From Oscillatoriophycideae cyanobacterium NC_groundwater_1537_Pr4_S-0.65um_50_18 (lineage in GTDB: Bacteria; Cyanobacteriota; Cyanobacteriia; Elainellales; Elainellaceae): a stretch of 64,000 nucleotides of DNA. The notes under the pieces were generated by a model, which searched no databases, had not been told where the DNA came from, and saw only the letters and a list, made by a program, of their open reading frames with translations. The stretch covers positions 62,001-126,000 of the forward strand of contig JACQYI010000033.1 of the NCBI GenBank assembly GCA_016208305.1, in the 5' to 3' direction. A program made the position numbers and the translations under genes. Every line of letters begins with the position of its first letter. Position 1 is the first letter of the stretch. Below, piece after piece: positions 1 to 64,000 of this stretch.

Positions 1-759
1 ATTTTGATGAACCTGTGTTTGAATGCGCGAGATGCTATGCCCAATGGCGGCATGCTGCGGATCACGGCTGAAAATCAGGTCATTGATGCCGACAATATTA
101 ATCTTCCTTTAGGAGCGCAGCCGGGTTCCTACGTAGCGATCACGGTTGCAGATACGGGTACCGGAATTGCAGCAGACGCGATCGATCGCATTTTTGATCC
201 CTTTTTCACCACAAAGGAGATGGGTAAAGGCACAGGTTTAGGTCTTTCAACCGTCATGACTATTATTAAGAGCCATAACGGATTTATGACCGTATCCAGT
301 CAAATCGGAAATGGTACAGAGTTCAAAGTCTATCTGCCTGCTCTCCAAGACGGCGAGACTCAAGAACCAGTTGCTCCAAAGGTTCCTTATGGCGCAGGAG
401 AATGGATCTTACTGGCAGATGATGAAGCGGCCATTCGGGAAGCCACCAAAACGATGCTAGAGGCTCACGGATATCGCGTTTTGACAGCCAGCAACGGCAT
501 TGAAGCGATCGCCCTCTACAGTCGGCATCAGGATGATATTCGGTTGGCTGTAGTCAATATCATGATGCCAGCAATGAATGGAACGACGGCAATTCGTACC
601 CTGCAAGCAATCAATCCTTACCTCAAAATTGTTGCGACCAGCGGCTTGACCACCAATGACACACTGATTGAAATGGGCATCAAGGTGGATCACTTCTTGC
701 TAAAGCCTTTTATTGCCCAAGAGCTAATCATTTCTCTACACCAAGTTCTCAACAGCTGA
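1..759 (+). CDS. Hybrid sensor histidine kinase, C-terminal part (5' truncated)
   Basis: The reading frame is open from the first base, so the gene begins outside the window; only the C-terminal 252 codons are present. They show a GHKL ATPase domain (N box MNLCLNARDAMP near residues 3-14, G1 box DTGTGIA, then [18 protein letters not shown]) followed by a response-receiver domain from about residue 130 (acidic pair in LLADDEA; lysine in LLKPF). ATP binding and autophosphorylation of a missing upstream histidine are the expected activity. The receiver is odd: the position that should be the phospho-acceptor Asp reads VVNIMMP, with Asn. The terminal receiver is therefore probably not phosphorylated in the usual way and may be a pseudo-receiver. 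The input domain cannot be judged. Confidence 0.9.
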   Translation: MLMNLCLNARDAMPNGGMLRITAENQVIDADNINLPLGAQPGSYVAITVADTGTGIAADAIDRIFDPFFTTKEMGKGTGLGLSTVMTIIKSHNGFMTVSSQIGNGTEFKVYLPALQDGETQEPVAPKVPYGAGEWILLADDEAAIREATKTMLEAHGYRVLTASNGIEAIALYSRHQDDIRLAVVNIMMPAMNGTTAIRTLQAINPYLKIVATSGLTTNDTLIEMGIKVDHFLLKPFIAQELIISLHQVLNS

Positions 760-1832
760 CATAAAAGCCTACAGCCTCTTAACCTTTGAAAGCTCTGGGG
801 AATAGGGCTTTCACACTATCATTTCATCCCCAAAAGTTGGGTTTTATGGTCGAAGTGCGCCTTTAAAGCCCAATTTCCTGAGGGGCTTTTTCAAAGTTTC
901 TTGCAGTTTTTTGCATCTCATAATCAATTAGAAACCGATTGATCCAAGCGATCGCTTCTCGGTTCACTATGTCGGATTAGCAAAGTCATTGAATAATAAC
1001 TTCCTGCCCCTAATGCTCTAGCCTCATGCTGCCCCCTATTGGCTATCATCATGTCTAGATATTATCGTGCTTACTGGCAAGAGAGTTCTGTGCTGGCAGA
1101 AATCAGTAGCTGGGACTCATTCAATAGAAAGCCTAGGTCGGTTGGGATTAAGGCAGGTAGCTTGTTGCTCGCAGGGTAACCCAATACCCGCATAGGTTAC
1201 GCGATCGCTAACCCGACAAAATATTGCTACTGTTAGGTTTCGCTGTTCAACTCAACTTACAGAAAAGATCTACAGAAAAGATTTACAGAAGAGATTTGTC
1301 AGTCAATCAGATCTGTGTCCTCTCTATCCACTTTTTTCTAAGACGATTGACTCAGTAAAACTACTAGAAAATACTAGAGTTAATTCAGACGAAACCAGCC
1401 AAAAAAATGTGCATCGCTTCACATTTTTAATCACTATCTTGCTGCTGCGACCTTTAGCACTCTGAAAATTGTTACTAGAGATTACAAATCATGATGTGCT
1501 TACTTTTTTCAGGTCAAGCAAACGAGATAAACAACATTTCTATTGCTAAATCTGAAGTTAAAAAGGTGTATAAAACAGACTCTTTTAAGGGGAGTTTCTA
1601 GCTTAATTAGAAACTTGCGTTTTGTAAATAAAACATATTTTTAGAGGTTTAAATTCAAGGCTAGGGAAGACTAGGACTCATTGTTCTTCCAGCCATACAC
1701 ATTGAAAATACTCAATTACGAGAATTATTTTGATGGCTCAAAAGTACGTATTATTCCTATTACGATCGCCCAATTTAGATTGCTATAAATGGGGTGTTGA
1801 ACAGAAGCCTAACGCTACAAAGGATTCACACA
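760..1832. other. Long intergenic region with repeat and hairpins
   Basis: About 1.07 kb without a convincing gene. It holds the terminator-like hairpin at 865-891, three tandem copies of a 13-bp unit (TACAGAAAAGATT type) at 1258-1296, and a perfect 9-bp stem (AAAAATGTG/CACATTTTT) with an 8-nt loop at 1403-1428. A HIP1 site sits at 948-955. A small RNA or the leader of the downstream globin gene could lie here, but nothing recognisable was seen. Confidence 0.5.
865..891 (+). terminator. Candidate terminator after the hybrid kinase
   Basis: AAAGCCC (865-871) pairs with GGGCTTT (883-889) across an 11-nt loop, and the stem runs into a short T tract. It lies about 105 bp after the kinase stop codon. 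The stem is only 7 bp, so this is a moderate candidate. Confidence 0.4.
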
Positions 1833-2390
1833 ATGGTTTTAGATCCGCATGATTTCATGGCCAAGATGGCCGATCGAATTAGCTTCACTTCTGAAGACAG
1901 AGCGCTGCTCAAGTCCAGCGCAAGTTGGGGGGCTGAAATAGCGCCAGATATGGCCGATCGTTTCTATAGTTTTCTAGGTCGAGATGAAGAAATGAACGCA
2001 ATTTTGAATGCGTCCGAAGGGCGGATTCATCGCCTGCGAGAAACCTTTGTCGATTGGTTTGCAGAGATGTTTACGGGCATGGAGGATGACTGGGGAACCT
2101 CCTATGCCGATCGTCGCTGGCGCATTGGTTTAATTCATGTCCGAATTGGAATTGGGCCACAGCATGTCGTTCCAGCTATGGCAGTCGTCGTGCAGGCTGT
2201 AGGCGAGCGATTACGAGCCGAAGGGAAGTCTGCCGCACTGCAAGACTCACTGAGTAAAATTTGCATGATTGATTTGGCTTTCATCGAGCAAGCCTATGTT
2301 GAAGTCACGGCTGCCGCAGTGTTGAAAGAAACGGGGTGGACTGAAGGCTTATTCAGACGATTGATCACATCCGGCGCAGGCACAATGTGA
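1833..2390 (+). CDS. Protoglobin-family heme protein (globin sensor domain only)
   Basis: 185 aa forming a single globin-sensor/protoglobin fold, with no attached kinase or methyl-acceptor output domain. The diagnostic segment is IGLIHVRIGIGPQHV, which contains the predicted proximal heme-ligand histidine as in globin-coupled sensors (IGxxHxxIG pattern). Expected role is reversible binding of O2, NO or CO. The ATG at 1833 is chosen because AAAGGA lies about 8 nt upstream; a GTG 13 codons earlier lacks this. The gene is first in a same-strand series with Roadblock, V4R-like, GTPase and PATAN genes, so it may feed a gas or redox signal to that module; this link is inference from position. Confidence 0.8.
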   Translation: MVLDPHDFMAKMADRISFTSEDRALLKSSASWGAEIAPDMADRFYSFLGRDEEMNAILNASEGRIHRLRETFVDWFAEMFTGMEDDWGTSYADRRWRIGLIHVRIGIGPQHVVPAMAVVVQAVGERLRAEGKSAALQDSLSKICMIDLAFIEQAYVEVTAAAVLKETGWTEGLFRRLITSGAGTM

Positions 2391-2750
2391 TCACGATGCT
2401 GATTTCTCAGATGGCTCCTCACCTCACGGCACATTGTCCAAAGTTTGGCACCTCTTGTAACGCCACTTGTTTGCAGGCTCCTACATCTGCCATTAAGGTG
2501 CCCCTGAAGGAACGATTAGCAGAACCTTGCATGATTGCGGTTAGTCGCACACAGATAGAGTCTACCGGAGCTTTATGCGACCTGACGTTAGCTCTATTAG
2601 TTAACCCGATTTCTTAACCTCTTTACCCCTGTGCCGCATCCAGTCTAATAGGACACTTCATGCTGTTTTCAGGGCTAGTCGTTGAAAACAGCGTGAAAAC
2701 GGCTTTCCCAGACTTTAACTTCATCGCTCCCCACCTTAACGAGATTTCTC
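2391..2750. other. Spacer between globin and first Roadblock gene
   Basis: 360 bp with a 76-codon frame (2387-2617) that starts inside the globin stop region with GTG. Its composition is unlike a conserved protein and it has no ribosome-binding site, so it is not called. CTGTTTTC and GAAAACAG (2663-2670 and 2684-2691) form a perfect 8-bp stem followed by no clear T tract. Confidence 0.4.
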
Positions 2751-3122
2751 ATGGCTATTAACACTGAAAAATTGGGTATTGTTCTGCAGAATTTCGTCAC
2801 CGCAACCAGTGACGTTCAAGGTGCAGCACTCGTCACTCCAGATGGTTTACCGTTGGCAGCCTCCTTACCCGGAGGAATGGATGAAGAACGGGTGTCCGCT
2901 ATGTCTGCTGCCATGCTTTCTCTAGGTGAACGCATTGGCCAAGAACTGGCTCGTGGCGGGGTCGATCGCATCTATGTTGAAGGCGACAAAGGCTACGGAA
3001 TCTTGACGAGCTGTGGAGAGGATGCCGTCCTGCTGGTGCTGGCTGACCAGAAGGCAAAGCAGGGTGTATTGATGCTGGAAATTAAGCGCGCTGTGGCAGA
3101 AATCAAGCTGATCCTAAACTAG
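2751..3122 (+). CDS. Roadblock/LC7 domain protein, copy 1
   Basis: 123 aa, one Roadblock/LC7 domain (MglB-like fold), running from about residue 8 to the end (VTPDGLPLAASLPGG, then the helix MSAAMLSLGERIGQEL, then the strand GVDRIYVEGDKGYGIL). Roadblock proteins of this size usually dimerise and act as GAPs or scaffolds for small Ras-like GTPases such as the one at 4354. The encoded protein is identical, residue for residue, to the copy at 3861-4232. The nucleotide sequences differ at only seven positions, including the stop codon, all silent transitions. Its ribosome-binding site (ACGAGA) is weaker than that of copy 2. Close spacing on one strand suggests a shared operon. Confidence 0.88.
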   Translation: MAINTEKLGIVLQNFVTATSDVQGAALVTPDGLPLAASLPGGMDEERVSAMSAAMLSLGERIGQELARGGVDRIYVEGDKGYGILTSCGEDAVLLVLADQKAKQGVLMLEIKRAVAEIKLILN

Positions 3123-3280
3123 CCTGCCAGAGACAAGCCTGTGAACGATCGCCTTTCGTTACAGCCAAATGTTCATTGAACTTTTAGAGTTTATTGTTCA
3201 TATTCCAGCTACTCTCCCCTTTAAGGTATCTATTTCACCACTTTTGATTACTTGTCCTGAAGATTTTTGAGGTGTTTATT

Positions 3281-3772
3281 ATGTCTACCGTTGCCATTCC
3301 TGCTACAAACCAGTTACGTCCTGAGCTAGGTGATTTTAGCAGCATTATTTGCTTTAAAGCTTTGGTTGTTGGAACGGAAGAAGCCTTGGGTGAAAAGGCT
3401 GCTGCGATCGCGCTTATGGCAGCGGGTCGGACTCGGGGTAGGCAAGTGGCAGAGCAGCTAAATCTGACTGGAAAAGGGATTGCTTCTGAAGGCATTATCG
3501 CTCTGCTTCAAGCAGCATTGGGTAAAGAGGGCACTCGGCTCTGCATTGTAGAAAAAATTGTTGAAACTGAAGAGTCGATCACAGTTTACTGTCGAGAAAC
3601 AATTTGCTCTGCGGGTGAACCCGCAGGGTCGCCTCGGAAGCTGACCTTTACGTTAGGAGCCATTCAAGGGGTTATGGAGCAGGTGACAGGCAAGCGTCTG
3701 CGGGGTAAGCAGACCGAATCTGTTTTGCGGGGCAGCTCCTACGATGTCATCGAATTTGATGTGATTAGCTAG
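3281..3772 (+). CDS. V4R-like / hydrocarbon-binding-type protein
   Basis: 163 aa. The C-terminal half (FTLGAIQGVMEQVTGK, then E..VLRG..YDVIEF) follows the pattern of V4R (4-vinyl-reductase-type) small-ligand-binding domains, which often sit beside signalling proteins. The assignment rests on pattern recognition only. The ATG at 3281 is preferred over a GTG at 3272 because GAGG at 3269-3272 lies 8 nt upstream. The gene lies between two identical Roadblock genes, 158 bp after one and 88 bp before the other, and probably belongs to the same signalling module. The ligand is unknown. Confidence 0.65.
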   Translation: MSTVAIPATNQLRPELGDFSSIICFKALVVGTEEALGEKAAAIALMAAGRTRGRQVAEQLNLTGKGIASEGIIALLQAALGKEGTRLCIVEKIVETEESITVYCRETICSAGEPAGSPRKLTFTLGAIQGVMEQVTGKRLRGKQTESVLRGSSYDVIEFDVIS

Positions 3773-3860
3773 TATCTGAAGCGATCGCATCGGTTAGTTT
3801 CTTCAATTCATCATAAGTTCAATTTGTTTTGATTTAAAGTATTTGTGAGAGGATTTCACT

Positions 3861-4232
3861 ATGGCTATTAACACTGAAAAATTGGGTATTGTTCTGCAAA
3901 ATTTCGTCACCGCAACCAGTGACGTTCAAGGTGCAGCACTCGTCACTCCAGATGGCTTACCGTTGGCAGCCTCCTTACCCGGAGGAATGGATGAAGAACG
4001 GGTGTCCGCTATGTCTGCTGCCATGCTTTCTCTAGGTGAACGCATTGGTCAAGAACTGGCTCGTGGCGGGGTCGATCGCATCTATGTTGAAGGCGACAAA
4101 GGCTACGGAATCTTGACAAGCTGTGGAGAGGATGCCGTCCTGCTGGTGCTGGCTGACCAGAAGGCAAAGCAGGGTGTATTGATGTTGGAAATTAAGCGCG
4201 CTGTGGCAGAAATCAAGCTGATCCTGAACTAA
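3861..4232 (+). CDS. Roadblock/LC7 domain protein, copy 2
   Basis: 123 aa, identical in sequence to the protein at 2751-3122. Similarity between the two loci stops at the coding borders: the upstream and downstream flanks differ, and this copy has a better ribosome-binding site (GAGAGG about 9 nt before ATG). Expected to form MglB-like dimers that regulate the Ras-like GTPase encoded 121 bp downstream. Two copies may serve gene dosage or differential expression; gene conversion would explain the near-identity. Confidence 0.88.
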   Translation: MAINTEKLGIVLQNFVTATSDVQGAALVTPDGLPLAASLPGGMDEERVSAMSAAMLSLGERIGQELARGGVDRIYVEGDKGYGILTSCGEDAVLLVLADQKAKQGVLMLEIKRAVAEIKLILN

Positions 4233-4353
4233 GTCGGCTGATGACTTGTAAGAAGTGCGTAGGCTGTAGCAAAGTGCATGATGGGTGAAGCAAATAATTT
4301 GAACCTACTGTACTCCCTTTGCAAGCATTCACTATAACGACCCCGGAACATTT

Positions 4354-4893
4354 ATGGAAATCATGCGTTTGGTGGTGACTGGACCTGTCGGAGCCGGAAA
4401 ATCCACCTTTATTCGTTCTGTTAGTGAAATTGCTGTCGTTGATACAGACCGTCAGGCAACGGATGAAACCAGTTTAATTAAGCAAAAAACAACGGTGGCT
4501 TTCGATTTTGGGCGACTGGCGTTTGGGCCTGAAATGGCATTGCACCTCTATGGCACACCTGGACAGTCCCGATTCGATTTCATGTGGGACATCCTAATTC
4601 AAAAGGCTCACGCCTATATTTTGCTAGTCGCGGCTCACCGACCTCGCGAGTTCGTTGATGCTCGTCGAATTCGGGCATTTATGCGCCAGCGATCGCAAGT
4701 GCCCATGATTATCGGGTTGACCCATATGGATAGCCCAAACGCCTGGGATATTGAAAATACGGCGATCGCACTGGGCTATCTAAATGCAGATAAATGTCCG
4801 CCAATCATCACCGTTAACCCCAATGAGGCGGCATCTGTGGCTCAAGCCATTATTACTCTGGTGCAGCACTCAATGCAGAATTGCTTGGTTTAG
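4354..4893 (+). CDS. MglA-like small Ras-type GTPase
   Basis: 179 aa. Walker A/P-loop is TGPVGAGKSTFI near residues 9-20 and the G3 region reads LYGTPGQSRFDFMW, as in bacterial Ras-like/MglA proteins, which often have TPGQ instead of DxxGQ. The usual G4 motif NKxD is replaced by THMD in GLTHMDSP, so guanine specificity should be checked. Such GTPases pair with Roadblock GAP proteins to set cell polarity or motility direction (MglA/MglB in Myxococcus). Position after two Roadblock genes supports that pairing here. ATG 4354 is used; an in-frame ATG at 4363 is an alternative. Confidence 0.85.
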   Translation: MEIMRLVVTGPVGAGKSTFIRSVSEIAVVDTDRQATDETSLIKQKTTVAFDFGRLAFGPEMALHLYGTPGQSRFDFMWDILIQKAHAYILLVAAHRPREFVDARRIRAFMRQRSQVPMIIGLTHMDSPNAWDIENTAIALGYLNADKCPPIITVNPNEAASVAQAIITLVQHSMQNCLV

Positions 4894-4916
4894 CCACAAG
4901 TTTCGCTTTCTAGTCC

Positions 4917-4968
4917 AGATACCTAGTCTAGATACCTAGTTTAGATACCTAGTTTAGATACCTAGTTT
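4917..4968 (+). repeat. 4 x 13-bp tandem repeat
   Basis: Four head-to-tail copies of AGATACCTAGTTT (first copy ends TCT) between the GTPase stop and the DUF4388 gene. CCTAG makes each unit partly palindromic. It may be a simple slippage array within the operon spacer. Confidence 0.9.
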
Positions 4969-5036
4969 AGACGCTCATCAAATTCAGACTCATCTCCTAC
5001 AACAACTCAACGTTTAAAGCTGCAAGAAGGGACATT

Positions 5037-5897
5037 ATGGCAGTTACTGGCTATCTATCAGAATTTTCACTGGCCGAAATCTTTAGTTTCTTAGAGCAGG
5101 GTAACAAGACAGGCTTACTGACTATCTGTGTGCTGTCAGAAGACCAGTCCAAAAAACGTGAAAATCACTACGTCTGGTTCAATCAAGGACGCATTGTCGC
5201 AGCATCGAATCGTCTTGATCAGCATGGTTTGGCTAACATGATTGGCCAACGCGGTTGGCTAGGTGAACACACGGCGTTACGTGTGGCTCAAACTTGTGCT
5301 GCCACAATGCCCATCGGATTAATCCTCAAGACTCAAGGGTTATTGACGGTAGAGCAGCTCAAGCTGTTGTTCTATGCCCAAGTGATGCGGCAGGTCTGTG
5401 CTTTGTTTTCTCTAAAAGACGGCTGGTTTCAATTTGACGGCAAAGTGCCCCTACCTTTTGCAGAAATGACGGGCTTGAATGCGCCTGCAACAGAAGTGAC
5501 TCTGTCAGCATTGCGAGTATTGAAGGATTGGAGCGCCCTCGCCAGCAAGCTACCGGAGCCATCTTCGGCTATCAAGGGCATTATTGAAGGTAAGCCCCAA
5601 CAAAAACTTAACCAGTCGGAATGGCATCTCTGGGAGTTTGCTAATGGTACTTTGGCTTTGCATACAATCGCCAAACAACTGCAACTGCCCTTGGAGAAGG
5701 CGCAGCAGATCGCATTTCGTTTGGTAACGGCTGGCTTAGTGGAAGAGGTGCCGTTGGTCACAGTATCGTCTGTCGCTTCAAGGCCAGAGGCTACGGGACC
5801 AGAGATTGCGGTACCAGAGACAGTTCCTGCTGAAGCCACTGCTGTAAGCCACTCATTTCTGCATAACTTAGTAGGTTTTCTCAAGGGTAAGGTTTAA
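5037..5897 (+). CDS. DUF4388 (PATAN) domain protein
   Basis: 286 aa. The N-terminal ~110 residues match the DUF4388/PATAN pattern (GYLSEFSLAEIFSFLEQG, then KTGLLTI and VWFNQGRIVAASN). In cyanobacteria PATAN domains occur in phototaxis and type IV pilus response regulators, where they contact pilus or signalling partners. The C-terminal part is a helix-rich region with a winged-helix-like stretch (residues ~190-240) and a Pro/Ala/Val-rich linker. There is no receiver domain. A good ribosome-binding site (AAGGGA) precedes ATG 5037. Last gene of the globin-Roadblock-GTPase cluster, ended by a strong terminator at 5920-5954. Confidence 0.8.
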   Translation: MAVTGYLSEFSLAEIFSFLEQGNKTGLLTICVLSEDQSKKRENHYVWFNQGRIVAASNRLDQHGLANMIGQRGWLGEHTALRVAQTCAATMPIGLILKTQGLLTVEQLKLLFYAQVMRQVCALFSLKDGWFQFDGKVPLPFAEMTGLNAPATEVTLSALRVLKDWSALASKLPEPSSAIKGIIEGKPQQKLNQSEWHLWEFANGTLALHTIAKQLQLPLEKAQQIAFRLVTAGLVEEVPLVTVSSVASRPEATGPEIAVPETVPAEATAVSHSFLHNLVGFLKGKV

Positions 5898-5919
5898 GGC
5901 TGCCAATCTTACTTTACTA

Positions 5920-5954
5920 GCTGCGAAACGCTCTCTCAGGGAGCGTTTCGCAGC
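5920..5954 (+). terminator. Rho-independent terminator of the Roadblock/GTPase cluster
   Basis: Perfect 14-bp inverted repeat (GCTGCGAAACGCTC, 5920-5933, with its complement at 5941-5954) and a 7-nt loop, 22 bp after the stop of the DUF4388 gene, with a TTTTTT run shortly after. Confidence 0.85.
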
Positions 5955-6659
5955 AAACTCGTTTTTTCGTGCTGTGGCTATGAATTTTATTGTGGTAGGG
6001 GCGCTCTGCACCCTGCCTCCTAGACAAAGCTTTTGGGAGTTAGCGTCGTGGCATTGACGTTTTCCAGAATGACAAGCGTTTGAAAACTTGCAGGCGATCG
6101 TTGCCTCAGCCACCCCGCAGAATAGCATGCTCCTCAGGCTTCAGATTCGTTAAGCTCGATGAGCTGCTCTGCAACCTCTGTGCTAAGAGGAGGTTTGAAA
6201 AGTATCAAAAGTTCTGCATTCGCCCCAACTCCTAGTTCTGGGGGACTTTCAAGCCAGTTTTTGTTCAAAGCTCCCCAGAATTGGGGTCTAGCGCCTGCGG
6301 CAAGCCAGAAAAGGGGGCTAACTGAGTCGAAATCGGCACTTTTCAAATATCCTCTGCCTAGAAGAATCACCTGTAGATCTACCAAAAGAGCGTAGTTTTC
6401 CGGTGCTTATGGCTTGAACTTTGTCTCAATCAATTAAGAATTTAGGGCAAAATATTAGACGCACAGGGCGCTAGGAACGGATACTAGATTAAGCCCTCAG
6501 TCCAGCGGCATTTCGTTCTTAAAACGCTAGGCATACTAGGGTTGAGTAGCAGAAAGAAACAAACATCAAACTCTTGGATGAGGAAAACCGTAATTTCTTT
6601 AGATAGAATTTGATGCATACATAACAAAATTCTCTAAACTTTTCAGAAGTGTAGTTCTC
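5955..6659. other. Intergenic region containing a MITE-like element
   Basis: About 700 bp. The central part is the MITE-like element at 6186-6355. Overlapping frames on both strands (6134-6385 minus, 6159-6395 plus) are open across it only because the element lacks stops, and are not called. The last 250 bp are A+T-rich and should carry the promoter of the receiver gene at 6660. Confidence 0.5.
6186..6355. mobile_element. MITE-like element, copy A (170 bp)
   Basis: The ends are 17-bp terminal inverted repeats matching at 15 of 17 positions (AGAGGAGGTTTGAAAAG at 6186; complement at 6339-6355). The interior contains short G/C-run hairpins (GGGGACTTTC, CCCCAGAATTGGGG). The same ends and the same type of interior occur in the element at 58036-58225. 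No coding capacity for a transposase, so it would be moved in trans if mobile. Confidence 0.6.
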
Positions 6660-7118
6660 ATGTTTGCTCCGGTCAAAGAAATGCAAGATCGAACCATGAA
6701 TATCCTTTTAGTAGAGGATGACGAGGTTGATGTTATGAATGTGCAACGAGCATTTAAAAGAAATAACATCGCTAGTCCTCTTTACATTGCTTCTAACGGC
6801 ATAAAAGCTTTAGAGATGCTGCGGAGTAAAGGCAGTGGGGCGCTCCCTAGTAGCCGTCGCTTAATTTTGCTCGACCTTAATATGCCAAGGATGGGCGGCA
6901 TTGAGTTTTTGCATGCGTTGCGCGCCGATCCAGAGTTGCGAATGACTCCTGTTATTGTACTAACAACTTCTAACCAAGACCAAGATCGTGTAGAAGCGTA
7001 CAATCTCAATGTGGCAGGATATATTCTTAAGCCCGTTACTTTCTCGAAATTTGCAGACGTGATGGTCACCTTAAATAACTACTGGGCATTATGCGAGATG
7101 CCTTTTAACGACCATTAA
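6660..7118 (+). CDS. Single-domain response regulator, Rcp1-like
   Basis: 152 aa, one receiver domain with all key residues: acidic cluster in LLVEDDEVD, phospho-acceptor Asp in LLDLNMP, Thr in VLTTSN and Lys in ILKPV. The long insert after the second helix (SKGSGALPSSRR) is typical of Rcp1-type partners of cyanobacterial phytochromes and related kinases. It probably carries phosphate from a kinase in trans; the kinase is not evident, although the REC-kinase protein at 7612 is next on the same strand. ATG 6660 is used; ATGs at 6681 and 6696 are also possible and would still keep the receiver whole. Confidence 0.88.
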   Translation: MFAPVKEMQDRTMNILLVEDDEVDVMNVQRAFKRNNIASPLYIASNGIKALEMLRSKGSGALPSSRRLILLDLNMPRMGGIEFLHALRADPELRMTPVIVLTTSNQDQDRVEAYNLNVAGYILKPVTFSKFADVMVTLNNYWALCEMPFNDH

Positions 7119-7611
7119 GTTCGACCATTAAGTTAATAGTTTTTTATAAATCTTAAAAGCGATTGTAGTTTTGTAGGGATATCCCCAATTACCAAGACTG
7201 AGGTTCTTGAGAAAATAAATCAAGTACAGGTATTTAACTCATAAAGAGAACGTTTGTACAAGATAGTTAAAACTGGACATAGTATATTCAAGTTTTTCTG
7301 AACCAATCAGAACAAAAAGTCAAAAGGTGGGTAGATCAAGGTTTTGCACAGATTGCCTGTTCGATTTTGATCAGTCGATCGAGGGCGATTATGCGTTGAT
7401 TACCGTCATTTTAAGCGTGAAAATTTTACCTTTTTTAAGGTGACAAGAGTATGGAGCGAAAGCATTTGGGCTGTAGTAATCACAGGTTTGAAAGAACACA
7501 GGTTTGAAAGAATACAGGTTTGAAAGAATACAAAGCATGAAGGCCGCATTTAGCTTGACGACTGTGTTGGGAGGGACGGCATTTTCAGTTTTCTAATTTG
7601 CGAGTAACGAT
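7119..7611. other. Intergenic region with 3 x 16-bp tandem repeat
   Basis: About 490 bp, A+T-rich, with no gene seen. Three tandem copies of ACAGGTTTGAAAGAAT (first copy ends in C) occupy 7482-7529, about 80 bp before the next start codon. Confidence 0.6.
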
Positions 7612-8754
7612 ATGGATGAAATTCTCAAGATTTTAATTGTTGATGATGATGAAGTCGATCGCATGGCATTGCGTCGTCTTCTCAAAATGGCGGGTGTGCA
7701 AATAGAAGCAGTCGAAGCCCACGATTGCGGAGTAGCGATCGCTGCCCTTAAAGAGCAACCTTTTGACTGCGCATTTGTTGACTACCGTTTGCCCGATATG
7801 GATGGACTAGAGCTAGTGCAGCTCTTGCGAGGAGACAACATCAAAATCCCGCTGATCATTCTTACGGGGCAAGGTGACGAGCAGATTGCGGTAGAGCTGA
7901 TGAAAGCGGGCGCATCGGACTATATTGCTAAGGGACGACTCTCGCCTGAGGCTTTGGCTCAGGTATTACGCAATGCCGTTCGCGTTTATCAAGCGGAAAT
8001 GCTGGCCGCCTCAGCCGAACGCCAAAAAGAGCAGTTAGCTCGTCAGCGGGAAGATTTTGTGTCTCGCTTGACCCACGACCTGCGCACGCCTCTGGTGGCT
8101 GCCGATCGAACGCTCAATTTATTCCAAGATGGAGCATTTGGCGATCTGACTTCAGACATGCAGGACATCTTGACTGTGATGATTCGCAGCAACAAGAATT
8201 TACTCCATATGGTCAACACCATCTTGGAAGTTTATCGTCACGATGCAGGGCGCAAAACAATGTCTTTTGAGCCTTGTGAATTGCGCAATATGATCGAAGA
8301 GGTGATAGAAGAACTTCGACCCCTGATTCAGGAGCAAGATTTGAAAATCTTTGTGGATTTCCCCGCTCAGGCTAAGGGGGTTATCGCTGCTGATTGCATG
8401 GAAATTCGTCGATTGCTCGTTAACTTGATAGGCAATGCCATTAAGTTTACCGATCACGGCTCGATTACCGTTCGTCTGAGTGAAGTTGAAGCAACAGGAG
8501 CAGCCGAGCCGTCAATGAAATCAGCCGTTATTGAAGTGGAGGACACAGGAGCAGGAATTTCTCCAGAAGACCAGGCGACCTTATTCGATCGCTTCCGTCA
8601 AGGCAACCACAAGCGATCGGGGAGTGGCTTGGGCATGTATTTGTCCCGCAGGATCGTAGAAGCGCACAACGGTACTATTGCAGTGAAGTCAGCTTTGGGG
8701 CAAGGCAGCCGCTTTACGGTACGATTGCCTAGTAGCAGATGCGCTACAACGTAG
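7612..8754 (+). CDS. Response regulator-histidine kinase hybrid (REC-HisKA-HATPase)
   Basis: 380 aa, soluble. Receiver at residues ~5-125 (LIVDDDEVD, phospho-Asp in FVDYRLPDMDG, Lys in YIAKG), a short coiled coil, HisKA near 145-215 with the phospho-histidine in LTHDLRTPL, and HATPase to the C-terminus (NLIGNAIKFTDHG, VEDTGAGIS, GSGLGMYLSRRIVEAHNG). An N-terminal receiver controlling a kinase core is common in cyanobacteria and lets one phosphorelay feed another. It follows the Rcp1-like regulator on the same strand, with a 490-bp gap, so co-transcription is uncertain. Confidence 0.88.
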   Translation: MDEILKILIVDDDEVDRMALRRLLKMAGVQIEAVEAHDCGVAIAALKEQPFDCAFVDYRLPDMDGLELVQLLRGDNIKIPLIILTGQGDEQIAVELMKAGASDYIAKGRLSPEALAQVLRNAVRVYQAEMLAASAERQKEQLARQREDFVSRLTHDLRTPLVAADRTLNLFQDGAFGDLTSDMQDILTVMIRSNKNLLHMVNTILEVYRHDAGRKTMSFEPCELRNMIEEVIEELRPLIQEQDLKIFVDFPAQAKGVIAADCMEIRRLLVNLIGNAIKFTDHGSITVRLSEVEATGAAEPSMKSAVIEVEDTGAGISPEDQATLFDRFRQGNHKRSGSGLGMYLSRRIVEAHNGTIAVKSALGQGSRFTVRLPSSRCATT

Positions 8755-8762
8755 TCTTACTG

Positions 8763-8801
8763 TAGCTCTACCGAATAGCTCTACCAGATAGCTCTGCTGG
8801 C
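8763..8801. repeat. 3 x 13-bp tandem repeat in a convergent spacer
   Basis: Three degenerate head-to-tail units of TAGCTCTACCGAA lie in the 59-bp spacer between the convergent kinase and MBL-fold genes. Confidence 0.7.
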
Positions 8802-8813
8802 CAAGCTGTGAGC

Positions 8814-9791
8814 TTAGACCTTGAGCGAACTACCCGTAGAAGCTGGCATGGGAATAACAACACCTTCGCGGGCAAATCGTAGATTGGGAAATAGCCCTTG
8901 AGCTTCTGCCTCAACCCGATCTAAAAAATCATCTGAACAATCTGGATCGTGATGGAATAGAGCAAGTTGCTTGACCTGAGCGGCAATTGCCGCTTCTACA
9001 CCCATGCACCAAACTGGCTTCTGTTCAAAGCTCTCTTTATCGCTGCGTGGCCGATGATGAGGAGCTGTATCGTAGATGAGCAAATCTGCTTGGCTTGCCA
9101 AATAGAGTAAGCCGTGATCAATTTGATTGGGCGAGGTCTCGATGTCAGTGGCGTAGACGACCGAATGCCCATTCCAGGTAATGCGGTATCCCAAAGCTCC
9201 ATTAGAGCGGTTGAGCGCAATCGTTTCAATAGCAACATCGTCAAGCTGGATGACTGAGCCAGGTGCAATGTCGTGAAATTGTAAGTGCGATCGCATGGTC
9301 TGAATAGGCAATGGAAAATGCGGGCGTAGCATCTGATCGTAAAGGCGCTGCTTAATGGATGCGCCATTTGCGCCTACGGCCCCATAGATATCAAAATGGT
9401 TGCCTTCTAGAAAAGCGGGCGCAAAAAATGGAAATCCTTGAATTCGATCCCAGTGGGTATGCGTAAAAAATAAGTGCGCTTGTATGGGAGATGGCTCCTG
9501 ACTAATTAGCTCATGCCTGGGTATCTCACAGAAGGCAGCTTCCTGAACCAAGTGCTTCCCTAATGCTCGCAGACCCGTACCACCATCAAAAATCAGACAC
9601 TTACCGCCAACCCCAATTTCCACACAAGCTGTGTTTCCACCGTAGCGCAAGGTTTCCAAGCCTGGAGTGGGAATGTCACCCCGCACACCCCAAAACTTCA
9701 CTGTAAATTCCGATGGGCGATCGCCGGCCTCTTTGGGCAGGGTTCCATTGAGCAATTGAGAGCGATTCATTGAAAAGTCAAAGCCTGACAT
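8814..9791 (-). CDS. MBL-fold metallo-hydrolase
   Basis: 325 aa from the ATG at 9791 (a TTG ten codons earlier is also open). The N-terminus reads FWGVRGDIPTPG..RYGGNTAC, a pattern of the MBL-fold group that includes phosphodiester hydrolases. The metal-binding motif HxHxDH appears as HTHWDR, the last His being Arg; later metal ligands are likely in VYATDIET and FHHD. A reduced or altered metal site is possible, though this variant may be normal for the cyanobacterial subfamily. Substrate is unknown. Convergent with the REC-kinase gene. Confidence 0.8.
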   Translation of the reverse strand: MSGFDFSMNRSQLLNGTLPKEAGDRPSEFTVKFWGVRGDIPTPGLETLRYGGNTACVEIGVGGKCLIFDGGTGLRALGKHLVQEAAFCEIPRHELISQEPSPIQAHLFFTHTHWDRIQGFPFFAPAFLEGNHFDIYGAVGANGASIKQRLYDQMLRPHFPLPIQTMRSHLQFHDIAPGSVIQLDDVAIETIALNRSNGALGYRITWNGHSVVYATDIETSPNQIDHGLLYLASQADLLIYDTAPHHRPRSDKESFEQKPVWCMGVEAAIAAQVKQLALFHHDPDCSDDFLDRVEAEAQGLFPNLRFAREGVVIPMPASTGSSLKV

Positions 9792-10019
9792 TTTTAGCCG
9801 ATTTAACCCTTGCGCTGCCAACCGTTACAGTTCTGCATTCTCTATGTCCATGAATACTACTCAATTGGAAGATGAACTGAGCCATTCATCCCTCAAATCA
9901 GCAACATTTTCATGATTCTAAGTCCATAGTTCCCCAATCTGAACTTATCTAAGCAAATTTCTAGGTATGAGTGGGTCTAACGCAGTTTACAGCGAAACAG
10001 CATTAGACCCACCTATGGC

Positions 10020-10532
10020 CTATTTTTGCGCGGCCTTAACGCAAGCCTCGACCAATGGCATCACCTGGTCAACATCCTTCCAACCTAAAATTTCAGTCAC
10101 CTTTTTTTCTAGATTTTTGTAGCTTCTGAAGAATTCAGCAATTTCTTCTAGACGATGAGGTGATACATCCTTCAGAGACTTGACGCCTGCGTAGCGCGGA
10201 TCTTTGTCAGGAACACACAGAATTTTTTCATCGCGATCGCCCCCATCAATCATCTCTAGCATACCGATCGGGCGAGCTGCAATCACACAGCCGGGGAAAG
10301 TCGGCTGATCAATGAGCACCATGCCATCCAGCGGATCGCCATCATCTGCTAGCGTATTGGGAACAAACCCATAGTCGTAAGGGTACTGCACCGAAGAAAA
10401 CAGGACTCGATCCAGCGCAAAAGCATTCATATCTTTGTCAAATTCATACTTGTTCTTGCTGCCTGCTGGAATTTCAATCAGAACGTTGATAATTCCCGGC
10501 TTAGGCTGGGCAGGAATGAGCGTTAAATCCAC
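10020..10532 (-). CDS. ppa: Inorganic pyrophosphatase (family I)
   Basis: 170 aa, full length for a bacterial soluble pyrophosphatase. It hydrolyses PPi to phosphate and pulls biosynthetic reactions forward. The metal and substrate motif [11 protein letters not shown] (near residue 65) and [13 protein letters not shown] are intact, as is the N-terminal [13 protein letters not shown]. The start codon is GTG at 10532, preceded by GGAG with 8-nt spacing. Monocistronic by appearance. Confidence 0.95.
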
Positions 10533-10693
10533 AGCGTTTCTCCAAATGACAGAACTGGGGTGTAGCTAAGGGCTGACCCATGCGAAACTCTAACCCATTT
10601 TAGCTATCCCCCGAAAGCATTTTAGGGGAATGGGAGCCTCTAAAACTTACAGCTAAACGATTATCAGCTCAACTACAGAAAATCACGCAAAAA

Positions 10694-10888
10694 TTATTCT
10701 CTATTTCCTAACACCTGAGGCAACGCTGGCCAGTCTTGAGAATTCTCCACAGAAAAACTGTTGGCGGAAAAATAAACGATCGCCATTATGGGAGCGATCA
10801 ACGTCAACAGAGCAATTAAACTGCCCATGAGGTTCGCTAGCGGTTGAGAGGCTGGGGTAGAGGGGCTAGCGGGACTACCAGGTTCCAT
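10694..10888 (-). CDS. Small single-pass membrane protein
   Basis: 64 aa: a Pro/Ser-rich N-terminus, one transmembrane helix at about residues 17-42 (LANLMGSLIALLTLIAPIMA) and a polar tail. Not recognised beyond being a plausible conserved cyanobacterial small membrane protein. Ribosome-binding site weak. Called because the hydrophobic segment is coherent and the frame fits the spacing between flanking genes. Confidence 0.5.
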   Translation of the reverse strand: MEPGSPASPSTPASQPLANLMGSLIALLTLIAPIMAIVYFSANSFSVENSQDWPALPQVLGNRE

Positions 10889-10989
10889 ATTGTCGAGTTG
10901 CTCGGTAAATTAAAAGTTGTGAGTTAGCTTCAGGGGCTGGGGTGCGGAACGCCTGAAAAGCCTGAAACAAAGCTAGGGGTTGGGGCGCT

Positions 10990-11436
10990 TTAGACATCTT
11001 GCAGGCGCTTCATCTGGCGCAGAAACTCTAGTGGCAATCCATCAGCATCAGCGAGGAAGACAACCTCATAGACGCAATCTCCAATTATTTGCTGCATTGG
11101 CTCTAGCAGAACCTTTAAAGGCTTCACCTGCTCTGAGGTTTGAGCAGCTTGATCAAACTGATCTCTTAAACTTGCCAGCCATGCAGGCAGATCAGCTACA
11201 GCATCTGTCAAGTCAAACGATAGGTGATAGTAGCCTGTGTAATGCTCATCTCCAAAGGCGTCTGCTGCTGGGCGAGGCTGAGGCACTTGCAGTAACTCAA
11301 TGCGTCCGTTTAGCCCTTCCATCCAACAGGCCAATGTGATACCTGCTGTAAAGCGTTCACATACCTGAAAGCCAAGCTGTTCGTAAAAAGCGATCGCTCG
11401 GTAAATATCGGATGTCCGAATTGAAGCGTGATGCAT
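10990..11436 (-). CDS. VOC (glyoxalase/bleomycin-resistance) family protein
   Basis: 148 aa. The N-terminal MHHASIRTSDIYRAIAFYEQLGF is the typical first beta-alpha-beta of a vicinal-oxygen-chelate domain; GYYHLSFDLTD and a C-terminal strand with FLADADGLPLEFL complete it. Candidate metal ligands are the His at the N-terminus, Glu in RIELLQ, His in YYHLSF and Glu in PLEFL. Substrate is unknown. Confidence 0.8.
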   Translation of the reverse strand: MHHASIRTSDIYRAIAFYEQLGFQVCERFTAGITLACWMEGLNGRIELLQVPQPRPAADAFGDEHYTGYYHLSFDLTDAVADLPAWLASLRDQFDQAAQTSEQVKPLKVLLEPMQQIIGDCVYEVVFLADADGLPLEFLRQMKRLQDV

Positions 11437-11561
11437 AATCTAAGGTTGGGTTCTGTTCTAGAAGCAATTTTTCCAAGCGCTACATGCCCGAAAAAGTGAC
11501 TGCTAAACAGCTTTCAAGCACTCTATTTGAGTAGAGGAGATTTTAAGGCGATTGAAACGAT

Positions 11562-12071
11562 CTATTCAAATAGACGGAAATAGGGATAGCGGACGGGTGC
11601 GCCTGGCTCCTTTTCCAAATCAAAATTGATGACATCCCAGCATGATTCCTCAGTCGAGTCTGGGCTAAACTCGACCGGAAGCCCATACAGCCGGGGTCTG
11701 GGTGTATCTGGCTGACCTCGCCAAGGAGCGCTGCGCTCTAGATAGGTGCTAATCAAATCTTTGTAGCGCTGCGCAATAATAACGCGGGTAGCTCGATAGC
11801 CCTGGGTATAGAGGCGATCGAGGGCTTCATGAATCTCAAAGCGGATGCCATCCGGATGGGTATGTTGGCGATACCACTCGTTGTTCCACCGTCGCCAGTG
11901 CCGCCCTGACTGAAGATGAACCAGCTCAGCCGTTTTGGGATCTGCTTCAAAAGCACCGTGGCGCTGACAGAGATAGGTATCGGTCAGGGTAAGCGCCTGG
12001 ATCGTTTGACGGCAGTGCGGACACTGAATTTCTGGACCAAAGATTGGATACTGTAAAGCGGGGTTCATCAT
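11562..12071 (-). CDS. Cyanobacterial conserved protein with CxxC zinc-finger-like start (TIGR02652-type)
   Basis: 169 aa from the first of two adjacent ATGs at 12071 (a TTG at 12104 is open upstream). The N-terminus holds IQCPHCRQTI followed by TYLCQRHGAF, a CxxC...C/H pattern that could bind zinc. The rest (GRHWRRWNNEWYRQHTHPDG, RVIIAQRYKDLI) is recognised from memory as a family restricted to cyanobacteria with no known function. Divergent from the hexapeptide protein at 12214. Confidence 0.7.
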   Translation of the reverse strand: MMNPALQYPIFGPEIQCPHCRQTIQALTLTDTYLCQRHGAFEADPKTAELVHLQSGRHWRRWNNEWYRQHTHPDGIRFEIHEALDRLYTQGYRATRVIIAQRYKDLISTYLERSAPWRGQPDTPRPRLYGLPVEFSPDSTEESCWDVINFDLEKEPGAPVRYPYFRLFE

Positions 12072-12213
12072 TAATTTGCTATCAGCATACGCGACCTGAG
12101 CCAATTCCAGTCACTCCATTATAGTCTGTAACAAATCTGGAGTCTTTCAGAAGCGGATAGTTTATCGGGGTATTGTTGCAATATATTTCTTTTTTCTTCC
12201 TTGAATATATTTT

Positions 12214-12756
12214 ATGAGCCAGCTTTCTGATTTCCCCAAATCTCCTACTTATTGGCAACCTCCCAACCTATCGCGAGCGGCTTTTGTCGCCCCTAATGCC
12301 ACGATCGTAGGACAGGTAGAAGTAGCCGCAGGGGCAAGCATCTGGTACGGTGCTGTCGTGCGTGGCGATGTCGAGCGCATCATCATTGGGGAATGTAGCA
12401 ACATCCAGGATGGTGCTGTCCTTCATGGTGATCCAGGTCAGCCAACCATTTTGGAGTCTCATGTGACAATTGGCCATCGAGCGGTGATTCATAGCGCTCA
12501 GATTGGGCAAGGATGCCTGATTGGGATTGGGGCGATCGTCTTAAATGGGGTCAAAGTGGGGGCAGGCAGCATCATTGGCGCAGGTGCAGTGGTGACCAAA
12601 GATGTGCCGGAGCGATCGCTCGTTGTGGGCATCCCTGCCAAAGTTACTCGGACTCTTTCCGTCACAGAAGTAGCTGATTTGATCGAACATGCTCATAAGT
12701 ATGAAAAACTAGCGCTAGTGCATGCAGGACGGGGAACAGATCTAGGATTTATGTAA
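12214..12756 (+). CDS. Gamma-carbonic-anhydrase-like left-handed beta-helix protein
   Basis: 180 aa of hexapeptide repeats. The zinc-ligand histidines expected of gamma-CA proteins are visible: VLHGD, and the pair in IGHRAVIHSA, so metal binding is plausible. This family (YrdA/PaaY/CaiE type) is distinct from CcmM in being a lone domain; CA activity is not proven for most members. ATG 12214 is the natural start. It is 100 bp upstream of psbY on the same strand. Confidence 0.85.
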   Translation: MSQLSDFPKSPTYWQPPNLSRAAFVAPNATIVGQVEVAAGASIWYGAVVRGDVERIIIGECSNIQDGAVLHGDPGQPTILESHVTIGHRAVIHSAQIGQGCLIGIGAIVLNGVKVGAGSIIGAGAVVTKDVPERSLVVGIPAKVTRTLSVTEVADLIEHAHKYEKLALVHAGRGTDLGFM

Positions 12757-12855
12757 ATAAATGTAACGGCAGCTCTAGCAAAACCCGCCATTTCAGAGCA
12801 AAATAGAGCGTAAAGATGAGAGCTATTTATAAATCTTTAGAGGAGGAACTCAACT

Positions 12856-12969
12856 ATGGACTGGCGTATTCTGATTGTGGTGTTGCCGTTGGCACTGGCG
12901 CTGGGTTGGGTGTTCAAGAATATCGGTCAGGCCGCTTTGAAGCAAGGTAAAGACTTTATTGCTAAGTAA
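12856..12969 (+). CDS. psbY: Photosystem II protein Y
   Basis: 37 aa, a single transmembrane helix. The N-terminus MDWRILIVVLPLALALGW matches the conserved MDWR(V/I)..V..P start of cyanobacterial PsbY, a small peripheral subunit of photosystem II near cytochrome b559. A strong ribosome-binding site (AGGAGGA at 12841-12847) lies 8 nt before the ATG, and a bidirectional hairpin terminator follows at 13088-13140. Confidence 0.88.
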   Translation: MDWRILIVVLPLALALGWVFKNIGQAALKQGKDFIAK

Positions 12970-13087
12970 ACTTGCCAAGTAGGCCTGCATTGCTGAGTAA
13001 GCTTGCGCTAGAAAATTTGTTTTGCGATTGAAAAACTGAAAGTCTTTCACTAATTTGATGTGAGTCAAATTGTTGTAACTCCTAGGC

Positions 13088-13140
13088 GCGATCGCTTCTG
13101 AGATGTCTTATCCCAAGATTTCTCGAAGCGATCGCTTTTT
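13088..13140 (+). terminator. Bidirectional terminator built from HIP1 sequences
   Basis: GCGATCGCTTC (13088-13098) pairs perfectly with GAAGCGATCGC (13125-13135), followed by TTTTT. Both arms contain a HIP1 octamer. It lies between the convergent psbY and DUF445 genes. Confidence 0.8.
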
Positions 13141-13166
13141 GTTCTACGTTAACTTGAGATTGCTTG

Positions 13167-14396
13167 TCACTGAAGCAGTAGGCTAATCGTTTGTAGTAGA
13201 CCAATGACCAGCCCCAAAACGCCCCCTAAATTAACAATCGCTTGCAGTTCGCTCTTGACAATGCCCTGAATAGCCATCTCTAAGTCTTTGGGAGAGGTGG
13301 CCCGAACGCGATCGATGATGACTTGGTCAATGTTTAAAATGGGGATTGCTTGAGCCACAATTGCCTCCAAATCCCGCTCTAGATAACGTTCTAGCACCAA
13401 AGCTAGCTCTTGACTCACAGGCTCAAGGGCACTCGTCACGGCATCCGAAGTTCGGAGGCGATTGAGCAGCAAGGCGGCTACATTGTTCCAGTCGATCGAG
13501 TCACTGAGTCCTTGCAAGACATCTGAACCTTTAAGCTGAAGGTAATCCCGGACGCTATCACGCATGGTTTTCCGCAATTGCCGTACCGTCGAGACAGGCA
13601 AATTTTGCAAAGAGAGATTTTGGAGCAGCTCTTTGAGTCGATCTTGCACGCCTAATGAAGTTACCAGTTCTGCAATACGGGCGTTGCTTTGCTCGCGATC
13701 GTCCAAGCAATAGGTTCGCAGACGAGTCAGAGTGTTGCGTACCCCAAAGAGATTGGCGACGACCCAGTAAGTGCCGCTGGTTTTCTCGCGGAAGCCCTCA
13801 TCGATAACGCGAATATTGCGATCGGTCAAAAAATCGACCAGCGTTTGACGTAGGGCATCAGGCGGTAGAACAGTCTCTAGTAGCCAGCCTGAGAGCTGAA
13901 CAGCCTGAGCCTCAGTCAACCTTAGTTCCAGAAGTACCTGATCAAAAATTTGATTGAGCTGGCTTTCTAAAAAATCTTCACGGCGCGCCATCACTTTAAT
14001 CAGGCGCGGCAAAGATTGCCCCAGCAAATCTCTCAAAATATTGGCAACAATCTTGACTGCCTTTTCTTCATTAGCCCCTTGAACCTGCTCAAGGGCTAGA
14101 CCCAGTAGCCAATAAATGGCTGATTGAATACGCTCTGTTTGCAGCAGCTTACGGGCCAGATTTTTTAGCTCATCGGGCGTTAGCAGCGATCCCATAATTG
14201 TGTCTGCAATCCGCTTTGCCAAACGCTCCTGATTGCTAGGAATCAAACCGGGTGTAAAAGGCAGCTGTTTACCACCTATGTAAAGCGCTCGATAGGGACG
14301 AAACAGCATTTTGATCGCAATATCATTGGTGAAATAGCCAATGATGCCGCCAACTATGGGCGGTGCCACGAGAGGCCAGAGAGTCGCAAGATCCAA
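13167..14396 (-). CDS. DUF445 family membrane-anchored protein
   Basis: 409 aa. A hydrophobic N-terminus with [18 protein letters not shown] is the hallmark of DUF445/YheB-type proteins; a second hydrophobic segment closes the C-terminus ([19 protein letters not shown]). Between them are long helical repeats. Function is unknown; the family is membrane-attached. The start appears to be TTG at 14396, without a strong ribosome-binding site, so the exact start is uncertain, but the conserved family start begins near it. Confidence 0.85.
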
Positions 14397-14503
14397 GGGA
14401 GTTAAGGATTAAGGTTAAGGATAAGACAGTTCTGAACAGCGAAGTTTAGGAGAATGCACTCAAATAAGGTGTTAATGCATTCAGAGATGCCAAGCTAGTC
14501 CCC

Positions 14504-15208
14504 TTATTTGGTTGCAACCAAAATTCCCATCATGTCAGCGGCGATCGGATAATGCACCGCACTGGAAAACCCAGCCTGATAAGCAAGGGCAACTTGCTCA
14601 GAGCCAATGGGAAAGCGATCGAGACTGGGGCTAATATAGGCGTACTCTTCTTTCAGTCCCATGCCTTCGGCCATTGGCACTACTAGGGTATCAAGGTACC
14701 ACTGCTGTACAGCACGCAGATACGGGTTTGGGGGGCGATGAAAGTCAAGAATAGCAACTTTAGCGCCTGGTTTTAGAACACGCAGCAGTTCTTGTAAACT
14801 CTGAGAAATATCGGTGACATTTCGCAGACCGTAGCCCATTGTCGCCGCATCAAAGAAATTAGGCTCAAACGGAAGCTGAAGCGCATCTCCTTCTATCCAA
14901 GTGATAGGTAGTGGCAGCGATCGCTCTGCCCGCTGCTGTGCCATTGCCAGCAGAGCAGCCGAAAAATCTAGCCCATAAACCTGACCGCTGCCCACTCTTC
15001 GAGCTAGCATTTGAGTCAAATCACCGCTGCCACAGCAGACATCCAGGCAAACTGAGCCAGGAGTCGGGTTGCTCCAGTTGACCGCCATCTGCTTCCAGAC
15101 TCGATGCAGCCCAAGACTGAGCTGATCATTGAGGCGATCGTATTCAGGCGCAATTCGATTAAATATTGACTGAATTTCTTGAGCAATAGGTGTAGGGGCT
15201 GAGTTCAC
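14504..15208 (-). CDS. menG: Demethylphylloquinone/menaquinone methyltransferase (UbiE/MenG)
   Basis: 234 aa class I SAM methyltransferase of the UbiE family. SAM motif I is VCLDVCCGSGDLTQML near residues 50-65; family signatures are FNRIAPEYDRLNDQLSLGLHR at the N-terminus and MGYGLRNVTD in the middle. In cyanobacteria the enzyme performs the final methylation in phylloquinone (photosystem I quinone) synthesis. The start is GTG at 15208. It lies downstream of the REC-GAF gene on the same strand but is separated from it by a strong terminator. Confidence 0.92.
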   Translation of the reverse strand: MNSAPTPIAQEIQSIFNRIAPEYDRLNDQLSLGLHRVWKQMAVNWSNPTPGSVCLDVCCGSGDLTQMLARRVGSGQVYGLDFSAALLAMAQQRAERSLPLPITWIEGDALQLPFEPNFFDAATMGYGLRNVTDISQSLQELLRVLKPGAKVAILDFHRPPNPYLRAVQQWYLDTLVVPMAEGMGLKEEYAYISPSLDRFPIGSEQVALAYQAGFSSAVHYPIAADMMGILVATK

Positions 15209-15438
15209 AGAAACACTGCGGTTAGGTTACAAACTAATCCTACACAATCTAGGAGATAGGAAGTTTGGGGGTGTAACATCAGATTTTTGGGGGATTTCCG
15301 AACTGAATTTAGCTATGAAGTTTATTTTGAGAGGTGCGCAAAGCGCGCCACCCCAAATGTCCCCGTCCTAACCTCGCTGTCTACTGCTATGGATAGAATC
15401 AGCCAGATCAAATTTTTATTTACAAGGATTTTTTACAA

Positions 15439-15471
15439 AAATTTCTCAGGATCTGCGACCCTGAGAAATTT
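15439..15471 (-). terminator. Terminator of the REC-GAF gene
   Basis: Perfect 12-bp inverted repeat (AAATTTCTCAGG and its complement) with a 9-nt loop. On the minus strand the stem runs into a TTTTTG tract. It lies 40 bp past the stop codon of the REC-GAF regulator. Confidence 0.8.
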
Positions 15472-15510
15472 CCTGAACAGAACACAATTTACAGCGTTAC
15501 TTGACTGAAG

Positions 15511-16452
15511 CTACTGGGCACAAGCTAGCGCCATCCCAATCTGCTGAGCCGATAGCTCAATCAGGGCAAACTCATCGGCTTGCAGCGATCGCAGTTCTCG
15601 CCATTGTAGTGATAGCGTCGCAAGCACCTGATCTCTGAATATGACAGGAGCCACCAAACAGGCTTGGATCTTAGAATCAGCGTAATAAGGCAGGTTGGAC
15701 AGGGCTGGATCAGCCGCTACTGGCATGGCAGCCTGAAACTTACGAGTGGCGATCGCGGCCTGCACCAATGGATCGACCTCTGGGTGTTGAACGAGAGAAG
15801 GCTGCAGCGCATCGTTAAAACCGTAGCTCCCTTGTGCGCCCAAAGACTCTCCCTCTACTCTTTGTACTCGGCAGCGATCAGCACCGAAAACCTTGCCGCA
15901 AGCTTCAGCAATGCGTTGAAGGCAATCATCTTTTTGAGTCGATTCAGAAACGGCTGTAACAATAGTGCCAAGTAAGGTTGTCAGCGCTTGAGCACGATGC
16001 AACTCTTCTGTCCGCTGCTTTAATAGCTCATAGGTTTCAGCCGCTCTTTGCACCACGCCCTTTAGCTCGGTAGGGTCCCAAGGCTTGGTGATGTACTTAT
16101 AAACTTGCCCAGAGTTAATCGCTTCTACAAGATCTTCAACATCGGTAAAGCCCGTGAGAATAATCCGCATGGTGTCAGGAAACTGCGGCACAGTCTTGCT
16201 AAGAAATTCAGTCCCCTTCATTTCTGGCATCCGCTGGTCAGAAATAATTACGGCAACTTCACCTTCAGTCGCTAAAACTTCTAGGGCAGCAAAGCCGCTC
16301 TCAGCTCGTAAGACATTGAAATCGCGTCGAAATGTGCGATAGAGCAGATCAAGGTTATCGGGTTCATCGTCCACAACAAGCATCTTGGGTTTTTTGGGGC
16401 GCTCTAGACTCATAGGACTGACGACGGGAAGTTCTGAAAGGGCACTACTCAT
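15511..16452 (-). CDS. Response regulator with C-terminal GAF domain
   Basis: 313 aa from ATG 16452 (a TTG six codons upstream is open). Receiver at ~20-140: LVVDDEPDN, phospho-Asp in IISDQRMPEM, Thr in ILTGFTD, Lys in YITKPWDP; this RpfG-like receiver type is common with HD-GYP or GGDEF outputs, but here the partner is a GAF domain (~165-310, RVQRVEGESLGAQGSYG then VAPVIFRDQVLATLSL). No enzymatic output is seen, so it may act by protein contact or small-molecule binding. Confidence 0.85.
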   Translation of the reverse strand: MSSALSELPVVSPMSLERPKKPKMLVVDDEPDNLDLLYRTFRRDFNVLRAESGFAALEVLATEGEVAVIISDQRMPEMKGTEFLSKTVPQFPDTMRIILTGFTDVEDLVEAINSGQVYKYITKPWDPTELKGVVQRAAETYELLKQRTEELHRAQALTTLLGTIVTAVSESTQKDDCLQRIAEACGKVFGADRCRVQRVEGESLGAQGSYGFNDALQPSLVQHPEVDPLVQAAIATRKFQAAMPVAADPALSNLPYYADSKIQACLVAPVIFRDQVLATLSLQWRELRSLQADEFALIELSAQQIGMALACAQ

Positions 16453-16918
16453 AAAACTGCACTTCTGCAAAGCTAGGTCTGAGAGGTTTGAAGTTCACAG
16501 GAACGGGTCGGTCTGGCCAAACGGCACTGAATTTTAACTTCAGTACAGGCGCCAATTTCATCCAGCCTCTCTCCTAGTCTTGACACTTTTGCTTCAGTTC
16601 TAACGCTATGACAGCAAAATTACCCAAAATAAATAGCTAAATATTTGATGAGTCACAGCCCAAAATCATTGGGGACACAGCCTAGCTGCATCCCCAACCC
16701 TTTAATCTACCAAGGTTTGATCTATCAAATACTGTTTGGCAGCAATTACAAAAGCATTGCTGATTGTTTAAGGCTGATTGTTTAAGCTCTACCCATCCTG
16801 CTAGCCCCTAGCCTACTGTTACTTAGCCTACCCTCACCTAGCTCTGCCGCAGACTCTCAAGAATCGCTAACATTCGGCCACTAGGCGATCGCGCGGCCAA
16901 ACGCTTTAGCGCTTTACC
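16453..16918. other. Intergenic region with short direct repeat
   Basis: About 465 bp between the start of the REC-GAF gene and the end of rpsU, both on the minus strand. Two tandem copies of GCTGATTGTTTAAG lie at 16759-16786. No gene seen. Confidence 0.5.
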
Positions 16919-17098
16919 TTAACGAAAACGACGCTTGCGGCGAGCCATGATTGCTTTGCGCTTGTGCTTTTCTAGCGGTGTTTCAAAATGGCGATGGCTT
17001 TTAACATCTGCCAAGATGCCTGCCTTAGACACCTGACGCTTAAATCGGCGCAGGGCAGATTCAATTCCTTCGTTTTCGCCTAAGACCACTTGGGTCAT
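16919..17098 (-). CDS. rpsU: 30S ribosomal protein S21
   Basis: 59 aa, small and basic with a [16 protein letters not shown] tail. S21 joins the 30S platform near the anti-Shine-Dalgarno. The start at ATG 17098 is fixed by AAAGGAGA eight nucleotides upstream; a longer open frame to 17146 has no ribosome-binding site. It is transcribed alone. Confidence 0.93.
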
Positions 17099-17270
17099 GC
17101 TAAGTTCTCCTTTGCTTGAGGGATGTAGAGTATTTGAGCTAGCCACACAAAACTAGCCACACGCAAAACTGCTTACTATGGCATCTATAGCTAACTATGA
17201 CATTTTAGGAATTATGAGCCTCATCGGCAATACAGATCTTAAGGTAAATCGAAGAGAGTTAGATTTAGTT

Positions 17271-18551
17271 TCAGTGAATTAAAGCTAAATTCATCGACCC
17301 AAAGTTAGTCGTGAGGGCAACATTCAAGGTTTCTAAGGCTTGAACCAGCCACTCTACTGCCTCACGGGTAGACATTTCATAGTGGCTGAATAAAATAGAG
17401 AGCCGTCGCTCTAGGCAGGGTCTAACCTTGCGACAGATTAAGACAATTTTCAGCAGGATAGCGATCGTGGCGATCGGGCCTAGGTTAGTGATTAAGTCAA
17501 TAAACATGAAGTGATTGGGGCTTTGCGGCTTGTCGGCAACCAGGAAATTAAGCAGGTGGTTGCAGATGCGAATGAGCCAAAAGTCGTTGAGCCGCTGATG
17601 GCTGCTATCGGGTAAAACACCTTGCAGGTAGTAGTAAAGCTGGTTGTTAAATTTGCGGTTGCCGTAGGCTGGATCAACCGAAGCCGTAATGTATTGATAT
17701 AAATCGTCTTTGAACGACCGGATAGAGGGCGATGCTCCCACATGGGTCATGAAGTTGAGCGCGATATCTTTGTGCGTGCGTGATCCTTCTACTTTGCCGA
17801 CATAGTGGCGTAGCGCCTGGCTTAAATCTTGCTCAGAGAGCAGGGTGGGATTGGTCACCGGAACAATAATGCGCTGGGGGTTAGCAGGGTTAGGGCACTG
17901 GGTCGAGTGCGATCGCCGCACCTGATAGGTGACATATTGCGACAAATCAATTTCAAATTGCTTTTGCCGAATCAGCTGGATTTTTTGTACGGTTACCTGC
18001 TGCTCATGCGTGCTTTCGTCGCTCAGCAAGCAGTGTTCATAAAGGTAAGGGTAGCGACGAATCAGCGTCCCTAGAGAACGGTTGCCCTGAGATTCGGCGG
18101 CTTCAGTTAACACCTGCGCCAAACGACGCAACGTTAGGTATTGCTCTGTTTCCGTAAATTGACTGGTGAGGCTGTGCAGTCGTTTGACGGAGTGAGAATG
18201 GGTCGCGCTAATGCCAAACGCCTGTGGTGGTGTCTCAAACAGTTTTACGAGTTGTGGAATGGCTAACTGCGACTGTGGACGGGTTTGCCAACGGTTGATC
18301 AAAATGTGGCAACAGCGATTGAGAATGTAGCGAAAATCTTCGGTGGCTAGATCGGAACCCACAATTTTTTTCAGCGCTTGGGAGATCTCGTGATCTGGAT
18401 AGCCGACTCCATTGATGAAAAGCGTTTGGAAGCGGGCAATCATCTCAGTAGGCGACTCTTGCTCAATCCAGTGAAGCAAGTGATCGTAGATCATTTGCTC
18501 TTCCCGCATGATGGGGCGATTGTAGCGACTCATCTGATGCTCGGTAACCAC
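17271..18551 (-). CDS. Unrecognised 426-aa protein, mostly helical
   Basis: I do not recognise a domain. The protein is soluble-looking with one weak hydrophobic stretch (LITNLGPIATIAILLKIVLI, about residues 355-374), many Arg/His/Gln residues and conserved-looking segments such as MREEQMIYDHLLHWIEQE and CCHILINRWQ. The start is GTG 18551 or ATG 18533. Codon use and base composition match the neighbours, so recent transfer is not suggested. It probably belongs to a cyanobacterial family of unknown function. Confidence 0.7.
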   Translation of the reverse strand: MVTEHQMSRYNRPIMREEQMIYDHLLHWIEQESPTEMIARFQTLFINGVGYPDHEISQALKKIVGSDLATEDFRYILNRCCHILINRWQTRPQSQLAIPQLVKLFETPPQAFGISATHSHSVKRLHSLTSQFTETEQYLTLRRLAQVLTEAAESQGNRSLGTLIRRYPYLYEHCLLSDESTHEQQVTVQKIQLIRQKQFEIDLSQYVTYQVRRSHSTQCPNPANPQRIIVPVTNPTLLSEQDLSQALRHYVGKVEGSRTHKDIALNFMTHVGASPSIRSFKDDLYQYITASVDPAYGNRKFNNQLYYYLQGVLPDSSHQRLNDFWLIRICNHLLNFLVADKPQSPNHFMFIDLITNLGPIATIAILLKIVLICRKVRPCLERRLSILFSHYEMSTREAVEWLVQALETLNVALTTNFGSMNLALIH

Positions 18552-19169
18552 GGTTGAAAATTCCAGTATTTGTTTAAAGACGGATAGTTAAATTTAGGCC
18601 TGTGAGCTTAATCAATATTCAATTTTCTAAGTAGAGGAGCCGCTTTTGTTATACCTCTAAGATACTTACGTAAGGCATCAATTTTCAGGCTTTTCAATTT
18701 TTAGGTCTTAGTGTTCTGCGCTCCTAGTTTCTCTAAAATTTAACCCTAATGCTCTTCTCATCTCAGGATACGGGCTGTATTATGCAAAAGCCTTGCCAAA
18801 ATGCGTCCTGCGTCAAGGCGTAATTTTACAGTCAAACAGGATTTCTGATCTAACTCCAGAGTATCCAATAATACCCAGAACAAATAACTAGATCTGGTGA
18901 TCGAAATCACTGAGAGTTTAAAGCTTTGACTAAGTTGGGTAGTTTCTACGATGGTTTAAGGCAGGTGATACTTTAAGAGAACCTTTCGCGTTATACGTGA
19001 TTCCACTTAATCCTGGATTTAAATCAGTACTTCTACTCCGAGACCGCCTATCCCGTGCGGGCGTGAAGCGAGATCGATCGCCAGGCTTGCAGGAGTATGA
19101 TATCTGCTAATTCGGTGATGTTTCAGATATGGTGTTTACTTTACTAATCCCCAAGCAAACTTATCCAGC
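18552..19169. other. Divergent intergenic region upstream of murF
   Basis: About 620 bp between divergent genes. It has no convincing reading frame. Promoters for both genes are expected here, but none could be assigned with confidence. Confidence 0.4.
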
Positions 19170-20528
19170 ATGGCTTGTCAGGTTCCGTTGAGGCAATTAA
19201 TCGAAATTCTAGGGGCTAACCCTGTCAATTTAGCTCCGGAGTTGCTGTCGCAGAGGGCGATCGGCATTGTGACCGACAGCCGCAGCATTCATCCGGGTGA
19301 AGTGTTTCTAGCGCTCCGAGGCGATCGCTTTGATGGACATGGATTTGTGGCTGGAGCCATGCAGCAAGGGGCGCTGGCCGCTATTGTAGACAACCCTGCT
19401 GCCCTATCCGAATATCCTTTGCTACAGGTTCAAGACACGCTGCAAGCTTACCAGATGATTGCTCGTTGGTGGCGCGATCAGTTCAAAATTCCGGTGATTG
19501 CCATTACTGGCTCGGTAGGCAAGACGACCACTAAAGAGCTAGTTGCCGCAGTGTTGCATACCCAAGGGGCTGTGCTGAAAACCCAGGCCAACTACAACAA
19601 TGAAATTGGGGTGCCCAAAACCTTGCTAGAGCTGGAACATAAGCACAAGTTTGCCGTGATTGAAATGGGCATGCGGGCTGCTGGCGAAATTGCTCTGCTG
19701 ACGCAGATTGCCCGTCCTGACATTGCTTTGATTACTAACGTGGGGACAGCCCATATTGGCAGGCTGGGATCGGAGCAGGCGATCGCCAACGCCAAATGCG
19801 AGATGCTGCAACAGCTTCAGCCTACAGGCATAGCTATCCTCAACCATGATAACGATCGCCTAATTCGTACTGCCGCAGGAGTCTGGCAGGGCAGAACCCT
19901 GACCTATGGCCTAGAGGGAGGGGATCTGCGAGGAGACCTGGTGGATGCCTCCACGCTGCGCGTAGGTGGCATGGACTTTGTGCTGCCGCTGCCCGGTCGG
20001 CATAATGCCCTCAACTATTTGGCAGCCCTGGCAGTGGCCAAAGCGTTGCAGCTCGATTGGACTGGGTTGACGCAGGGTTTGTCAGTCGAAATGCCTCAAG
20101 GGCGATCGCGTCGGCTAGAGTTACCCAACGATATTGTGGTTCTAGACGAAACCTATAATGCAGGTCTGGAGTCGATGATTGCCTCGTTACACCTCTTGGC
20201 TGAAACGCCTGGTAAGCGCCACATCGCAGTTTTAGGCACTATGAAAGAGCTAGGCGATCGCTCTCCAGAGTTTCATCAGCAGGTGGGCGCACTGGCGCAA
20301 CAGCTCAATTTAGATGCGCTGCTCATTTTGGCGGATGCTGCTGAGAGTCAGGCTATGGCTGTGGGCGCGGGCACCTTGCCTACGGAACAGTTTTCTAGCC
20401 CTGCCGATGTGGTAGCACGCTTGCGAGAGCAGGTACAGTCCGGCGATCGCATTTTGTTTAAGGCTTCGCGGGCAGTCGGGCTAGACCGAGTGGTGGCGGA
20501 ATTTGTGAAACCAGTTTGTGAAACCTAA
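19170..20528 (+). CDS. murF: UDP-MurNAc-tripeptide--D-alanyl-D-alanine ligase
   Basis: 452 aa, usual length. It adds D-Ala-D-Ala to UDP-MurNAc-tripeptide, the last cytoplasmic step of the peptidoglycan precursor. Visible are the N-terminal substrate domain (GIVTDSRSIHPGEVFLALRG), the ATP P-loop GSVGKTTTKE near residue 112, the central NYNNEIGVP motif and the C-terminal domain with VLDETYNAG and GTMKELGD. The 3' end overlaps the end of the convergent PfkB kinase gene by 4 bp. Confidence 0.95.
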   Translation: MACQVPLRQLIEILGANPVNLAPELLSQRAIGIVTDSRSIHPGEVFLALRGDRFDGHGFVAGAMQQGALAAIVDNPAALSEYPLLQVQDTLQAYQMIARWWRDQFKIPVIAITGSVGKTTTKELVAAVLHTQGAVLKTQANYNNEIGVPKTLLELEHKHKFAVIEMGMRAAGEIALLTQIARPDIALITNVGTAHIGRLGSEQAIANAKCEMLQQLQPTGIAILNHDNDRLIRTAAGVWQGRTLTYGLEGGDLRGDLVDASTLRVGGMDFVLPLPGRHNALNYLAALAVAKALQLDWTGLTQGLSVEMPQGRSRRLELPNDIVVLDETYNAGLESMIASLHLLAETPGKRHIAVLGTMKELGDRSPEFHQQVGALAQQLNLDALLILADAAESQAMAVGAGTLPTEQFSSPADVVARLREQVQSGDRILFKASRAVGLDRVVAEFVKPVCET

Positions 20529-21517
20529 CCCGCCGGAGGATTGAGGTAGAGAAATGCCTGAACCTCAGCAGCTGAAGGCTGAGCGGCGATCGCTCCGGAG
20601 CGGGTCGTGGTGAGTGAGCCAACCGCACTGGCATAGGAGACGATTTGCTGGGCGCTTGCCGGATCGCTGAGTGCCGAGATTCCTTGCTGACAGAGCTGAT
20701 GGACAAACCCGGCAACAAATCCATCTCCAGCGCCTGTTGTATCTTCGACTTCTACCGGAAAAGCAGCAACACTGCCTTTGTGATCTTGCAAATAGTAGCT
20801 ACAACCTTGCTCTCCAGCCGTGATTAGCACGCCTGTATTTACGGACTGGATGTTTAAAGTCTGGGCGATCACGCCAGCCTCGTCAGTACCAAACAGCCAT
20901 GCGGCCTCTTCGATCGACAGCTTAAGAAAATCGGCTTGCTGCACAAAATCTAAAATAATCGGTTTGGCCAAGGCTGGCTCTGACCAAAACATCGGTCGCC
21001 AGTTGACATCAATGACGACTTTAAGACCCTGCTGCTTAGCAAGAGCGAGGGCATGGGCGATCGCTGCTGCGGTGTCGGTATAGGCTAAGCCCAATGTACC
21101 CAACACTAAAAAATCGGCAGTGGCAAAGAGCGCTTCAGGCATCAGCGCTGCCTGAAGAAAAGCATCGGCAAATTCTGTGGCTTGACGTCCGCCAAAGCCT
21201 GCAAACTGCCGATCGCCCTGCTCATTGCGCAAGACTTCCACCTTGCGGGTGGGATGAAGGGCATGGCGCTGCACCCCACGCTGATCGACCCCTATGATTT
21301 GCAGCAGCTCCACCAAATGTTCTCCAGCCGTATCTTCCCCAATACAGCCGATGAAGCCTGCGGCAGTCCCTAGCTTGGTTAGGGCACAGGCAACATTGGC
21401 AGGTGCCCCACCTGCGTAGGGTGTCCAAGACTGCACCTGAGCCACAGATGCGGCAGGCTGGTCGGCCAAGCAATCCCAGAGGATTTCGCCAAGGCAAAGA
21501 ACGCGAGGATCGGTCAT
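20525..21517 (-). CDS. PfkB-family carbohydrate kinase, fructokinase-like
   Basis: 330 aa from ATG 21517 (TTG at 21523 also open). The N-terminal CLGEILWD, then GGAPANVACALTKLG signature 1, and C-terminal DTTGAGDGFVAGF signature 2 with the catalytic Asp are all intact. Fructokinase is the likely activity by overall pattern, but ribokinase-family substrates are hard to separate by eye. Ends 4 bp inside convergent murF, so antisense overlap at the 3' ends is expected. Confidence 0.85.
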   Translation of the reverse strand: MTDPRVLCLGEILWDCLADQPAASVAQVQSWTPYAGGAPANVACALTKLGTAAGFIGCIGEDTAGEHLVELLQIIGVDQRGVQRHALHPTRKVEVLRNEQGDRQFAGFGGRQATEFADAFLQAALMPEALFATADFLVLGTLGLAYTDTAAAIAHALALAKQQGLKVVIDVNWRPMFWSEPALAKPIILDFVQQADFLKLSIEEAAWLFGTDEAGVIAQTLNIQSVNTGVLITAGEQGCSYYLQDHKGSVAAFPVEVEDTTGAGDGFVAGFVHQLCQQGISALSDPASAQQIVSYASAVGSLTTTRSGAIAAQPSAAEVQAFLYLNPPAG

Positions 21518-21600
21518 ATGCAATCGGGGTCTTTGGGGTATCTACAGAGGGGGCAGTGCTAGAAAGCGCGTATCTCAGAGCGCTACCCCCTAAAAGATAC

Positions 21601-22056
21601 CTAATCGATCGCTTCTTGGAGCTGTAGGGCAATGCGATCGCCAAATTCTGGATCAAGGTTAGCTAGGCTTAAGAGCTGCATATATTCTTGCAGCGTTAAC
21701 CCTTCCGACTCAATCAGGCTGAGCGCTTCGGCCTCAATATCCTGCTGAATTCGCAGCGATTCTGCATCCGTCTCTGCACCCTGAAGCTCGCCCTCCCGCT
21801 GTTCAATTAAATTGACAACATGCAGATAAGCGCGGATAAATTGACTCACTTTCTCTGGCGAAATGGCATCTGTATCTAACCCCGAATGGTTAAGCGTCGG
21901 CTTTGTCACTTCAGCTTCAGGATCGGCGGGTGCCTCAGCCCAGCTTGCCAAGGGCTGACTCAGCCACAGCCCGAGCAGGATGAGGATAAGGGCTGCCAGT
22001 TTGCTCAAGGTTTGGAACGTTGAGTGGAAAGAGCGGTGGGGTTGCGATCGCAGCAT
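21601..22056 (-). CDS. Secreted DUF4168 domain protein
   Basis: 151 aa. A signal peptide (LAALILILLGLWLSQPLASWAEA, broken here for length: hydrophobic core about residues 15-32) is followed by a DUF4168 domain (VSQFIRAYLHVVNLIEQRE, then EGLTLQEYMQLLSLANLDPEFGDRI). Probably periplasmic or lumenal; function is unknown. ATG 22056 is preferred to the upstream frame, which runs through a dispersed repeat at 22101-22218. Confidence 0.75.
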   Translation of the reverse strand: MLRSQPHRSFHSTFQTLSKLAALILILLGLWLSQPLASWAEAPADPEAEVTKPTLNHSGLDTDAISPEKVSQFIRAYLHVVNLIEQREGELQGAETDAESLRIQQDIEAEALSLIESEGLTLQEYMQLLSLANLDPEFGDRIALQLQEAID

Positions 22057-22100
22057 AGTTGAGGAAGAGATGGGAAAGATAGGGTTGAAAGGGAATTGAC

Positions 22101-22218
22101 GGGTGCATCTCGTCGTTAGGGAAGAGTGGGATGATGGGAGAACGAACAAGGGCGATCGCATCATCCCACTCTCCCGCTCTCGTAACATTTAGAGACTCCC
22201 CCAACTGCTAGATGCGCC
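22101..22218 (-). repeat. Dispersed repeat family 2, copy A
   Basis: About 118 bp, closely matching 51849-51972 on the opposite strand: the first ~80 bp, from GGCGCATCTAGCAG onward, differ at only a few positions, then a variable stretch, then AACGA(C/T)GAGATG(C/T)ACCC. This copy forms a 14-bp perfect stem (22123-22136 with 22159-22172). It lies just after the gene at 22235 and just before the DUF4168 gene. Confidence 0.85.
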
Positions 22219-22234
22219 TGGGATTGGCTCTGAA

Positions 22235-22552
22235 TTATGCCCTTCTGTCCCTCTCTAGATCATAAATAGCTTTCTCCCAACACCACTGTTCGGTACGGTC
22301 AGGATGAGTCGCTCTCAAGTTTGACACTAGCCGAATTGCAACTTTCTCATTACCGTTCACCAGCCTCAAAAGTTTGCGGCGCGATGCGGGACTGGCTGAA
22401 CCTAGAGATCTGGGCGATCGCCCAGATCTAGAGCGGGTCTGAACTGAGCCTCTGCGCGGCCGAGCCTGCTGTGCGAACTGCCGCAACAGCAGATAAATAC
22501 AGAACACAATAATGACAGCCAAAATCGTTGGCAACAGAGCAAGAGTACTCAT
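22235..22552 (-). CDS. Small membrane-anchored conserved protein
   Basis: 105 aa from ATG 22552. One N-terminal transmembrane helix (about residues 3-25), an Arg/Ser-rich linker (residues ~30-55) and a compact C-terminal domain (KLLRLVNGNEKVAIRLVSNL, then HPDRTEQWCWEKAIYDLERDR). The C-terminal part looks like a family seen across cyanobacteria, function unknown. Confidence 0.65.
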   Translation of the reverse strand: MSTLALLPTILAVIIVFCIYLLLRQFAQQARPRRGSVQTRSRSGRSPRSLGSASPASRRKLLRLVNGNEKVAIRLVSNLRATHPDRTEQWCWEKAIYDLERDRRA

Positions 22553-22623
22553 AGAGAAATCTAGCAAAGAAATCTAGTGAGGTCGTTGCCTAAATCCTAG
22601 CGAAAACCTTGTCCGATCTGCTT

Positions 22624-23469
22624 TTAGGAGGGCTTGCCCAAGAACTGCACGAGCGGTTGAAAAATAGGCACGAGTTCAGCCCGACTCGCCACCAGCGTTG
22701 GGTAAGAGCGACTGCCATAGTTTTCTCCCACCTGGAGCGGAAAGATCGGGTTGTGTTCTAGGGCAACCCAAGCTCCACCCGCAGCTTGAACGATCGCCCA
22801 AACTGCGGCAATATCCCAGATTTTTGGGGTTGCCTCTACGCCGCCTAGAGAGATTCCGGCTGCTACGGTGAGCAGATTGTAGGTGGCTACGCCCAGCATA
22901 CGAATCTTGCAGGGAAAAGGCTTTTGCAAGACTGCCGTGCTGCGGGCACAGACATTAAACACCTGGTTGCCAGAGGGTGGCTCCGCACGGGTTGCAATCG
23001 GCTGATGATTGAGAAACGCACCCGTGGGGATGTCTAGAGCCGATGTCCCTGGCCAAAACCCGTGAAACGATTGCTTTAAGGGTGGCAAATGCACATAGCC
23101 AAAAACTGGCGTGCCCTGGTAAAGCAGCCCCAGAGAAATGCCCCAGAGCGGTAAGCCTCGGGCAAAGTTGGTAGTGCCATCGATCGGATCAATCACCCAG
23201 CACCAATCGGTTTCTGGAAAAATATGTGTGGCTTCTTCACTCAAAACGCCGTGATGGGGAAAGGCTTGGGCGATCGCTGCTCTCAGCGCTGCATCGGCCC
23301 ACTGATCAGAGGATGTGACGAGGCTGCCGTCACTTTTTTCGGTGGCCTGGACTTGTCCGGGCATTTGTCCGGGCGTCTGTCCCAGCGTTTGCCCAAAGTC
23401 TTTGAGGAGCTGCTGGCCGACGCGATCGGTCGTGGTTTCAGCAAAGGCAAGAATTTCTGTCCAGTCCAT
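22624..23469 (-). CDS. Inositol monophosphatase-family phosphatase
   Basis: 281 aa. Li+-sensitive phosphatase fold: LSEEATH (metal Glu), IDPIDGTTNFARGLPLWG (metal Asp cluster) and the C-terminal motif WDIAAVWAIVQAAGG. It may act on inositol phosphate, histidinol phosphate or fructose-1,6-bisphosphate; sequence by eye does not settle which. The start ATG at 23469 lies 2 bp after the stop of the upstream BCD transporter, indicating one operon. An unusual GQTPGQMPGQVQ repeat sits at about residues 30-42. Confidence 0.85.
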   Translation of the reverse strand: MDWTEILAFAETTTDRVGQQLLKDFGQTLGQTPGQMPGQVQATEKSDGSLVTSSDQWADAALRAAIAQAFPHHGVLSEEATHIFPETDWCWVIDPIDGTTNFARGLPLWGISLGLLYQGTPVFGYVHLPPLKQSFHGFWPGTSALDIPTGAFLNHQPIATRAEPPSGNQVFNVCARSTAVLQKPFPCKIRMLGVATYNLLTVAAGISLGGVEATPKIWDIAAVWAIVQAAGGAWVALEHNPIFPLQVGENYGSRSYPTLVASRAELVPIFQPLVQFLGKPS

Positions 23470-23471
23470 GT

Positions 23472-24938
23472 TTAATCTATCTCAGCTTCTAAAACGGCGA
23501 CGATCGCCTGTTTTGCACTGGTGCGAAACTCTTGAACATTGACCTGACGCAGGCACCAAACTGCAAACAGCATGGCGACACCCTGCATCACAAAGACTAG
23601 ACCGTAGGACAAGACCGGATCGGAAAACAGCCGCTTGCCTAAATCGATTAAGATCCCCCCTGAAACGGTTGCAATGCCTCTGGCAAATGCCTGTGCCAAT
23701 CCCCATGCGCCTATGAACGTTCCTGCTGTGGCCGCAGCCGTTAGATCGAGCATCAGGCTCAGTGCTCCGGTGGTGACAATGCCTGACGCCAGACCAAACA
23801 CAAGCAGCGCCAGCTTTAGCCCAACCTGGCTATGGGTAAACCCGATGCCGATTACTCCGACCAGCGAGGCCACCACTAAAAGTCCGCCGAGCTTTGCGGT
23901 ATTGCGCTTGCCGATGCGAGGGGTCAGCAGAAAGCCAGAAATCAGTAGCCCTATGAGGGTACCCGTCCCCCAAAAGGCGTTAAGACTGGCTGTTGCCCCA
24001 ATTTCCATCGCAAACACATCACCGCCATAGTTTTCTAGAACCGGATCTTGCATAAACAGCCCAATCGTCATCAGCGCTAGAAAGGTGAAGAACAGGCGCG
24101 TCTGGCGGCTAGCCGTCAAAATTTGCCAGGCGCGTCCTAGCCCGATTCGAGGCTCAGGAGATCCCGCAGGAGCCGATGCCGTCTCTGCCTGGAGCGCAGC
24201 CAGCCGTAAGGCATAGCGAGAATATTTTTTCTCAATGCCCCAGGTGGCTAAAAATGCCAACACTAAAACCACAATGGGAACGATCGCAAACAAACGGTTA
24301 ATGGAAGCTTGCAGCTCAGCGATCGGTGCATTCAACGTCAATTTTTTCAGCAACACACCAATGGTAATGGCTCCAACGATCGTGCCACCAATCAGCATTG
24401 ACCAGTCCATGCCTACCAGCTTCGATCGATTGTCTTCATCCGACACATCTACCAAAAGTGTCGTAAAAGGGGTAGAACAAGCGCTAACCGCCAAACCGTA
24501 GAGCGCAAAGATGAGTGCCAGCAACCCTGTCCAAAGGTAGGTCGGGGTTGTCCAGCCTACGGTGCTTAGGCTGTCGCCTACTCGCCACATGACCTGAACT
24601 GAGACGGCTGCCAAAAGCGCCAAACAGAATGCACCAACCCAAACATAGCCCGTGCGGTGATAGCCCCACAGCCTTTTAGTATCAGACAGTTGTCCGAACC
24701 AGACCCGTGCCGGAGCCACAAAGAGCGTTAGCGCCAAGATGATGCCGCCGATCGTTCCGGGAACGCCTAGCTCTCGAATCAGCACCCGGTTTAGCACACC
24801 AAACATGAGCACTGACATCATGCCCAGTGCGATTTGAAATAGCCCCAGTCGAAACATCGTAAATAAGGTGATGCGGGGCAGTGCTCCAGTCTCTTCAGGT
24901 TCGAGCCTGTAGGAATTGGAGGAGTTACTGGTTGCCAT
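23472..24938 (-). CDS. BCD/PucC-family MFS transporter
   Basis: 488 aa with about 12 transmembrane helices. The pattern FRLGLFQIALGMMSVLMFGVLNRV, then VAPARVWFGQLSD and PFTTLLVDVSDEDNRSKLVG, fits the bacteriochlorophyll-delivery (BCD, PucC/LhaA) branch of the major facilitator superfamily. In cyanobacteria such proteins are thought to help deliver chlorophyll to photosystem proteins. It shares an operon with the IMPase-like gene (2-bp gap). Confidence 0.85.
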   Translation of the reverse strand: MATSNSSNSYRLEPEETGALPRITLFTMFRLGLFQIALGMMSVLMFGVLNRVLIRELGVPGTIGGIILALTLFVAPARVWFGQLSDTKRLWGYHRTGYVWVGAFCLALLAAVSVQVMWRVGDSLSTVGWTTPTYLWTGLLALIFALYGLAVSACSTPFTTLLVDVSDEDNRSKLVGMDWSMLIGGTIVGAITIGVLLKKLTLNAPIAELQASINRLFAIVPIVVLVLAFLATWGIEKKYSRYALRLAALQAETASAPAGSPEPRIGLGRAWQILTASRQTRLFFTFLALMTIGLFMQDPVLENYGGDVFAMEIGATASLNAFWGTGTLIGLLISGFLLTPRIGKRNTAKLGGLLVVASLVGVIGIGFTHSQVGLKLALLVFGLASGIVTTGALSLMLDLTAAATAGTFIGAWGLAQAFARGIATVSGGILIDLGKRLFSDPVLSYGLVFVMQGVAMLFAVWCLRQVNVQEFRTSAKQAIVAVLEAEID

Positions 24939-25062
24939 AGGTGTTTACGTGAAGCTCTTTTACTTTGCTTTAAGCGTTTTTACTTTAAGCATAAAGCTGT
25001 GGGCAGCAAAAGTGCGCATCATTTATTTGCTGAGCCTCAACAGCAACTCTCAGTCTGAAAAT

Positions 25063-25194
25063 TTAATGGGTATTGGCTGGGATATGTAGCTCTAGCCCGT
25101 CAAGTACAAAGGTGAGCAAATGATCCCAACTGTCAAAATAGAGATAGCGAGTTAACGCCCGCAAGTCACCGAAGAAGGTTTTGCGAGTGAGCAT
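25063..25194 (-). CDS. Possible small protein or gene fragment (43 aa)
   Basis: The minus-strand frame from ATG 25194 encodes 43 aa beginning MLTRKTFFGDLRALTRYLYF and continuing with DSWDHLLTFVLDGLEL. Composition is protein-like and open for 14 more codons upstream (to a TGA), with LLTPTARIFFTRL before the ATG, but no start codon or ribosome-binding site is evident there. It could be a real small protein or the C-terminal remnant of a lost gene. Confidence 0.35.
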   Translation of the reverse strand: MLTRKTFFGDLRALTRYLYFDSWDHLLTFVLDGLELHIPANTH

Positions 25195-25283
25195 AAGGCG
25201 GGTAAAAAATATGCGCGCAGTAGGCGTCAGTAGACGGATAATGACTCCTGAGGCAACCGCTAATACTCAATCCCCGTACCTCG

Positions 25284-26135
25284 ATGAAGCCAATATCCCT
25301 GCGACCTGCCAACATTCCCTTACCCTACTTTGATTTTTTGCTAGAGCAACTCAATCGGGGTGAGCCAATGGTACAGCAAGCCTTTGGTCGCCATGTGCAT
25401 TGGGGATATTGGCCGTATCCCAAGCAGGCCGATGGCTCAGTCGAGGATTTTGCGATCGCCTCTGAACGTCTTTGCCAACGGGTCATTGCCGCAGCAGGAG
25501 TCAAGGAAGGCGATCGCGTGTTGGATGTCGGCTGTGGCTTTGGCGGCACGATCGCAAGCCTCAACGAACAGTTTCATACCGTTAACCTGACGGGACTCAA
25601 CATCGACTCTCGCCAACTCGCCAGAGCACGCCAAACGATAAAGCCCCTCAATCAGAACCAAATTGAATTTGTTGAAGCAGATGCCTGCCAGATGCCGTTT
25701 GCTGATGCGTCAATAGATGTGGTGTTGGCCGTGGAGTGCATTTTTCACTTTCCCAGTCGAGTCGCCTTTTTCCAAGAAGCGCGCCGTGTCCTGCGACCAG
25801 GTGGACGTTTGGGTCTTTGTGATTTTGTGTCTACCCCTTTCTTTCAAACGTTCCAAAATGTCACTGCCCAACTTGGGGTAAAGCTGGCAAATCCAGTTTA
25901 TGGACGGGTAGACAGTTCCTTTACCCTGGCTGACTACAAGACCTTAGCCTGTGAAACTGGCTTTTCTCTGAGGTTGCAAGAAGACATCACGCGCAACACG
26001 CTGCCCACCTACCCGGTTGTGTGTCATGTGTTTGAGCAGATGAATTATTCTAAAGCAGTTAAAGCGACTGCGACAGCGGGGTTGCTCAGTCGGCTCGGTC
26101 TGTTGCGCTACCAGATCCTCAGCTTTGCGATTTAG
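25284..26135 (+). CDS. Class I SAM-dependent methyltransferase
   Basis: 283 aa. SAM motif I VLDVGCGFGGTIASL near residue 80, EADACQMPFADASIDVV (motif II region) and RRVLRPGGRLGLCDFV (motif III). The N-terminal extension PYFDFLLEQLNRGE..VQQAFGRHVHWGYW is shared with tocopherol/sterol-type methyltransferases. A small lipid or quinone-like substrate is likely but not provable here. tRNA-Cys follows downstream. Confidence 0.8.
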   Translation: MKPISLRPANIPLPYFDFLLEQLNRGEPMVQQAFGRHVHWGYWPYPKQADGSVEDFAIASERLCQRVIAAAGVKEGDRVLDVGCGFGGTIASLNEQFHTVNLTGLNIDSRQLARARQTIKPLNQNQIEFVEADACQMPFADASIDVVLAVECIFHFPSRVAFFQEARRVLRPGGRLGLCDFVSTPFFQTFQNVTAQLGVKLANPVYGRVDSSFTLADYKTLACETGFSLRLQEDITRNTLPTYPVVCHVFEQMNYSKAVKATATAGLLSRLGLLRYQILSFAI

Positions 26136-26280
26136 AAATAAAACGGTGATCTACCCCTGCAATTCTCAGCGACCATAATTCTCAGCAACTATAAAAACAG
26201 GAAACACTTGCTCTAGTTCTACCAGGTCGAGCAAATTTCCCTGCACGCTCAACGATTCTGGCTCTCTTAGATGCCCTTAA

Positions 26281-26296
26281 CGCAAATTAATTTGCG
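26281..26296. promoter_or_regulatory. Perfect 16-bp palindrome
   Basis: CGCAAATTAATTTGCG reads the same on both strands. It lies between the methyltransferase stop and tRNA-Cys. It could be an operator for a dimeric regulator or a chance palindrome. Confidence 0.4.
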
Positions 26297-26370
26297 ATCC
26301 TTACAATACTGACATTCCAGGTGCTTGAACCGCTTTTTCCTATACTGAGAATTGCTTGTGCCTCAAGCTC

Positions 26371-26398
26371 TTGTTGCTGCTGTCGGCTTATTTATGTT
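26371..26398 (+). promoter_or_regulatory. Candidate sigma-70-type promoter for tRNA-Cys
   Basis: TTGTTG (26371-26376), a 16-bp spacer and TATGTT (26393-26398) place a start near 26405, about 8 nt before the mature tRNA. The fit is moderate. Confidence 0.35.
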
Positions 26399-26412
26399 AC
26401 CCTTGGCTGTCT

Positions 26413-26486
26413 GGGCTAGTGGCGAAGTGGTCTAACGCTTCGGTCTGCAAAACCGACATTCCCCGGTTCAAATCCGGGCTAGCCCT
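26413..26486 (+). tRNA. trnC: tRNA-Cys (GCA)
   Basis: A full cloverleaf can be drawn: acceptor GGGCTAG/CTAGCCC (26413-26419 with 26479-26485), D stem GCG/CGC, anticodon stem TCGGT/ACCGA enclosing CTGCAAA with anticodon GCA at 26447-26449, T stem CCCGG/CCGGG with TTCAAAT loop, discriminator T at 26486 (U73, the cysteine identity base). CCA is not encoded. Confidence 0.96.
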
Positions 26487-26501
26487 TGTGATGTCGATGA
26501 A

Positions 26502-27419
26502 TTACTCGCTATCTCTAGTGAACTCTAGCCGATAGCGATAGAGCGCCACAGGATGCGGCTCACCCAAAAAGCTGCCGTTGGGAATTGTCTTGAAATAGTT
26601 GGGGTCTTGAGGAGAAAGGTAAATAGCTGTTACCTGATCGGCCTCGATCGCCGCTCCAGCGTCAAGCTCAGCAGCATGGTGCGAATAGGCCGTAGTATTT
26701 TCCACTTCATTAAAGTAAATTTGCGGCGTGCCGCGAAACTCTTGCTGAAACACCTCGGTGGTAATGAAGCGATCGCTCGTGGGCGCTTCTACTGCTCTGC
26801 CAATCACCGTAGAAACCAACTGACGTTCGCTAAAGAGCGCATCGGGCGAATCGCCGCGCAGCAGCGTAATTTGGCGATTAGGATTGTTGGGGTCAACTTT
26901 CACCGCCAGAATGGCGCGATCGCCTAGATAGGCTTTTGCCAAACTCATGCCGTTAAAGGCGCGATCGGACACAATTTGCTTCTCTCCACGATTGAGCACC
27001 AGAGCAAAAAGGGCATTCAGAGCATCTATCCCTTTGGCTTCTGCCTCAACAAAGCGAACTTTGAAGGCGATCGGCTGGTTCAAAAATTGACGGTTGCTCT
27101 CGAACCCAGGCGTAGTGATGTCGGGCGCTAACGGAGCCGTCATGTCTAGCAGCGTCGTAGTGACTGTCCAGTTCCCCTGAAACCATTCAGGATAAACCAA
27201 GTCTCCGCGGGAGGGCTGCACCGGGGGCTTGCCTTGCCAGTTGGGATATTGGGCTAAGCGGGAGGCTAAGGGAGAGGTATCTTGAAGGCTGATTTCACCG
27301 ATTTCGCCCATTTCGCCCATTTGATAAAGGCCGAGAAAATCAGCCTGGGCAACGCCACTACAAAATAGCCACAGCGCTACCAAACTTGTTATCCAAACGA
27401 TGCGCCATGTCCATTTCAT
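26502..27419 (-). CDS. DUF6816-type exported (lumen-like) protein
   Basis: 305 aa from ATG 27419. A signal peptide (IVWITSLVALWLFCSG, cleavage likely after VAQA) precedes a globular domain with conserved-looking YPEWFQGNWTVTTTL, QPIAFKVRFVEAE and YRYRLEFTR. I assign it to the DUF6816 family shared with plant thylakoid-lumen proteins, from memory of the pattern. Function unknown. A GEMGEIGEI repeat follows the signal peptide. It is convergent with tRNA-Cys, 15 bp away. Confidence 0.65.
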   Translation of the reverse strand: MKWTWRIVWITSLVALWLFCSGVAQADFLGLYQMGEMGEIGEISLQDTSPLASRLAQYPNWQGKPPVQPSRGDLVYPEWFQGNWTVTTTLLDMTAPLAPDITTPGFESNRQFLNQPIAFKVRFVEAEAKGIDALNALFALVLNRGEKQIVSDRAFNGMSLAKAYLGDRAILAVKVDPNNPNRQITLLRGDSPDALFSERQLVSTVIGRAVEAPTSDRFITTEVFQQEFRGTPQIYFNEVENTTAYSHHAAELDAGAAIEADQVTAIYLSPQDPNYFKTIPNGSFLGEPHPVALYRYRLEFTRDSE

Positions 27420-27803
27420 AGGGAGTTCTTTTTGAGCCAAAAATTCAGAAATTAAGTCTCTACTTTAAGCAAAATCGCAAATATCGTGAGGCGCTATGGT
27501 TCCATTAGAACATTCATCTAATATTCACTCAAGTCAGCGAATATTAGATGAATTCTGTGGGGCGATCGCCTTTCTCTTCTTAGCAGCCCATTAATTTATA
27601 GCGGTTTTGGTGTTTTTCACCATAATTTATGGTACAATTTACCAATATACAGCAGTGAAGCAAAACCCTGTGCAGAAAACCTCTGTGCAGCAGGCTCTAG
27701 ATGTCTGGCTGAAGCCACAGGGCTTTACCCGTAACACTTAGTGAGCTTGCCAAAAACCTAATCTTTGCCGATCCCCACAATCCTTAAATGGGAGACAATC
27801 TCC
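27420..27803. other. Divergent intergenic region
   Basis: 384 bp. Besides the inverted repeat at 27512-27553 it holds ATAGCGGTTTTGGT (27599-27612), a sequence seen in similar form near 47590 (TAACGGTTTTGGTTAGCGG). No gene seen. Confidence 0.4.
27512..27553. promoter_or_regulatory. Perfect 15-bp inverted repeat between divergent genes
   Basis: ATTCATCTAATATTC (27512-27526) and its exact complement (27539-27553) with a 12-nt loop lie in the 384-bp spacer between the divergent DUF6816 and isochorismatase-family genes. A+T-rich arms and lack of a T tract make an operator as likely as a terminator. Confidence 0.5.
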
Positions 27804-28847
27804 ATGAATGCTTCGACCCAGAACGCTTCGACCCCAAATACTTCGACCCAACTTCCCACGCCAGCCCATTTTAATCCGTTAACCGTGGGCGAAGTTTGGC
27901 CTGTTCCTTACCAAAGTCGAGCCGCTGAAGCCAAAATTTGGGCGCAACAGCACCATATTTCACCGGCAGCTCAAGACAAAACGCGTGTGTGCCTACTGGC
28001 GATCGATGTCCAGAACACTTTCTGTATTCCAGGATTTGAGCTGTTTGTGGCAGGGCGATCGGGCAAGGGAGCCGTAGAAGATAATGAGCGGCTCTGTGCA
28101 TTCATCTACCGCAACTTGGGGGTGATTAGCGAAATTGTCTTGACGATGGATACGCATACGGCAGCGCAAATCTTTCATCCAGTGTTTTGGGTCAACGCGG
28201 CTGGGCAGCATCCGCCTGCTATGACAATGATTCATCTAGCCGATGTGGAGCAAGGCATCTGGCGAGCCAATCCAGCAGTGAGCCTAGAACAGCACAGCGC
28301 CGATCGCCTGCAAGCCTATGCGCTGCACTATGTGCGTCAGCTCGATGCAGCAGGCAAATATCCGCTGACGATCTGGCCTTATCACTCCATGCTGGGGGGC
28401 ATTGGTCATGCGATCGTTTCTGCCGTCGAAGAAGCCTGTTTCTTTCACAATATGGCGCGCAGTAGCCAGACCCGGTTTGAAATTAAGGGCAATAATCCCC
28501 TAACAGAAAACTATTCGGTGCTGAAGCCCGAAGTTTTGGAAGATGAAAAGCAAGGGGCGATCGCCCGCAAAAACACGGCCTTGATTCAAACCCTGCTCAG
28601 CTTCGATGTTGTCTTGATTGCCGGGCAAGCTAAAAGCCACTGCGTTGCCTGGACGATCGATGATTTGCTGACGGATATTCAGGCGATCGATCCGAGCCTA
28701 GCTCAAAAAATTTATCTGTTAGAGGACTGTTCCTCTGCTGTCGTCGTTCCGGGCGTTGTGGATTTCACTGATCCCGCCGATCAGGCATATCAACGCTTTG
28801 CCGATGCAGGAATGCAGGTGGTGAAATCAACAGACTGGACTCTCTAA
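27804..28847 (+). CDS. Isochorismatase-family cysteine hydrolase (nicotinamidase-like, enlarged)
   Basis: 347 aa from ATG 27804 (GGGAG lies ~10 nt upstream). The catalytic triad of the family is visible: Asp68 (LLAIDVQN), Lys228 (EIKGNNP) and Cys280 (AKSHCVAW); MDTH near residue 116 and H194 could bind metal. It is much longer than typical 180-220-aa nicotinamidases: an N-terminal extension with a low-complexity [15 protein letters not shown] repeat and an insert of roughly 75-100 residues between the DTH motif and Lys228. Substrate unknown. Confidence 0.82.
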
Positions 28848-28865
28848 CGGAACTCCCTAATTGGC

Positions 28866-31800
28866 TTAAAATCGGGTTTCAAACTCTAGCACTGCCCGAC
28901 TATCGCCCTCAAGGTTGGTCGAACCCCGCAGCAAAAGCTCGTCGTTAATTCGATAGCGAATGCTGTAGCGGGTAGGTTCGGCGGCAGTCAGCAATTGCAA
29001 GACAGACACCGAGAGGTTATCTGTGATGTCATAGCCAAGTTCGGCAGCCAGAGCCAACGTCGAAGAACGAGCATTTTCGGAAGAAACGCTGGTAGGAAAG
29101 AGGCGAAAGTCTGTTAGTCCGGTGGCATCGCTGATCAGGTTTTGCAGCCCCGTCAACAGTGTCGATCCGGCTACGCTCGCGAGTGCCAGCGTGGGATTGT
29201 CGGCTGCCTGCCCAATGCCGCCCAGAAAATTACCGCCAATCAGAGCCACAATTTCCGATTCGGTGCGGCTGGGGCTGCTAGACAGCTCTAAGTTGTTATA
29301 GATTTGGCTGGCAGGGCCATTAACGCTGGCCTGGACTCGGATAGTTTGCAGAGAGCCAAAATCGGTCGATGGCGAGGTTGTGTTATCTGCCAGCTCTGCT
29401 ACACCAAACGGCGAGGTGCTGTTAGCCACAGGCGGACGCACCACCTCAGGTACGGAGGTAATTAAACGGACATCGATATAGGGATCTAGCCCGCGAGTGG
29501 GCGAAAACACAGCGCGGTTGTCGTATTCTCGCAGCAGGTCAAACTGGGTAGCAAACAGGTTGACCTGTCCCTGCTTCAGGTAAATTGTGCCATTAGGGCT
29601 AATGTCATCAAAAGTCTCGTTAAGGGTGCCATTAATCAGCAGATCTCCCGTCGCGACAAAGCTCAGGATGGGGTCGCTGGTGACGCGCATCCGGTTGCCC
29701 AGGCTCACCTGCAAATCGTTGAACTGGGGTGGCGTGAAAAAGCCGGGGGTTTGTGGAGCGGCGGCAGCTTGTGCCACAGGCGAACTGCTGTCGTTGTTGG
29801 GCAAGATGATTCGCCCATTGCTCAGGGTGATTTCTCCTCCCACTTGAGGCGCTAGCGCCGTTCCAATGACCAAAATATTGCCATCTACGCCGCCTTCAAA
29901 GCGGTCTTTTAGGTTGAGAGCAATTTCGTCAAGGGTGACAATTAAAGGTTTAGCGACATCTGGATCGTTGGTTGCCAGGGGCGAAATAATGGGCAACGTA
30001 CCTCGAGCTACAACCTGTCCCTTGCTGAACTGCCCCTGAAGATTTTGAACCTGGATGCGATCGTTATTAAATAAAATATTGCCATTTACATTGGTCAAAT
30101 CTTCAGGCAGCGCCTTGGCCGAGAAGATGCCGTCTTTAAAGGTCGCCTTGCCGGAGGCATTTAAGCGAATGGGGCTAGAGAGTGCCGGATCAAACGTGCC
30201 TCGAACTTGTACCTGAACATCTCCCTCGCCGCCTTTCCAGGCGACTAAATCAGTAAACAGGCTCAGCAGGGCAATGCCGTTGTTGCGAATATCAACATCC
30301 AGGCTCAGATCCGTATTGTTGGGCTTAACCGACATAAACGGAAAGGCGTAAGGGACGCTGCCATTGAGCTGAAAAGCATTCACCTGATCGCCAATCACCT
30401 TGCCATCAAAGTCGAGCCGCGCATTGGCATAGCCAAACAGGCTTCTTAAAGGCGGCACCGTCTGATTGTTGACCGTTGCCTCAGCCAAAACGAGTTCTCC
30501 GGTCACCTGAGGATTGCCCACGCTACCCGCCACAGAGACATTGGCATTGAGTTTGCCGTCGATCGCCACAGGCAGCTTAAACAAGTCACGTAGAGCAGCC
30601 ACCGGAATGTTTTGCGCCAAGAGCTGACCCGACTGCTGCTCACCCCCCAGCGTGCCAGAAAAGTTGAGGAAGGAGTCGTCGGTCTGCAAGCGCAGCGGCA
30701 GCAGGGTCAAAATCCCATTTTCTAGCCCTCCTGAGGCCACCACCTGGTTGACCTGGTATTGCCCCCATTGCCAGTCTTGTCCGTTGAGTTCAAAGCCCAG
30801 GGTTGCTCCTGTCTTGGGCGAAAAGGCAATATTGATGTCTCCGGTAAAGACGCCTCTTAGATCGGCCAGATCGGGCAAGAAAGCTTGATCTTCCCGTCGG
30901 GCAATTTGTTGATCGCGCAAGGCGGTGATTTCAGAATAGCGACGGAGCTGATTCAGCAGGCTCAGGTTGTCGGTACTCAAAGAAGTCGGCAACACATCGA
31001 TCGCGGAGGCAAAGCTAGGAGAGCCAATGCCCCGTCCCAGATCTGCCAGCTCAAAAATTTGCAGTGCCGTCAAGATATCTTCGACTCTGCCCGAATCGGC
31101 GGTGACTTTGCCTTGGAGCTGCGGATCGGCTCCGGGGCTAAAGCTGCCCGACAGCAGATAGCGACTGTTGCCCTGGCGCAGTTCTCCCTCATCTAAAACG
31201 CCAATGCCCTGAACGTAGCGAAAGCGCCCCGTGAAGGAGTCGGCTCTGATGTAGCCCAGTGCTGGATTAGCGATCGCCACTTCTCCCACCACATCGGGCT
31301 GCGCCAAATTGGCTATGTTGATGTTGAAATTGCCGTTGACGGTACCCGTGACTCGCCCCAGCCCATAGTCGGCAGCCGGAGACAGATTGAGAATGGCGAT
31401 CGGAAAATTTTGCAGGTCAGCCACAAGACGATCGCCATTGCCTTTGCCCTGCGCGATCGCCTCACCCTGCTGCACAAAGAAAGCGATCGGGCGATTGCGG
31501 CTGTCTAGCTGTAAGCCAATGCGGTCTTGCACTCCGGCTACATTCAAATTCAGCGATCGATTGGTAATGTACTCAAGATCGCCATTCAAGCTGGGTTCAA
31601 AAGCAGTGTCATTCACCACGAGGCCATCGACACCCACCCGTCCGGCGATCGTCAACGCCTCTAGTGCCCCGGTCAGCCGTCCGTTAAAGTCTGTGGTTCC
31701 GGCCACCTGAATCTGCTGGGGAATCGGGATGGGCAGTCGATTAATGTCATAGCCCCGCAAATTGACGTTCAGATCCAGACTGGTGAGCGTGGGCGTTCCC

Positions 31801-33806
31801 TCTAGCGAGGCAAACACAAATCCGTTAGCGTCAAATCCGGGTGCAGAAGCCTGCTGAATTTGCAGGCGATCGCCCAGCCATTTGACTGAAGCCGTCAGCG
31901 GATCGGTAATCAGCGAAATGCCCTGCGACAAGCGCACCTGGCCTTCTGCCTGAATGGCCGCTGGGCTGAAGTTATCTAGACTGCCGCCCAAGACAAAATT
32001 GCCGCTCAGTAACCCCCGCAGATCGGCAGAAAACTGGCTGAGTTCAATGCCGGAGGTATCCAAATCAGCATTCCAGCGATTTTGGGCGATCGCCCCATTG
32101 CCCCGAACAATGCCCCCGGCCACCAACAGCAGCGTGTCTTGAAACCGAATCGCGTTTCCGGCACTCGCCACCGTACCCCGCCCTGGGTAGGTACCCTCCG
32201 GAGCTTCCCACCGGGTGATCGTCTGCACATTGTCAAATGAACCAAAGACTTGAGAGGTAGCGTTGACGTTGCCGAGGGTAATGTTGCCCAGATTGGCACC
32301 ATAGGCTCTGGCAATGGAATCAGCAGGCAACCCCTGAGCGTCTAAATCAAAAGCTAACCCCCCCCGATCGCCCAGTTTTACCTCCCCTTTGCCCGTCAGT
32401 AGCCCACCCGCTTCAGGAACAGCCCGAAACTCGCTGATAAAAATGGACTGTAGCGTGGCATTAAATTGCGCCCGCGCAGAGTTGAATGCCACTTTGTCGA
32501 TCTGGACAGGTTGGGTATTTTCGACCACTCCAACAATGAGAGGACTATCGGTGCGGCCTTTGACCGTGGCATTGGCGCGAAAGGTTCCGGCTAGAGCGAT
32601 CGGTAAAGTTTGTGGATCAACGTCGAGCGTTTTCAGCACATCTGCAATGCGGGTAGGCTGCACCTGTGCTGTCAGGTCATAGCCCTTTTGCGTGTTCAAA
32701 CTGCCGCCTACTTGGACATTAACCTCGCCATAGCGACCCCGCAGATCCTGCATGGCAATTTGCTGTCCCTGAAAGCGCAAACCGCCATAAACCTTGCTGA
32801 TCAGTTTGGGTACCCCCTCTGCTACGGCAGTGACGTTTTGCAGTCTCACAGTGCCCTCTAGACCCAAAGGCTGGTTGTCGGGAGGAAACAGCACCGTCAA
32901 GTCGGCATCTAGCAACCCGGCCTTAAGTTGCAGCGGCAGCGGAATCAATAGGCCAATATCTGCCGCTAAAAGATCGTTACCCTTAGTCTCAAGCGTTACC
33001 TCAGGGAGCCGCAGATCGGCTTTGCCAGACAGCTCCAGGCTGCCCCCCGTTTCAGGCTGCGCCTTTGCCTCGAAAGTAATCAGCTGGTTGTCTTCTCGGA
33101 AGGTGGCTGAGCCATTCACGTCCTGGAAGGTGAGGAGCGGCTTAATCCGGGCTTTCTCAGTAGAGGAGCTGTTCTGGGAGGTGGGTGAGGGCGCGTTAGC
33201 AGGTTGGTCTGAAACGATCGCTGACTGCTCCACCTCTTTGCCATAGGGAGCTAGCTTGAGCACTGCATTCTGCACCTGCAGCGTGTCTAGCTTGAGCTTA
33301 ACTAGATCATCGGTCGGCGGCTGCTCTTTGAGCTTTGTCGTGATCCACTGTCCCTCTTTGTCTTGGTCAATATAGGCGGTTGGGTTAACCAGCGTGACGT
33401 TAAGGTTGAGCGATCGATCCCATAGCACTTCCCACGGGTTGAAATTGACAAGAACCGATTCTACCTGGGCTTCGTCTGCATCGCTGGCGGTGGGCGGCAG
33501 GCTAGAAGCACCAAACTTTAGGCTAGTGAGGGTGATCTGCTCAAGCTGACCCACATTCACAGGGCGATTGAGCAAATCGCTCAAGCTACTGGAAACTTGT
33601 GGAGCCAGGTCATTTTTGACGTAGCGCCAGGCCCACCAACCGCCCGCAGCAGCACTTACCAAGACAGCCCCGCCTAGAGCAGTACTTACCCACAGCCAAA
33701 TTCGCCGATTGCCAAGGCGAGGGTTTGGCTGACGTTCCGGCTGTTGCTCTGGCTGCTGTTCTGGCTGCTGCTCTGGCTGATTGTCCGAATGGGGAGAATT
33801 CGTCAT
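28866..33806 (-). CDS. tamB: TamB-family translocation/assembly protein
   Basis: 1646 aa. A Gln/Pro/Glu repeat (QPEQ units) leads into one N-terminal transmembrane anchor (residues ~35-57), then a very long repetitive beta-rich region and a C-terminal TamB/DUF490 domain (from ~1250), ending in a beta strand with terminal Phe (RAVLEFETRF). TamB proteins bridge the inner and outer membranes and help outer-membrane assembly or lipid transport; the chloroplast counterpart is TIC236. The partner Omp85/TamA is not in the window. Convergent with the hydrolase at 27804. Confidence 0.9.
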   Translation of the reverse strand: MTNSPHSDNQPEQQPEQQPEQQPERQPNPRLGNRRIWLWVSTALGGAVLVSAAAGGWWAWRYVKNDLAPQVSSSLSDLLNRPVNVGQLEQITLTSLKFGASSLPPTASDADEAQVESVLVNFNPWEVLWDRSLNLNVTLVNPTAYIDQDKEGQWITTKLKEQPPTDDLVKLKLDTLQVQNAVLKLAPYGKEVEQSAIVSDQPANAPSPTSQNSSSTEKARIKPLLTFQDVNGSATFREDNQLITFEAKAQPETGGSLELSGKADLRLPEVTLETKGNDLLAADIGLLIPLPLQLKAGLLDADLTVLFPPDNQPLGLEGTVRLQNVTAVAEGVPKLISKVYGGLRFQGQQIAMQDLRGRYGEVNVQVGGSLNTQKGYDLTAQVQPTRIADVLKTLDVDPQTLPIALAGTFRANATVKGRTDSPLIVGVVENTQPVQIDKVAFNSARAQFNATLQSIFISEFRAVPEAGGLLTGKGEVKLGDRGGLAFDLDAQGLPADSIARAYGANLGNITLGNVNATSQVFGSFDNVQTITRWEAPEGTYPGRGTVASAGNAIRFQDTLLLVAGGIVRGNGAIAQNRWNADLDTSGIELSQFSADLRGLLSGNFVLGGSLDNFSPAAIQAEGQVRLSQGISLITDPLTASVKWLGDRLQIQQASAPGFDANGFVFASLEGTPTLTSLDLNVNLRGYDINRLPIPIPQQIQVAGTTDFNGRLTGALEALTIAGRVGVDGLVVNDTAFEPSLNGDLEYITNRSLNLNVAGVQDRIGLQLDSRNRPIAFFVQQGEAIAQGKGNGDRLVADLQNFPIAILNLSPAADYGLGRVTGTVNGNFNINIANLAQPDVVGEVAIANPALGYIRADSFTGRFRYVQGIGVLDEGELRQGNSRYLLSGSFSPGADPQLQGKVTADSGRVEDILTALQIFELADLGRGIGSPSFASAIDVLPTSLSTDNLSLLNQLRRYSEITALRDQQIARREDQAFLPDLADLRGVFTGDINIAFSPKTGATLGFELNGQDWQWGQYQVNQVVASGGLENGILTLLPLRLQTDDSFLNFSGTLGGEQQSGQLLAQNIPVAALRDLFKLPVAIDGKLNANVSVAGSVGNPQVTGELVLAEATVNNQTVPPLRSLFGYANARLDFDGKVIGDQVNAFQLNGSVPYAFPFMSVKPNNTDLSLDVDIRNNGIALLSLFTDLVAWKGGEGDVQVQVRGTFDPALSSPIRLNASGKATFKDGIFSAKALPEDLTNVNGNILFNNDRIQVQNLQGQFSKGQVVARGTLPIISPLATNDPDVAKPLIVTLDEIALNLKDRFEGGVDGNILVIGTALAPQVGGEITLSNGRIILPNNDSSSPVAQAAAAPQTPGFFTPPQFNDLQVSLGNRMRVTSDPILSFVATGDLLINGTLNETFDDISPNGTIYLKQGQVNLFATQFDLLREYDNRAVFSPTRGLDPYIDVRLITSVPEVVRPPVANSTSPFGVAELADNTTSPSTDFGSLQTIRVQASVNGPASQIYNNLELSSSPSRTESEIVALIGGNFLGGIGQAADNPTLALASVAGSTLLTGLQNLISDATGLTDFRLFPTSVSSENARSSTLALAAELGYDITDNLSVSVLQLLTAAEPTRYSIRYRINDELLLRGSTNLEGDSRAVLEFETRF

Positions 33807-33989
33807 GACCTCATACCTTCATCCAATAGCCTTCTCTTGAGGACAGCCTGGTTTTGCAGACAGCCTGATCTTTAGCGTGACGTTATGCCCCACCTAAAGG
33901 ATTCCAGCGCGCCCCTAACAGAATATACCTTATCCCCTCGATCCCCATTCCCCAGTAGGATAGACAAGACGCTATTTTCTCAACGTCCC

Positions 33990-34388
33990 ATGCGCGTGTT
34001 CGTTTTGTTATTTAATGCCCGTACTGAGAATGAGGGAATCCATACGCTGAAGATGGACGATCGCAACGTTGTGCTGATGTTTGAGTCAGAAGACGATGCG
34101 ATTCGCTACGGCGTGCTGTTAGAGGCTCAAGACTTTTCTAACCCCACCGTAGAAGCTTTTGAAACCGAAGAGATTGAAGAGTTTTGCAACAGTGCCAACT
34201 ATGAATGCAAGCTCGTGCCTGAAGGCATGCTGGCGGTTCCGCCTGAGACCAATGTTGAAGAACTAGATTGGAGTCCAGAGGGACAGCGATCGACTGATAG
34301 GAGCAGCCCCGATCCTGCCAACGAGACAAACGAAATGCCGCTTTCAGAGTTAGAACGGCTGCGGCGAAGGTTTGAAGGGCTTCTGTGA
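33990..34388 (+). CDS. DUF3110 domain protein
   Basis: 132 aa. MRVFVLLFNARTENEGIHTL at the start and VVLMFESEDDAIRYGVLLEAQDF are typical of the cyanobacterial/plant DUF3110 family (function unknown). The C-terminus is acidic and Ser/Pro-rich. ATG 33990 is chosen because the conserved domain begins there; the open frame upstream to 33885 is not protein-like. murQ begins 46 bp downstream. Confidence 0.8.
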   Translation: MRVFVLLFNARTENEGIHTLKMDDRNVVLMFESEDDAIRYGVLLEAQDFSNPTVEAFETEEIEEFCNSANYECKLVPEGMLAVPPETNVEELDWSPEGQRSTDRSSPDPANETNEMPLSELERLRRRFEGLL

Positions 34389-34434
34389 GGCACCTGTATT
34401 GCGAGGGTATGGATCTCAACGAAGAGCAAACAGA

Positions 34435-35361
34435 ATGACACCAGATTTTGTCGAAAGGGGGCATCTCCTCACAGAGCAGGCAAACCCCAATAGCCAGACG
34501 CTTGACCAGATGACGGCCTTGGAAATCGTCGATTTGTTTAACCGCGAAGATGCCCAGACGATCGCGGCTATTGCGGCAGCGCGAGTCGAATTGGCGGAGG
34601 CGATCGATCGGACGGCAAAGGCACTTCATCAGGGCGGGCGGCTGTTTTACATTGGGGCAGGCACTAGCGGTCGCTTGGGGGTGCTAGATGCCGCCGAATG
34701 CCCACCCACGTTTTGCACCTCGCCAGAGCTAGTGCAGGGCATCATTGCCGGAGGGGCAGAGGCGCTCGTTCGTAGCTCAGAAGGTTTGGAAGATCGCCCA
34801 GAAGATGGCTCTGAGGCGATCGCCCAACGCCAAGTCACCGATCGAGATGTGGTGGTCGGCATCACGGCTGGAGGCACGACACCCTATGTGCAGGGCGCAT
34901 TACGGACTGCCCGTCAGCGGGGAGCTACAACAATACTCATAGCCTGTGTGCCACGCCATCAGGTCAGCTTAGATACAGTAGATATTGACATTCGCCTGCT
35001 GGTAGGTGCCGAAGTGTTGGCAGGCTCCACGCGCCTCAAGGCCGGGACTGCAACCAAGCTGGCGCTCAACATTCTCTCGACAGGCGTGATGGTAAAGCTG
35101 GGCAAAGTCTATGGCAATCGCATGGTAGATGTAGCCGTCACCAATACCAAGCTGCATGATCGGGCTTTGCGGATTCTTCAAGATCTGACTGATCTGAGCC
35201 GAGAACAGGCGATCGTCCTCCTAGAGCAGAGCGATCGTCAGGTCAAGCTAGCCTTGCTAATGCACTGGACAGGGTTAGATCGGCTGGAGAGCGATCGGCT
35301 TTTGGCACAGCATCAGGGAGATCTGCGACAGGCCATTCAGACCTTTAAGACGGCCTCGTGA
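34435..35361 (+). CDS. murQ: N-acetylmuramic acid 6-phosphate etherase
   Basis: 308 aa, a SIS-domain lyase that removes D-lactate from MurNAc-6-phosphate in peptidoglycan recycling. Signatures are GAGTSGRLGVLDAAECPPTF, AGGAEALVRSSEGLEDRPEDG (broken: AGGAEAL then EGLEDRPEDG) and GITAGGTTPYV. ATG 34435 is preferred over an in-frame TTG at 34372 that overlaps the previous gene. Probably co-transcribed with the DUF3110 gene. Confidence 0.93.
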   Translation: MTPDFVERGHLLTEQANPNSQTLDQMTALEIVDLFNREDAQTIAAIAAARVELAEAIDRTAKALHQGGRLFYIGAGTSGRLGVLDAAECPPTFCTSPELVQGIIAGGAEALVRSSEGLEDRPEDGSEAIAQRQVTDRDVVVGITAGGTTPYVQGALRTARQRGATTILIACVPRHQVSLDTVDIDIRLLVGAEVLAGSTRLKAGTATKLALNILSTGVMVKLGKVYGNRMVDVAVTNTKLHDRALRILQDLTDLSREQAIVLLEQSDRQVKLALLMHWTGLDRLESDRLLAQHQGDLRQAIQTFKTAS

Positions 35362-35400
35362 GACATTTCAATACTGCACTTAATCTGGCAACTATCTTTT

Positions 35401-35441
35401 CTTAACCCGGCATAGCGCTTTTGATTAAGCCCCCTTAACCT
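35401..35441 (+). promoter_or_regulatory. Candidate Pho box upstream of pstS
   Basis: CTTAACCC (35401-35408) and CTTAACCT (35434-35441) match the cyanobacterial Pho-box half-site and are 33 bp apart, i.e. three 11-bp periods; a weaker ATTAAGCC lies between them. Located 64-104 bp before the phosphate-binding protein start. Confidence 0.4.
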
Positions 35442-35504
35442 GAGCTGGATACGCTGATACTCGACGCAGATTGCGTGTTCAAGAAAAGCGTCGGGAGTAT
35501 TTGT

Positions 35505-36542
35505 ATGGTGTCAAACGGAGTGCGTTCCCAGTTCAAGCGCTGGAAGTTCGGTAGTTGGAAAGCTTTTTTAGCCTTGGTCGTTGCAACTGCGGCACTTGTT
35601 CTCTCTGCGCCTGCGGTTTTTTCCCAGAGCAGCGATATCAAGATTGATGGATCAAGTACGGTTTACCCCATCAGCGAAGCCGTTGCAGAAGAATTTCAGA
35701 AGCAAAACCCCAATGCTAGGGTAACGGTCGGTATTTCTGGTACAGGCGGTGGCTTTAAGAGGTTCTGCGCTGGAGAAACCGATATCTCTAACGCCTCACG
35801 CCCCATCAAAGCTGAGGAAATTGAAGCTTGTAAGGCCAGCGGAACCGAGTATATTGAGTTGCCTATTGCCTATGATGCCCTCACAGTTGTGGTCAATCCT
35901 GGCAACACCTGGGTCAATAGCATCACAACAGCTGAGCTAAAGAAGATTTGGGAACCGGGTGCTACAGGCACAGTGACTAAGTGGAACCAAGTTCGCTCTA
36001 ATTGGCCAGATGCGCCCCTCAATCTCTATGGCCCTGGGACAGACTCAGGCACTTTTGACTACTTTACTGAAGCCATCAACGGCAAGTCTCAGGCTAGCCG
36101 CACTGACTTTACCGCTAGTGAAGATGACAACGTTTTGGTGCAGGGTGTAGCGAGCGATCGCAATGCTTTAGGATACTTTGGTCTTGCCTACTACGAAGAG
36201 AACCAGCAGCGCCTGAAGGCCGTTCCTATTGATCACGGTCGGGGTGCCGTTGCGCCTACCAGCGCCAATGTAGAGAATGGTACTTACACTCCTCTCTCCC
36301 GTCCTTTGCTCATTTACATCAACAAGAAATCTGCCGATCGCCCAGAGGTCAAGCAATTTGTTGATTATTACTTGAGCAACACCCAGTTGGTGACTGAAGT
36401 CGGGTACGTGGTTTTGCCAGCTGATGCCTATGTTGCCGTCAAAGCCCATTGGGACGATCGCAAGGTTGGTAGCGTGTTTGCAGGTCGCGATACGGTGGGC
36501 GTCAAAATCACCGACATCTTGCAGTTAGAAGCTCAGCTCTAA
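35505..36542 (+). CDS. Phosphate ABC transporter substrate-binding protein (PstS/SphX)
   Basis: 345 aa. Signal peptide ([20 protein letters not shown]) then a type II binding fold with phosphate-contact motifs [30 protein letters not shown] and [13 protein letters not shown]. It captures phosphate in the periplasm for the Pst permease; no pstC/A/B genes follow, so it is a stand-alone gene like cyanobacterial sphX. GGGAG precedes ATG 35505 by 7 nt. A possible Pho box is upstream and a strong terminator downstream. Confidence 0.9.
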
Positions 36543-36564
36543 AGCTCTCTGGCTATGAATGGGA

Positions 36565-36597
36565 GGGTAGCCGAGGCAATTCATACCTCGGCTACCC
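36565..36597 (+). terminator. Terminator of the phosphate-binding protein gene
   Basis: Perfect 12-bp stem (GGGTAGCCGAGG with its complement, 9-nt loop) 23 bp past the stop codon, followed by CCAATTTTC. Confidence 0.75.
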
Positions 36598-36657
36598 CCA
36601 ATTTTCTCGCTAGGGAAAGAAAATTAAACAGCATTGACTTTTGAAGCGTTGACTTCA

Positions 36658-36711
36658 TGTAGGTTGAGTGGAGCTTTGCGGAACCCAACGCCTGAGACGA
36701 CGCAACCTACA
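36658..36711. repeat. Dispersed cyanobacterial repeat (GTAGGTTG...AACCCAAC type), copy A
   Basis: Bounded by TGTAGGTTG and CAACCTACA inverted ends, with GCTTTGCGGAACCCAAC inside. A shorter relative is at 46521-46551. This type of sequence is widespread in cyanobacterial spacers. Confidence 0.6.
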
Positions 36712-36778
36712 CAGGGTATTTAATCTACTAAAGCCCACAGCCTAAATTATTGCCCCACCTCGTCCTGCCTCTGCTCTC

Positions 36779-37579
36779 ATGGGAACTTCATCAGCTTCAA
36801 AGCGCAGCGTTTCGTTTTTTCGAAAACTGCTTTTCCATCCCATGATCGCGATCTCACTCATTCTGCATAGCGCTATTTTGTCTGTGCCGCTGCTGCCATC
36901 GCCTCAAGAGACAGAGCCTGAACTGCCGATAGAAAAAGAAAAAAAAATTTCTCTCACGGCATTGCTGCCGCCCAGCATCCCCTCACCTGTTGCTGTTGCG
37001 CCCCCCCCACCTGCCTCTGTAGCGCCTCCCTCATCTTCTGTGGCTTCCCTGCCTGCTGCTCCTGCTGCCCCAACTCTCCCCACTGCCCCAACCCCTCCTG
37101 TTGCGTCAACGCCTGCGGTTGCATCAACCCCTGTTGTCACGCCGACTCCCTCCGGAGTGCCAACGCCTGCCTCACCGCCAGCGATCGATTTAGGAGGGGG
37201 AGGAAGTTCTGGCGTGTGCCCCAACCCTCAGTCTTTTGATGCGCAGCAAATTGGCTATTTCTTTATCGAACCAGACGACCCTGACTCGCCGCCCGTTGCA
37301 GGCATTGTTAAAGTTGATTGGAAAACAGTGCCCCCAGATCAGCTGCAAAGCGACTTGCAAGCCTTGGCTGCCGAGCAAAATTGGGAACTTCAGGCGATCG
37401 GTGAATTTGGAGGAGAGCGTTTGTTTACGCTCAAAACTCTGCAAGGGCAAGTGGCTCTCTATATCAGCTTGGTGGCTGGCAAAGGCGGTGCTTCTACCCT
37501 GCTAGTGACTTGGAGTGGTGATCCCAATCAGCTTCCAGCAGACACAGTTCCGCTGACTCGGTCAGAGGTTTGTCAGTAG
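36779..37579 (+). CDS. Pro-rich, TonB-like membrane-anchored protein of unknown function
   Basis: 266 aa: a short basic N-terminus, one transmembrane helix (residues ~22-40, MIAISLILHSAILSVPLL), a Pro/Ala/Ser/Thr/Val-rich spacer (~60-140) and a compact C-terminal domain (~148-266) with three cysteines in all (CPNPQ near the start, one at the very end in EVCQ). The layout resembles TonB-like proteins that span the periplasm, but the C-terminal domain was not recognised as TonB. The first in-frame ATG at 36779 is used. Confidence 0.65.
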   Translation: MGTSSASKRSVSFFRKLLFHPMIAISLILHSAILSVPLLPSPQETEPELPIEKEKKISLTALLPPSIPSPVAVAPPPPASVAPPSSSVASLPAAPAAPTLPTAPTPPVASTPAVASTPVVTPTPSGVPTPASPPAIDLGGGGSSGVCPNPQSFDAQQIGYFFIEPDDPDSPPVAGIVKVDWKTVPPDQLQSDLQALAAEQNWELQAIGEFGGERLFTLKTLQGQVALYISLVAGKGGASTLLVTWSGDPNQLPADTVPLTRSEVCQ

Positions 37580-37639
37580 GTTGTAGCCTGATATGAGGCT
37601 CTCCATAGCTTCTGTGCAGATCCTAAGCGGGATGAGACG

Positions 37640-40393
37640 CTACAGATAAGCGCTTCCTTGAGACTTGACATGAGCCGCTAGGGGCGATCGCCTCTGGTAT
37701 TCTCCCTGACTAAGGCTCTGGCTGAGGCTGTCTCCAGCCTGCCCATTGTCTTCTCCAAAGCCCGTTTCTGAGGAGAACAAGTCCTGGAATGTCAGCGGCA
37801 TATTGGGTTCAGCAGTAGAGTCGCCGGAATTGCCGCCAGAATGAGCCGTTGGATGGCAACCCTTGACTTGAGATTCATCTGAAACACCTTGAAATAAACT
37901 GGCGATCGCTTCAAAGTCAGGCGCAATTGGCTCTCGCACGCCTTTCTTGGCTTGAGGTGCTGGCGAGGTGCCATAACTCATAGCGGCTTTGGGCTGGCGT
38001 AATTTTGCTAGACTCTTAAGCGCTTTTTGGGCATTACGGGAGCTGCCGGATTGACTAAACAATGCAGCCGCTTTCTCTAAGTCAGTGATGGCTCCTTGGA
38101 TATTGCGCAACTTTTGCCATGACAGCCCCCGGTAGTAGTGGGCTACGGCAGCATCAGGTGCTAAGTAAGTTGCTTCGCCATAGTCGGCAATCGCATTTTG
38201 ATGGCGATCCAGCTTTTGCCAGGTCAAACCTCGGTAGAAAAAAGCGATCGCCCAATCTGGTTGAATCTGAATCGCCTGCGTATAGTCAGCAATAGCTCCT
38301 TCTAGGTCGCCTTGCTCTGAGCGGACAAAAGCTCGGTTGCAATAGGTGATGGCCTGTTTCGGGTTAATTTGAATCGCTGCTGTCAAGTCAGCAATGGCGT
38401 TGGCAAGCTCTCCCATCTCATAATAGGCGCTGCCCCGGTAGCTATAAAGAATGGCAGGCTCAGGGGTACCTTCTGAGCCTTCGAGGGCATAGTCTAAAAC
38501 ATGGGTGTAGTCGGCGATCGCACCTACCCTATCTCCCAGATCATGCCGTGTTGCACCCCGATTCCAATGCGACACTAAATCCTCTGGCTCCAAAACAGGA
38601 TGCTCAAATCGAGCAATGAGGCGCTGAATAGCCTCCGGATCGCGAGTCCGCAGCTTCAGCTGCACTTCTGAAAGCGCTGTTGTCGTTTTGAGCGCATCTG
38701 CAATTCCCAACACTGCAAAGGCTTGATCGGACACCAAAAAACTTTCATGCGTACCCAAAATTTTGAACTGAAAGTTGTCAGGATAAGTGCGCTTAAAGGT
38801 GAGCAAATGATGCAAAGTTGATTGAATGGCATCCTGCGGCGTTTCAACACTGGGTTTCCAGCCCCGCTGCATTTTTTTGAGGAGTCGCTCATCATGGCGA
38901 TCGACCCAGTTACACCAGCCAATGTCTAGCCGTCGCCCCTTCTGTAAAAAAGCTTCTAGCTTTTGCAACATGGGTTCTTCTAAGCCACATTGATTCGCCC
39001 AAGGCAAAATCAAGATTAATCGTTTTTCGGTCGTGCTCAACGCTTCTTCCAAAAGGGCACGGCTGCTCGTTAGCAGTTCGCCTGGGTCACCGTCTGCCAG
39101 ATCAAACATGAGTTCATAGTTTGGCGTAGCAGGGACAGCCTGAAGCTGCTGTGAAATATATTTCAGCTCTTGCTGCACAACCTCTTGAATCCGCCCTCTA
39201 AAGTCATCCAGCTTGGTTTCAGCGACCGGAATCCGCTGAGAAAGCTCCCGAAGCTGGCTCTGAAGCGCTGCCATATCCAAACTTTTGGGTAAATGATTCA
39301 TCTGTTCTTGAAGCTGCTGATTTTGCGCTGCCAGAGTCTCCGTAAAGGATTGAATGTCGGCAAGCTGCGATCGCAAATGCTCTAAATAATGGGCGGCTTC
39401 AGCCTGAATCGTTGTGATGCTAGACAGGGTTGCAGAAGGCTGAAACTTTTGCCCTTGAGCAATTTCTTGCTCTAACTCACCCGATAAAACCGCATGGGTG
39501 GTTCCTGAGTTAGGGCTAGACCCTGGGATGGAGGGTTTCAGTAAATTGCCAAACACGCTGTTAAAACTGACGGCTGCTGTTTCAATCGACACGACCGACT
39601 GCCGCAACCGCTCTTGCTGTTGGTGGAGTTCGCGCACCTCTTTCACCAGAGTCAGCAAGTCTCTTCGCGGCACCAACTCGGTAATCATCCGCACGAGTTC
39701 GCCCACTTCTTGTTTTAGAGAGCTAAGGTCTACCGGAGGAGGAAGTTGGCCAAACCGCCGATCGAGCCGTGAAATCTGCTCTTGCAGGGAAGTCAAATTG
39801 GGCCTGCTTGGGTTGGATAGATTATCTACATGGGCTTGGATACTTGTCACATCCGATTGCAGTTGAGCGATCGCAGTGTCTGTGTGGCTAGACTCAGCTA
39901 GAGCTTTGAGCTGACGCAAATCAAGACCCATGCTCGCCATTTCCCTAGTCACATGCTGATACTGCGCCTCTAGCTGGGTAATTTCTTGCCGTACCGATTC
40001 TAATTCCTGGTGCTCTAAGGGCTGAAGCCGCTGATTTAACTCTTGTTGCAAAGCCGTGATTTCTGCATAGAGTCGGCGGGCAACTTCTCGGTCTTTGGCC
40101 AGCAGGCCCTGCCGCAGCCGATGGATCGTTTCTGTAGAAGGTAGAGTAGCGATATGTTGATTCAACAAATCCACCTGGCTAGCCAACTTTTGATCGGTTT
40201 CTGCCAAAGACAAGTCGCGCAGACGGCTGTTGTCCTCAAACCGCCTTCGGCTCAGCAGATCCAAGATGACCAACAGCGACATTGGCATCGTGGTGTACAG
40301 GATTTGCTTCGACACAAGGGAGGCGATCGATCCTGCCACCAGGCCCACCACAGACAGATTTTCTAAAGCGCCTAACCGAGGATTTCTTTTCAT
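37640..40393 (-). CDS. Large coiled-coil protein with PLD-like and TPR regions
   Basis: 917 aa. Residues ~10-50 are hydrophobic, suggesting a membrane anchor; ~60-420 are heptad-rich coiled coil with many Gln/Leu; ~425-590 (LILILPWANQCGLEEPML, then DIGWCNWVDRH and FLVSDQAFAVLGIAD) resemble the scaffold of phospholipase-D-like proteins but lack an HxK motif; ~595-770 hold about four TPR units (YRGSAYYEMGELANAIADL, FYRGLTWQKLDRHQNAIADY). It probably acts as a scaffold. The exact partner and function are unknown. Confidence 0.7.
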   Translation of the reverse strand: MKRNPRLGALENLSVVGLVAGSIASLVSKQILYTTMPMSLLVILDLLSRRRFEDNSRLRDLSLAETDQKLASQVDLLNQHIATLPSTETIHRLRQGLLAKDREVARRLYAEITALQQELNQRLQPLEHQELESVRQEITQLEAQYQHVTREMASMGLDLRQLKALAESSHTDTAIAQLQSDVTSIQAHVDNLSNPSRPNLTSLQEQISRLDRRFGQLPPPVDLSSLKQEVGELVRMITELVPRRDLLTLVKEVRELHQQQERLRQSVVSIETAAVSFNSVFGNLLKPSIPGSSPNSGTTHAVLSGELEQEIAQGQKFQPSATLSSITTIQAEAAHYLEHLRSQLADIQSFTETLAAQNQQLQEQMNHLPKSLDMAALQSQLRELSQRIPVAETKLDDFRGRIQEVVQQELKYISQQLQAVPATPNYELMFDLADGDPGELLTSSRALLEEALSTTEKRLILILPWANQCGLEEPMLQKLEAFLQKGRRLDIGWCNWVDRHDERLLKKMQRGWKPSVETPQDAIQSTLHHLLTFKRTYPDNFQFKILGTHESFLVSDQAFAVLGIADALKTTTALSEVQLKLRTRDPEAIQRLIARFEHPVLEPEDLVSHWNRGATRHDLGDRVGAIADYTHVLDYALEGSEGTPEPAILYSYRGSAYYEMGELANAIADLTAAIQINPKQAITYCNRAFVRSEQGDLEGAIADYTQAIQIQPDWAIAFFYRGLTWQKLDRHQNAIADYGEATYLAPDAAVAHYYRGLSWQKLRNIQGAITDLEKAAALFSQSGSSRNAQKALKSLAKLRQPKAAMSYGTSPAPQAKKGVREPIAPDFEAIASLFQGVSDESQVKGCHPTAHSGGNSGDSTAEPNMPLTFQDLFSSETGFGEDNGQAGDSLSQSLSQGEYQRRSPLAAHVKSQGSAYL

Positions 40394-41255
40394 CTCAAAC
40401 CATAGCTTCTGATGGACTGGGACTATCCAGAACCGAGAAAGTCCTTCAAAGAAGTCAAAATGGGCTTATTCATCATTCCAGCCCTTTTGCCTCAATTCAG
40501 GAAATTCTCTAACGGTAGTCTTTTAGGTATGGCGAAGCTGGGGTAGGTTCCTTTGCAAGACATATCCTGCGAAAAACCATACCCAAACGGCCAATACCGT
40601 TTTTCGTAAATGCAAATAGGGACAATCTGTAGGAATAGGGGGGCGCTCGCCTACTGAAATCAAGCCTGAGGCTAGCTCAAAGCATGAGATGGCACACATC
40701 AAAAACCATCAATGCAACGCTCTACCGCAACGGCATCAAGTCCACTAGACTTCCTGAAACTTCCAAGGTTTCAGGCTCTTGTTCCTGTATCTAATTTGAC
40801 CGCTCTCAGGCTAGGAAAGTTTCCATCTCAATGAAATGTGGGGGGAGTGGGGAAGCTTACGCGAAGGGAAATGGCTGAAAGTATTCATCTAAGTATCCAG
40901 TCGTTTGAAAATCTAGCTTTTAGAAAAATAGGAGGACTTTGCGATCTACTGATGCTGTTTATTGACTGTCTTGTCCCCAACACAATATTTGTGTCCTGAC
41001 CTGCTAGCAGGAGCAAAGTAGTAGTAATACTGTAGCCACACAGTCGTAATGCAACTTTGTGATGACGATCGCCACTTTCTCTTTAAGCTATGTTGGTAGA
41101 ACGTCTGCCCGTTTAATCCTGCTTAGCAGATAGCACCTGTTTGATTGTGAATGTCAAAACTTAGGGCAGAATAGATAAGTTGTGTATGAAAAGAGATAGC
41201 TAGATTCCACCGAAGGATGAGCAGCTACAATCTTTTTGGAGACTGTAGATTAAAG
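40394..41255. other. Intergenic region upstream of grpE
   Basis: About 860 bp between divergent genes. A perfect 8-bp stem (CCTGAAAC/GTTTCAGG, 7-nt loop) lies at 40753-40775. No CIRCE element (TTAGCACTC-N9-GAGTGCTAA) was seen. No gene seen. Confidence 0.45.
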
Positions 41256-41993
41256 ATGGAAAGTGAGCCAATGTCTGCTGAAACAAACCTACCCATGGAT
41301 CCAGACGCAACGCCACAGGAGTCTGTAGCGGCTCAGGTGATAGATGCAAAAGAAGAATTTATCCTAGATCCAGATATCGAACCCTTTGATTTGAGTCCAG
41401 ACAATACGGCCGAAAAGCCCGAAGGACTGAACTCAGAAGTACCCAGCAATGACAGTAGCCCTGCGGAGCAGGCCGGACTTCAGGCGACGATCGCCGAACT
41501 AAACCAATCTGTTGCAGCCCTCAAGGCACAGCTAGAAGACCGCAATAGTCAGTACATGCGTCTAGCGGCAGATTTTGAAAACTTTCGCAAGCGCACTCAG
41601 AAAGATAAAGAGCGGGAAGAGCAAGAAACGAAATGCTCTACCGTCAAAGAACTGTTGCCTGTCGTCGATAACTTTGAACGGGCACGGGCGCAAATCAAGC
41701 CTCAGACCGATGCTGAAATGAATATTCATAAAAGCTATCAAGGGGTCTACAAGCAGCTTGTCGATGCAATGAAAAAGCTAGGTGTTTCTCCCATGCGCAC
41801 GGAGGGTCAAGAATTTGATCCCAACCTCCATTCGGCTCTTGCTAGCCAGCCCACCGACGAGTTTCCTGAGGGCACGATCATGGAGGAGTTGATGCGTGGG
41901 TATGTTATGGGCGATCGCGTACTCCGTCATGCCATGGTCAAGGTTGCAGCCGCACCAGAACCTGGTGAAGATAGAGAAGAATCGGTCAGCTAG
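41256..41993 (+). CDS. grpE: Nucleotide exchange factor GrpE
   Basis: 245 aa from ATG 41256 (an ATG at 41217 is also open but GAAGG touches it directly). GrpE releases ADP from DnaK. The acidic, poorly conserved N-terminus is followed by a coiled coil (AAVALKAQLEDRNSQYMRLAADF region, ~95-125), then the conserved DFENFRKRTQKDKE and LLPVVDNFERA, and the C-terminal beta domain (GVSPMRTEGQEFDPNLHSAL, GYVMGDRVLRHAMVKVA). dnaK follows 327 bp downstream on the same strand. Confidence 0.93.
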   Translation: MESEPMSAETNLPMDPDATPQESVAAQVIDAKEEFILDPDIEPFDLSPDNTAEKPEGLNSEVPSNDSSPAEQAGLQATIAELNQSVAALKAQLEDRNSQYMRLAADFENFRKRTQKDKEREEQETKCSTVKELLPVVDNFERARAQIKPQTDAEMNIHKSYQGVYKQLVDAMKKLGVSPMRTEGQEFDPNLHSALASQPTDEFPEGTIMEELMRGYVMGDRVLRHAMVKVAAAPEPGEDREESVS

Positions 41994-42320
41994 ACCTGTA
42001 AAGCTGATTTGCAAGATTGGTTCGTGCAAGACTGGTTCGTGCAAGACTAATGTACATGCCAAACCAATGCATCGGAAACTTCGGAAACTGATGCATCTGG
42101 AAATAGCCAAATCTACCGCCTAAAGATGTTGAGATGATTTGCTTCTGTCTGTTGTTTAGAGGACTCGGCGTTTACTAAACCAGCGCTTGGAAAGCTCTAC
42201 CCAGAAGATTTTGAAAGCAATTGATAACATTCCCGGAGAATTGCGGAATACTGGCTAAAGATGGGGTGAATTCATCCGCAGTTGTTCGCTCATCACTTAG
42301 AAACTACGTAGCCGCGAATT
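41994..42320. other. grpE-dnaK spacer
   Basis: 327 bp; contains the tandem repeat at 42011-42049 and no further gene. A dnaK promoter may lie here but was not assigned. Confidence 0.4.
42011..42049 (+). repeat. 2.6 x 15-bp tandem repeat between grpE and dnaK
   Basis: GCAAGATTGGTTCGT, GCAAGACTGGTTCGT and a partial third unit GCAAGACTA follow each other immediately after grpE. Two of the units differ at one base. Confidence 0.85.
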
Positions 42321-44300
42321 ATGGGAAAAGTCATTGGCATCGATCTAGGCACCACAAATAGCTGTGTTGCCGTCCTAGAAGGCGGTAAGCCCGTCGTAAT
42401 CTCTAACTCTGAGGGCGGGCGCACAGCTCCCAGCATTGTTGGGTTTGGCAAAACCGGAGAACGTCTTGTGGGACAGCTTGCTAAACGGCAGGCCGTTACC
42501 AATGCCGAAAATACCGTATTTAGCATCAAACGATTCATCGGTCGCCGATGGAACGACACGGAAACTGAGCGGGGACGGGTACCTTACACCTGTGTGCGGG
42601 GCAAAGATGACACGGTTGATGTGCAAATTCGCAACCAGTCCTATACGCCGCAAGAAATTTCGGCCATGATTCTGCAAAAGTTAAAGCAGGATGCCGAGAG
42701 TTACTTGGGAGAGACGGTAACGCAAGCCGTGATTACTGTTCCGGCCTACTTTACGGATGCTCAAAGACAGGCCACTAAAGACGCAGGCACGATCGCCGGA
42801 TTAGAAGTCCTTCGTATTATTAATGAGCCTACGGCAGCAGCCTTATCCTATGGCTTAGATAAGCAAGACCAAGATCAAACCGTATTGGTGTTTGACTTAG
42901 GCGGCGGCACGTTTGACGTTTCAGTCTTGCAGCTCGGTGAGGGCGTGTTTGAGGTCAAAGCCACCTCTGGCAACAACCACCTGGGCGGTGATGACTTTGA
43001 TAATGTCTTGGTACGTTGGCTGATGGATAAATTCCGTGAGCAAGAAGGCATCGATCTATCTACTGACAAAATGGCGTTGCAGCGTCTTCGGGAGGCAGCC
43101 GAGAAAGCCAAGATTGAGCTGTCTACCATGCTGACGACCTCTGTCAATCTCCCCTTCATTACGGCAGATGAGTCTGGGCCTAAACACTTAGAAATGGAGC
43201 TGTCTCGGGCTACCTTTGAGGAGCTAGTGGGCTATCTTGTACAGTCCACGATCGATCCGGTGAGTCAGGCACTCAAAGACTGTGAACTGACGCCCGACCA
43301 GATCGATCGAATTATTTTGGTGGGGGGGTCAACGCGGATGCCTGCCGTTCAAGAAGCGATCAAGAGCCATTTTGGCGGTAAAACCCCCGATCGCTCGGTC
43401 AATCCTGATGAAGCCGTTGCTTTAGGCGCAGCTATTCAGGCAGGTGTCTTGGGCGGCGAAGTGAAAGACTTACTGCTGCTAGATGTGACGCCTTTGTCGA
43501 TGGGCATTGAAACCTTGGGTGAGGTCTTTACTCGCATCATCGAACGCAACACGACTATTCCCACAAGCAAAGCTCAAGTATTTTCTACGGCAACGGACGG
43601 GCAAACGTCGGTTGAGGTGCATGCGTTGCAAGGTGAACGGGCACTGGCCAAAGACAATAAGAGCTTGGGCAAGTTTCAACTAACGGGGATTCCGCCTGCG
43701 CCCAGAGGTGTTCCTCAAATTGAGGTCACGTTTGAAATTAACGCCAATGGCATCTTACAGGTATCGGCGCGTGACAAGGGAACGGGGCGAGAGCAAAGCG
43801 TCACTATCTCCAACACAGGCGGTCTGAGCGATACCGAAATTGAAAGAATGCGCCAAGAGGCCGAGCTGTTTGCCGAAGATGATGAATGCCGCAAGCTGAT
43901 CATTGCTTTGCGAAACCAAGCAGACTCGCTGTTCTATAACTATGAGTCTACGTTAAGAGATAATGCTGCCTTCATTAGCGATGAGCTGAGATCCGTAGCG
44001 GCAGTTCGGGTTGCAGAGCTTCGGGCTGCAATTGCCGATCGCACGATCGAGGTAGGGGTGCTGCGCCAGCATATTGACGAACTGCAGCAAACGCTACTGG
44101 CGATCGGTGAAGCTGTGTATAGTCAAGCGCAGAGTCAGTCATACGACAATGCAGGTGGAGTCTATGGCGCAGAGCATGCGGCACCTTGGACAAACGGCCA
44201 CCCCGAGGCAGAAACCGCTACGCTGGAAAACTATCCTGGCTACTCGACAGATTTTGTCGATGATGAAACGGTTACGGCAGATTATGAATCCGTTGATTAG
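42321..44300 (+). CDS. dnaK: Chaperone protein DnaK (Hsp70)
   Basis: 659 aa. ATPase domain signatures [31 protein letters not shown] and [13 protein letters not shown]; the linker [18 protein letters not shown] and substrate domain follow. The C-terminal tail ends DYESVD and lacks the EEVD-like ending of some Hsp70s. The N-terminus and gene order (grpE-dnaK) fit the DnaK2-type principal cyanobacterial Hsp70, but no dnaJ follows here; the next gene is on the other strand. Confidence 0.95.
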
Positions 44301-44590
44301 GATGTTGGCGATCGCTTACCCGCAATTGTCAGCAGCATGACTTCATGAGCTAAAGCTCAGAGCAGTGACGACCCTGGATCAACTGCCTTGAGCTGGCAGC
44401 CCTTGCTGGATGAGTTCTTGTTTCATATTCAACAGTAGTTCCACTCTATGAGACGAGCAAAATCTGCTCGACCCATGCGCTTTTCATAAAAACCGTATTT
44501 TAGTTTGAGTCGCTGTCTTTGACTCCTGCAAATAGCTTTTATAGTCGGCTCCAACACAGTTTATGGAAGGACGGTAAGCACTCAACAGGC

Positions 44591-46252
44591 TTAAGTGAAC
44601 TTTGGTTGAGATTGGCGCATGGGAATTTCAATCACAAATTTAGTCCCTTCCCCTAGGGTAGAATCACATTTCATCTCGCCATTGTGTTTTTCAGTCACAA
44701 TTTTGTAACTGATCGATAACCCTAGACCTGTGCCTTTACCGATAGGTTTAGTGGTAAAGAAGGGATCAAACATGTGCGATCGCACGGTTTCTGGCATTCC
44801 TAAACCATTATCTGCAATGATAATTTGTACTCGATCTTCAGCTTTCATTTGAGTCGAGATCCAAATTGTACTGGGCTGGGCAGGTTGTCCATCTTTTATG
44901 CGTTGTTGAACAGCTTCATCCAGCACATCGATCGCGTTAGCGATTAAGTTCATAAATACCTGATTCAGTTGCCCCGGATAGCACTCGACTAGGGGCAATT
45001 GAGCATATTCTTTGATAACCTCAATGGCTGGAGACTCTGGCTTTGCCTTCAGACGATGTTGTAAAATCAGCAGCGTGTTATCAATGCCTTCCCGCAGGTC
45101 AACCGCTTTAAACTCAGATTCATCCAGCCGAGAGAAGTTGCGTAGCGACAAGACAATTTGCCGAATCCGATCGGTACCGACCTTCATGGATCGAAGCAGT
45201 TTGACTAAGTCCTGCTCTAAGAAATCAAGTTCCACATCATCCAATGTTGCCTGAAGTGTCTGGGGTGGATTGGGGTAATGGGTCTGATAGGCCTGCACTA
45301 CTGTTAACAGGTCTTGGACATAGCTATTGATGTGGGTAATATTGCCATGAATGAAGTTGACCGGATTGTTGATTTCGTGAGCTACGCCAGCGACCAACTG
45401 CCCCAGACTCGACATTTTTTCGGTTTGTATCAATTGAAGTTGAGTCGTTTGGATCTGATGTAAAGCTTGCTGGAGTTCTTCAGAGCGTTGCTCTTTATCA
45501 TTTAAAAGGGCTTTAACTTGTTTGATCAGAGCATTCAGTGCTGTTGCTAAAGTACCTGTTTCGTCTGTTGTTGTAACCGGAGCTTGCAGATCAAAATTAG
45601 CAGTTTGTGTCGCTTCCTGGGCTACCGCTGTAACAACGTGGAGAGGCTTGGCAATGCTGCTTGAAATTCGCAACCCAATTAGCAAGGCAAGGGCAACGCA
45701 ACTCAGGCTGGTGATGCTAATTGCAATGATCGTGGGTCTAGATTGGGCGATCGCTTGGTCGTATAGCGATGACCATTCCACAATCATGGCACCATCTGTC
45801 GTCGTTAGATTAGCTTTGAGCGGAACGACAAGTAGTTTAATACCCTGAGGATAATCAACGCTTTTCTCCAGAAAGGTTCTGGTTTTGCCATCTTGCATCG
45901 TCTGCTGAATTTCATTCCCTTTGTCATGCTCAAAAATAGTGCCTACATTTTCAGGAACGGTATCTGCCAAAATTAATTTTTGGCGATTAACCACTACAAT
46001 GTCGCGCTTTTGCAGTTCATGCATTACGTTGGTGTAGTGTTGCAGATCGCCTGACTTTTGAGCGGAGAAAGATTCTTGATGACGGGAATTATGGGTAATC
46101 GAGGTTGCCATCACTTCGGCAACATCTTTAGCTTCTGCCATTGCTAAGGTTTCGGCAATTTTGAGGCTTTGGGCGATCGCAACTGCACCGACAACTCCAG
46201 TAAGTAGAGAAACGCCAATAAAGCTGCCGACCAGTTTATGAGAAATTTTCAT
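44591..46252 (-). CDS. Membrane sensor histidine kinase
   Basis: 553 aa. TM1 at ~8-28, an extracytoplasmic sensing region (~30-165; Cache-like by length), TM2 at ~168-190, HAMP (~190-245), a coiled coil, HisKA with phospho-His in [18 protein letters not shown], and HATPase ([43 protein letters not shown]). The HEINNP type is typical of large cyanobacterial kinases. Ligand unknown; no adjacent response regulator. Confidence 0.88.
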
Positions 46253-46630
46253 GAAGAATCTATCTTGGACAAGCCCGTTCAGGATGAGATTAGTGTTCCC
46301 AAGGCATCTCGAACTCCCAACGCTTACGTCCTCAATAGGCTATAGGTTTACCATTCGTGGGTATTAGTTGACAGTAACTTTAACTATGCATCCAGAATCT
46401 CAACAATTCGTCGAGCTGTAGGAAAGCAATCATGCAGCAAATGACCCTTTTTACGGCTTTTTCTGCTACGCAGTGTTAGCTGGCGATCGCTGAAGTGAAT
46501 GAAGTAAAGAGCTAAGAAGTTGTTGGGTTTCCTTCGTCAACCCAACCTACGGGCGAGCGATCGCGCTGTATGGTCATTATTTTTATAGAACGAAACCCCA
46601 ATTAAGTTTAGGAAACGGTAGTTGTCATTG
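46253..46630. other. Spacer between kinase start and A+T-rich island
   Basis: 378 bp without a gene. It carries a copy of the AACCCAACCTAC-type dispersed repeat at 46521-46551, at the border where base composition changes. Confidence 0.5.
46521..46551. repeat. Dispersed cyanobacterial repeat, copy B
   Basis: TGTTGGGTTTCC...CAACCCAACCTACG, the same family as 36658-36711; GTTGGGTT and AACCCAAC form a stem. It sits beside the A+T-rich island. Confidence 0.6.
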
Positions 46631-46945
46631 TTATCGTTCTTCTGAATCAAATGCTCTAAGGTACTGAATATAATGATTAGGCGATTTAAATCCAGGCGGC
46701 AAATCCATATATGTAAACTTCCCTTGTTCAACAATAGGGAAAAAACTTAGTCCTTCTGTTTGAGTTGCTGAATCTGAAAGTTCTTCTTCAGTGATGATTT
46801 TAAGCTCATCTTCTGTAGGCAACTTTTCGATCTTTTCTGAACTATTTGCGTTGAAGTGCTTCAACCCATCTGCCAAGCTTTCAAAGCAAAAAATTGAAGG
46901 ATTAGCAGCGTTAGCTATAATTAACTCTACTGTATAAGAACGCAT
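46631..46945 (-). CDS. Unknown 104-aa protein overlapping the PIN gene
   Basis: 104 aa, acidic (many Glu/Asp; e.g. EKIEKLPTEDELKIITEEE), with a conserved-looking C-terminus FTYMDLPPGFKSPNHYIQYL. No family recognised. It begins inside the upstream PIN gene (35-bp overlap) in another frame, with an excellent ribosome-binding site, AGGAGG eight nt before ATG 46945. This argues strongly that it is real and translationally coupled to the nuclease. It may be a PIN antitoxin or cofactor placed in reversed order; this is inference only. Confidence 0.75.
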   Translation of the reverse strand: MRSYTVELIIANAANPSIFCFESLADGLKHFNANSSEKIEKLPTEDELKIITEEELSDSATQTEGLSFFPIVEQGKFTYMDLPPGFKSPNHYIQYLRAFDSEER

Positions 46946-47546
46946 TTAGATACCTCCTATCTTTAAAGGCTGTATAGTAATCTAAATCCTTGGTGATAAT
47001 CCAAATATTGTCTGAACTACTTGAGCAATTCAAAAATTGCTCCCAAGATACTTGATCTCCTAAAGGATCATTGGGTTTCCCTGGCGGATTACCTATCTCT
47101 CTTCTATATCTTGCTGCTTGAATTTCCTGTTCAGATGCTTCTAGGGCACCTTTAAAGAGAAGATGAAAAGTTTGTGAAACCTTATCACCAGAACACATTA
47201 TTTCTTTAAGCGTTTTGTGTATAAGCTCTTCTAGCTCTTTCTGGAGAGTTTTTTGTTTTTCGTGTATCTCTTTGCTTTGGCTATTCCAGTTTTGTAAATT
47301 TGCGCTTTTTAATTCTAGATGTTCAGGCAAATTGATTTTTTTAATATTTGATAGATCCTTAAAATGATTGAGTAAGCTTCTCTGAGCTACATCAAGCTTA
47401 TTCCTGTTCACCTCATTAACAATTTGCGAACCTATAAACAAGCTATCTTTAATCTCCATAAGAGAATCAAGTAGTTTTTTAAGTCCCGGTTTGTTACTAT
47501 CAAAAAAACTCAAGTATACATTTGCATCAATAAATACTTTTTTCAT
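46911..47546 (-). CDS. PIN-like nuclease (DUF4935-type)
   Basis: 211 aa. Acidic residues of a PIN active site are visible: Asp8 in VFIDANVYLSFF, Glu in QIVNEVNRN, Asp in NDPLGDQVSWEQF and Asp in WIITKDLDYY. The long central helix (residues ~75-125) and NPPGKPNDPLGD segment fit the DUF4935/PIN_8 group of RNases, members of which occur in toxin-antitoxin and anti-phage loci. A+T-rich composition and weak ribosome-binding site set it off from neighbours. Followed by an overlapping small gene; preceded at 147 bp by a DUF2806 gene. Confidence 0.75.
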   Translation of the reverse strand: MKKVFIDANVYLSFFDSNKPGLKKLLDSLMEIKDSLFIGSQIVNEVNRNKLDVAQRSLLNHFKDLSNIKKINLPEHLELKSANLQNWNSQSKEIHEKQKTLQKELEELIHKTLKEIMCSGDKVSQTFHLLFKGALEASEQEIQAARYRREIGNPPGKPNDPLGDQVSWEQFLNCSSSSDNIWIITKDLDYYTAFKDRRYLNAFLYSRVNYS

Positions 47547-47692
47547 AAGACTATCTACAAATAATATTAAGGAATGAAAAGCAATATAACGGTTTTGGTT
47601 AGCGGTTTTCGGGAGCTTTGTACCCTATTCAAGTGATTTTTATCAATCCGCTGCACCAAAATTGTTATGAGGGTTTAGACATTCCCCCATCA

Positions 47693-48727
47693 TTATTGAA
47701 AATTAGGCACAACAGTTAACTTCAAACCCATATTTAAGAAGTAGGCATTGAGTGCAGAAGCATACTGTTCGTTAGGTTCTATTTCAACGATCTTCAATAG
47801 TTCTTTACCTGAATTAGATAGCTGTACACCATGGACTCTTAAATCTTTTTCGAGAGGCCAATCATCAATATTTGCTGGAACAAGTCCCCAATAGGTATTG
47901 CTATATTTCAAAGCAACTCCCACCATGTTATTACGTGCAATTGTAGCTCTATAGTCTATGTAAGAGTTGAAGTCTGAAATTATCAAGCCATATTCTTCTA
48001 AGACATTAAGGTTCGCAAAGCTCAGTCCATAATGCTGAAGGAAATTTTGGGCAGCATTTCCACCTAATGAAGGCACACGAGAATCAAGGATAACGTCCTG
48101 ATGTCCTAACGTCACACACAAAGAACACAGCAGGCGGAATAAGCTTGCAGCCCTACTATCTAACTGCCCCATTATCCTCACTGTTCTAATTGAAAATGAG
48201 TCAGGTTGCTTAATCTCTCCTGCAAGAATCTTGCCAAACAGTATCTGCATTTCTTCGCTGCTTTTACCACAAGCCTCTTTCCTAAAGCTATCTATCCAGT
48301 CATCACTAATCTGTAGTGCTTCTTCATCCTCTTTTCCGGAATTTTCATTCTGCTCTGCCGCTGAATATATTTCTTGAGCAGCAACCTCACAAATTTTGTC
48401 AAGATTGATCTGTTCTTGAACGATTCGCTGGCCGTACTTATCTGCGGCTATACGAGCATATTGAGGATCTACACTCATCTGAGCAGCAATTTGATCTGCG
48501 CTAGTAGTAATTAATTTGATACGAGCCTGGGTTGCAGCCCGACGTTCCGCAGCTTTACCTTCAAGATAAGCTACGGGTAAGTCCATCAATGCGGTACAAA
48601 GCTGATCAAATGCTTTGAGTGCATTTCTACGAATTGGAGTTGGTAGTGTTAATCCTCCATCGGACACCAATTCCTTTACAACATTGGTAACCGTAGACAA
48701 GGCTTCTGTCGTCTGTTCCTCGCTCAT
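47693..48727 (-). CDS. DUF2806 family protein
   Basis: 344 aa from ATG 48727 (a TTG at 48790 is open, neither has a clear ribosome-binding site). DUF2806 pattern: YLEGKAAERRAATQARIKL, then the helical DDWIDSFRKEACGKSSEEMQ and ILFGKILAGEIKQPDSFSIR. The family occurs on accessory and mobile DNA; its function is unknown. Same strand and direction as the PIN pair, 146 bp upstream, so one transcript is possible. Confidence 0.7.
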   Translation of the reverse strand: MSEEQTTEALSTVTNVVKELVSDGGLTLPTPIRRNALKAFDQLCTALMDLPVAYLEGKAAERRAATQARIKLITTSADQIAAQMSVDPQYARIAADKYGQRIVQEQINLDKICEVAAQEIYSAAEQNENSGKEDEEALQISDDWIDSFRKEACGKSSEEMQILFGKILAGEIKQPDSFSIRTVRIMGQLDSRAASLFRLLCSLCVTLGHQDVILDSRVPSLGGNAAQNFLQHYGLSFANLNVLEEYGLIISDFNSYIDYRATIARNNMVGVALKYSNTYWGLVPANIDDWPLEKDLRVHGVQLSNSGKELLKIVEIEPNEQYASALNAYFLNMGLKLTVVPNFQ

Positions 48728-49349
48728 ATACTTGAAAGCATGATTAACGTGAATAGTTTCTATTATGAAAGTGCTTACTGTCGTGAGCAAGTCGAACTAG
48801 ATCCACATAACGATGGAGCTGAGCCGTAGCGGTGTTCGTCGGCTCTGCGATTTGTTGGGGTGACTGGCACTCTTATAGGATTCCCAAGCGCTAACAGCTA
48901 TCACCAGCTAGCTCAACTTGTTATTGGACTGAAAGTTTCTGCATATCTACCCCTACTGAGGTGGATAGCCAGATGGTTTCTGCATATCACCTTAAATCAG
49001 GTGGATCGCGGAAATCTTTCCGTATGTTATGTCGATTTAGCGAGATAGGCAGAATCTCTCCAACCATCTTCAGGATGCTGCCCTAGAGGGAACGGGAACC
49101 CACCCGATCGCCTCAACCCCCCGATCGCCCCCCAGATCAAAAAATCCTGACAATTGCCGTTAACAATTTTCTCAGTACGCTTGTGCTGAGGCAGCTTTTA
49201 TTTTATGCTTTGCGACACTGGGATTTCCAACCAGGACACGAGCTTAAGGTATGGACGCTGATGAGGGAAGTTTGCCGCGACCCCCACCAGCTAACCTGCC
49301 GTTCTGGGTGAGCAGAAGGCTGGCTGAGTTGATTTTAAGTCATCAAACG
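48728..49349. other. Spacer with short imperfect repeats
   Basis: About 620 bp. It contains two 31-32 bp imperfect repeats at 48935-49006, and a hairpin CTCAGTAC...GTGCTGAG region near 49173-49192. The frame 48860-49048 is open but follows the repeats and is not called. Confidence 0.5.
48935..49006. repeat. Two imperfect 31-32 bp direct repeats
   Basis: GTTTCTGCATATC-ACC ... GGTGGAT occurs at 48935-48966 and 48976-49006, nine nt apart. Each unit can fold (ATC-ACC...GGT-GAT). The spacing is too short for a CRISPR array. Confidence 0.6.
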
Positions 49350-49426
49350 CCTTGCTAATGCAAAAACAAAGTGGTTGGCTAACCACGCCTTAAGCTTTTC
49401 TTCTCTACAAATACCCATTAGCAAGG
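49350..49426 (+). promoter_or_regulatory. Structured leader that sequesters a ribosome-binding site
   Basis: CCTTGCTAATG (49350-49360) is perfectly complementary to CATTAGCAAGG (49416-49426). Between them is a perfect hairpin GTGGTT-GGCT-AACCAC (49371-49386). The AAGG in the right arm (49423-49426) is the Shine-Dalgarno for ATG 49437, 10 nt away, so folding would block translation. This resembles a thermosensor or ligand-controlled switch; no known riboswitch class was recognised. Confidence 0.55.
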
Positions 49427-49436
49427 TAATACCATC

Positions 49437-49637
49437 ATGACGACAGAGTTTAATGAACTGCTGCCCACTTCTCCTGGCGATCGCCCGCAGGTCTGGATCA
49501 TTGGCACACGCGAGCAGGTCATGCATTTGATCAACGATTTCTACGTCAAGAAAGTGACGAGCGATCGCGCCCGATTCACCCCGATCGTTCCAGCCCCCTT
49601 TGCCGTAGGCAAATACATGACGGTGTTGGTCTTCTGA
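49437..49637 (+). CDS. Conserved small cyanobacterial protein (66 aa)
   Basis: 66 aa: MTTEFNELLPTSPGDRPQVW, then REQVMHLINDFYVKKV and FTPIVPAPFAVGKYMTVLVF. It looks globular and well conserved (from memory of similar cyanobacterial sequences), but no function is known. AAGG lies 10 nt upstream within a predicted stem (see the leader feature). Confidence 0.7.
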   Translation: MTTEFNELLPTSPGDRPQVWIIGTREQVMHLINDFYVKKVTSDRARFTPIVPAPFAVGKYMTVLVF

Positions 49638-49829
49638 GGCATCAGCGCTCAGTTGGGAGCATGGATTGAATAAGTGCCAGGGGCGGGTTTAGCGAGTAGC
49701 GAGACATCAAGCTATTTGCAACACCCGCCCGTACAGAAGATTTTCACTGTATTGAATTCATAATTCTTGGCTGAGTTGGCTGTTAACGTTCACGATTAGC
49801 GCTTGCTGTGGAGGCATAGATTTTTGTCT

Positions 49830-50267
49830 CTATCGATAGCCTTCCACATACTGTTTCAGCTCTCGCGCCATGCGCCGCATCCCTTGCTGCTCATCCTGAC
49901 GCAAAAACGGCAGAAACAAAGCAGTCGCAAATCCTGAAAAATGCTCTTGATGCAGATACTGCGTCCGGCTTTTGCCCACTTCTTGAAGTTCAAACACATG
50001 CTCACTGCGTAGCCCCGGAGCTGAATAGTTCCAGCGCAGACAAACCTCCGGCTGGAGCAGCGTTATGCGCGGTTCAAATTCGGTTTCGGTTTCTTCATGC
50101 AGCCGCCGCAGCGACAGATGCACAATTCGCCCCTGAGCCAGCGGCTTGTTGGCATCGCGATCGTACAAAAACGTATTCCACTTTAGCCAATGTTCTTTGC
50201 CAACCAAAACTTGCCAAACTCTAGACTTGGGCGCATTGATTTCAATTTCTGCGTAGAGGCTCGGCAT
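49830..50267 (-). CDS. SRPBCC (START-like) family protein
   Basis: 145 aa. It starts YAEIEINAPKSRVWQVLVGKEHWLKWNTF, the typical first strand and helices of a Bet v1/START-like ligand pocket, followed by beta strands and a long C-terminal helix (MRRMARELKQYVEG). Such proteins bind small hydrophobic molecules. The ligand is unknown. Divergent from the malic-enzyme gene. Confidence 0.8.
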   Translation of the reverse strand: MPSLYAEIEINAPKSRVWQVLVGKEHWLKWNTFLYDRDANKPLAQGRIVHLSLRRLHEETETEFEPRITLLQPEVCLRWNYSAPGLRSEHVFELQEVGKSRTQYLHQEHFSGFATALFLPFLRQDEQQGMRRMARELKQYVEGYR

Positions 50268-50428
50268 AGGCTAAATCCAGAACATCGCTTGTGGATCTCG
50301 TTGAACCCTGGCAAACCGTACCAATAAGTACAGTTGCAGCGGGCACGATCTTTTAGATTGAGTCAGAGACAAGCGGTAAGATTGTAAGCTTGTTAACGAC
50401 TTTTGCACAGGAGAACAGCAGCGATCGC

Positions 50429-51820
50429 ATGGTACAGTTGACTCCCAATCCCAGTTATAGTTTGACCCTCCGGTTGCAAATTCCCAACCAGGCGGGCATG
50501 TTGGCTCACGTCATGCAGGCGATCGGTTCGGCGGGCGGCAGCATCGGACAAATTGATCTGATAGACCAGACGCGCAAAGAGCTGGTGCGTGATATTTCAG
50601 TCGATGCCTCCAGCACAGAACATGCAGAGCAGATCACACAAGCGGTCAAAGCCATCGCTGACATCAAAGTTCTCAACGTCTACGATCGCACCTTTAATCT
50701 ACATCGGGGTGGCAAGATCAGCGTTCAGAGCAAGATTCCGCTTAAGAACCAGGGCGATTTGGCTATGGCCTACACGCCTGGAGTGGGGCGCATCTGTACT
50801 GAGATTGCCCAAAACCCAGATAAAGTTTACAGCCTGACGGCAAAAGGCAACATGGTGGCGATCGTCACGGATGGCAGCGCTGTTTTGGGATTGGGCAACT
50901 TGGGCGCAGCGGGCGCACTGCCTGTCATGGAGGGCAAAGCCATGCTGTTTAAGGAGTTTGCAGGCGTGGATGCCTTCCCAGTCTGCCTTGCCACACAAGA
51001 CACTGACGAAATCGTTCAGACGATCAAAAACATCTCTCCTGTGTTTGGTGGCATCAACCTAGAGGATATTAGTGCGCCTCGCTGCTTTGAGATTGAAGCG
51101 CGATTGCAGAAAGAGCTAGATATTCCCATTTTTCACGATGATCAGCATGGCACTGCGATCGTCAGTCTGGCAGCGCTGTTCAACGCCCTCAAGGTGGTAG
51201 AAAAGTCGATGACCGAGATTCGCATTGTCATCAACGGGGCAGGGGCAGCCGGGGTAGCGATCGCCCGACTGCTGCAAAAAGCGGGGGCGGCGCATATTGT
51301 CATGTGCGATTCTCGCGGCATTTTGTCTACGAGCCGCACCGATCTCAACAGTCAAAAGCTAGAGTTTGCGGTGGCGCAAAGCGGCAGCCTAGCGGATGCA
51401 ATGGCAGGATCGGATGTGTTTTTGGGGGTGAGTGCGCCCGGTGTCGTGACACCCGAAATGGTGCGATCGATGGCGCAGAAGCCGATCGTGTTTGCGATGG
51501 CCAATCCAGTACCCGAAATTCAGCCAGAGCTGGTTGTCGATGATGTGGCGGTTATGGCGACGGGTCGCAGCGATTATGCCAACCAAATCAATAATGTGCT
51601 GGCGTTTCCCGGCATTTTTCGAGGGGCGTTAGACTGTCGCGCTAAAACCATGACGACTTCGATGTTCTTAGAGGCGGCAGCGGCGATCGCCTCTCTCGTC
51701 AAGCCCTCCGAACTCGATGCTGAGCATATCGTGCCCTCGGTGTTTGATGAACGGGTCGCGCCAACGGTGGCAGCAGCGGTGCAGCGGGCGGCACGGGCAG
51801 ATGGGGTAGCGGGGAATTAA
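50429..51820 (+). CDS. NAD-dependent malic enzyme with N-terminal ACT domain
   Basis: 463 aa from ATG 50429 (AGGAGA lies 14 nt before; TTG 50390 also open). N-terminal ACT domain at ~10-80 (LRLQIPNQAGMLAHVMQAIG) suggests allosteric control by an amino acid or similar ligand. The malic-enzyme core has the metal and malate sites (VTDGSAVLGLGNLGAAGALPVMEGKAMLF, broken: GSAVLGLGNLGA; PIFHDDQHGTAIV) and an NAD fold (INGAGAAGVAIARL). It makes pyruvate and CO2 from malate. Confidence 0.9.
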   Translation: MVQLTPNPSYSLTLRLQIPNQAGMLAHVMQAIGSAGGSIGQIDLIDQTRKELVRDISVDASSTEHAEQITQAVKAIADIKVLNVYDRTFNLHRGGKISVQSKIPLKNQGDLAMAYTPGVGRICTEIAQNPDKVYSLTAKGNMVAIVTDGSAVLGLGNLGAAGALPVMEGKAMLFKEFAGVDAFPVCLATQDTDEIVQTIKNISPVFGGINLEDISAPRCFEIEARLQKELDIPIFHDDQHGTAIVSLAALFNALKVVEKSMTEIRIVINGAGAAGVAIARLLQKAGAAHIVMCDSRGILSTSRTDLNSQKLEFAVAQSGSLADAMAGSDVFLGVSAPGVVTPEMVRSMAQKPIVFAMANPVPEIQPELVVDDVAVMATGRSDYANQINNVLAFPGIFRGALDCRAKTMTTSMFLEAAAAIASLVKPSELDAEHIVPSVFDERVAPTVAAAVQRAARADGVAGN

Positions 51821-51848
51821 CGTCGAAGTGAATCATCTATAGAATACG

Positions 51849-51972
51849 GGCGCATCTAGCAGTTGGGGGAGTCTCTAAATATTACGAGAGCGGGAGGGTG
51901 GGATGATGCGATCGCCGTTATTCGCTCTCCCATCACTCAAAATATCTGCTCCTCCAACGATGAGATGTACCC
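51849..51972 (+). repeat. Dispersed repeat family 2, copy B
   Basis: About 124 bp matching 22101-22218 in the opposite orientation, starting 29 bp after the malic-enzyme stop. The first ~80 bp are nearly identical; the right arm of the hairpin seen in copy A is decayed here. Confidence 0.85.
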
Positions 51973-52176
51973 AATAAAAGACTGGCGTGAGTCGTTGTGG
52001 GATGCCCTGCAACGATTCACGCTTTTTAAGCTCACAAAATATTACCCGTCCTCACGGTTATGAAACGCTGATCTGATGATTCGTTTGTAGTATTCTCACA
52101 GGCTTTGCGCCACGATTCGCGCAGCGCAAAACCTATCGATCCTCAGGCTATTCGATCCTTAAACCATGCAATCCTC

Positions 52177-52201
52177 AAACACTCTCCATCAAGAGTGGTT
52201 T
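52177..52201 (-). terminator. Terminator of the 56-aa gene
   Basis: AAACACTCT and AGAGTGGTTT pair with a single bulge and a 6-nt loop directly at the stop codon of the small gene at 52200-52370, on the minus strand. Confidence 0.65.
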
Positions 52202-52370
52202 AATGAACGTCAGATCGATCGCCAGCACCTGATACCCATCCAGAATACGGTTCCCCACTAAAAGGCTGCACTCCTGTTTTAGGGTAGCGATCTTGATCGC
52301 GACTAAATAGACGAAATGCACCTTCAGAAACGTAGGAAAGAGCATTTTTAATCGATTGCAAAATACGCAT
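52200..52370 (-). CDS. Small cyanobacterial protein (56 aa)
   Basis: The minus-strand frame from ATG 52370 encodes 56 aa starting MRILQSIKNALSYVSEGAF and containing DRYPKTGVQPFSGEP. A Shine-Dalgarno (GAGG about 9 nt before ATG) and a stem directly after the stop support expression. The P..GVQPF pattern looks like a family of short cyanobacterial proteins of unknown function. The gene is too short for automatic calling in many pipelines. Confidence 0.65.
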   Translation of the reverse strand: MRILQSIKNALSYVSEGAFRLFSRDQDRYPKTGVQPFSGEPYSGWVSGAGDRSDVH

Positions 52371-52746
52371 AGTCCTGACCTCGAAGTGAGTGGGTTGACA
52401 ACAGGAGTGCAGCTAAAAGCAGCGTGTGCAAAAGCAATGCGTCAGATGAGTGCGGCAGGCAGCTAGCCCTTTGTGTGAGGCTCTGATAGATCGTGGGCGA
52501 TCGAATAGTGATTAACCCAATCGCAGTGAACGATCTGTAGTGTTTGTGGGTCGCGTTCTCATTCGTGGCATTCCTGGTAGCAGAGTCTTCGTCGCTTTTG
52601 ATGGGTTGCAACGCTAGAATCTGACCTCCCATACCGTTGATTATAGGCTGACAAAATAGGTATCCCTATCGTTTCTGCATCATTCTTTACGATGTTCTTT
52701 TTGTATTGCTTTTTGTAATGTTTTTAGTGCAGGGACGGCTTGCCCG
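52371..52746. other. Intergenic region downstream of murG
   Basis: About 375 bp. No gene was found; the 94-codon minus-strand frame here (52348-52632) overlaps the small gene at 52200 in another frame and is not protein-like. Confidence 0.4.
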
Positions 52747-53946
52747 CTAAAGGTTGTGACTTTTTACAAGCTGTCGAACAATGGCTGCAAGCCGTTCAGC
52801 GCTGTCAGCGATCGCCAGGTTGCCCGCTGCGGTTGCCATCTGCTTTAGCGACTCCGGCGATCGCAACAGATACAAAACCTTACTCTCTAGCAGGTCAGGC
52901 GTCAGCTCAGACTGTTGAAAGACGAGTGCGGCTTGTGCGGCCTTAAAGACATTGGCATTGTAGGTCTGGTGATCTTCGGCAGCATAGGGATAGGGAATCA
53001 GAATGGAAGGGGTTGCTGTGACGGCCAGCTCCGTCAGGCTGCCTGCTCCCGCTCGGCTAATGGCCAAATTAGCGCGCTGCAACAACCCCGCCATGTTGGC
53101 ATAAAACGGCAGACAAAAGTATTGCGGATGACTCAGGCTAGAGGCTTCTGGGTCGTTCTCTCCGGTTAAATGCACCAGCCAGATACCCGCCTCAAACCAA
53201 GCTGGAGCCACCTGACGCACTAGCTTGTTAATACCCACGGCACCTTGGCTGCCACCAAACACCACAATCAGCGGCACATCTGATGGGATGGGCAGATCGA
53301 CCAAGGGCTGAGCCGCCGCTTCTCGAAACTGCGATCGCACTGGAGTACCCACACAAGCCGTCTTTGCCTTGGGCAAATGGGCAGCCGCCGCCTCAAAACC
53401 GATCGCAACCACATCACAAAAAGGACTCAGCCAACGCGTCACCTTACCCGGTAAGGCATTCGACTCATGCAGCACCACGGGCAAACCTAGCGATCGCGCT
53501 GCCAAAATACTGGGCGCAGCGATGTAGCCCCCTGTGGTCAAAAGCGCCTGAAATTTTCCCTGCTGCAAAATCCGCCGAACCTTGAGGATAGAGAGCAGCA
53601 ATCGACTAAAAATTTTCAGCGTGCTCAGGCCAAACCGCTGTTGAAAGCCTTCTACCGCGATCGTATGCATAGGATAGCGATCGGGCACAAGCTGCCGCTC
53701 TAGGCGATCGGGCACCCCCAGCCACTCGATCTGAAAGTCTGTAAGCTGCTCGGCAGTGGCGATCGCCGGAAACAGGTGCCCCCCTGTACCGCTGGCCGCG
53801 ACCAAGAGCTTAGGCCAATCTTGAGATACAGAGCCTTGAGATGCGGGACTCTGGGACACAGGATTCTGGGACACAGGATTCTGGGACACAGGACTCTGGG
53901 ACAGGTTTTGAGATGAATTCTGGGATATTGGATTCAGCGCACTCAC
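52747..53946 (-). CDS. murG: MurG N-acetylglucosaminyltransferase
   Basis: 399 aa from GTG 53946. It transfers GlcNAc to lipid I to form lipid II on the inner face of the cytoplasmic membrane. Signatures: AASGTGGHLFPAIATAE (GGH donor loop), FGGSQGAVGINKLV and RAGAGSLTELAV. An unusual N-terminal extension of about 45 residues, made of SQNPV repeats encoded by a 15-bp tandem array, precedes the catalytic domain; a start nearer the core is possible, but no better start codon was seen. Confidence 0.92.
   Translation of the reverse strand: MSALNPISQNSSQNLSQSPVSQNPVSQNPVSQSPASQGSVSQDWPKLLVAASGTGGHLFPAIATAEQLTDFQIEWLGVPDRLERQLVPDRYPMHTIAVEGFQQRFGLSTLKIFSRLLLSILKVRRILQQGKFQALLTTGGYIAAPSILAARSLGLPVVLHESNALPGKVTRWLSPFCDVVAIGFEAAAAHLPKAKTACVGTPVRSQFREAAAQPLVDLPIPSDVPLIVVFGGSQGAVGINKLVRQVAPAWFEAGIWLVHLTGENDPEASSLSHPQYFCLPFYANMAGLLQRANLAISRAGAGSLTELAVTATPSILIPYPYAAEDHQTYNANVFKAAQAALVFQQSELTPDLLESKVLYLLRSPESLKQMATAAGNLAIADSAERLAAIVRQLVKSHNL
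53846..53905 (-). repeat. 4 x 15-bp in-frame repeat inside murG
   Basis: Four copies of GGATTCTGGGACACA (plus-strand reading; two variants) encode repeated SQNPV-type pentapeptides at the MurG N-terminus. Slippage here would change the protein by whole pentapeptides. Confidence 0.9.
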
Positions 53947-54156
53947 GAGTAATCTGCTCTCCCCGACTGGTTAGGCACTATCTAAGCATGAAACCTGATC
54001 GATCAAACACCTAGAAATCGAAAATTGCTATAAATTGTCAATTTTAGACCCAGCCTTAGGGGCGGCAGAGGCTGAACTTTAGATTAGGATAGAGGGCAGA
54101 TTCAGAAGCAGCTAGCCGCGCGGCAACTCTGCTTTGCCTAATTCAACCGAGCCATC

Positions 54157-55071
54157 ATGCCCAACATTCTGTCTGTCGCTCAACCCCAGCCGACTTCTTC
54201 CCTTTCTCAGTCTTCTCACTGGCGCTGGCAGCGCGTTGCCAGCATTTTGCCACTTCTGATTTTGGGCATGACAATGGGGGCAGGACGGGTTGAGGCTCAG
54301 TCTGCATCCCCTGCGCCTGCCGAACTGCTACAAACCTTAGCCCAAATTGATGCCGCAGCCAGTCAGGGCAAGCTACCTGAGGTCATGGCTTTCTATAGTC
54401 CTGCGTTTACCAATTCAGATGGAATGACCTATGCCACGCTTCAAGATGCCCTGAAGCAGCTTTGGCAACAGTATCCCAACTTGACCTACACGACCCGCGT
54501 CAACACATGGCGCTCTGAGGGCAACGCCATCATTGCTGAAACTACGACAACGATCGCCACTGCCCCCGCCCCTACGCCCCGGCCTGCTGCTCGTTCTGCA
54601 CAGCCTACAGAGTCCGCCATAAGACCCTTTAGCCTTCAGGCCACTATCACCGCTCGTCAGCGCTTTGAAAATCAGACCATTGTGCAGCAAGAGATCTTGG
54701 CCGAACAAAGCCAGCTTACCTCAGGCGAAAAACCGCCTACGGTCACGGTCTACCTACCCGATCAGGTCAAGATTGGGCAATCTTACGACTTTGATGCCGT
54801 TGTTGCCGAGCCGCTGGGCGATCGCCTCCTGCTAGGGGCAGCGCTAGAGGAACCGATCCAAGCCTCAGGCTATCTCAACCCCACGCCTGTAGAGCTAGAG
54901 TTGCTCTCTTCTGGGGGATTATTTAAGGTCGGGCGTGCACCCCGCACGGCTGAAAATCGCTGGGTTTCGGCCATCATCGTGCGGGATGACGGCATTACGA
55001 CTGTGTCGCAGCGCTTGCGCGTTGTGCCGCTAACGGCTCCGGCGGCACCGCAACCTCCGGCTGCGCCTTAA
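54157..55071 (+). CDS. Exported protein with NTF2-like domain
   Basis: 304 aa. A signal peptide (hydrophobic SILPLLILGMTMGAG, cleavage likely after VEA) is followed by an NTF2/SnoaL-like region (~50-130, AAASQGKLPEVMAFYSPAF) and a C-terminal beta-rich part with a Pro-rich end. Likely periplasmic; function unknown. Confidence 0.7.
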   Translation: MPNILSVAQPQPTSSLSQSSHWRWQRVASILPLLILGMTMGAGRVEAQSASPAPAELLQTLAQIDAAASQGKLPEVMAFYSPAFTNSDGMTYATLQDALKQLWQQYPNLTYTTRVNTWRSEGNAIIAETTTTIATAPAPTPRPAARSAQPTESAIRPFSLQATITARQRFENQTIVQQEILAEQSQLTSGEKPPTVTVYLPDQVKIGQSYDFDAVVAEPLGDRLLLGAALEEPIQASGYLNPTPVELELLSSGGLFKVGRAPRTAENRWVSAIIVRDDGITTVSQRLRVVPLTAPAAPQPPAAP

Positions 55072-55164
55072 AACTTGGCAGTTTAGAAACTGAGTACTTA
55101 AGAATTTGGCAGAGTGCTAGCTTGGGCTGGCACTCTTAGATGTGCCGTTTTATCGTTGAGAAGA

Positions 55165-56310
55165 TTACTGCCGAGAAGCGACCTGAACATTGGGCAGACG
55201 AGAATCAACAAATCGATCCATCCAGCCCTCTAGATAGGCACGGTTAGCCAACTGTTGCGTTGAATCAGTCGTGTCGCGTGGGTGAGGCATCAGCCCAAAG
55301 ATTGCGGCTGTCGTCACGCAAAACATAGACTTTTGGAAGCTCAGACAAATTCTCACCCGCAGGTCATCATCCCCTCGCAATCCCTGCAAGTAGATTTCTC
55401 GCAAATAGTCAGGAATGTAGTGAAGCATATCCTGCATCAGCAGCGTTGGCGGAATGCCCGCTCCCCCAATGGGCAAGGGGTCAGCAAATAGCGCGCCATA
55501 GTTAAAATCGGCCTGATTGTGAGAAATTTGCCCTGCTTGAGCGTTGTAAGACACGGTACCAAAGAAGGGAAACGATCGAAAAAACACAGCCTCGACGTAA
55601 GGCACTGCTGTATCTTTGAGGAAGGTTAGCCCCACAGAGGCAGGGATAATGTCATAAACTTGCCCTTTGATCTCTACAGCATAGGTAATGGGGTTAGAAG
55701 CCGCCGCCACCAGCTCATCCTGAATATGCTGTACCACTTGAGCAATCGTCTGGATCTCGCCGCGATCGTAGCGATCGGACAAACTCAAAAACATCCGGCT
55801 CATGACGTCCCAGAACTGCCCCAGAGCGCTGTAGTAGCAGAGCATGCGAACCTGTTCGGGCAAAAATCCCGCAAACAGGCGATCGAGTCCTCGCACAAAC
55901 AAAGCGCCCTGGATTTTTTTCTCGATGGCGGCTTGGGCACGCTGGCTAAACTCCTCACTGTCTAGATAAGCATCCAGCCCCGCTGCACCATGCCAAAACA
56001 TGCCTTTCATGCAGTATTCAGCAAATTCGTAGTTAATGCGATCGTGCCACCAGTGTTTCAACAGCTTAGGGAGCGTCACCTCGCCATTAAAATATTTGAA
56101 GAAGGGAAACAAGACTAAAAACTGGTGCTCAGCAATGTAGTTGAGATTGAGCTGATAGGCATTCAAAACATGGCCATAGCTCTTGAGTACGCCCACCACT
56201 TCCAGCACATTTTCAGGAGAGTCAGGCAACAAAGCCCCCCCCGCCTCCAGACGGTGGAGGATATCGGCTAGGGGATGGGGCGAAGGAGGCAGCGTGAGGA
56301 TTTGAGTCAT
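55165..56310 (-). CDS. CO2 hydration protein (ChpX/ChpY, CupA/CupB type)
   Basis: 381 aa from ATG 56310 (upstream open frame from TTG 56388 is unlikely). The sequence matches the cyanobacterial CO2-hydration family that joins special NDH-1 complexes and converts CO2 to HCO3- at the thylakoid: FLVLFPFFKYFNGEVTLPKL, then KHWWHDRINYEFAEYCMKGM and RLFAGFLPEQVRMLCYYSAL. Usually it lies beside ndhF/ndhD; here it stands after sbtAB, while an ndhF4-like gene is 7 kb away on the other strand. ChpX versus ChpY is not resolved. Confidence 0.85.
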   Translation of the reverse strand: MTQILTLPPSPHPLADILHRLEAGGALLPDSPENVLEVVGVLKSYGHVLNAYQLNLNYIAEHQFLVLFPFFKYFNGEVTLPKLLKHWWHDRINYEFAEYCMKGMFWHGAAGLDAYLDSEEFSQRAQAAIEKKIQGALFVRGLDRLFAGFLPEQVRMLCYYSALGQFWDVMSRMFLSLSDRYDRGEIQTIAQVVQHIQDELVAAASNPITYAVEIKGQVYDIIPASVGLTFLKDTAVPYVEAVFFRSFPFFGTVSYNAQAGQISHNQADFNYGALFADPLPIGGAGIPPTLLMQDMLHYIPDYLREIYLQGLRGDDDLRVRICLSFQKSMFCVTTAAIFGLMPHPRDTTDSTQQLANRAYLEGWMDRFVDSRLPNVQVASRQ

Positions 56311-56545
56311 TGAGGAATGGGAGTGAGGAAGCGATTCCCAATAAAGATTTCCACTCTCTAGTGTTCCTTTTTGACGAGATTGAGTCAAGGCACAAAGCCC
56401 AAGAATTTTAAATCAATCTAAAATTCCTCGTTTATGGGGACAGCTCAAACTCATTTCCAGCAGGTGCTGAGAGCGCTATATCCAGACATCCAGCCGACTT
56501 GAAATCATCTAACGTAAAGTCTGCTCTTCTAACGTGAAATCTACT

Positions 56546-56860
56546 CTAAAGTGACGCAACGCAGCGCAGCGATCGAATCTCTGTAGCATCTGAGAGATAG
56601 CAAACGCCGCCAAACTTATTCAGGATAGGACGAATTGCCTCAACAGCGGTCTTCGTTAGCTCTGGCGGGAAGAAGGCAATCACATGCACATTGTCGAGCA
56701 TACTCATGACCAAATCATCTGTAACTTTGCCGTGGGGGCTTTTGCCGACTACATTGCGGATGATGGTATAGCCCGGAACACCTGACTGGTCAAGACCCGC
56801 AACAATTTTTTCTAGCTCAGCAGAGCTAGCGATTATTTCCATCCGAGTAACAGGGTGCAT
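56546..56860 (-). CDS. sbtB: PII-like carbon regulator SbtB
   Basis: 104 aa with the PII-like ferredoxin fold (MEIIASSAELEKIVAGLDQ, T-loop around GYTIIRNVVGKSPHGK). In model cyanobacteria SbtB trimers bind cAMP and other adenine nucleotides and inhibit SbtA. This protein ends RSLRCVASL and lacks the C-terminal CGPxGC redox/hydrolysis motif known from some SbtB proteins. It follows sbtA by 30 bp on the same strand, so they form an operon. Confidence 0.85.
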   Translation of the reverse strand: MHPVTRMEIIASSAELEKIVAGLDQSGVPGYTIIRNVVGKSPHGKVTDDLVMSMLDNVHVIAFFPPELTKTAVEAIRPILNKFGGVCYLSDATEIRSLRCVASL

Positions 56861-56890
56861 AGCTCAAGAAGGGGGTGAAGGGATATGGAA

Positions 56891-57859
56891 TTACCAAAAC
56901 AGTCGAATGACATAGAAATAAAGTGGAATACCAACAATGATGTTGAAGGGAAAGGTGACGGCAAGGGCAGTCGAGATATAAAGGCTGGGGTTAGCTTCTG
57001 GGACAGTCAGGCGCATCGCTGCCGGAACGGCAATGTAGGAGGCACTGGCGCAAAGCACGCAGAACAGTAGCGCATCTCCTTCAGACAGACCAATCAGCTT
57101 GGCTATGGCTAGACCGATCGCCGCATTGAGAATCGGCACCAAGATGCTGAAGGTGATGAGAAAAACTCCAGCTTTCTGCAAATCCTTAATTCTGCGAGCC
57201 GCCACCAAGCCCATATCTAGTAAGAAGAGCGTCAGCACCCCGTAAAACATGTCTTGGGTAAAAGGTGAGAGAAATTTCCAGCCATGCTCACCCGTCAACA
57301 TGCCAATAACCAAGCTGCCCACCAGCAAGAAGACTGAACTGTTGAGACAAGCTTCTCGGATCACTTCTGGCCAAGAAAACTCGCGATCGCTAGTTTTAGC
57401 AGAAGATGTTTTGACTAAAATCAGTCCAATCACAATAGCGGGTGACTCCATCAACGCCAATGCCGCCACCATATAACCATCATAGGTCAAGCCCAATTCT
57501 TGTAGGAACGAGCTAGCTGTGATGAAGGTGACGGCACTAATAGAGCCGTAAGTGGCTGCGATCGCGGCTGAATTGTAGGGATCAAGCTTCAATCGCAGAA
57601 TAAAAAATGTGTAGATCGGCACGACGATCGACATGAAGATAGCCGCTGACAGCGTTAGCAGCACAGCGGTGCTAACCCCACTTTTAGCCAACTCAACTCC
57701 GCCCTTAAAGCCGATCGCAAACAGCAGATACAGGGAAAATAGCTTAGGAATAGGCTGAGGAATTTCTAAATCAGACTTAGCAAAAACCGCCAACATCCCC
57801 AGGAAGAAAAACAGGATAGGCGGCGTTAGGACATTGGAGAGAACCAGGCTAGTATCCAT
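56891..57859 (-). CDS. sbtA: Sodium-dependent bicarbonate transporter SbtA
   Basis: 322 aa, about ten transmembrane helices in two inverted halves (N-terminal LTPPILFFFLGMLAVFAKSD, C-terminal ASASYIAVPAAMRLTVPEAN). High-affinity Na+/HCO3- symport across the plasma membrane. The second ATG at 57859 is chosen because AGGAGG lies 9 nt before it; ATG 57865 overlaps the spacing. sbtB follows. Confidence 0.92.
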   Translation of the reverse strand: MDTSLVLSNVLTPPILFFFLGMLAVFAKSDLEIPQPIPKLFSLYLLFAIGFKGGVELAKSGVSTAVLLTLSAAIFMSIVVPIYTFFILRLKLDPYNSAAIAATYGSISAVTFITASSFLQELGLTYDGYMVAALALMESPAIVIGLILVKTSSAKTSDREFSWPEVIREACLNSSVFLLVGSLVIGMLTGEHGWKFLSPFTQDMFYGVLTLFLLDMGLVAARRIKDLQKAGVFLITFSILVPILNAAIGLAIAKLIGLSEGDALLFCVLCASASYIAVPAAMRLTVPEANPSLYISTALAVTFPFNIIVGIPLYFYVIRLFW

Positions 57860-58279
57860 TGCCATTAGCCTCCTGTGGGGAGAAGTGCCGGGAGATAGAA
57901 GAGGCGATCGCAGAGTGAAGCATCAGGGGTCAGATTTACAGAAATTCACATCCATTCACTTTAGGGAATTGTGGGTCATTCTGATGATAAGAATCACAAA
58001 TTTTAGCGGTTGCGGCAAAATCACCCATCCCCATAAGAGGATGTTTGAAAAGTCCACCTATGGGTAGCAAAACGTTTCAGATCCCCCTAAATCCCCCTTA
58101 AAAAGGGGGACTTTGAATTCATTTCCCCCTTTTTCTAGACGCGAAGCGGCTTCCCGCAGGGTAAAGGGGCAAGGGGGATCAACAGGGGCCTAAAATCACA
58201 GCCGATTACTGTTCAAACATCCTCTAACGCTGGTTCCTAAAATCAGCCGTTAAAATCCCGTCTTTTTGAAGCGCGATCT
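57860..58279. other. Intergenic region between ccmO and sbtA with a MITE-like element
   Basis: 420 bp. It holds the element at 58036-58225; the 170 bp next to sbtA should contain its promoter, which was not assigned. The element lies between the two CO2-concentrating gene groups. Confidence 0.5.
58036..58225. mobile_element. MITE-like element, copy B (190 bp)
   Basis: Perfect 14-bp terminal inverted repeats (AGAGGATGTTTGAA, complement at 58212-58225). The interior holds CCCCCTTAAAAAGGGGG-type hairpins and GACGCGAAGCGGCTTCCCGC. If the element is taken from 58037 to 58224, TAA flanks both sides as a possible 3-bp target duplication. Same family as 6186-6355; non-coding. Confidence 0.65.
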
Positions 58280-59044
58280 TTAAACCTCGCGGTTTGGCAC
58301 TTCTTCCGAAAGGGGCACCTGCCGGAGATCGCCAACCTCTAGGCGCTCTTCTTGTTCCACCAGCTCTTTCTGCGGCTGCTTTAGCTCAATAGGCAGCGCC
58401 AGCGGCACCGCCTGCTCAATCCAACAGCTGGCGATCGGCAGTGTATCTTCCAGGTCTTCTAGAGGGCGAGGAATCACCATCACGGCATGAAGTTCGCCAA
58501 TGCGCTCAGCTTCATGCATTCCCACTTCTACGGCCATAGCCACATCTGCCACTCGCCCTCGAATAATGGCCGTACACAGACCATCCCCTGTAATTTCATA
58601 GGCAGCAAGCTGCACATCCGCAGACTTCAGCATGGCATCGGCTGCGCCCACCATAGCCGGAAACCCTCTCGTCTCCAATAGCCCTACTGCCATGTTGCTC
58701 AGACGGCTGTAGCCCTGTTCAGAAGCGTATTTTGAGAGGCGATTGCTAATCGGCAACACCACCTCTAAATTAGGCATGGGGCGAGGAATAATTGTTTTAG
58801 CGATCAATTGCCCAAACTGCTCGGCAACGTCGGCTCCAGCTTCTACCGCCAGCCGCACATCCGAAATGTTGCCCCTGATCACAGCCGTACAAAATCCACT
58901 GCCCGTCTTTTCGTAGCCGACCAGCCGTACCGATGCCGATTTCAGCATCATGTCTGCCGTACCGACGATCGCAGGAAAACTACGGGTAGAAACCAGACCC
59001 AACGCACTGCCTTCAGGAATGGGCGATCGATTGGATAAACTCAT
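58280..59044 (-). CDS. ccmO: Carboxysome shell protein CcmO (tandem BMC)
   Basis: 254 aa from ATG 59044 (GGGA six nt upstream; ATG 59068 also open). Two bacterial-microcompartment (Pfam BMC) domains in tandem: residues ~10-95 (ALGLVSTRSFPAIVGTADMM, YEKTGSGF) and ~115-205 (AVGLLETRGFPAMVGAADAM, YEITGDGL), forming a pseudohexameric trimer. The C-terminal ~45 residues are acidic and specific. Part of the beta-carboxysome shell, next to ccmN. Confidence 0.92.
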   Translation of the reverse strand: MSLSNRSPIPEGSALGLVSTRSFPAIVGTADMMLKSASVRLVGYEKTGSGFCTAVIRGNISDVRLAVEAGADVAEQFGQLIAKTIIPRPMPNLEVVLPISNRLSKYASEQGYSRLSNMAVGLLETRGFPAMVGAADAMLKSADVQLAAYEITGDGLCTAIIRGRVADVAMAVEVGMHEAERIGELHAVMVIPRPLEDLEDTLPIASCWIEQAVPLALPIELKQPQKELVEQEERLEVGDLRQVPLSEEVPNREV

Positions 59045-59110
59045 GACATATCCCGCTATTGCAGGCATCGTCAGCCTGTGTATCTCACTTTCAGTATAGG
59101 GCGCAATCGA

Positions 59111-59707
59111 TTATCCCGAAGTTGGATTTTCGGGCGGCGAAAGATTAGACTGCCGCTGGGGAAACATCGTTACCATGATTTTCTCCAGGTAGGCACGTCC
59201 GTAGATGACCTGAGTGACTTCAGGAGAAGAACTGGCCGCAACAGCCTCTGCTGGAGAGGGCACCGAGGGGGGCTGGGTCGGTGCGGATGCGGATGCTGCA
59301 AATCCCACCTGCTCAGACGCACCCATTTGACGGCTGTCATCTCCCACCAGCGTGCCAGAAGCAATCAGCTGTTGCGGCTCAACCGATCGGTTTAGGATAG
59401 TCACCGCTGAACCGATGCAGGCATTTTCGCCGATCGTCGCTTGACCCACAATCAGCACGCCGCTTCCTAGCGTTACCCCCGCCTCAATCACTAAATTTCC
59501 CTGATGGGCATGGAGCAATGCGCCGATGCCGACGCAAACACCCGCCCCTACCACCAGCCGACACCCTGGATCGGCCTGTAGCAATACGCCCGGTGCGATC
59601 GCCGCCGTCGGGTGAATCGTGACATCGCCACTGACAAAGAATTGCGAGTCATGAATTAAAGGCGGTGCAGGCGATCGCATGCGGTTCGTCATTCCCAAAT
59701 GCCCCAT
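59111..59707 (-). CDS. ccmN: Carboxysome assembly protein CcmN
   Basis: 198 aa. N-terminal hexapeptide repeats of a left-handed beta-helix, a linker (SASAPTQPPSVPSPAEAVA) and a C-terminal encapsulation peptide (VIYGRAYLEKIMVTMFPQ) that binds shell hexamers and recruits the shell to the CcmM-Rubisco core. The ATG follows the ccmM TAG directly with no gap, so translation is probably coupled. Confidence 0.93.
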   Translation of the reverse strand: MGHLGMTNRMRSPAPPLIHDSQFFVSGDVTIHPTAAIAPGVLLQADPGCRLVVGAGVCVGIGALLHAHQGNLVIEAGVTLGSGVLIVGQATIGENACIGSAVTILNRSVEPQQLIASGTLVGDDSRQMGASEQVGFAASASAPTQPPSVPSPAEAVAASSSPEVTQVIYGRAYLEKIMVTMFPQRQSNLSPPENPTSG

Positions 59708-61426
59708 CTAGGGACGTTGAATCATCAGCTCTAGCACCCGTCGCTTCGTTTTGGTGTCTACACCCACTAGACGCACATACTCACCCGGATTTTCGGCAGC
59801 ACAAGCCTCTAAAGCCGCCAAAACATCGGAGTCGCGGTTGCTTTGAATGGGGGCACAGGTCGTCCAAGAGCTGGTCTGGAAGCGGCGCTTGTCGGCATGC
59901 TCGGCAGAAACTCGGTGTCCCTGCGACAACAGCTGACGCACTTGGCTCACGACATCGGCGCTCAGCTTGCCGGATGCCGTGCTGGGTTTGCTGCTGGCAC
60001 CATTAGAGGAATAGCTGCTAGGCGCATGACTGCTAGAAGAACGGCTAGGCGATGTCGTCACTGTCTTATCTGCTGGGCGCTGGATAATCATTTCTGAAAC
60101 CCGCTGCTTAGCTTTGGTATCAATGCCAAAGAAGCGAACATATTCACCTGCATGCTCATTCAGGCAGCTTTCCAGAGCCGCGATCGCATCTGACTCACGG
60201 CTCACCTGAATGGGTGAACAGCTTGTCCAGGAGCTGGTCTGAAAGCGGCGCTTGTCCGCATGCTCAGTGCCAATTTGATAACCCTGAGCTACAAACTGAC
60301 GAATTTTTTCGATTGCCTCACCGCTTAAGCGCGTACTTTGCGCAGACGCTGAATAACCGCCACGCGCAGGCGCTGAATAGCCACCAAAGCCGCTTGGCTT
60401 ACTGCTGGACTTAGCGGCGCTCGGCGCTGAAACCGTTACCCCACCGGGGCGTTGGATAATCAGCTCAGAAACGCGCCGTTTAGATTTGGTGTCGATGCCA
60501 AAGATGCGGATGTATTCGCCTGGATGCTCGGCAACACAGTTTTCTAGTGCGGTAAAGACATCCGCTTCGCGATTGGACTGAATGGGTGAACAGCTATACC
60601 AAGAGCTAGTTTGAAAGCGACGCTTGTCGGCATGTTCTGAACCAATCTGGTAACCCTGGGAGAGAAGCTGGCGAACCTGGGCAACGACGTTGGAATCAAG
60701 ACGGGCGGTAGTAATCATGGAACTGTTGGAGATAGAGGGACTGGTTGTTCTGACAGAATCGGGTTCAGCAAAATCGGCGCTGTCGGCGCTGTAAACCTTT
60801 TCGAGGTGCTGACGGATGGGAGCAATGCGGGCAATGTTTTGGGCGCGGTGATGACCCGATCGCAACGCCTGATTAGCGCCTACGATATGAGCCGCGAACT
60901 GAGCATCAGCTTCTTGCACATTGGGAAGGCGATCGGCTTGCTCTTGAGTCGTGATGATAGATCCAGAGGGTACAAATTTCCCGGCTGAAATCTCGACATC
61001 TTGAATCAGCGCATGCATCATGACGATGCAGCCATCCCCAATTCGGGCGTTAAAAACCGTCGATCGAAAGCCAATAAAGCAGTCATTTCCCACATAGGCA
61101 GGCCCATGAATGAGCGCCATGTGGGTAACAGATGTGTTCTGACCAATCCAGACCGAGTAGGGATGCTGATCATCCCCTAGAACCTTGCCCTGCTCCAAGC
61201 CGTGAATCACAACTCCATCCTGAAGATTTGTGCCTTCTCCGACATGAAAAGCACTTCCTGCCTCCGCCCGAATGGAAATGCCTGGAGCAACCAGCACATT
61301 TGCGCCGATCGTCACATCACCAATGATGCTGGAGAAAGGGTGGACATAAGCCGTCTGGTCAACCTTGGGTTTCACCCTACTGTTGTCCCAAGAAGTCGGT
61401 GGAGAGGTAGAGCCGCTAGCGACCAT
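59708..61426 (-). CDS. ccmM: Carboxysome core protein CcmM (gamma-CA plus three SSUL domains)
   Basis: 572 aa. Residues 1-~215 are a gamma-carbonic-anhydrase left-handed beta helix with the three histidines in place (H75, H102, H107). Three Rubisco-small-subunit-like domains follow (about 240-330, 370-455, 485-572), each with the GYQIG(S/T)[13 protein letters not shown] core and a Cys pair (SSWxxC...ALExC). They crosslink Rubisco, and their disulfides tune binding. The short form (M35) is expected from an internal start near codon 237 (MITTARLD). In the helix after the CA domain the two cysteines needed for activity in some CcmM proteins appear as R194 and R200. SD AGGAGA precedes ATG 61426. 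Confidence 0.95.
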
Positions 61427-61814
61427 GAAATTTTCTCCTGACTAGGATACAGCTATGAGTTGGCGCTGTTTAAATTCACGGCCTGTTTTTCTAGAAAGAT
61501 GGCTGCACAAAAGAGGCTAGCGCACCGCACTCGGAAAACAGAACCATAAGGGCAGAGCAGAACCCAGAGCTGGAATAAAGATTAAGACGATACGAGGTTG
61601 AATAAGTATGTCGCTATACCCAGCAGTTAACTTAGCAGGCTGGCGATCGCTCCATTCACCGTCACACATGCAAACATTGTCACAGATACAACCCAGTGGC
61701 AAATACAGCCCAGTGGCAAATACAGCTAGTGGCAAATACAGCCCAGTGACAAAGCCGACAGCAACAGACATAACTCTGTAGAAGTATGGCGATCGTTAAC
61801 CGATCGCCATACTC
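61427..61814. other. ccmM-ccmL spacer
   Basis: 388 bp. It contains the 4-unit tandem repeat at 61687-61753 and no convincing gene; a weakly protein-like frame (61517-61771, minus) reads through the repeat and is not called. Confidence 0.5.
61687..61753. repeat. 4 x 17-bp tandem repeat (ccmL-ccmM spacer)
   Basis: Four units of TACAGCCCAGTGGCAAA (first unit TACAACC..., third unit 16 bp) stand in the spacer between ccmL and ccmM within the carboxysome operon. Confidence 0.85.
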
Positions 61815-62117
61815 TTACCGATCCTGGTCACGCTTGCTGTAAAGACGCTGGTTTCCAACGCTTACTGTGTCAATAATGCCCACAACCAGCGCATCGAGCG
61901 GGCGATCTTCACCCCGAGATGTTTGCCTTGCGGCACTTCCACGGCTGACCAGTACCCACTCGTCTAAACCAGCACCGACACTATCCGCTGCAACCTCATA
62001 TTTGGCCAAGGGCTGCCCTTCTTCATCCAGAAACTGCACTAGCAGAAACTTGACTCCCGTTAGGCTTTGCTCCTTGTGATTGCTGACCACCGTGCCGCAA
62101 ACTCTAGCAATTTGCAT
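61815..62117 (-). CDS. ccmL: Carboxysome vertex protein CcmL
   Basis: 100 aa, EutN/CcmL family. The beta-barrel core starts MQIARVCGTVVSNHKEQSL and contains LAADSVGAGLDEWVL-like residues ~55-70 and PLDALVVGIID. Pentamers cap the icosahedral vertices of the carboxysome shell. The start ATG follows ccmK1 by 17 bp. Confidence 0.93.
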   Translation of the reverse strand: MQIARVCGTVVSNHKEQSLTGVKFLLVQFLDEEGQPLAKYEVAADSVGAGLDEWVLVSRGSAARQTSRGEDRPLDALVVGIIDTVSVGNQRLYSKRDQDR

Positions 62118-62134
62118 GAGAGCTAATTTAGATC

Positions 62135-62476
62135 CTACGGACGGCCGATGGGACGGATACCGCTAACGCTCTCCCGGAATGCCTCAACTGCCTCGGTGTA
62201 ACGGATGGGCAGGACATATTCCAAGTTTTCATGAGGACGCGCAATAATGTGGGTCGATAGAATCTGCCCGCCATTGACGCGCTTAACGTTCTCAATACCG
62301 GCTGCCACAGAAGCCTGAACCTCAGAGACATCGCCCCGCACAATTACAGTAACGCGACCGCTGCCGATTTTCTCGTAGCCCACCAACGTGACACGAGCGG
62401 CTTTCACCATAGCGTCTGCTGCTTCTACGACTGCTGGGAAACCCAGAGTTTCAACCATTCCAACTGCAATTGCCAT
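62135..62476 (-). CDS. ccmK1: Carboxysome shell hexamer CcmK1
   Basis: 113 aa from ATG 62476 (GGGAG upstream). BMC domain with [20 protein letters not shown] and pore loop KIGSGR. About 11 residues longer at the C-terminus than the paralogue at 62571 ([16 protein letters not shown] tail). Paralogue assignment K1 versus K2 follows the usual gene order. Confidence 0.9.
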
Positions 62477-62570
62477 CGTACTTTCTCCCTTCCAGATTTG
62501 CTTTGATCTCAATCATGCTGAAGTCTTCAGCGCACTTTAGCCATCAAACCGTTAAACCACGGTTAAAAAC

Positions 62571-62879
62571 CTAAGAGCGGAACTGATCCACCGCTTCGGT
62601 GTAGCGAATCGGCAGCACATACTCTAGGTTCTCATGCGGACGCGCAATAATGTGAGTCGAAACGACTTCGCCACCATTAACTCGCTTGGCAGACTCAATA
62701 CCCGCTGCGACAGAAGCCTGAACTTCAGACACATCGCCCCGCACAATTACAGTAACGCGCCCGCTGCCAATCTTCTCGTAACCCACCAAAGTGACACGAG
62801 CAGCTTTCACCATAGCGTCAGCAGCTTCAACTACCGCAGGGAAACCCCGGGTCTCAATCATTCCAACCGCAATTGGCAT
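62571..62879 (-). CDS. ccmK2: Carboxysome shell hexamer CcmK2
   Basis: 102 aa; major shell hexamer, BMC domain with [20 protein letters not shown] and pore motif KIGSGR. A near-consensus GCAGGAGA precedes ATG 62879. First gene of the ccm operon. Long identical blocks with ccmK1 at the DNA level show recent duplication or gene conversion. Confidence 0.92.
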
Positions 62880-63602
62880 CGTATATCTCCTGCAACAAAT
62901 GGAAAATTCTGTGTTAAATGCTGCCTAAAAATTTCAACAGACCGATCGCTTAATCCCAATCGTTAAATCTTTGTTAAAGCATTTTTAGAATCCCCAAGTT
63001 TAACAATACTAGGGTTGTTTGACGTTTGGCAATATAAATCAAAATGATTGTATTTTATGTGAATTATAAAACTCGTTTATGTATGCGATCGCCTTTCGCA
63101 GCGATCCCACAGCAGTCTGCAAAAATTATCTTTGGATGAGGGGGACAACATCTATAACGAATTTGATTTAAATGTTTCGTTGTGTGTTTAAACTCAAGTT
63201 CAAGGCGCTAAAGCTTGTCTGGCCTGACCCTAACTTAATCTTGGCTGGGCTGAAGCGGGGCTGAAGCGACTCTTTAAAGTTGCCCAAACTTTAGACTACC
63301 CAAACCTTAGAGAACTTTAGCCATAGATGCTAATATTTTCTTAACAAATCGTGCGATCGGACTTATTTTTCTGGCTCCAGTATTCTGCTTCGTGCGTTTT
63401 GCCCAGTGCATTCCGCTCCAGTTCTAAAGGCTGAAGGTTTTGGCTATGGGCTTCTCTAAAACATATCTGTAAACATATCTGTGGGGCTACTCTCCAGCTT
63501 CTACCTTTCTCAAGCGTCCCACAGACGCAGCTTGGGTTGAACTGGTTTTCCCTTCAAAAAATCCAAGATAGAAAATCCAAGTCAGAAATTTAAGACAAAT
63601 TC
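62880..63602. other. Divergent regulatory region between ccmK2 and ndhF4-like gene
   Basis: About 720 bp. It is A+T-rich near 63000-63060 (TATAAAAC, TTTATGTGAATTA). The ccm operon promoter and the ndhF promoter should both lie here; no specific CcmR or CmpR site was assigned. Confidence 0.5.
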
Positions 63603-64000
63603 ATGATTGAGCTTCTCTCCCAGACGAGCTGGTGGGTTCCGGCTTACGGCCTAGTTGGTGCAGTAATCACCTTGCCTTGGTCAATTGGTCTTGTACGCCG
63701 CACCGGATCTCGTCCTGCCGCTTACTTGAACATATTGATGACGGTTTTGGCGCTGATTCACAGCTCTCTACTGCTGTGGGCGGTCTGGGATGCGCCTCCT
63801 GAGCGGCTGTTGATTCCCTGGCTGCATGCGCCTGGATTAGATATCTGGCTGACGTTATTGACGTCTCGCATCAGCGTGGGCGGAACCGTAATCATTACAG
63901 CCTTAAGTCTACTGGCTCAGGTATTTGCCTTGGGCTATATGGAAAAAGACTGGGCATTAGCGCGTTTCTTTGGGCTAATGGGAATCTTTGAGGCGGCCAT
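63603..64000 (+). CDS. ndhF4: NDH-1 subunit NdhF, CO2-uptake type (3' truncated)
   Basis: First 132 residues only, from ATG 63603; the gene continues past the window. Hydrophobic N-terminus MIELLSQTSWWVPAYGLVGA with TM helices and TSRISVGGTVIITALSLLAQ, then ALGYMEKDWALARFFGLMGI. Recognised as an NdhF proton-pumping subunit of the CO2-uptake NDH-1 complexes. ndhF4 rather than ndhF3 is suggested by its position next to the ccm operon, as known for some filamentous cyanobacteria. ndhD and another chp gene may follow outside the window. Confidence 0.8.
   Translation, partial: MIELLSQTSWWVPAYGLVGAVITLPWSIGLVRRTGSRPAAYLNILMTVLALIHSSLLLWAVWDAPPERLLIPWLHAPGLDIWLTLLTSRISVGGTVIITALSLLAQVFALGYMEKDWALARFFGLMGIFEAA

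Follow-up and report, generated by a model that had tools for sequence, protein, structure and literature searches.

Bacterial switches of the Ras-like GTPase/Roadblock type are known mostly for setting polarity under the input of response regulators. In the locus described here, such a switch appears to be wired instead to gas- and small-molecule-binding proteins that are separate and exchangeable subunits. The linkage of MglA, MglB, and PATAN proteins is already known, and MglA Group 5 has been reported from cyanobacteria and Deinococcus/Thermus with a GTPGQ motif, an Asp-Gly motif in the Roadblock protein, and occasional PATAN neighbours (Wuichet & Sogaard-Andersen, 2014; PMC4316618). A globin-Roadblock fusion, HGbRL, has been reported from Methylacidiphilum and is said to be unique to that genus (PMC4476040). 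PATAN response regulators have been reported to act on PilB1 in Synechocystis (Han et al., as cited in PMC9090330 and PMC7690835). In 1985, cyanobacteria were described as moving along gradients of O2 and CO2 (Malin & Walsby, as cited in PMC7690835).

The window is a stretch of 64,000 nucleotides from a filamentous cyanobacterium. Six genes on the forward strand (1833-5897) encode a protoglobin, a Roadblock protein, a V4R-fold protein, a second Roadblock protein, an MglA-like GTPase, and a DUF4388/PATAN protein, and they are followed by a hairpin. The coordinates and families given for this set in a preliminary description of the window hold, based on Pfam and, for the V4R protein, on a fold model. 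We favour, at about even chances, the reading that the six genes are one signalling unit in which an MglA-type GTPase switch takes exchangeable inputs and acts through a PATAN protein, probably on type IV pili or taxis.

The six genes and their products

The stand-alone protoglobin of 185 aa (1833..2390, + strand) matches PF11563 with 76.8 bits (E = 2.4e-21) where the curated cut-off is 25. Y45 and H102 are invariant in all 44 module globins, and they align with Y45 and H99 of the globin-coupled histidine kinase 5ohe. The window globin is 70% identical to Tlr1989 of Thermosynechococcus, the structure of which has been solved for the isolated protein (PDB 8H17). The module globin of genome G083 is 100% identical to Tlr1989, and the last gene of the module cluster in that genome encodes a bacteriohemerythrin. 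In Thermosynechococcus the cluster begins at tlr1989.

The two Roadblock/LC7 (MglB-like) genes (2751..3122 and 3861..4232, both + strand) each match PF03259 (Robl_LC7) at 9.4e-19. They encode an identical protein of 123 aa and differ by seven silent bases, which at the level of sequence indicates a recent duplicate or gene-converted pair. The two MglB-like Roadblock genes that had been described previously are thus both present, but they do not encode different proteins. A pair of different MglB paralogues, of the kind known from Group 3 1:2 systems, is rejected because both copies are the same protein. This tandem arrangement is absent from all other seeded loci. The PDG motif is found in both copies and in 76/76 Roadblock sequences, so that the Asp-Gly of Groups 2-5 is present.

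The protein of 163 aa (3281..3772, + strand) has no match in Pfam, and the V4R family gives none at E up to 1. Its AlphaFold model (pLDDT 84.8) matches the MopR V4R sensor (Z 16.4 over 140 residues), Bet3 (Z 14.5), and MJ1460 (Z 14.0). The protein is predicted from this model to have the V4R/TRAPP-Bet3 fold, and its earlier designation as V4R-type is right at the level of fold. MopR is a phenol sensor.

The small GTPase of 179 aa (4354..4893, + strand) matches Pfam P-loop GTPases. Its motifs are G1 GPVGAGKS, G2 TT, G3 YGTPGQ, and G4 T-H-x-D, which are conserved among 83 sequences. GTPG is invariant in the sampled alignment columns (83/83), the P-loop Lys is found in 82/83, and a His follows the G4 Thr in 83/83. 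The P-loop, the GTPGQ of G3, and a coupled Roadblock gene in 13/13 genomes with the GTPase place it in the MglA family. Group 1 MglA proteins carry an Arg beside the G2 Thr and TVPGQ in G3, where the GTPase has TTVAFDFG and YGTPGQ. By these motifs it does not belong with the Group 1 MglA found in gliding Myxococcus.

The DUF4388/PATAN protein of 286 aa (5037..5897, + strand) matches PF14332 with 93.9 bits (E = 9.2e-27; cut-off 25). It consists of a PATAN domain, a winged-helix-like region, a disordered linker, and a conserved C-terminal helix, with a conserved tail SFLxNLVGFL. Neither the GTPase nor this protein had a close relative in the PDB sequence search. The Foldseek search with the AlphaFold model of the PATAN protein (pLDDT 86.6) gave nothing at E below 0.03, and the winged-helix matches to GATOR1 NPRL-like chains were weak and are given no weight.

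The array ends at a likely terminator (5920..5954, + strand), which is a 16-bp hairpin with a loop of 3 (-29.8 kcal/mol, z -6.18). The hairpin was missed by the terminator scan and confirmed by RNA folding. It is as strong as had been claimed for a terminator, but the T-run begins about 7 nt past the stem and not directly after it. A single transcript is only putative because the gaps between the six genes are 88-360 bp. The number of sites in the promoter scan was not above that in shuffled sequences, and no NtcA site (GTAN8TAC) was found upstream of the globin gene.

Distribution in Cyanobacteriota and Deinococcota

The Roadblock-GTPase-PATAN set recurs in nearly all of 80 seeded cyanobacterial loci. 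Of 82 loci counted gene by gene, Roadblock genes are present in 76, PATAN genes in 79, globin genes in 43, and V4R genes in 35. The Roadblock, GTPase, and PATAN genes are the conserved core. Genes for protoglobin, for the V4R-fold protein, and, in a subset of genomes, for bacteriohemerythrin have been added to this core at one end or the other. About half of the seeded loci have no globin, and the gas input is therefore optional. A hemerythrin gene lies near the PATAN gene in about 15 genomes, and in every copy of these linked hemerythrins the H-x3-H pair of the C-helix has its first His replaced by Asn.

A second sample consisted of 116 evenly drawn genomes, where close Roadblocks were defined by E<1e-40. 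The GTPase is present in 13 of the 116, and close Roadblocks occur in exactly those 13. Protoglobin lies within about 2.2 kb of the GTPase in 12 of the 13 (overlap P = 2.4e-14, uncorrected for kinship), and in the thirteenth the module is directly upstream of a PATAN-REC/CheY/CheW/MCP-like operon. In one genome the slot of the module globin is occupied by a divergent protoglobin (31% identity). Some genomes have extra module-type globins outside modules. The genome of the window itself has only three Roadblocks and two such GTPases, all inside its two modules.

The evidence from Deinococcota consists of plasmid records. Thermus plasmids have the order PATAN-GTPase-Roadblock-protoglobin, with genes that touch or overlap by a few bases and a single gap of 15 nt before the globin. 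Deinococcus plasmids have GTPase-Roadblock-V4R. The distance to the GTPase is at most about 1-2 kb for the globin in 4/4 plasmid records that carry the Thermus globin, and for V4R in 8/8 Deinococcus plasmid records that carry V4R. The same parts thus occur in other orders than in cyanobacteria. The gene order recurs across cyanobacteria, where the preliminary description proposed to look for conserved co-occurrence, and in Deinococcota, which excludes chance neighbours. The proposal that ligand-sensing inputs feed an MglA/MglB-like switch is well supported by this synteny across two phyla.

Proposed mechanism and alternative readings

We infer the following chain, which leads from gas sensing through control of the GTPase to the pilus. 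The protoglobin would bind O2, possibly NO or CO, on heme with H102 proximal and Y45 distal. The ligand state of the protoglobin, or of the V4R protein, would alter the Roadblock dimer, which may serve the GTPase as a co-GAP or scaffold. Whether GTP or GDP is bound would change the engagement of the GTPase with the PATAN protein. The latter may use its PATAN domain and C-terminal helix to act on the motor of the type IV pilus or on the PATAN-REC regulators of that motor, and surface movement would as a result be controlled in an aerotaxis-like or redox-dependent manner. Binding of a heme ligand and its effect on the Roadblock dimer are likelier than the action on the pilus motor or regulators. 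The earlier suggestion of gas or ligand control is supported by the invariant residues of the putative heme pocket, the predicted V4R sensor fold, and the recurrent hemerythrin gene. The support for the suggested control of polarity or pili is indirect. Five loci (L043, L067, L072, L074, and G085) have the module directly before a PATAN-REC/CheY/CheW operon, mostly with MCP, and the action of PATAN regulators on PilB1 is a precedent, but the GTPase is not a Group 1 MglA. Most globin-bearing modules have no adjacent pilus or chemotaxis genes.

The same sensor-GTPase unit may have a transcriptional output, in which case the winged helix of the PATAN protein would bind DNA and gene expression would follow the state of the GTPase. 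The winged-helix-like region (residues 193-238 of the AlphaFold model) makes such an output possible, an IclR-type gene adjoins the T. brockianus module, and transcription has been suggested for Group 3 systems with REC-like and winged-helix partners (PMC4316618). However, the net charge of the region across the family (median -1, range -5 to +1) is unusual for DNA binding and several loci adjoin a chemotaxis operon instead. We consider this output unlikely. A switch for cell polarity, filament patterning, or c-di-GMP that is unrelated to pili ranks below it. PATAN takes its name from PatA of heterocyst patterning, and EAL and HD-GYP proteins are encoded beside the T. brockianus module, but the module is also found in Thermus and in Thermosynechococcus, which is unicellular and non-heterocystous.

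We give lower credence again to the globin and hemerythrin being protective scavengers or stores of O2/NO, with their linkage to the GTPase reflecting co-expression and not signalling. Gas binding or detoxification is common in globins and hemerythrins, and some genomes carry this type of globin on its own. This is opposed by the strict adjacency in two phyla, by the Asn substitution in the linked hemerythrins, and by V4R, a sensor fold, which can occupy the same place. Chance neighbours or an assembly artefact have a negligible probability. The silent-only difference between the Roadblock genes could hint at collapsed repeats, but the order is found again in independent genomes, finished as well as draft, and on annotated plasmids, and chance is rejected by the conserved synteny.

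To our knowledge, no O2 receptor has been assigned for the movement of cyanobacteria along O2 gradients. The module is a concrete candidate for O2 steering in gliding cyanobacteria. We tentatively suggest, as a possibility less probable than the signalling unit itself, that the missing O2 (or NO) sensor for steering pilus-driven movement in cyanobacteria is a heme globin acting in trans on Roadblock/GTPase, and that the module serves Cyanobacteriota and Deinococcota as a general plug-in switch with protoglobin, V4R, and hemerythrin as interchangeable inputs. Thermosynechococcus, which has the module, is related to T. vulcanus, a model for phototaxis. The idea is directly testable there, given the solved globin structure.

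Relation to described systems

The literature search, with most subscription papers outside its reach, found no paper that links Tlr1989 to the GTPase module and no description of globin, V4R, or hemerythrin inputs to MglA-MglB-PATAN. The module matches Group 5 systems in host range, GTPGQ, Roadblock Asp-Gly, and PATAN neighbour. The G4 consensus of Group 5 is [NT]KxD where the module has T-H-x-D, a comparison by motifs, and globin goes unmentioned in that paper (PMC4316618). Group 1 MglA/MglB of Myxococcus and Thermus likewise combine a small single-domain GTPase with an adjacent Roadblock, with a possible link to motility. The module differs from them in having TT and not RT in G2 (no intrinsic Arg finger), GTPGQ and not TVPGQ, the G4 His, the globin/V4R/hemerythrin inputs, and a dedicated PATAN partner.

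The actinobacterial conservon (CvnA-D) is likewise a signalling operon of Roadblock and MglA-like GTPase. Membership in it is rejected, as Pfam finds no CvnA histidine kinase or CvnC DUF742 among the six proteins, which include globin, V4R, and PATAN instead. Pix/Hmp PATAN-REC chemotaxis systems share the PATAN output domain and adjoin the module in five loci, but unlike the module they have MCP/CheA input and no GTPase. HGbRL differs from the module in being a fusion with another globin type and in having no V4R or PATAN, but it likewise couples a heme globin to a Roadblock domain and is counted as a precedent.

The gene set and its counterpart in the same genome

The six genes of the module lie on one strand (1833-5897) and encode, in order, a protoglobin (185 aa; PF11563, 2.4e-21), a Roadblock/LC7 protein (2751-3122; 123 aa; PF03259, 9.4e-19), a V4R-fold protein (163 aa; no significant Pfam match), a second Roadblock protein (3861-4232), a small GTPase (179 aa) and a DUF4388/PATAN protein (286 aa; Pfam 9.2e-27). 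The intergenic gaps are 88-360 bp. A hairpin with a 16-bp stem (5920-5954; -29.8 kcal/mol, z -6.2 on folding) is located 3' of the six genes, and its T-run begins about 7 nt past the stem. The Roadblock copies that flank the V4R gene encode an identical protein and exhibit seven silent base differences, so the pair probably arose through a duplication not long ago or through gene conversion. Between the GTPase and PATAN genes (4915-4975), a stretch of about 14 bases, tagatacctagttt, is repeated in tandem. The module lies within a two-component island, with several hybrid kinases as well as single-domain response regulators to either side (locus L003, 1-8759; window 6660-8754).

This genome has three Roadblock proteins and two such GTPases, and all of them belong to two modules, one in the window and one on contig C72. 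The latter (locus L004; 4479-7330, minus strand) has the order V4R-Roadblock-GTPase-PATAN without globin, and its GTPase clusters with those of globin-less modules in the GTPase tree. Contig C72 is 8.6 kb long, and the module there adjoins group II intron-type reverse transcriptase and transposase-like genes.

Conservation in cyanobacteria and Deinococcota

The gene unit is conserved: its core is constant, and the ligand-binding partners are interchangeable. The GTPase-seeded search identified 80 cyanobacterial loci, and 82 were counted with the two loci of the own genome. All 82 contain the GTPase; 79 also have PATAN, 76 Roadblock, 43 protoglobin and 35 V4R. The commonest gene orders are protoglobin-Roadblock-GTPase-PATAN (23), V4R-Roadblock-GTPase-PATAN (18), Roadblock-GTPase-PATAN (7) and V4R-Roadblock-GTPase-PATAN-protoglobin (6). 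The globin precedes the core genes in Leptolyngbya-like groups and follows them in Nostocales. About 10 changes in globin presence and about 15 in V4R presence are needed along the GTPase tree.

As that search was seeded with the GTPase, 116 evenly drawn cyanobacterial genomes were also searched. A high-score GTPase was found in 13 of them, spread over eight families, and a close Roadblock in exactly the same 13. Protoglobin lies within about 2.2 kb of the GTPase in 12 of the 13 (overlap P = 2.4e-14, assuming independent genomes, which the sampled genomes are not). The globin in the usual slot of genome G048 is divergent (31% identity). Genome G085, the only one without a nearby protoglobin, carries V4R-Roadblock-GTPase-PATAN; directly after it come a PATAN-REC-like protein, CheY, CheW and, in the place of the MCP, a large protein. 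V4R is tied less strictly than globin to the module, being an orphan in genome G056 and apart from the module in G068. A second set in genome G066 (L157, G066:C2:744000-756000) combines PATAN, V4R and Roadblock but has no GTPase, and the gene after it is PATAN-REC-like; this set hints at a direct joint action of V4R and Roadblock.

The GTPase (46% identity) also occurs on plasmids of Thermus thermophilus and T. oshimai, adjoined by a DUF4388 gene and a protoglobin. The annotated order in T. thermophilus is DUF4388-GTPase-Roadblock-protoglobin, where the first three genes abut or share a few bases, and 15 nt separate Roadblock from the globin. The T. brockianus cluster (L139, pTB1, 4348-9317) has three protoglobin-family genes and then EAL and HD-GYP proteins; its output is possibly c-di-GMP. 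Deinococcus gobiensis has GTPase-Roadblock-V4R, the V4R being annotated as a 'hypothetical protein' that scores 1.7e-60 against the V4R profile. The GTPase is within about 1-2 kb in 8/8 plasmid records with this V4R and in 4/4 with the Thermus globin.

The ligand-binding partners

The AlphaFold model of the 163-aa protein, built from 27 relatives (pLDDT 84.8), exhibits the V4R/TRAPP-Bet3 fold on structure comparison with the MopR phenol-sensing V4R domain (Z 16.4 across 140 residues), mouse Bet3 (Z 14.5) and the V4R protein MJ1460 (Z 14.0). The preliminary description had called this protein V4R, and the fold bears this out, although the Pfam search gave no V4R sequence-profile match.

The closest solved structure to the module globin in the PDB sequence search is Tlr1989 (8h17, E 4.8e-85), which is 100% identical to the module globin of genome G083. 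The next solved relatives are globin-coupled sensors such as histidine kinase 5ohe and HemAT. H102 and Y45 are invariant among 44 aligned module globins and match H99 and Y45 of 5ohe, which we take to be its proximal and distal heme residues; from these residues, the module globin probably binds heme. Module-type protoglobins are also found solitary and distant from any module (L091, L092, L101 and L103), and in three of these loci an apparent acetolactate-synthase gene, recognised by eye, adjoins.

A bacteriohemerythrin gene is located 3' of the PATAN gene in the Thermosynechococcus cluster, in genome G079 and in most Nodosilinea-type loci, and upstream instead in locus L082. Its place at the end of the Thermosynechococcus cluster is consistent with tlr1993 being listed as a hemerythrin (PMC4919030). 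Every aligned copy of the module-linked proteins has Asn where the C-helix H-x3-H pair would have its first His, and this change in the iron-ligand pair could alter O2 binding. The Asn form is seen at L130:8544-8951, L015:3940-4644 and about 13 more loci.

GTPase class, output and known systems

The module GTPase has the motifs GPVGAGKS, G2 TT, G3 YGTPGQ and G4 T-H-x-D, and the G4 His is invariant in 83 sequences. Under the class rules of Wuichet & Sogaard-Andersen (PMC4316618), Group 1 is ruled out by G2 and G3, and these two motifs fit Groups 2-5. Among these, Group 5 is the MglA group reported in Cyanobacteria plus Deinococcus/Thermus; however, its fit is incomplete because its G4 consensus is [NT]KxD (PMC4316618). 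The Asp-Gly pair described by the same authors is present in 76/76 module Roadblock proteins.

The PATAN protein is predicted (AlphaFold model) to consist of a PATAN domain, a winged-helix-like region, a disordered linker and a terminal helix with a strongly conserved SFLxNLVGFL. DNA binding by the winged-helix region is disfavoured because the region is slightly acidic. A helical insertion (5221-5400, residues about 62-121) resembles, by eye, tandem MshEN c-di-GMP-binding motifs (GxxLxxxGxxxxxxLxxLxxxQ). In loci L043, L067, L072 and L074, the module lies directly 5' of same-strand genes for PATAN-REC, CheY, CheW and MCP, whose domains were verified with Pfam in L074. In Synechocystis, PATAN response regulators (PixE, for example) reportedly target the pilus motor PilB1, as cited in PMC9090330 and PMC7690835.

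We propose that the ligand state of globin, V4R or hemerythrin would be read by the Roadblock protein, which would set the GTPase, which would in turn set the PATAN protein. Pili and taxis are our best guess for the output, the least certain step, judged from the adjoining operons. Our literature search, which covered few subscription journals, found no description of globin, V4R or hemerythrin as part of MglA-MglB-PATAN, and within that literature these partners are what is new here. The MglA-MglB-PATAN linkage itself is already known (PMC4316618, citing Makarova et al. 2006), and globin and Roadblock are joined elsewhere in nature as one fusion, HGbRL of Methylacidiphilum (PMC4476040).
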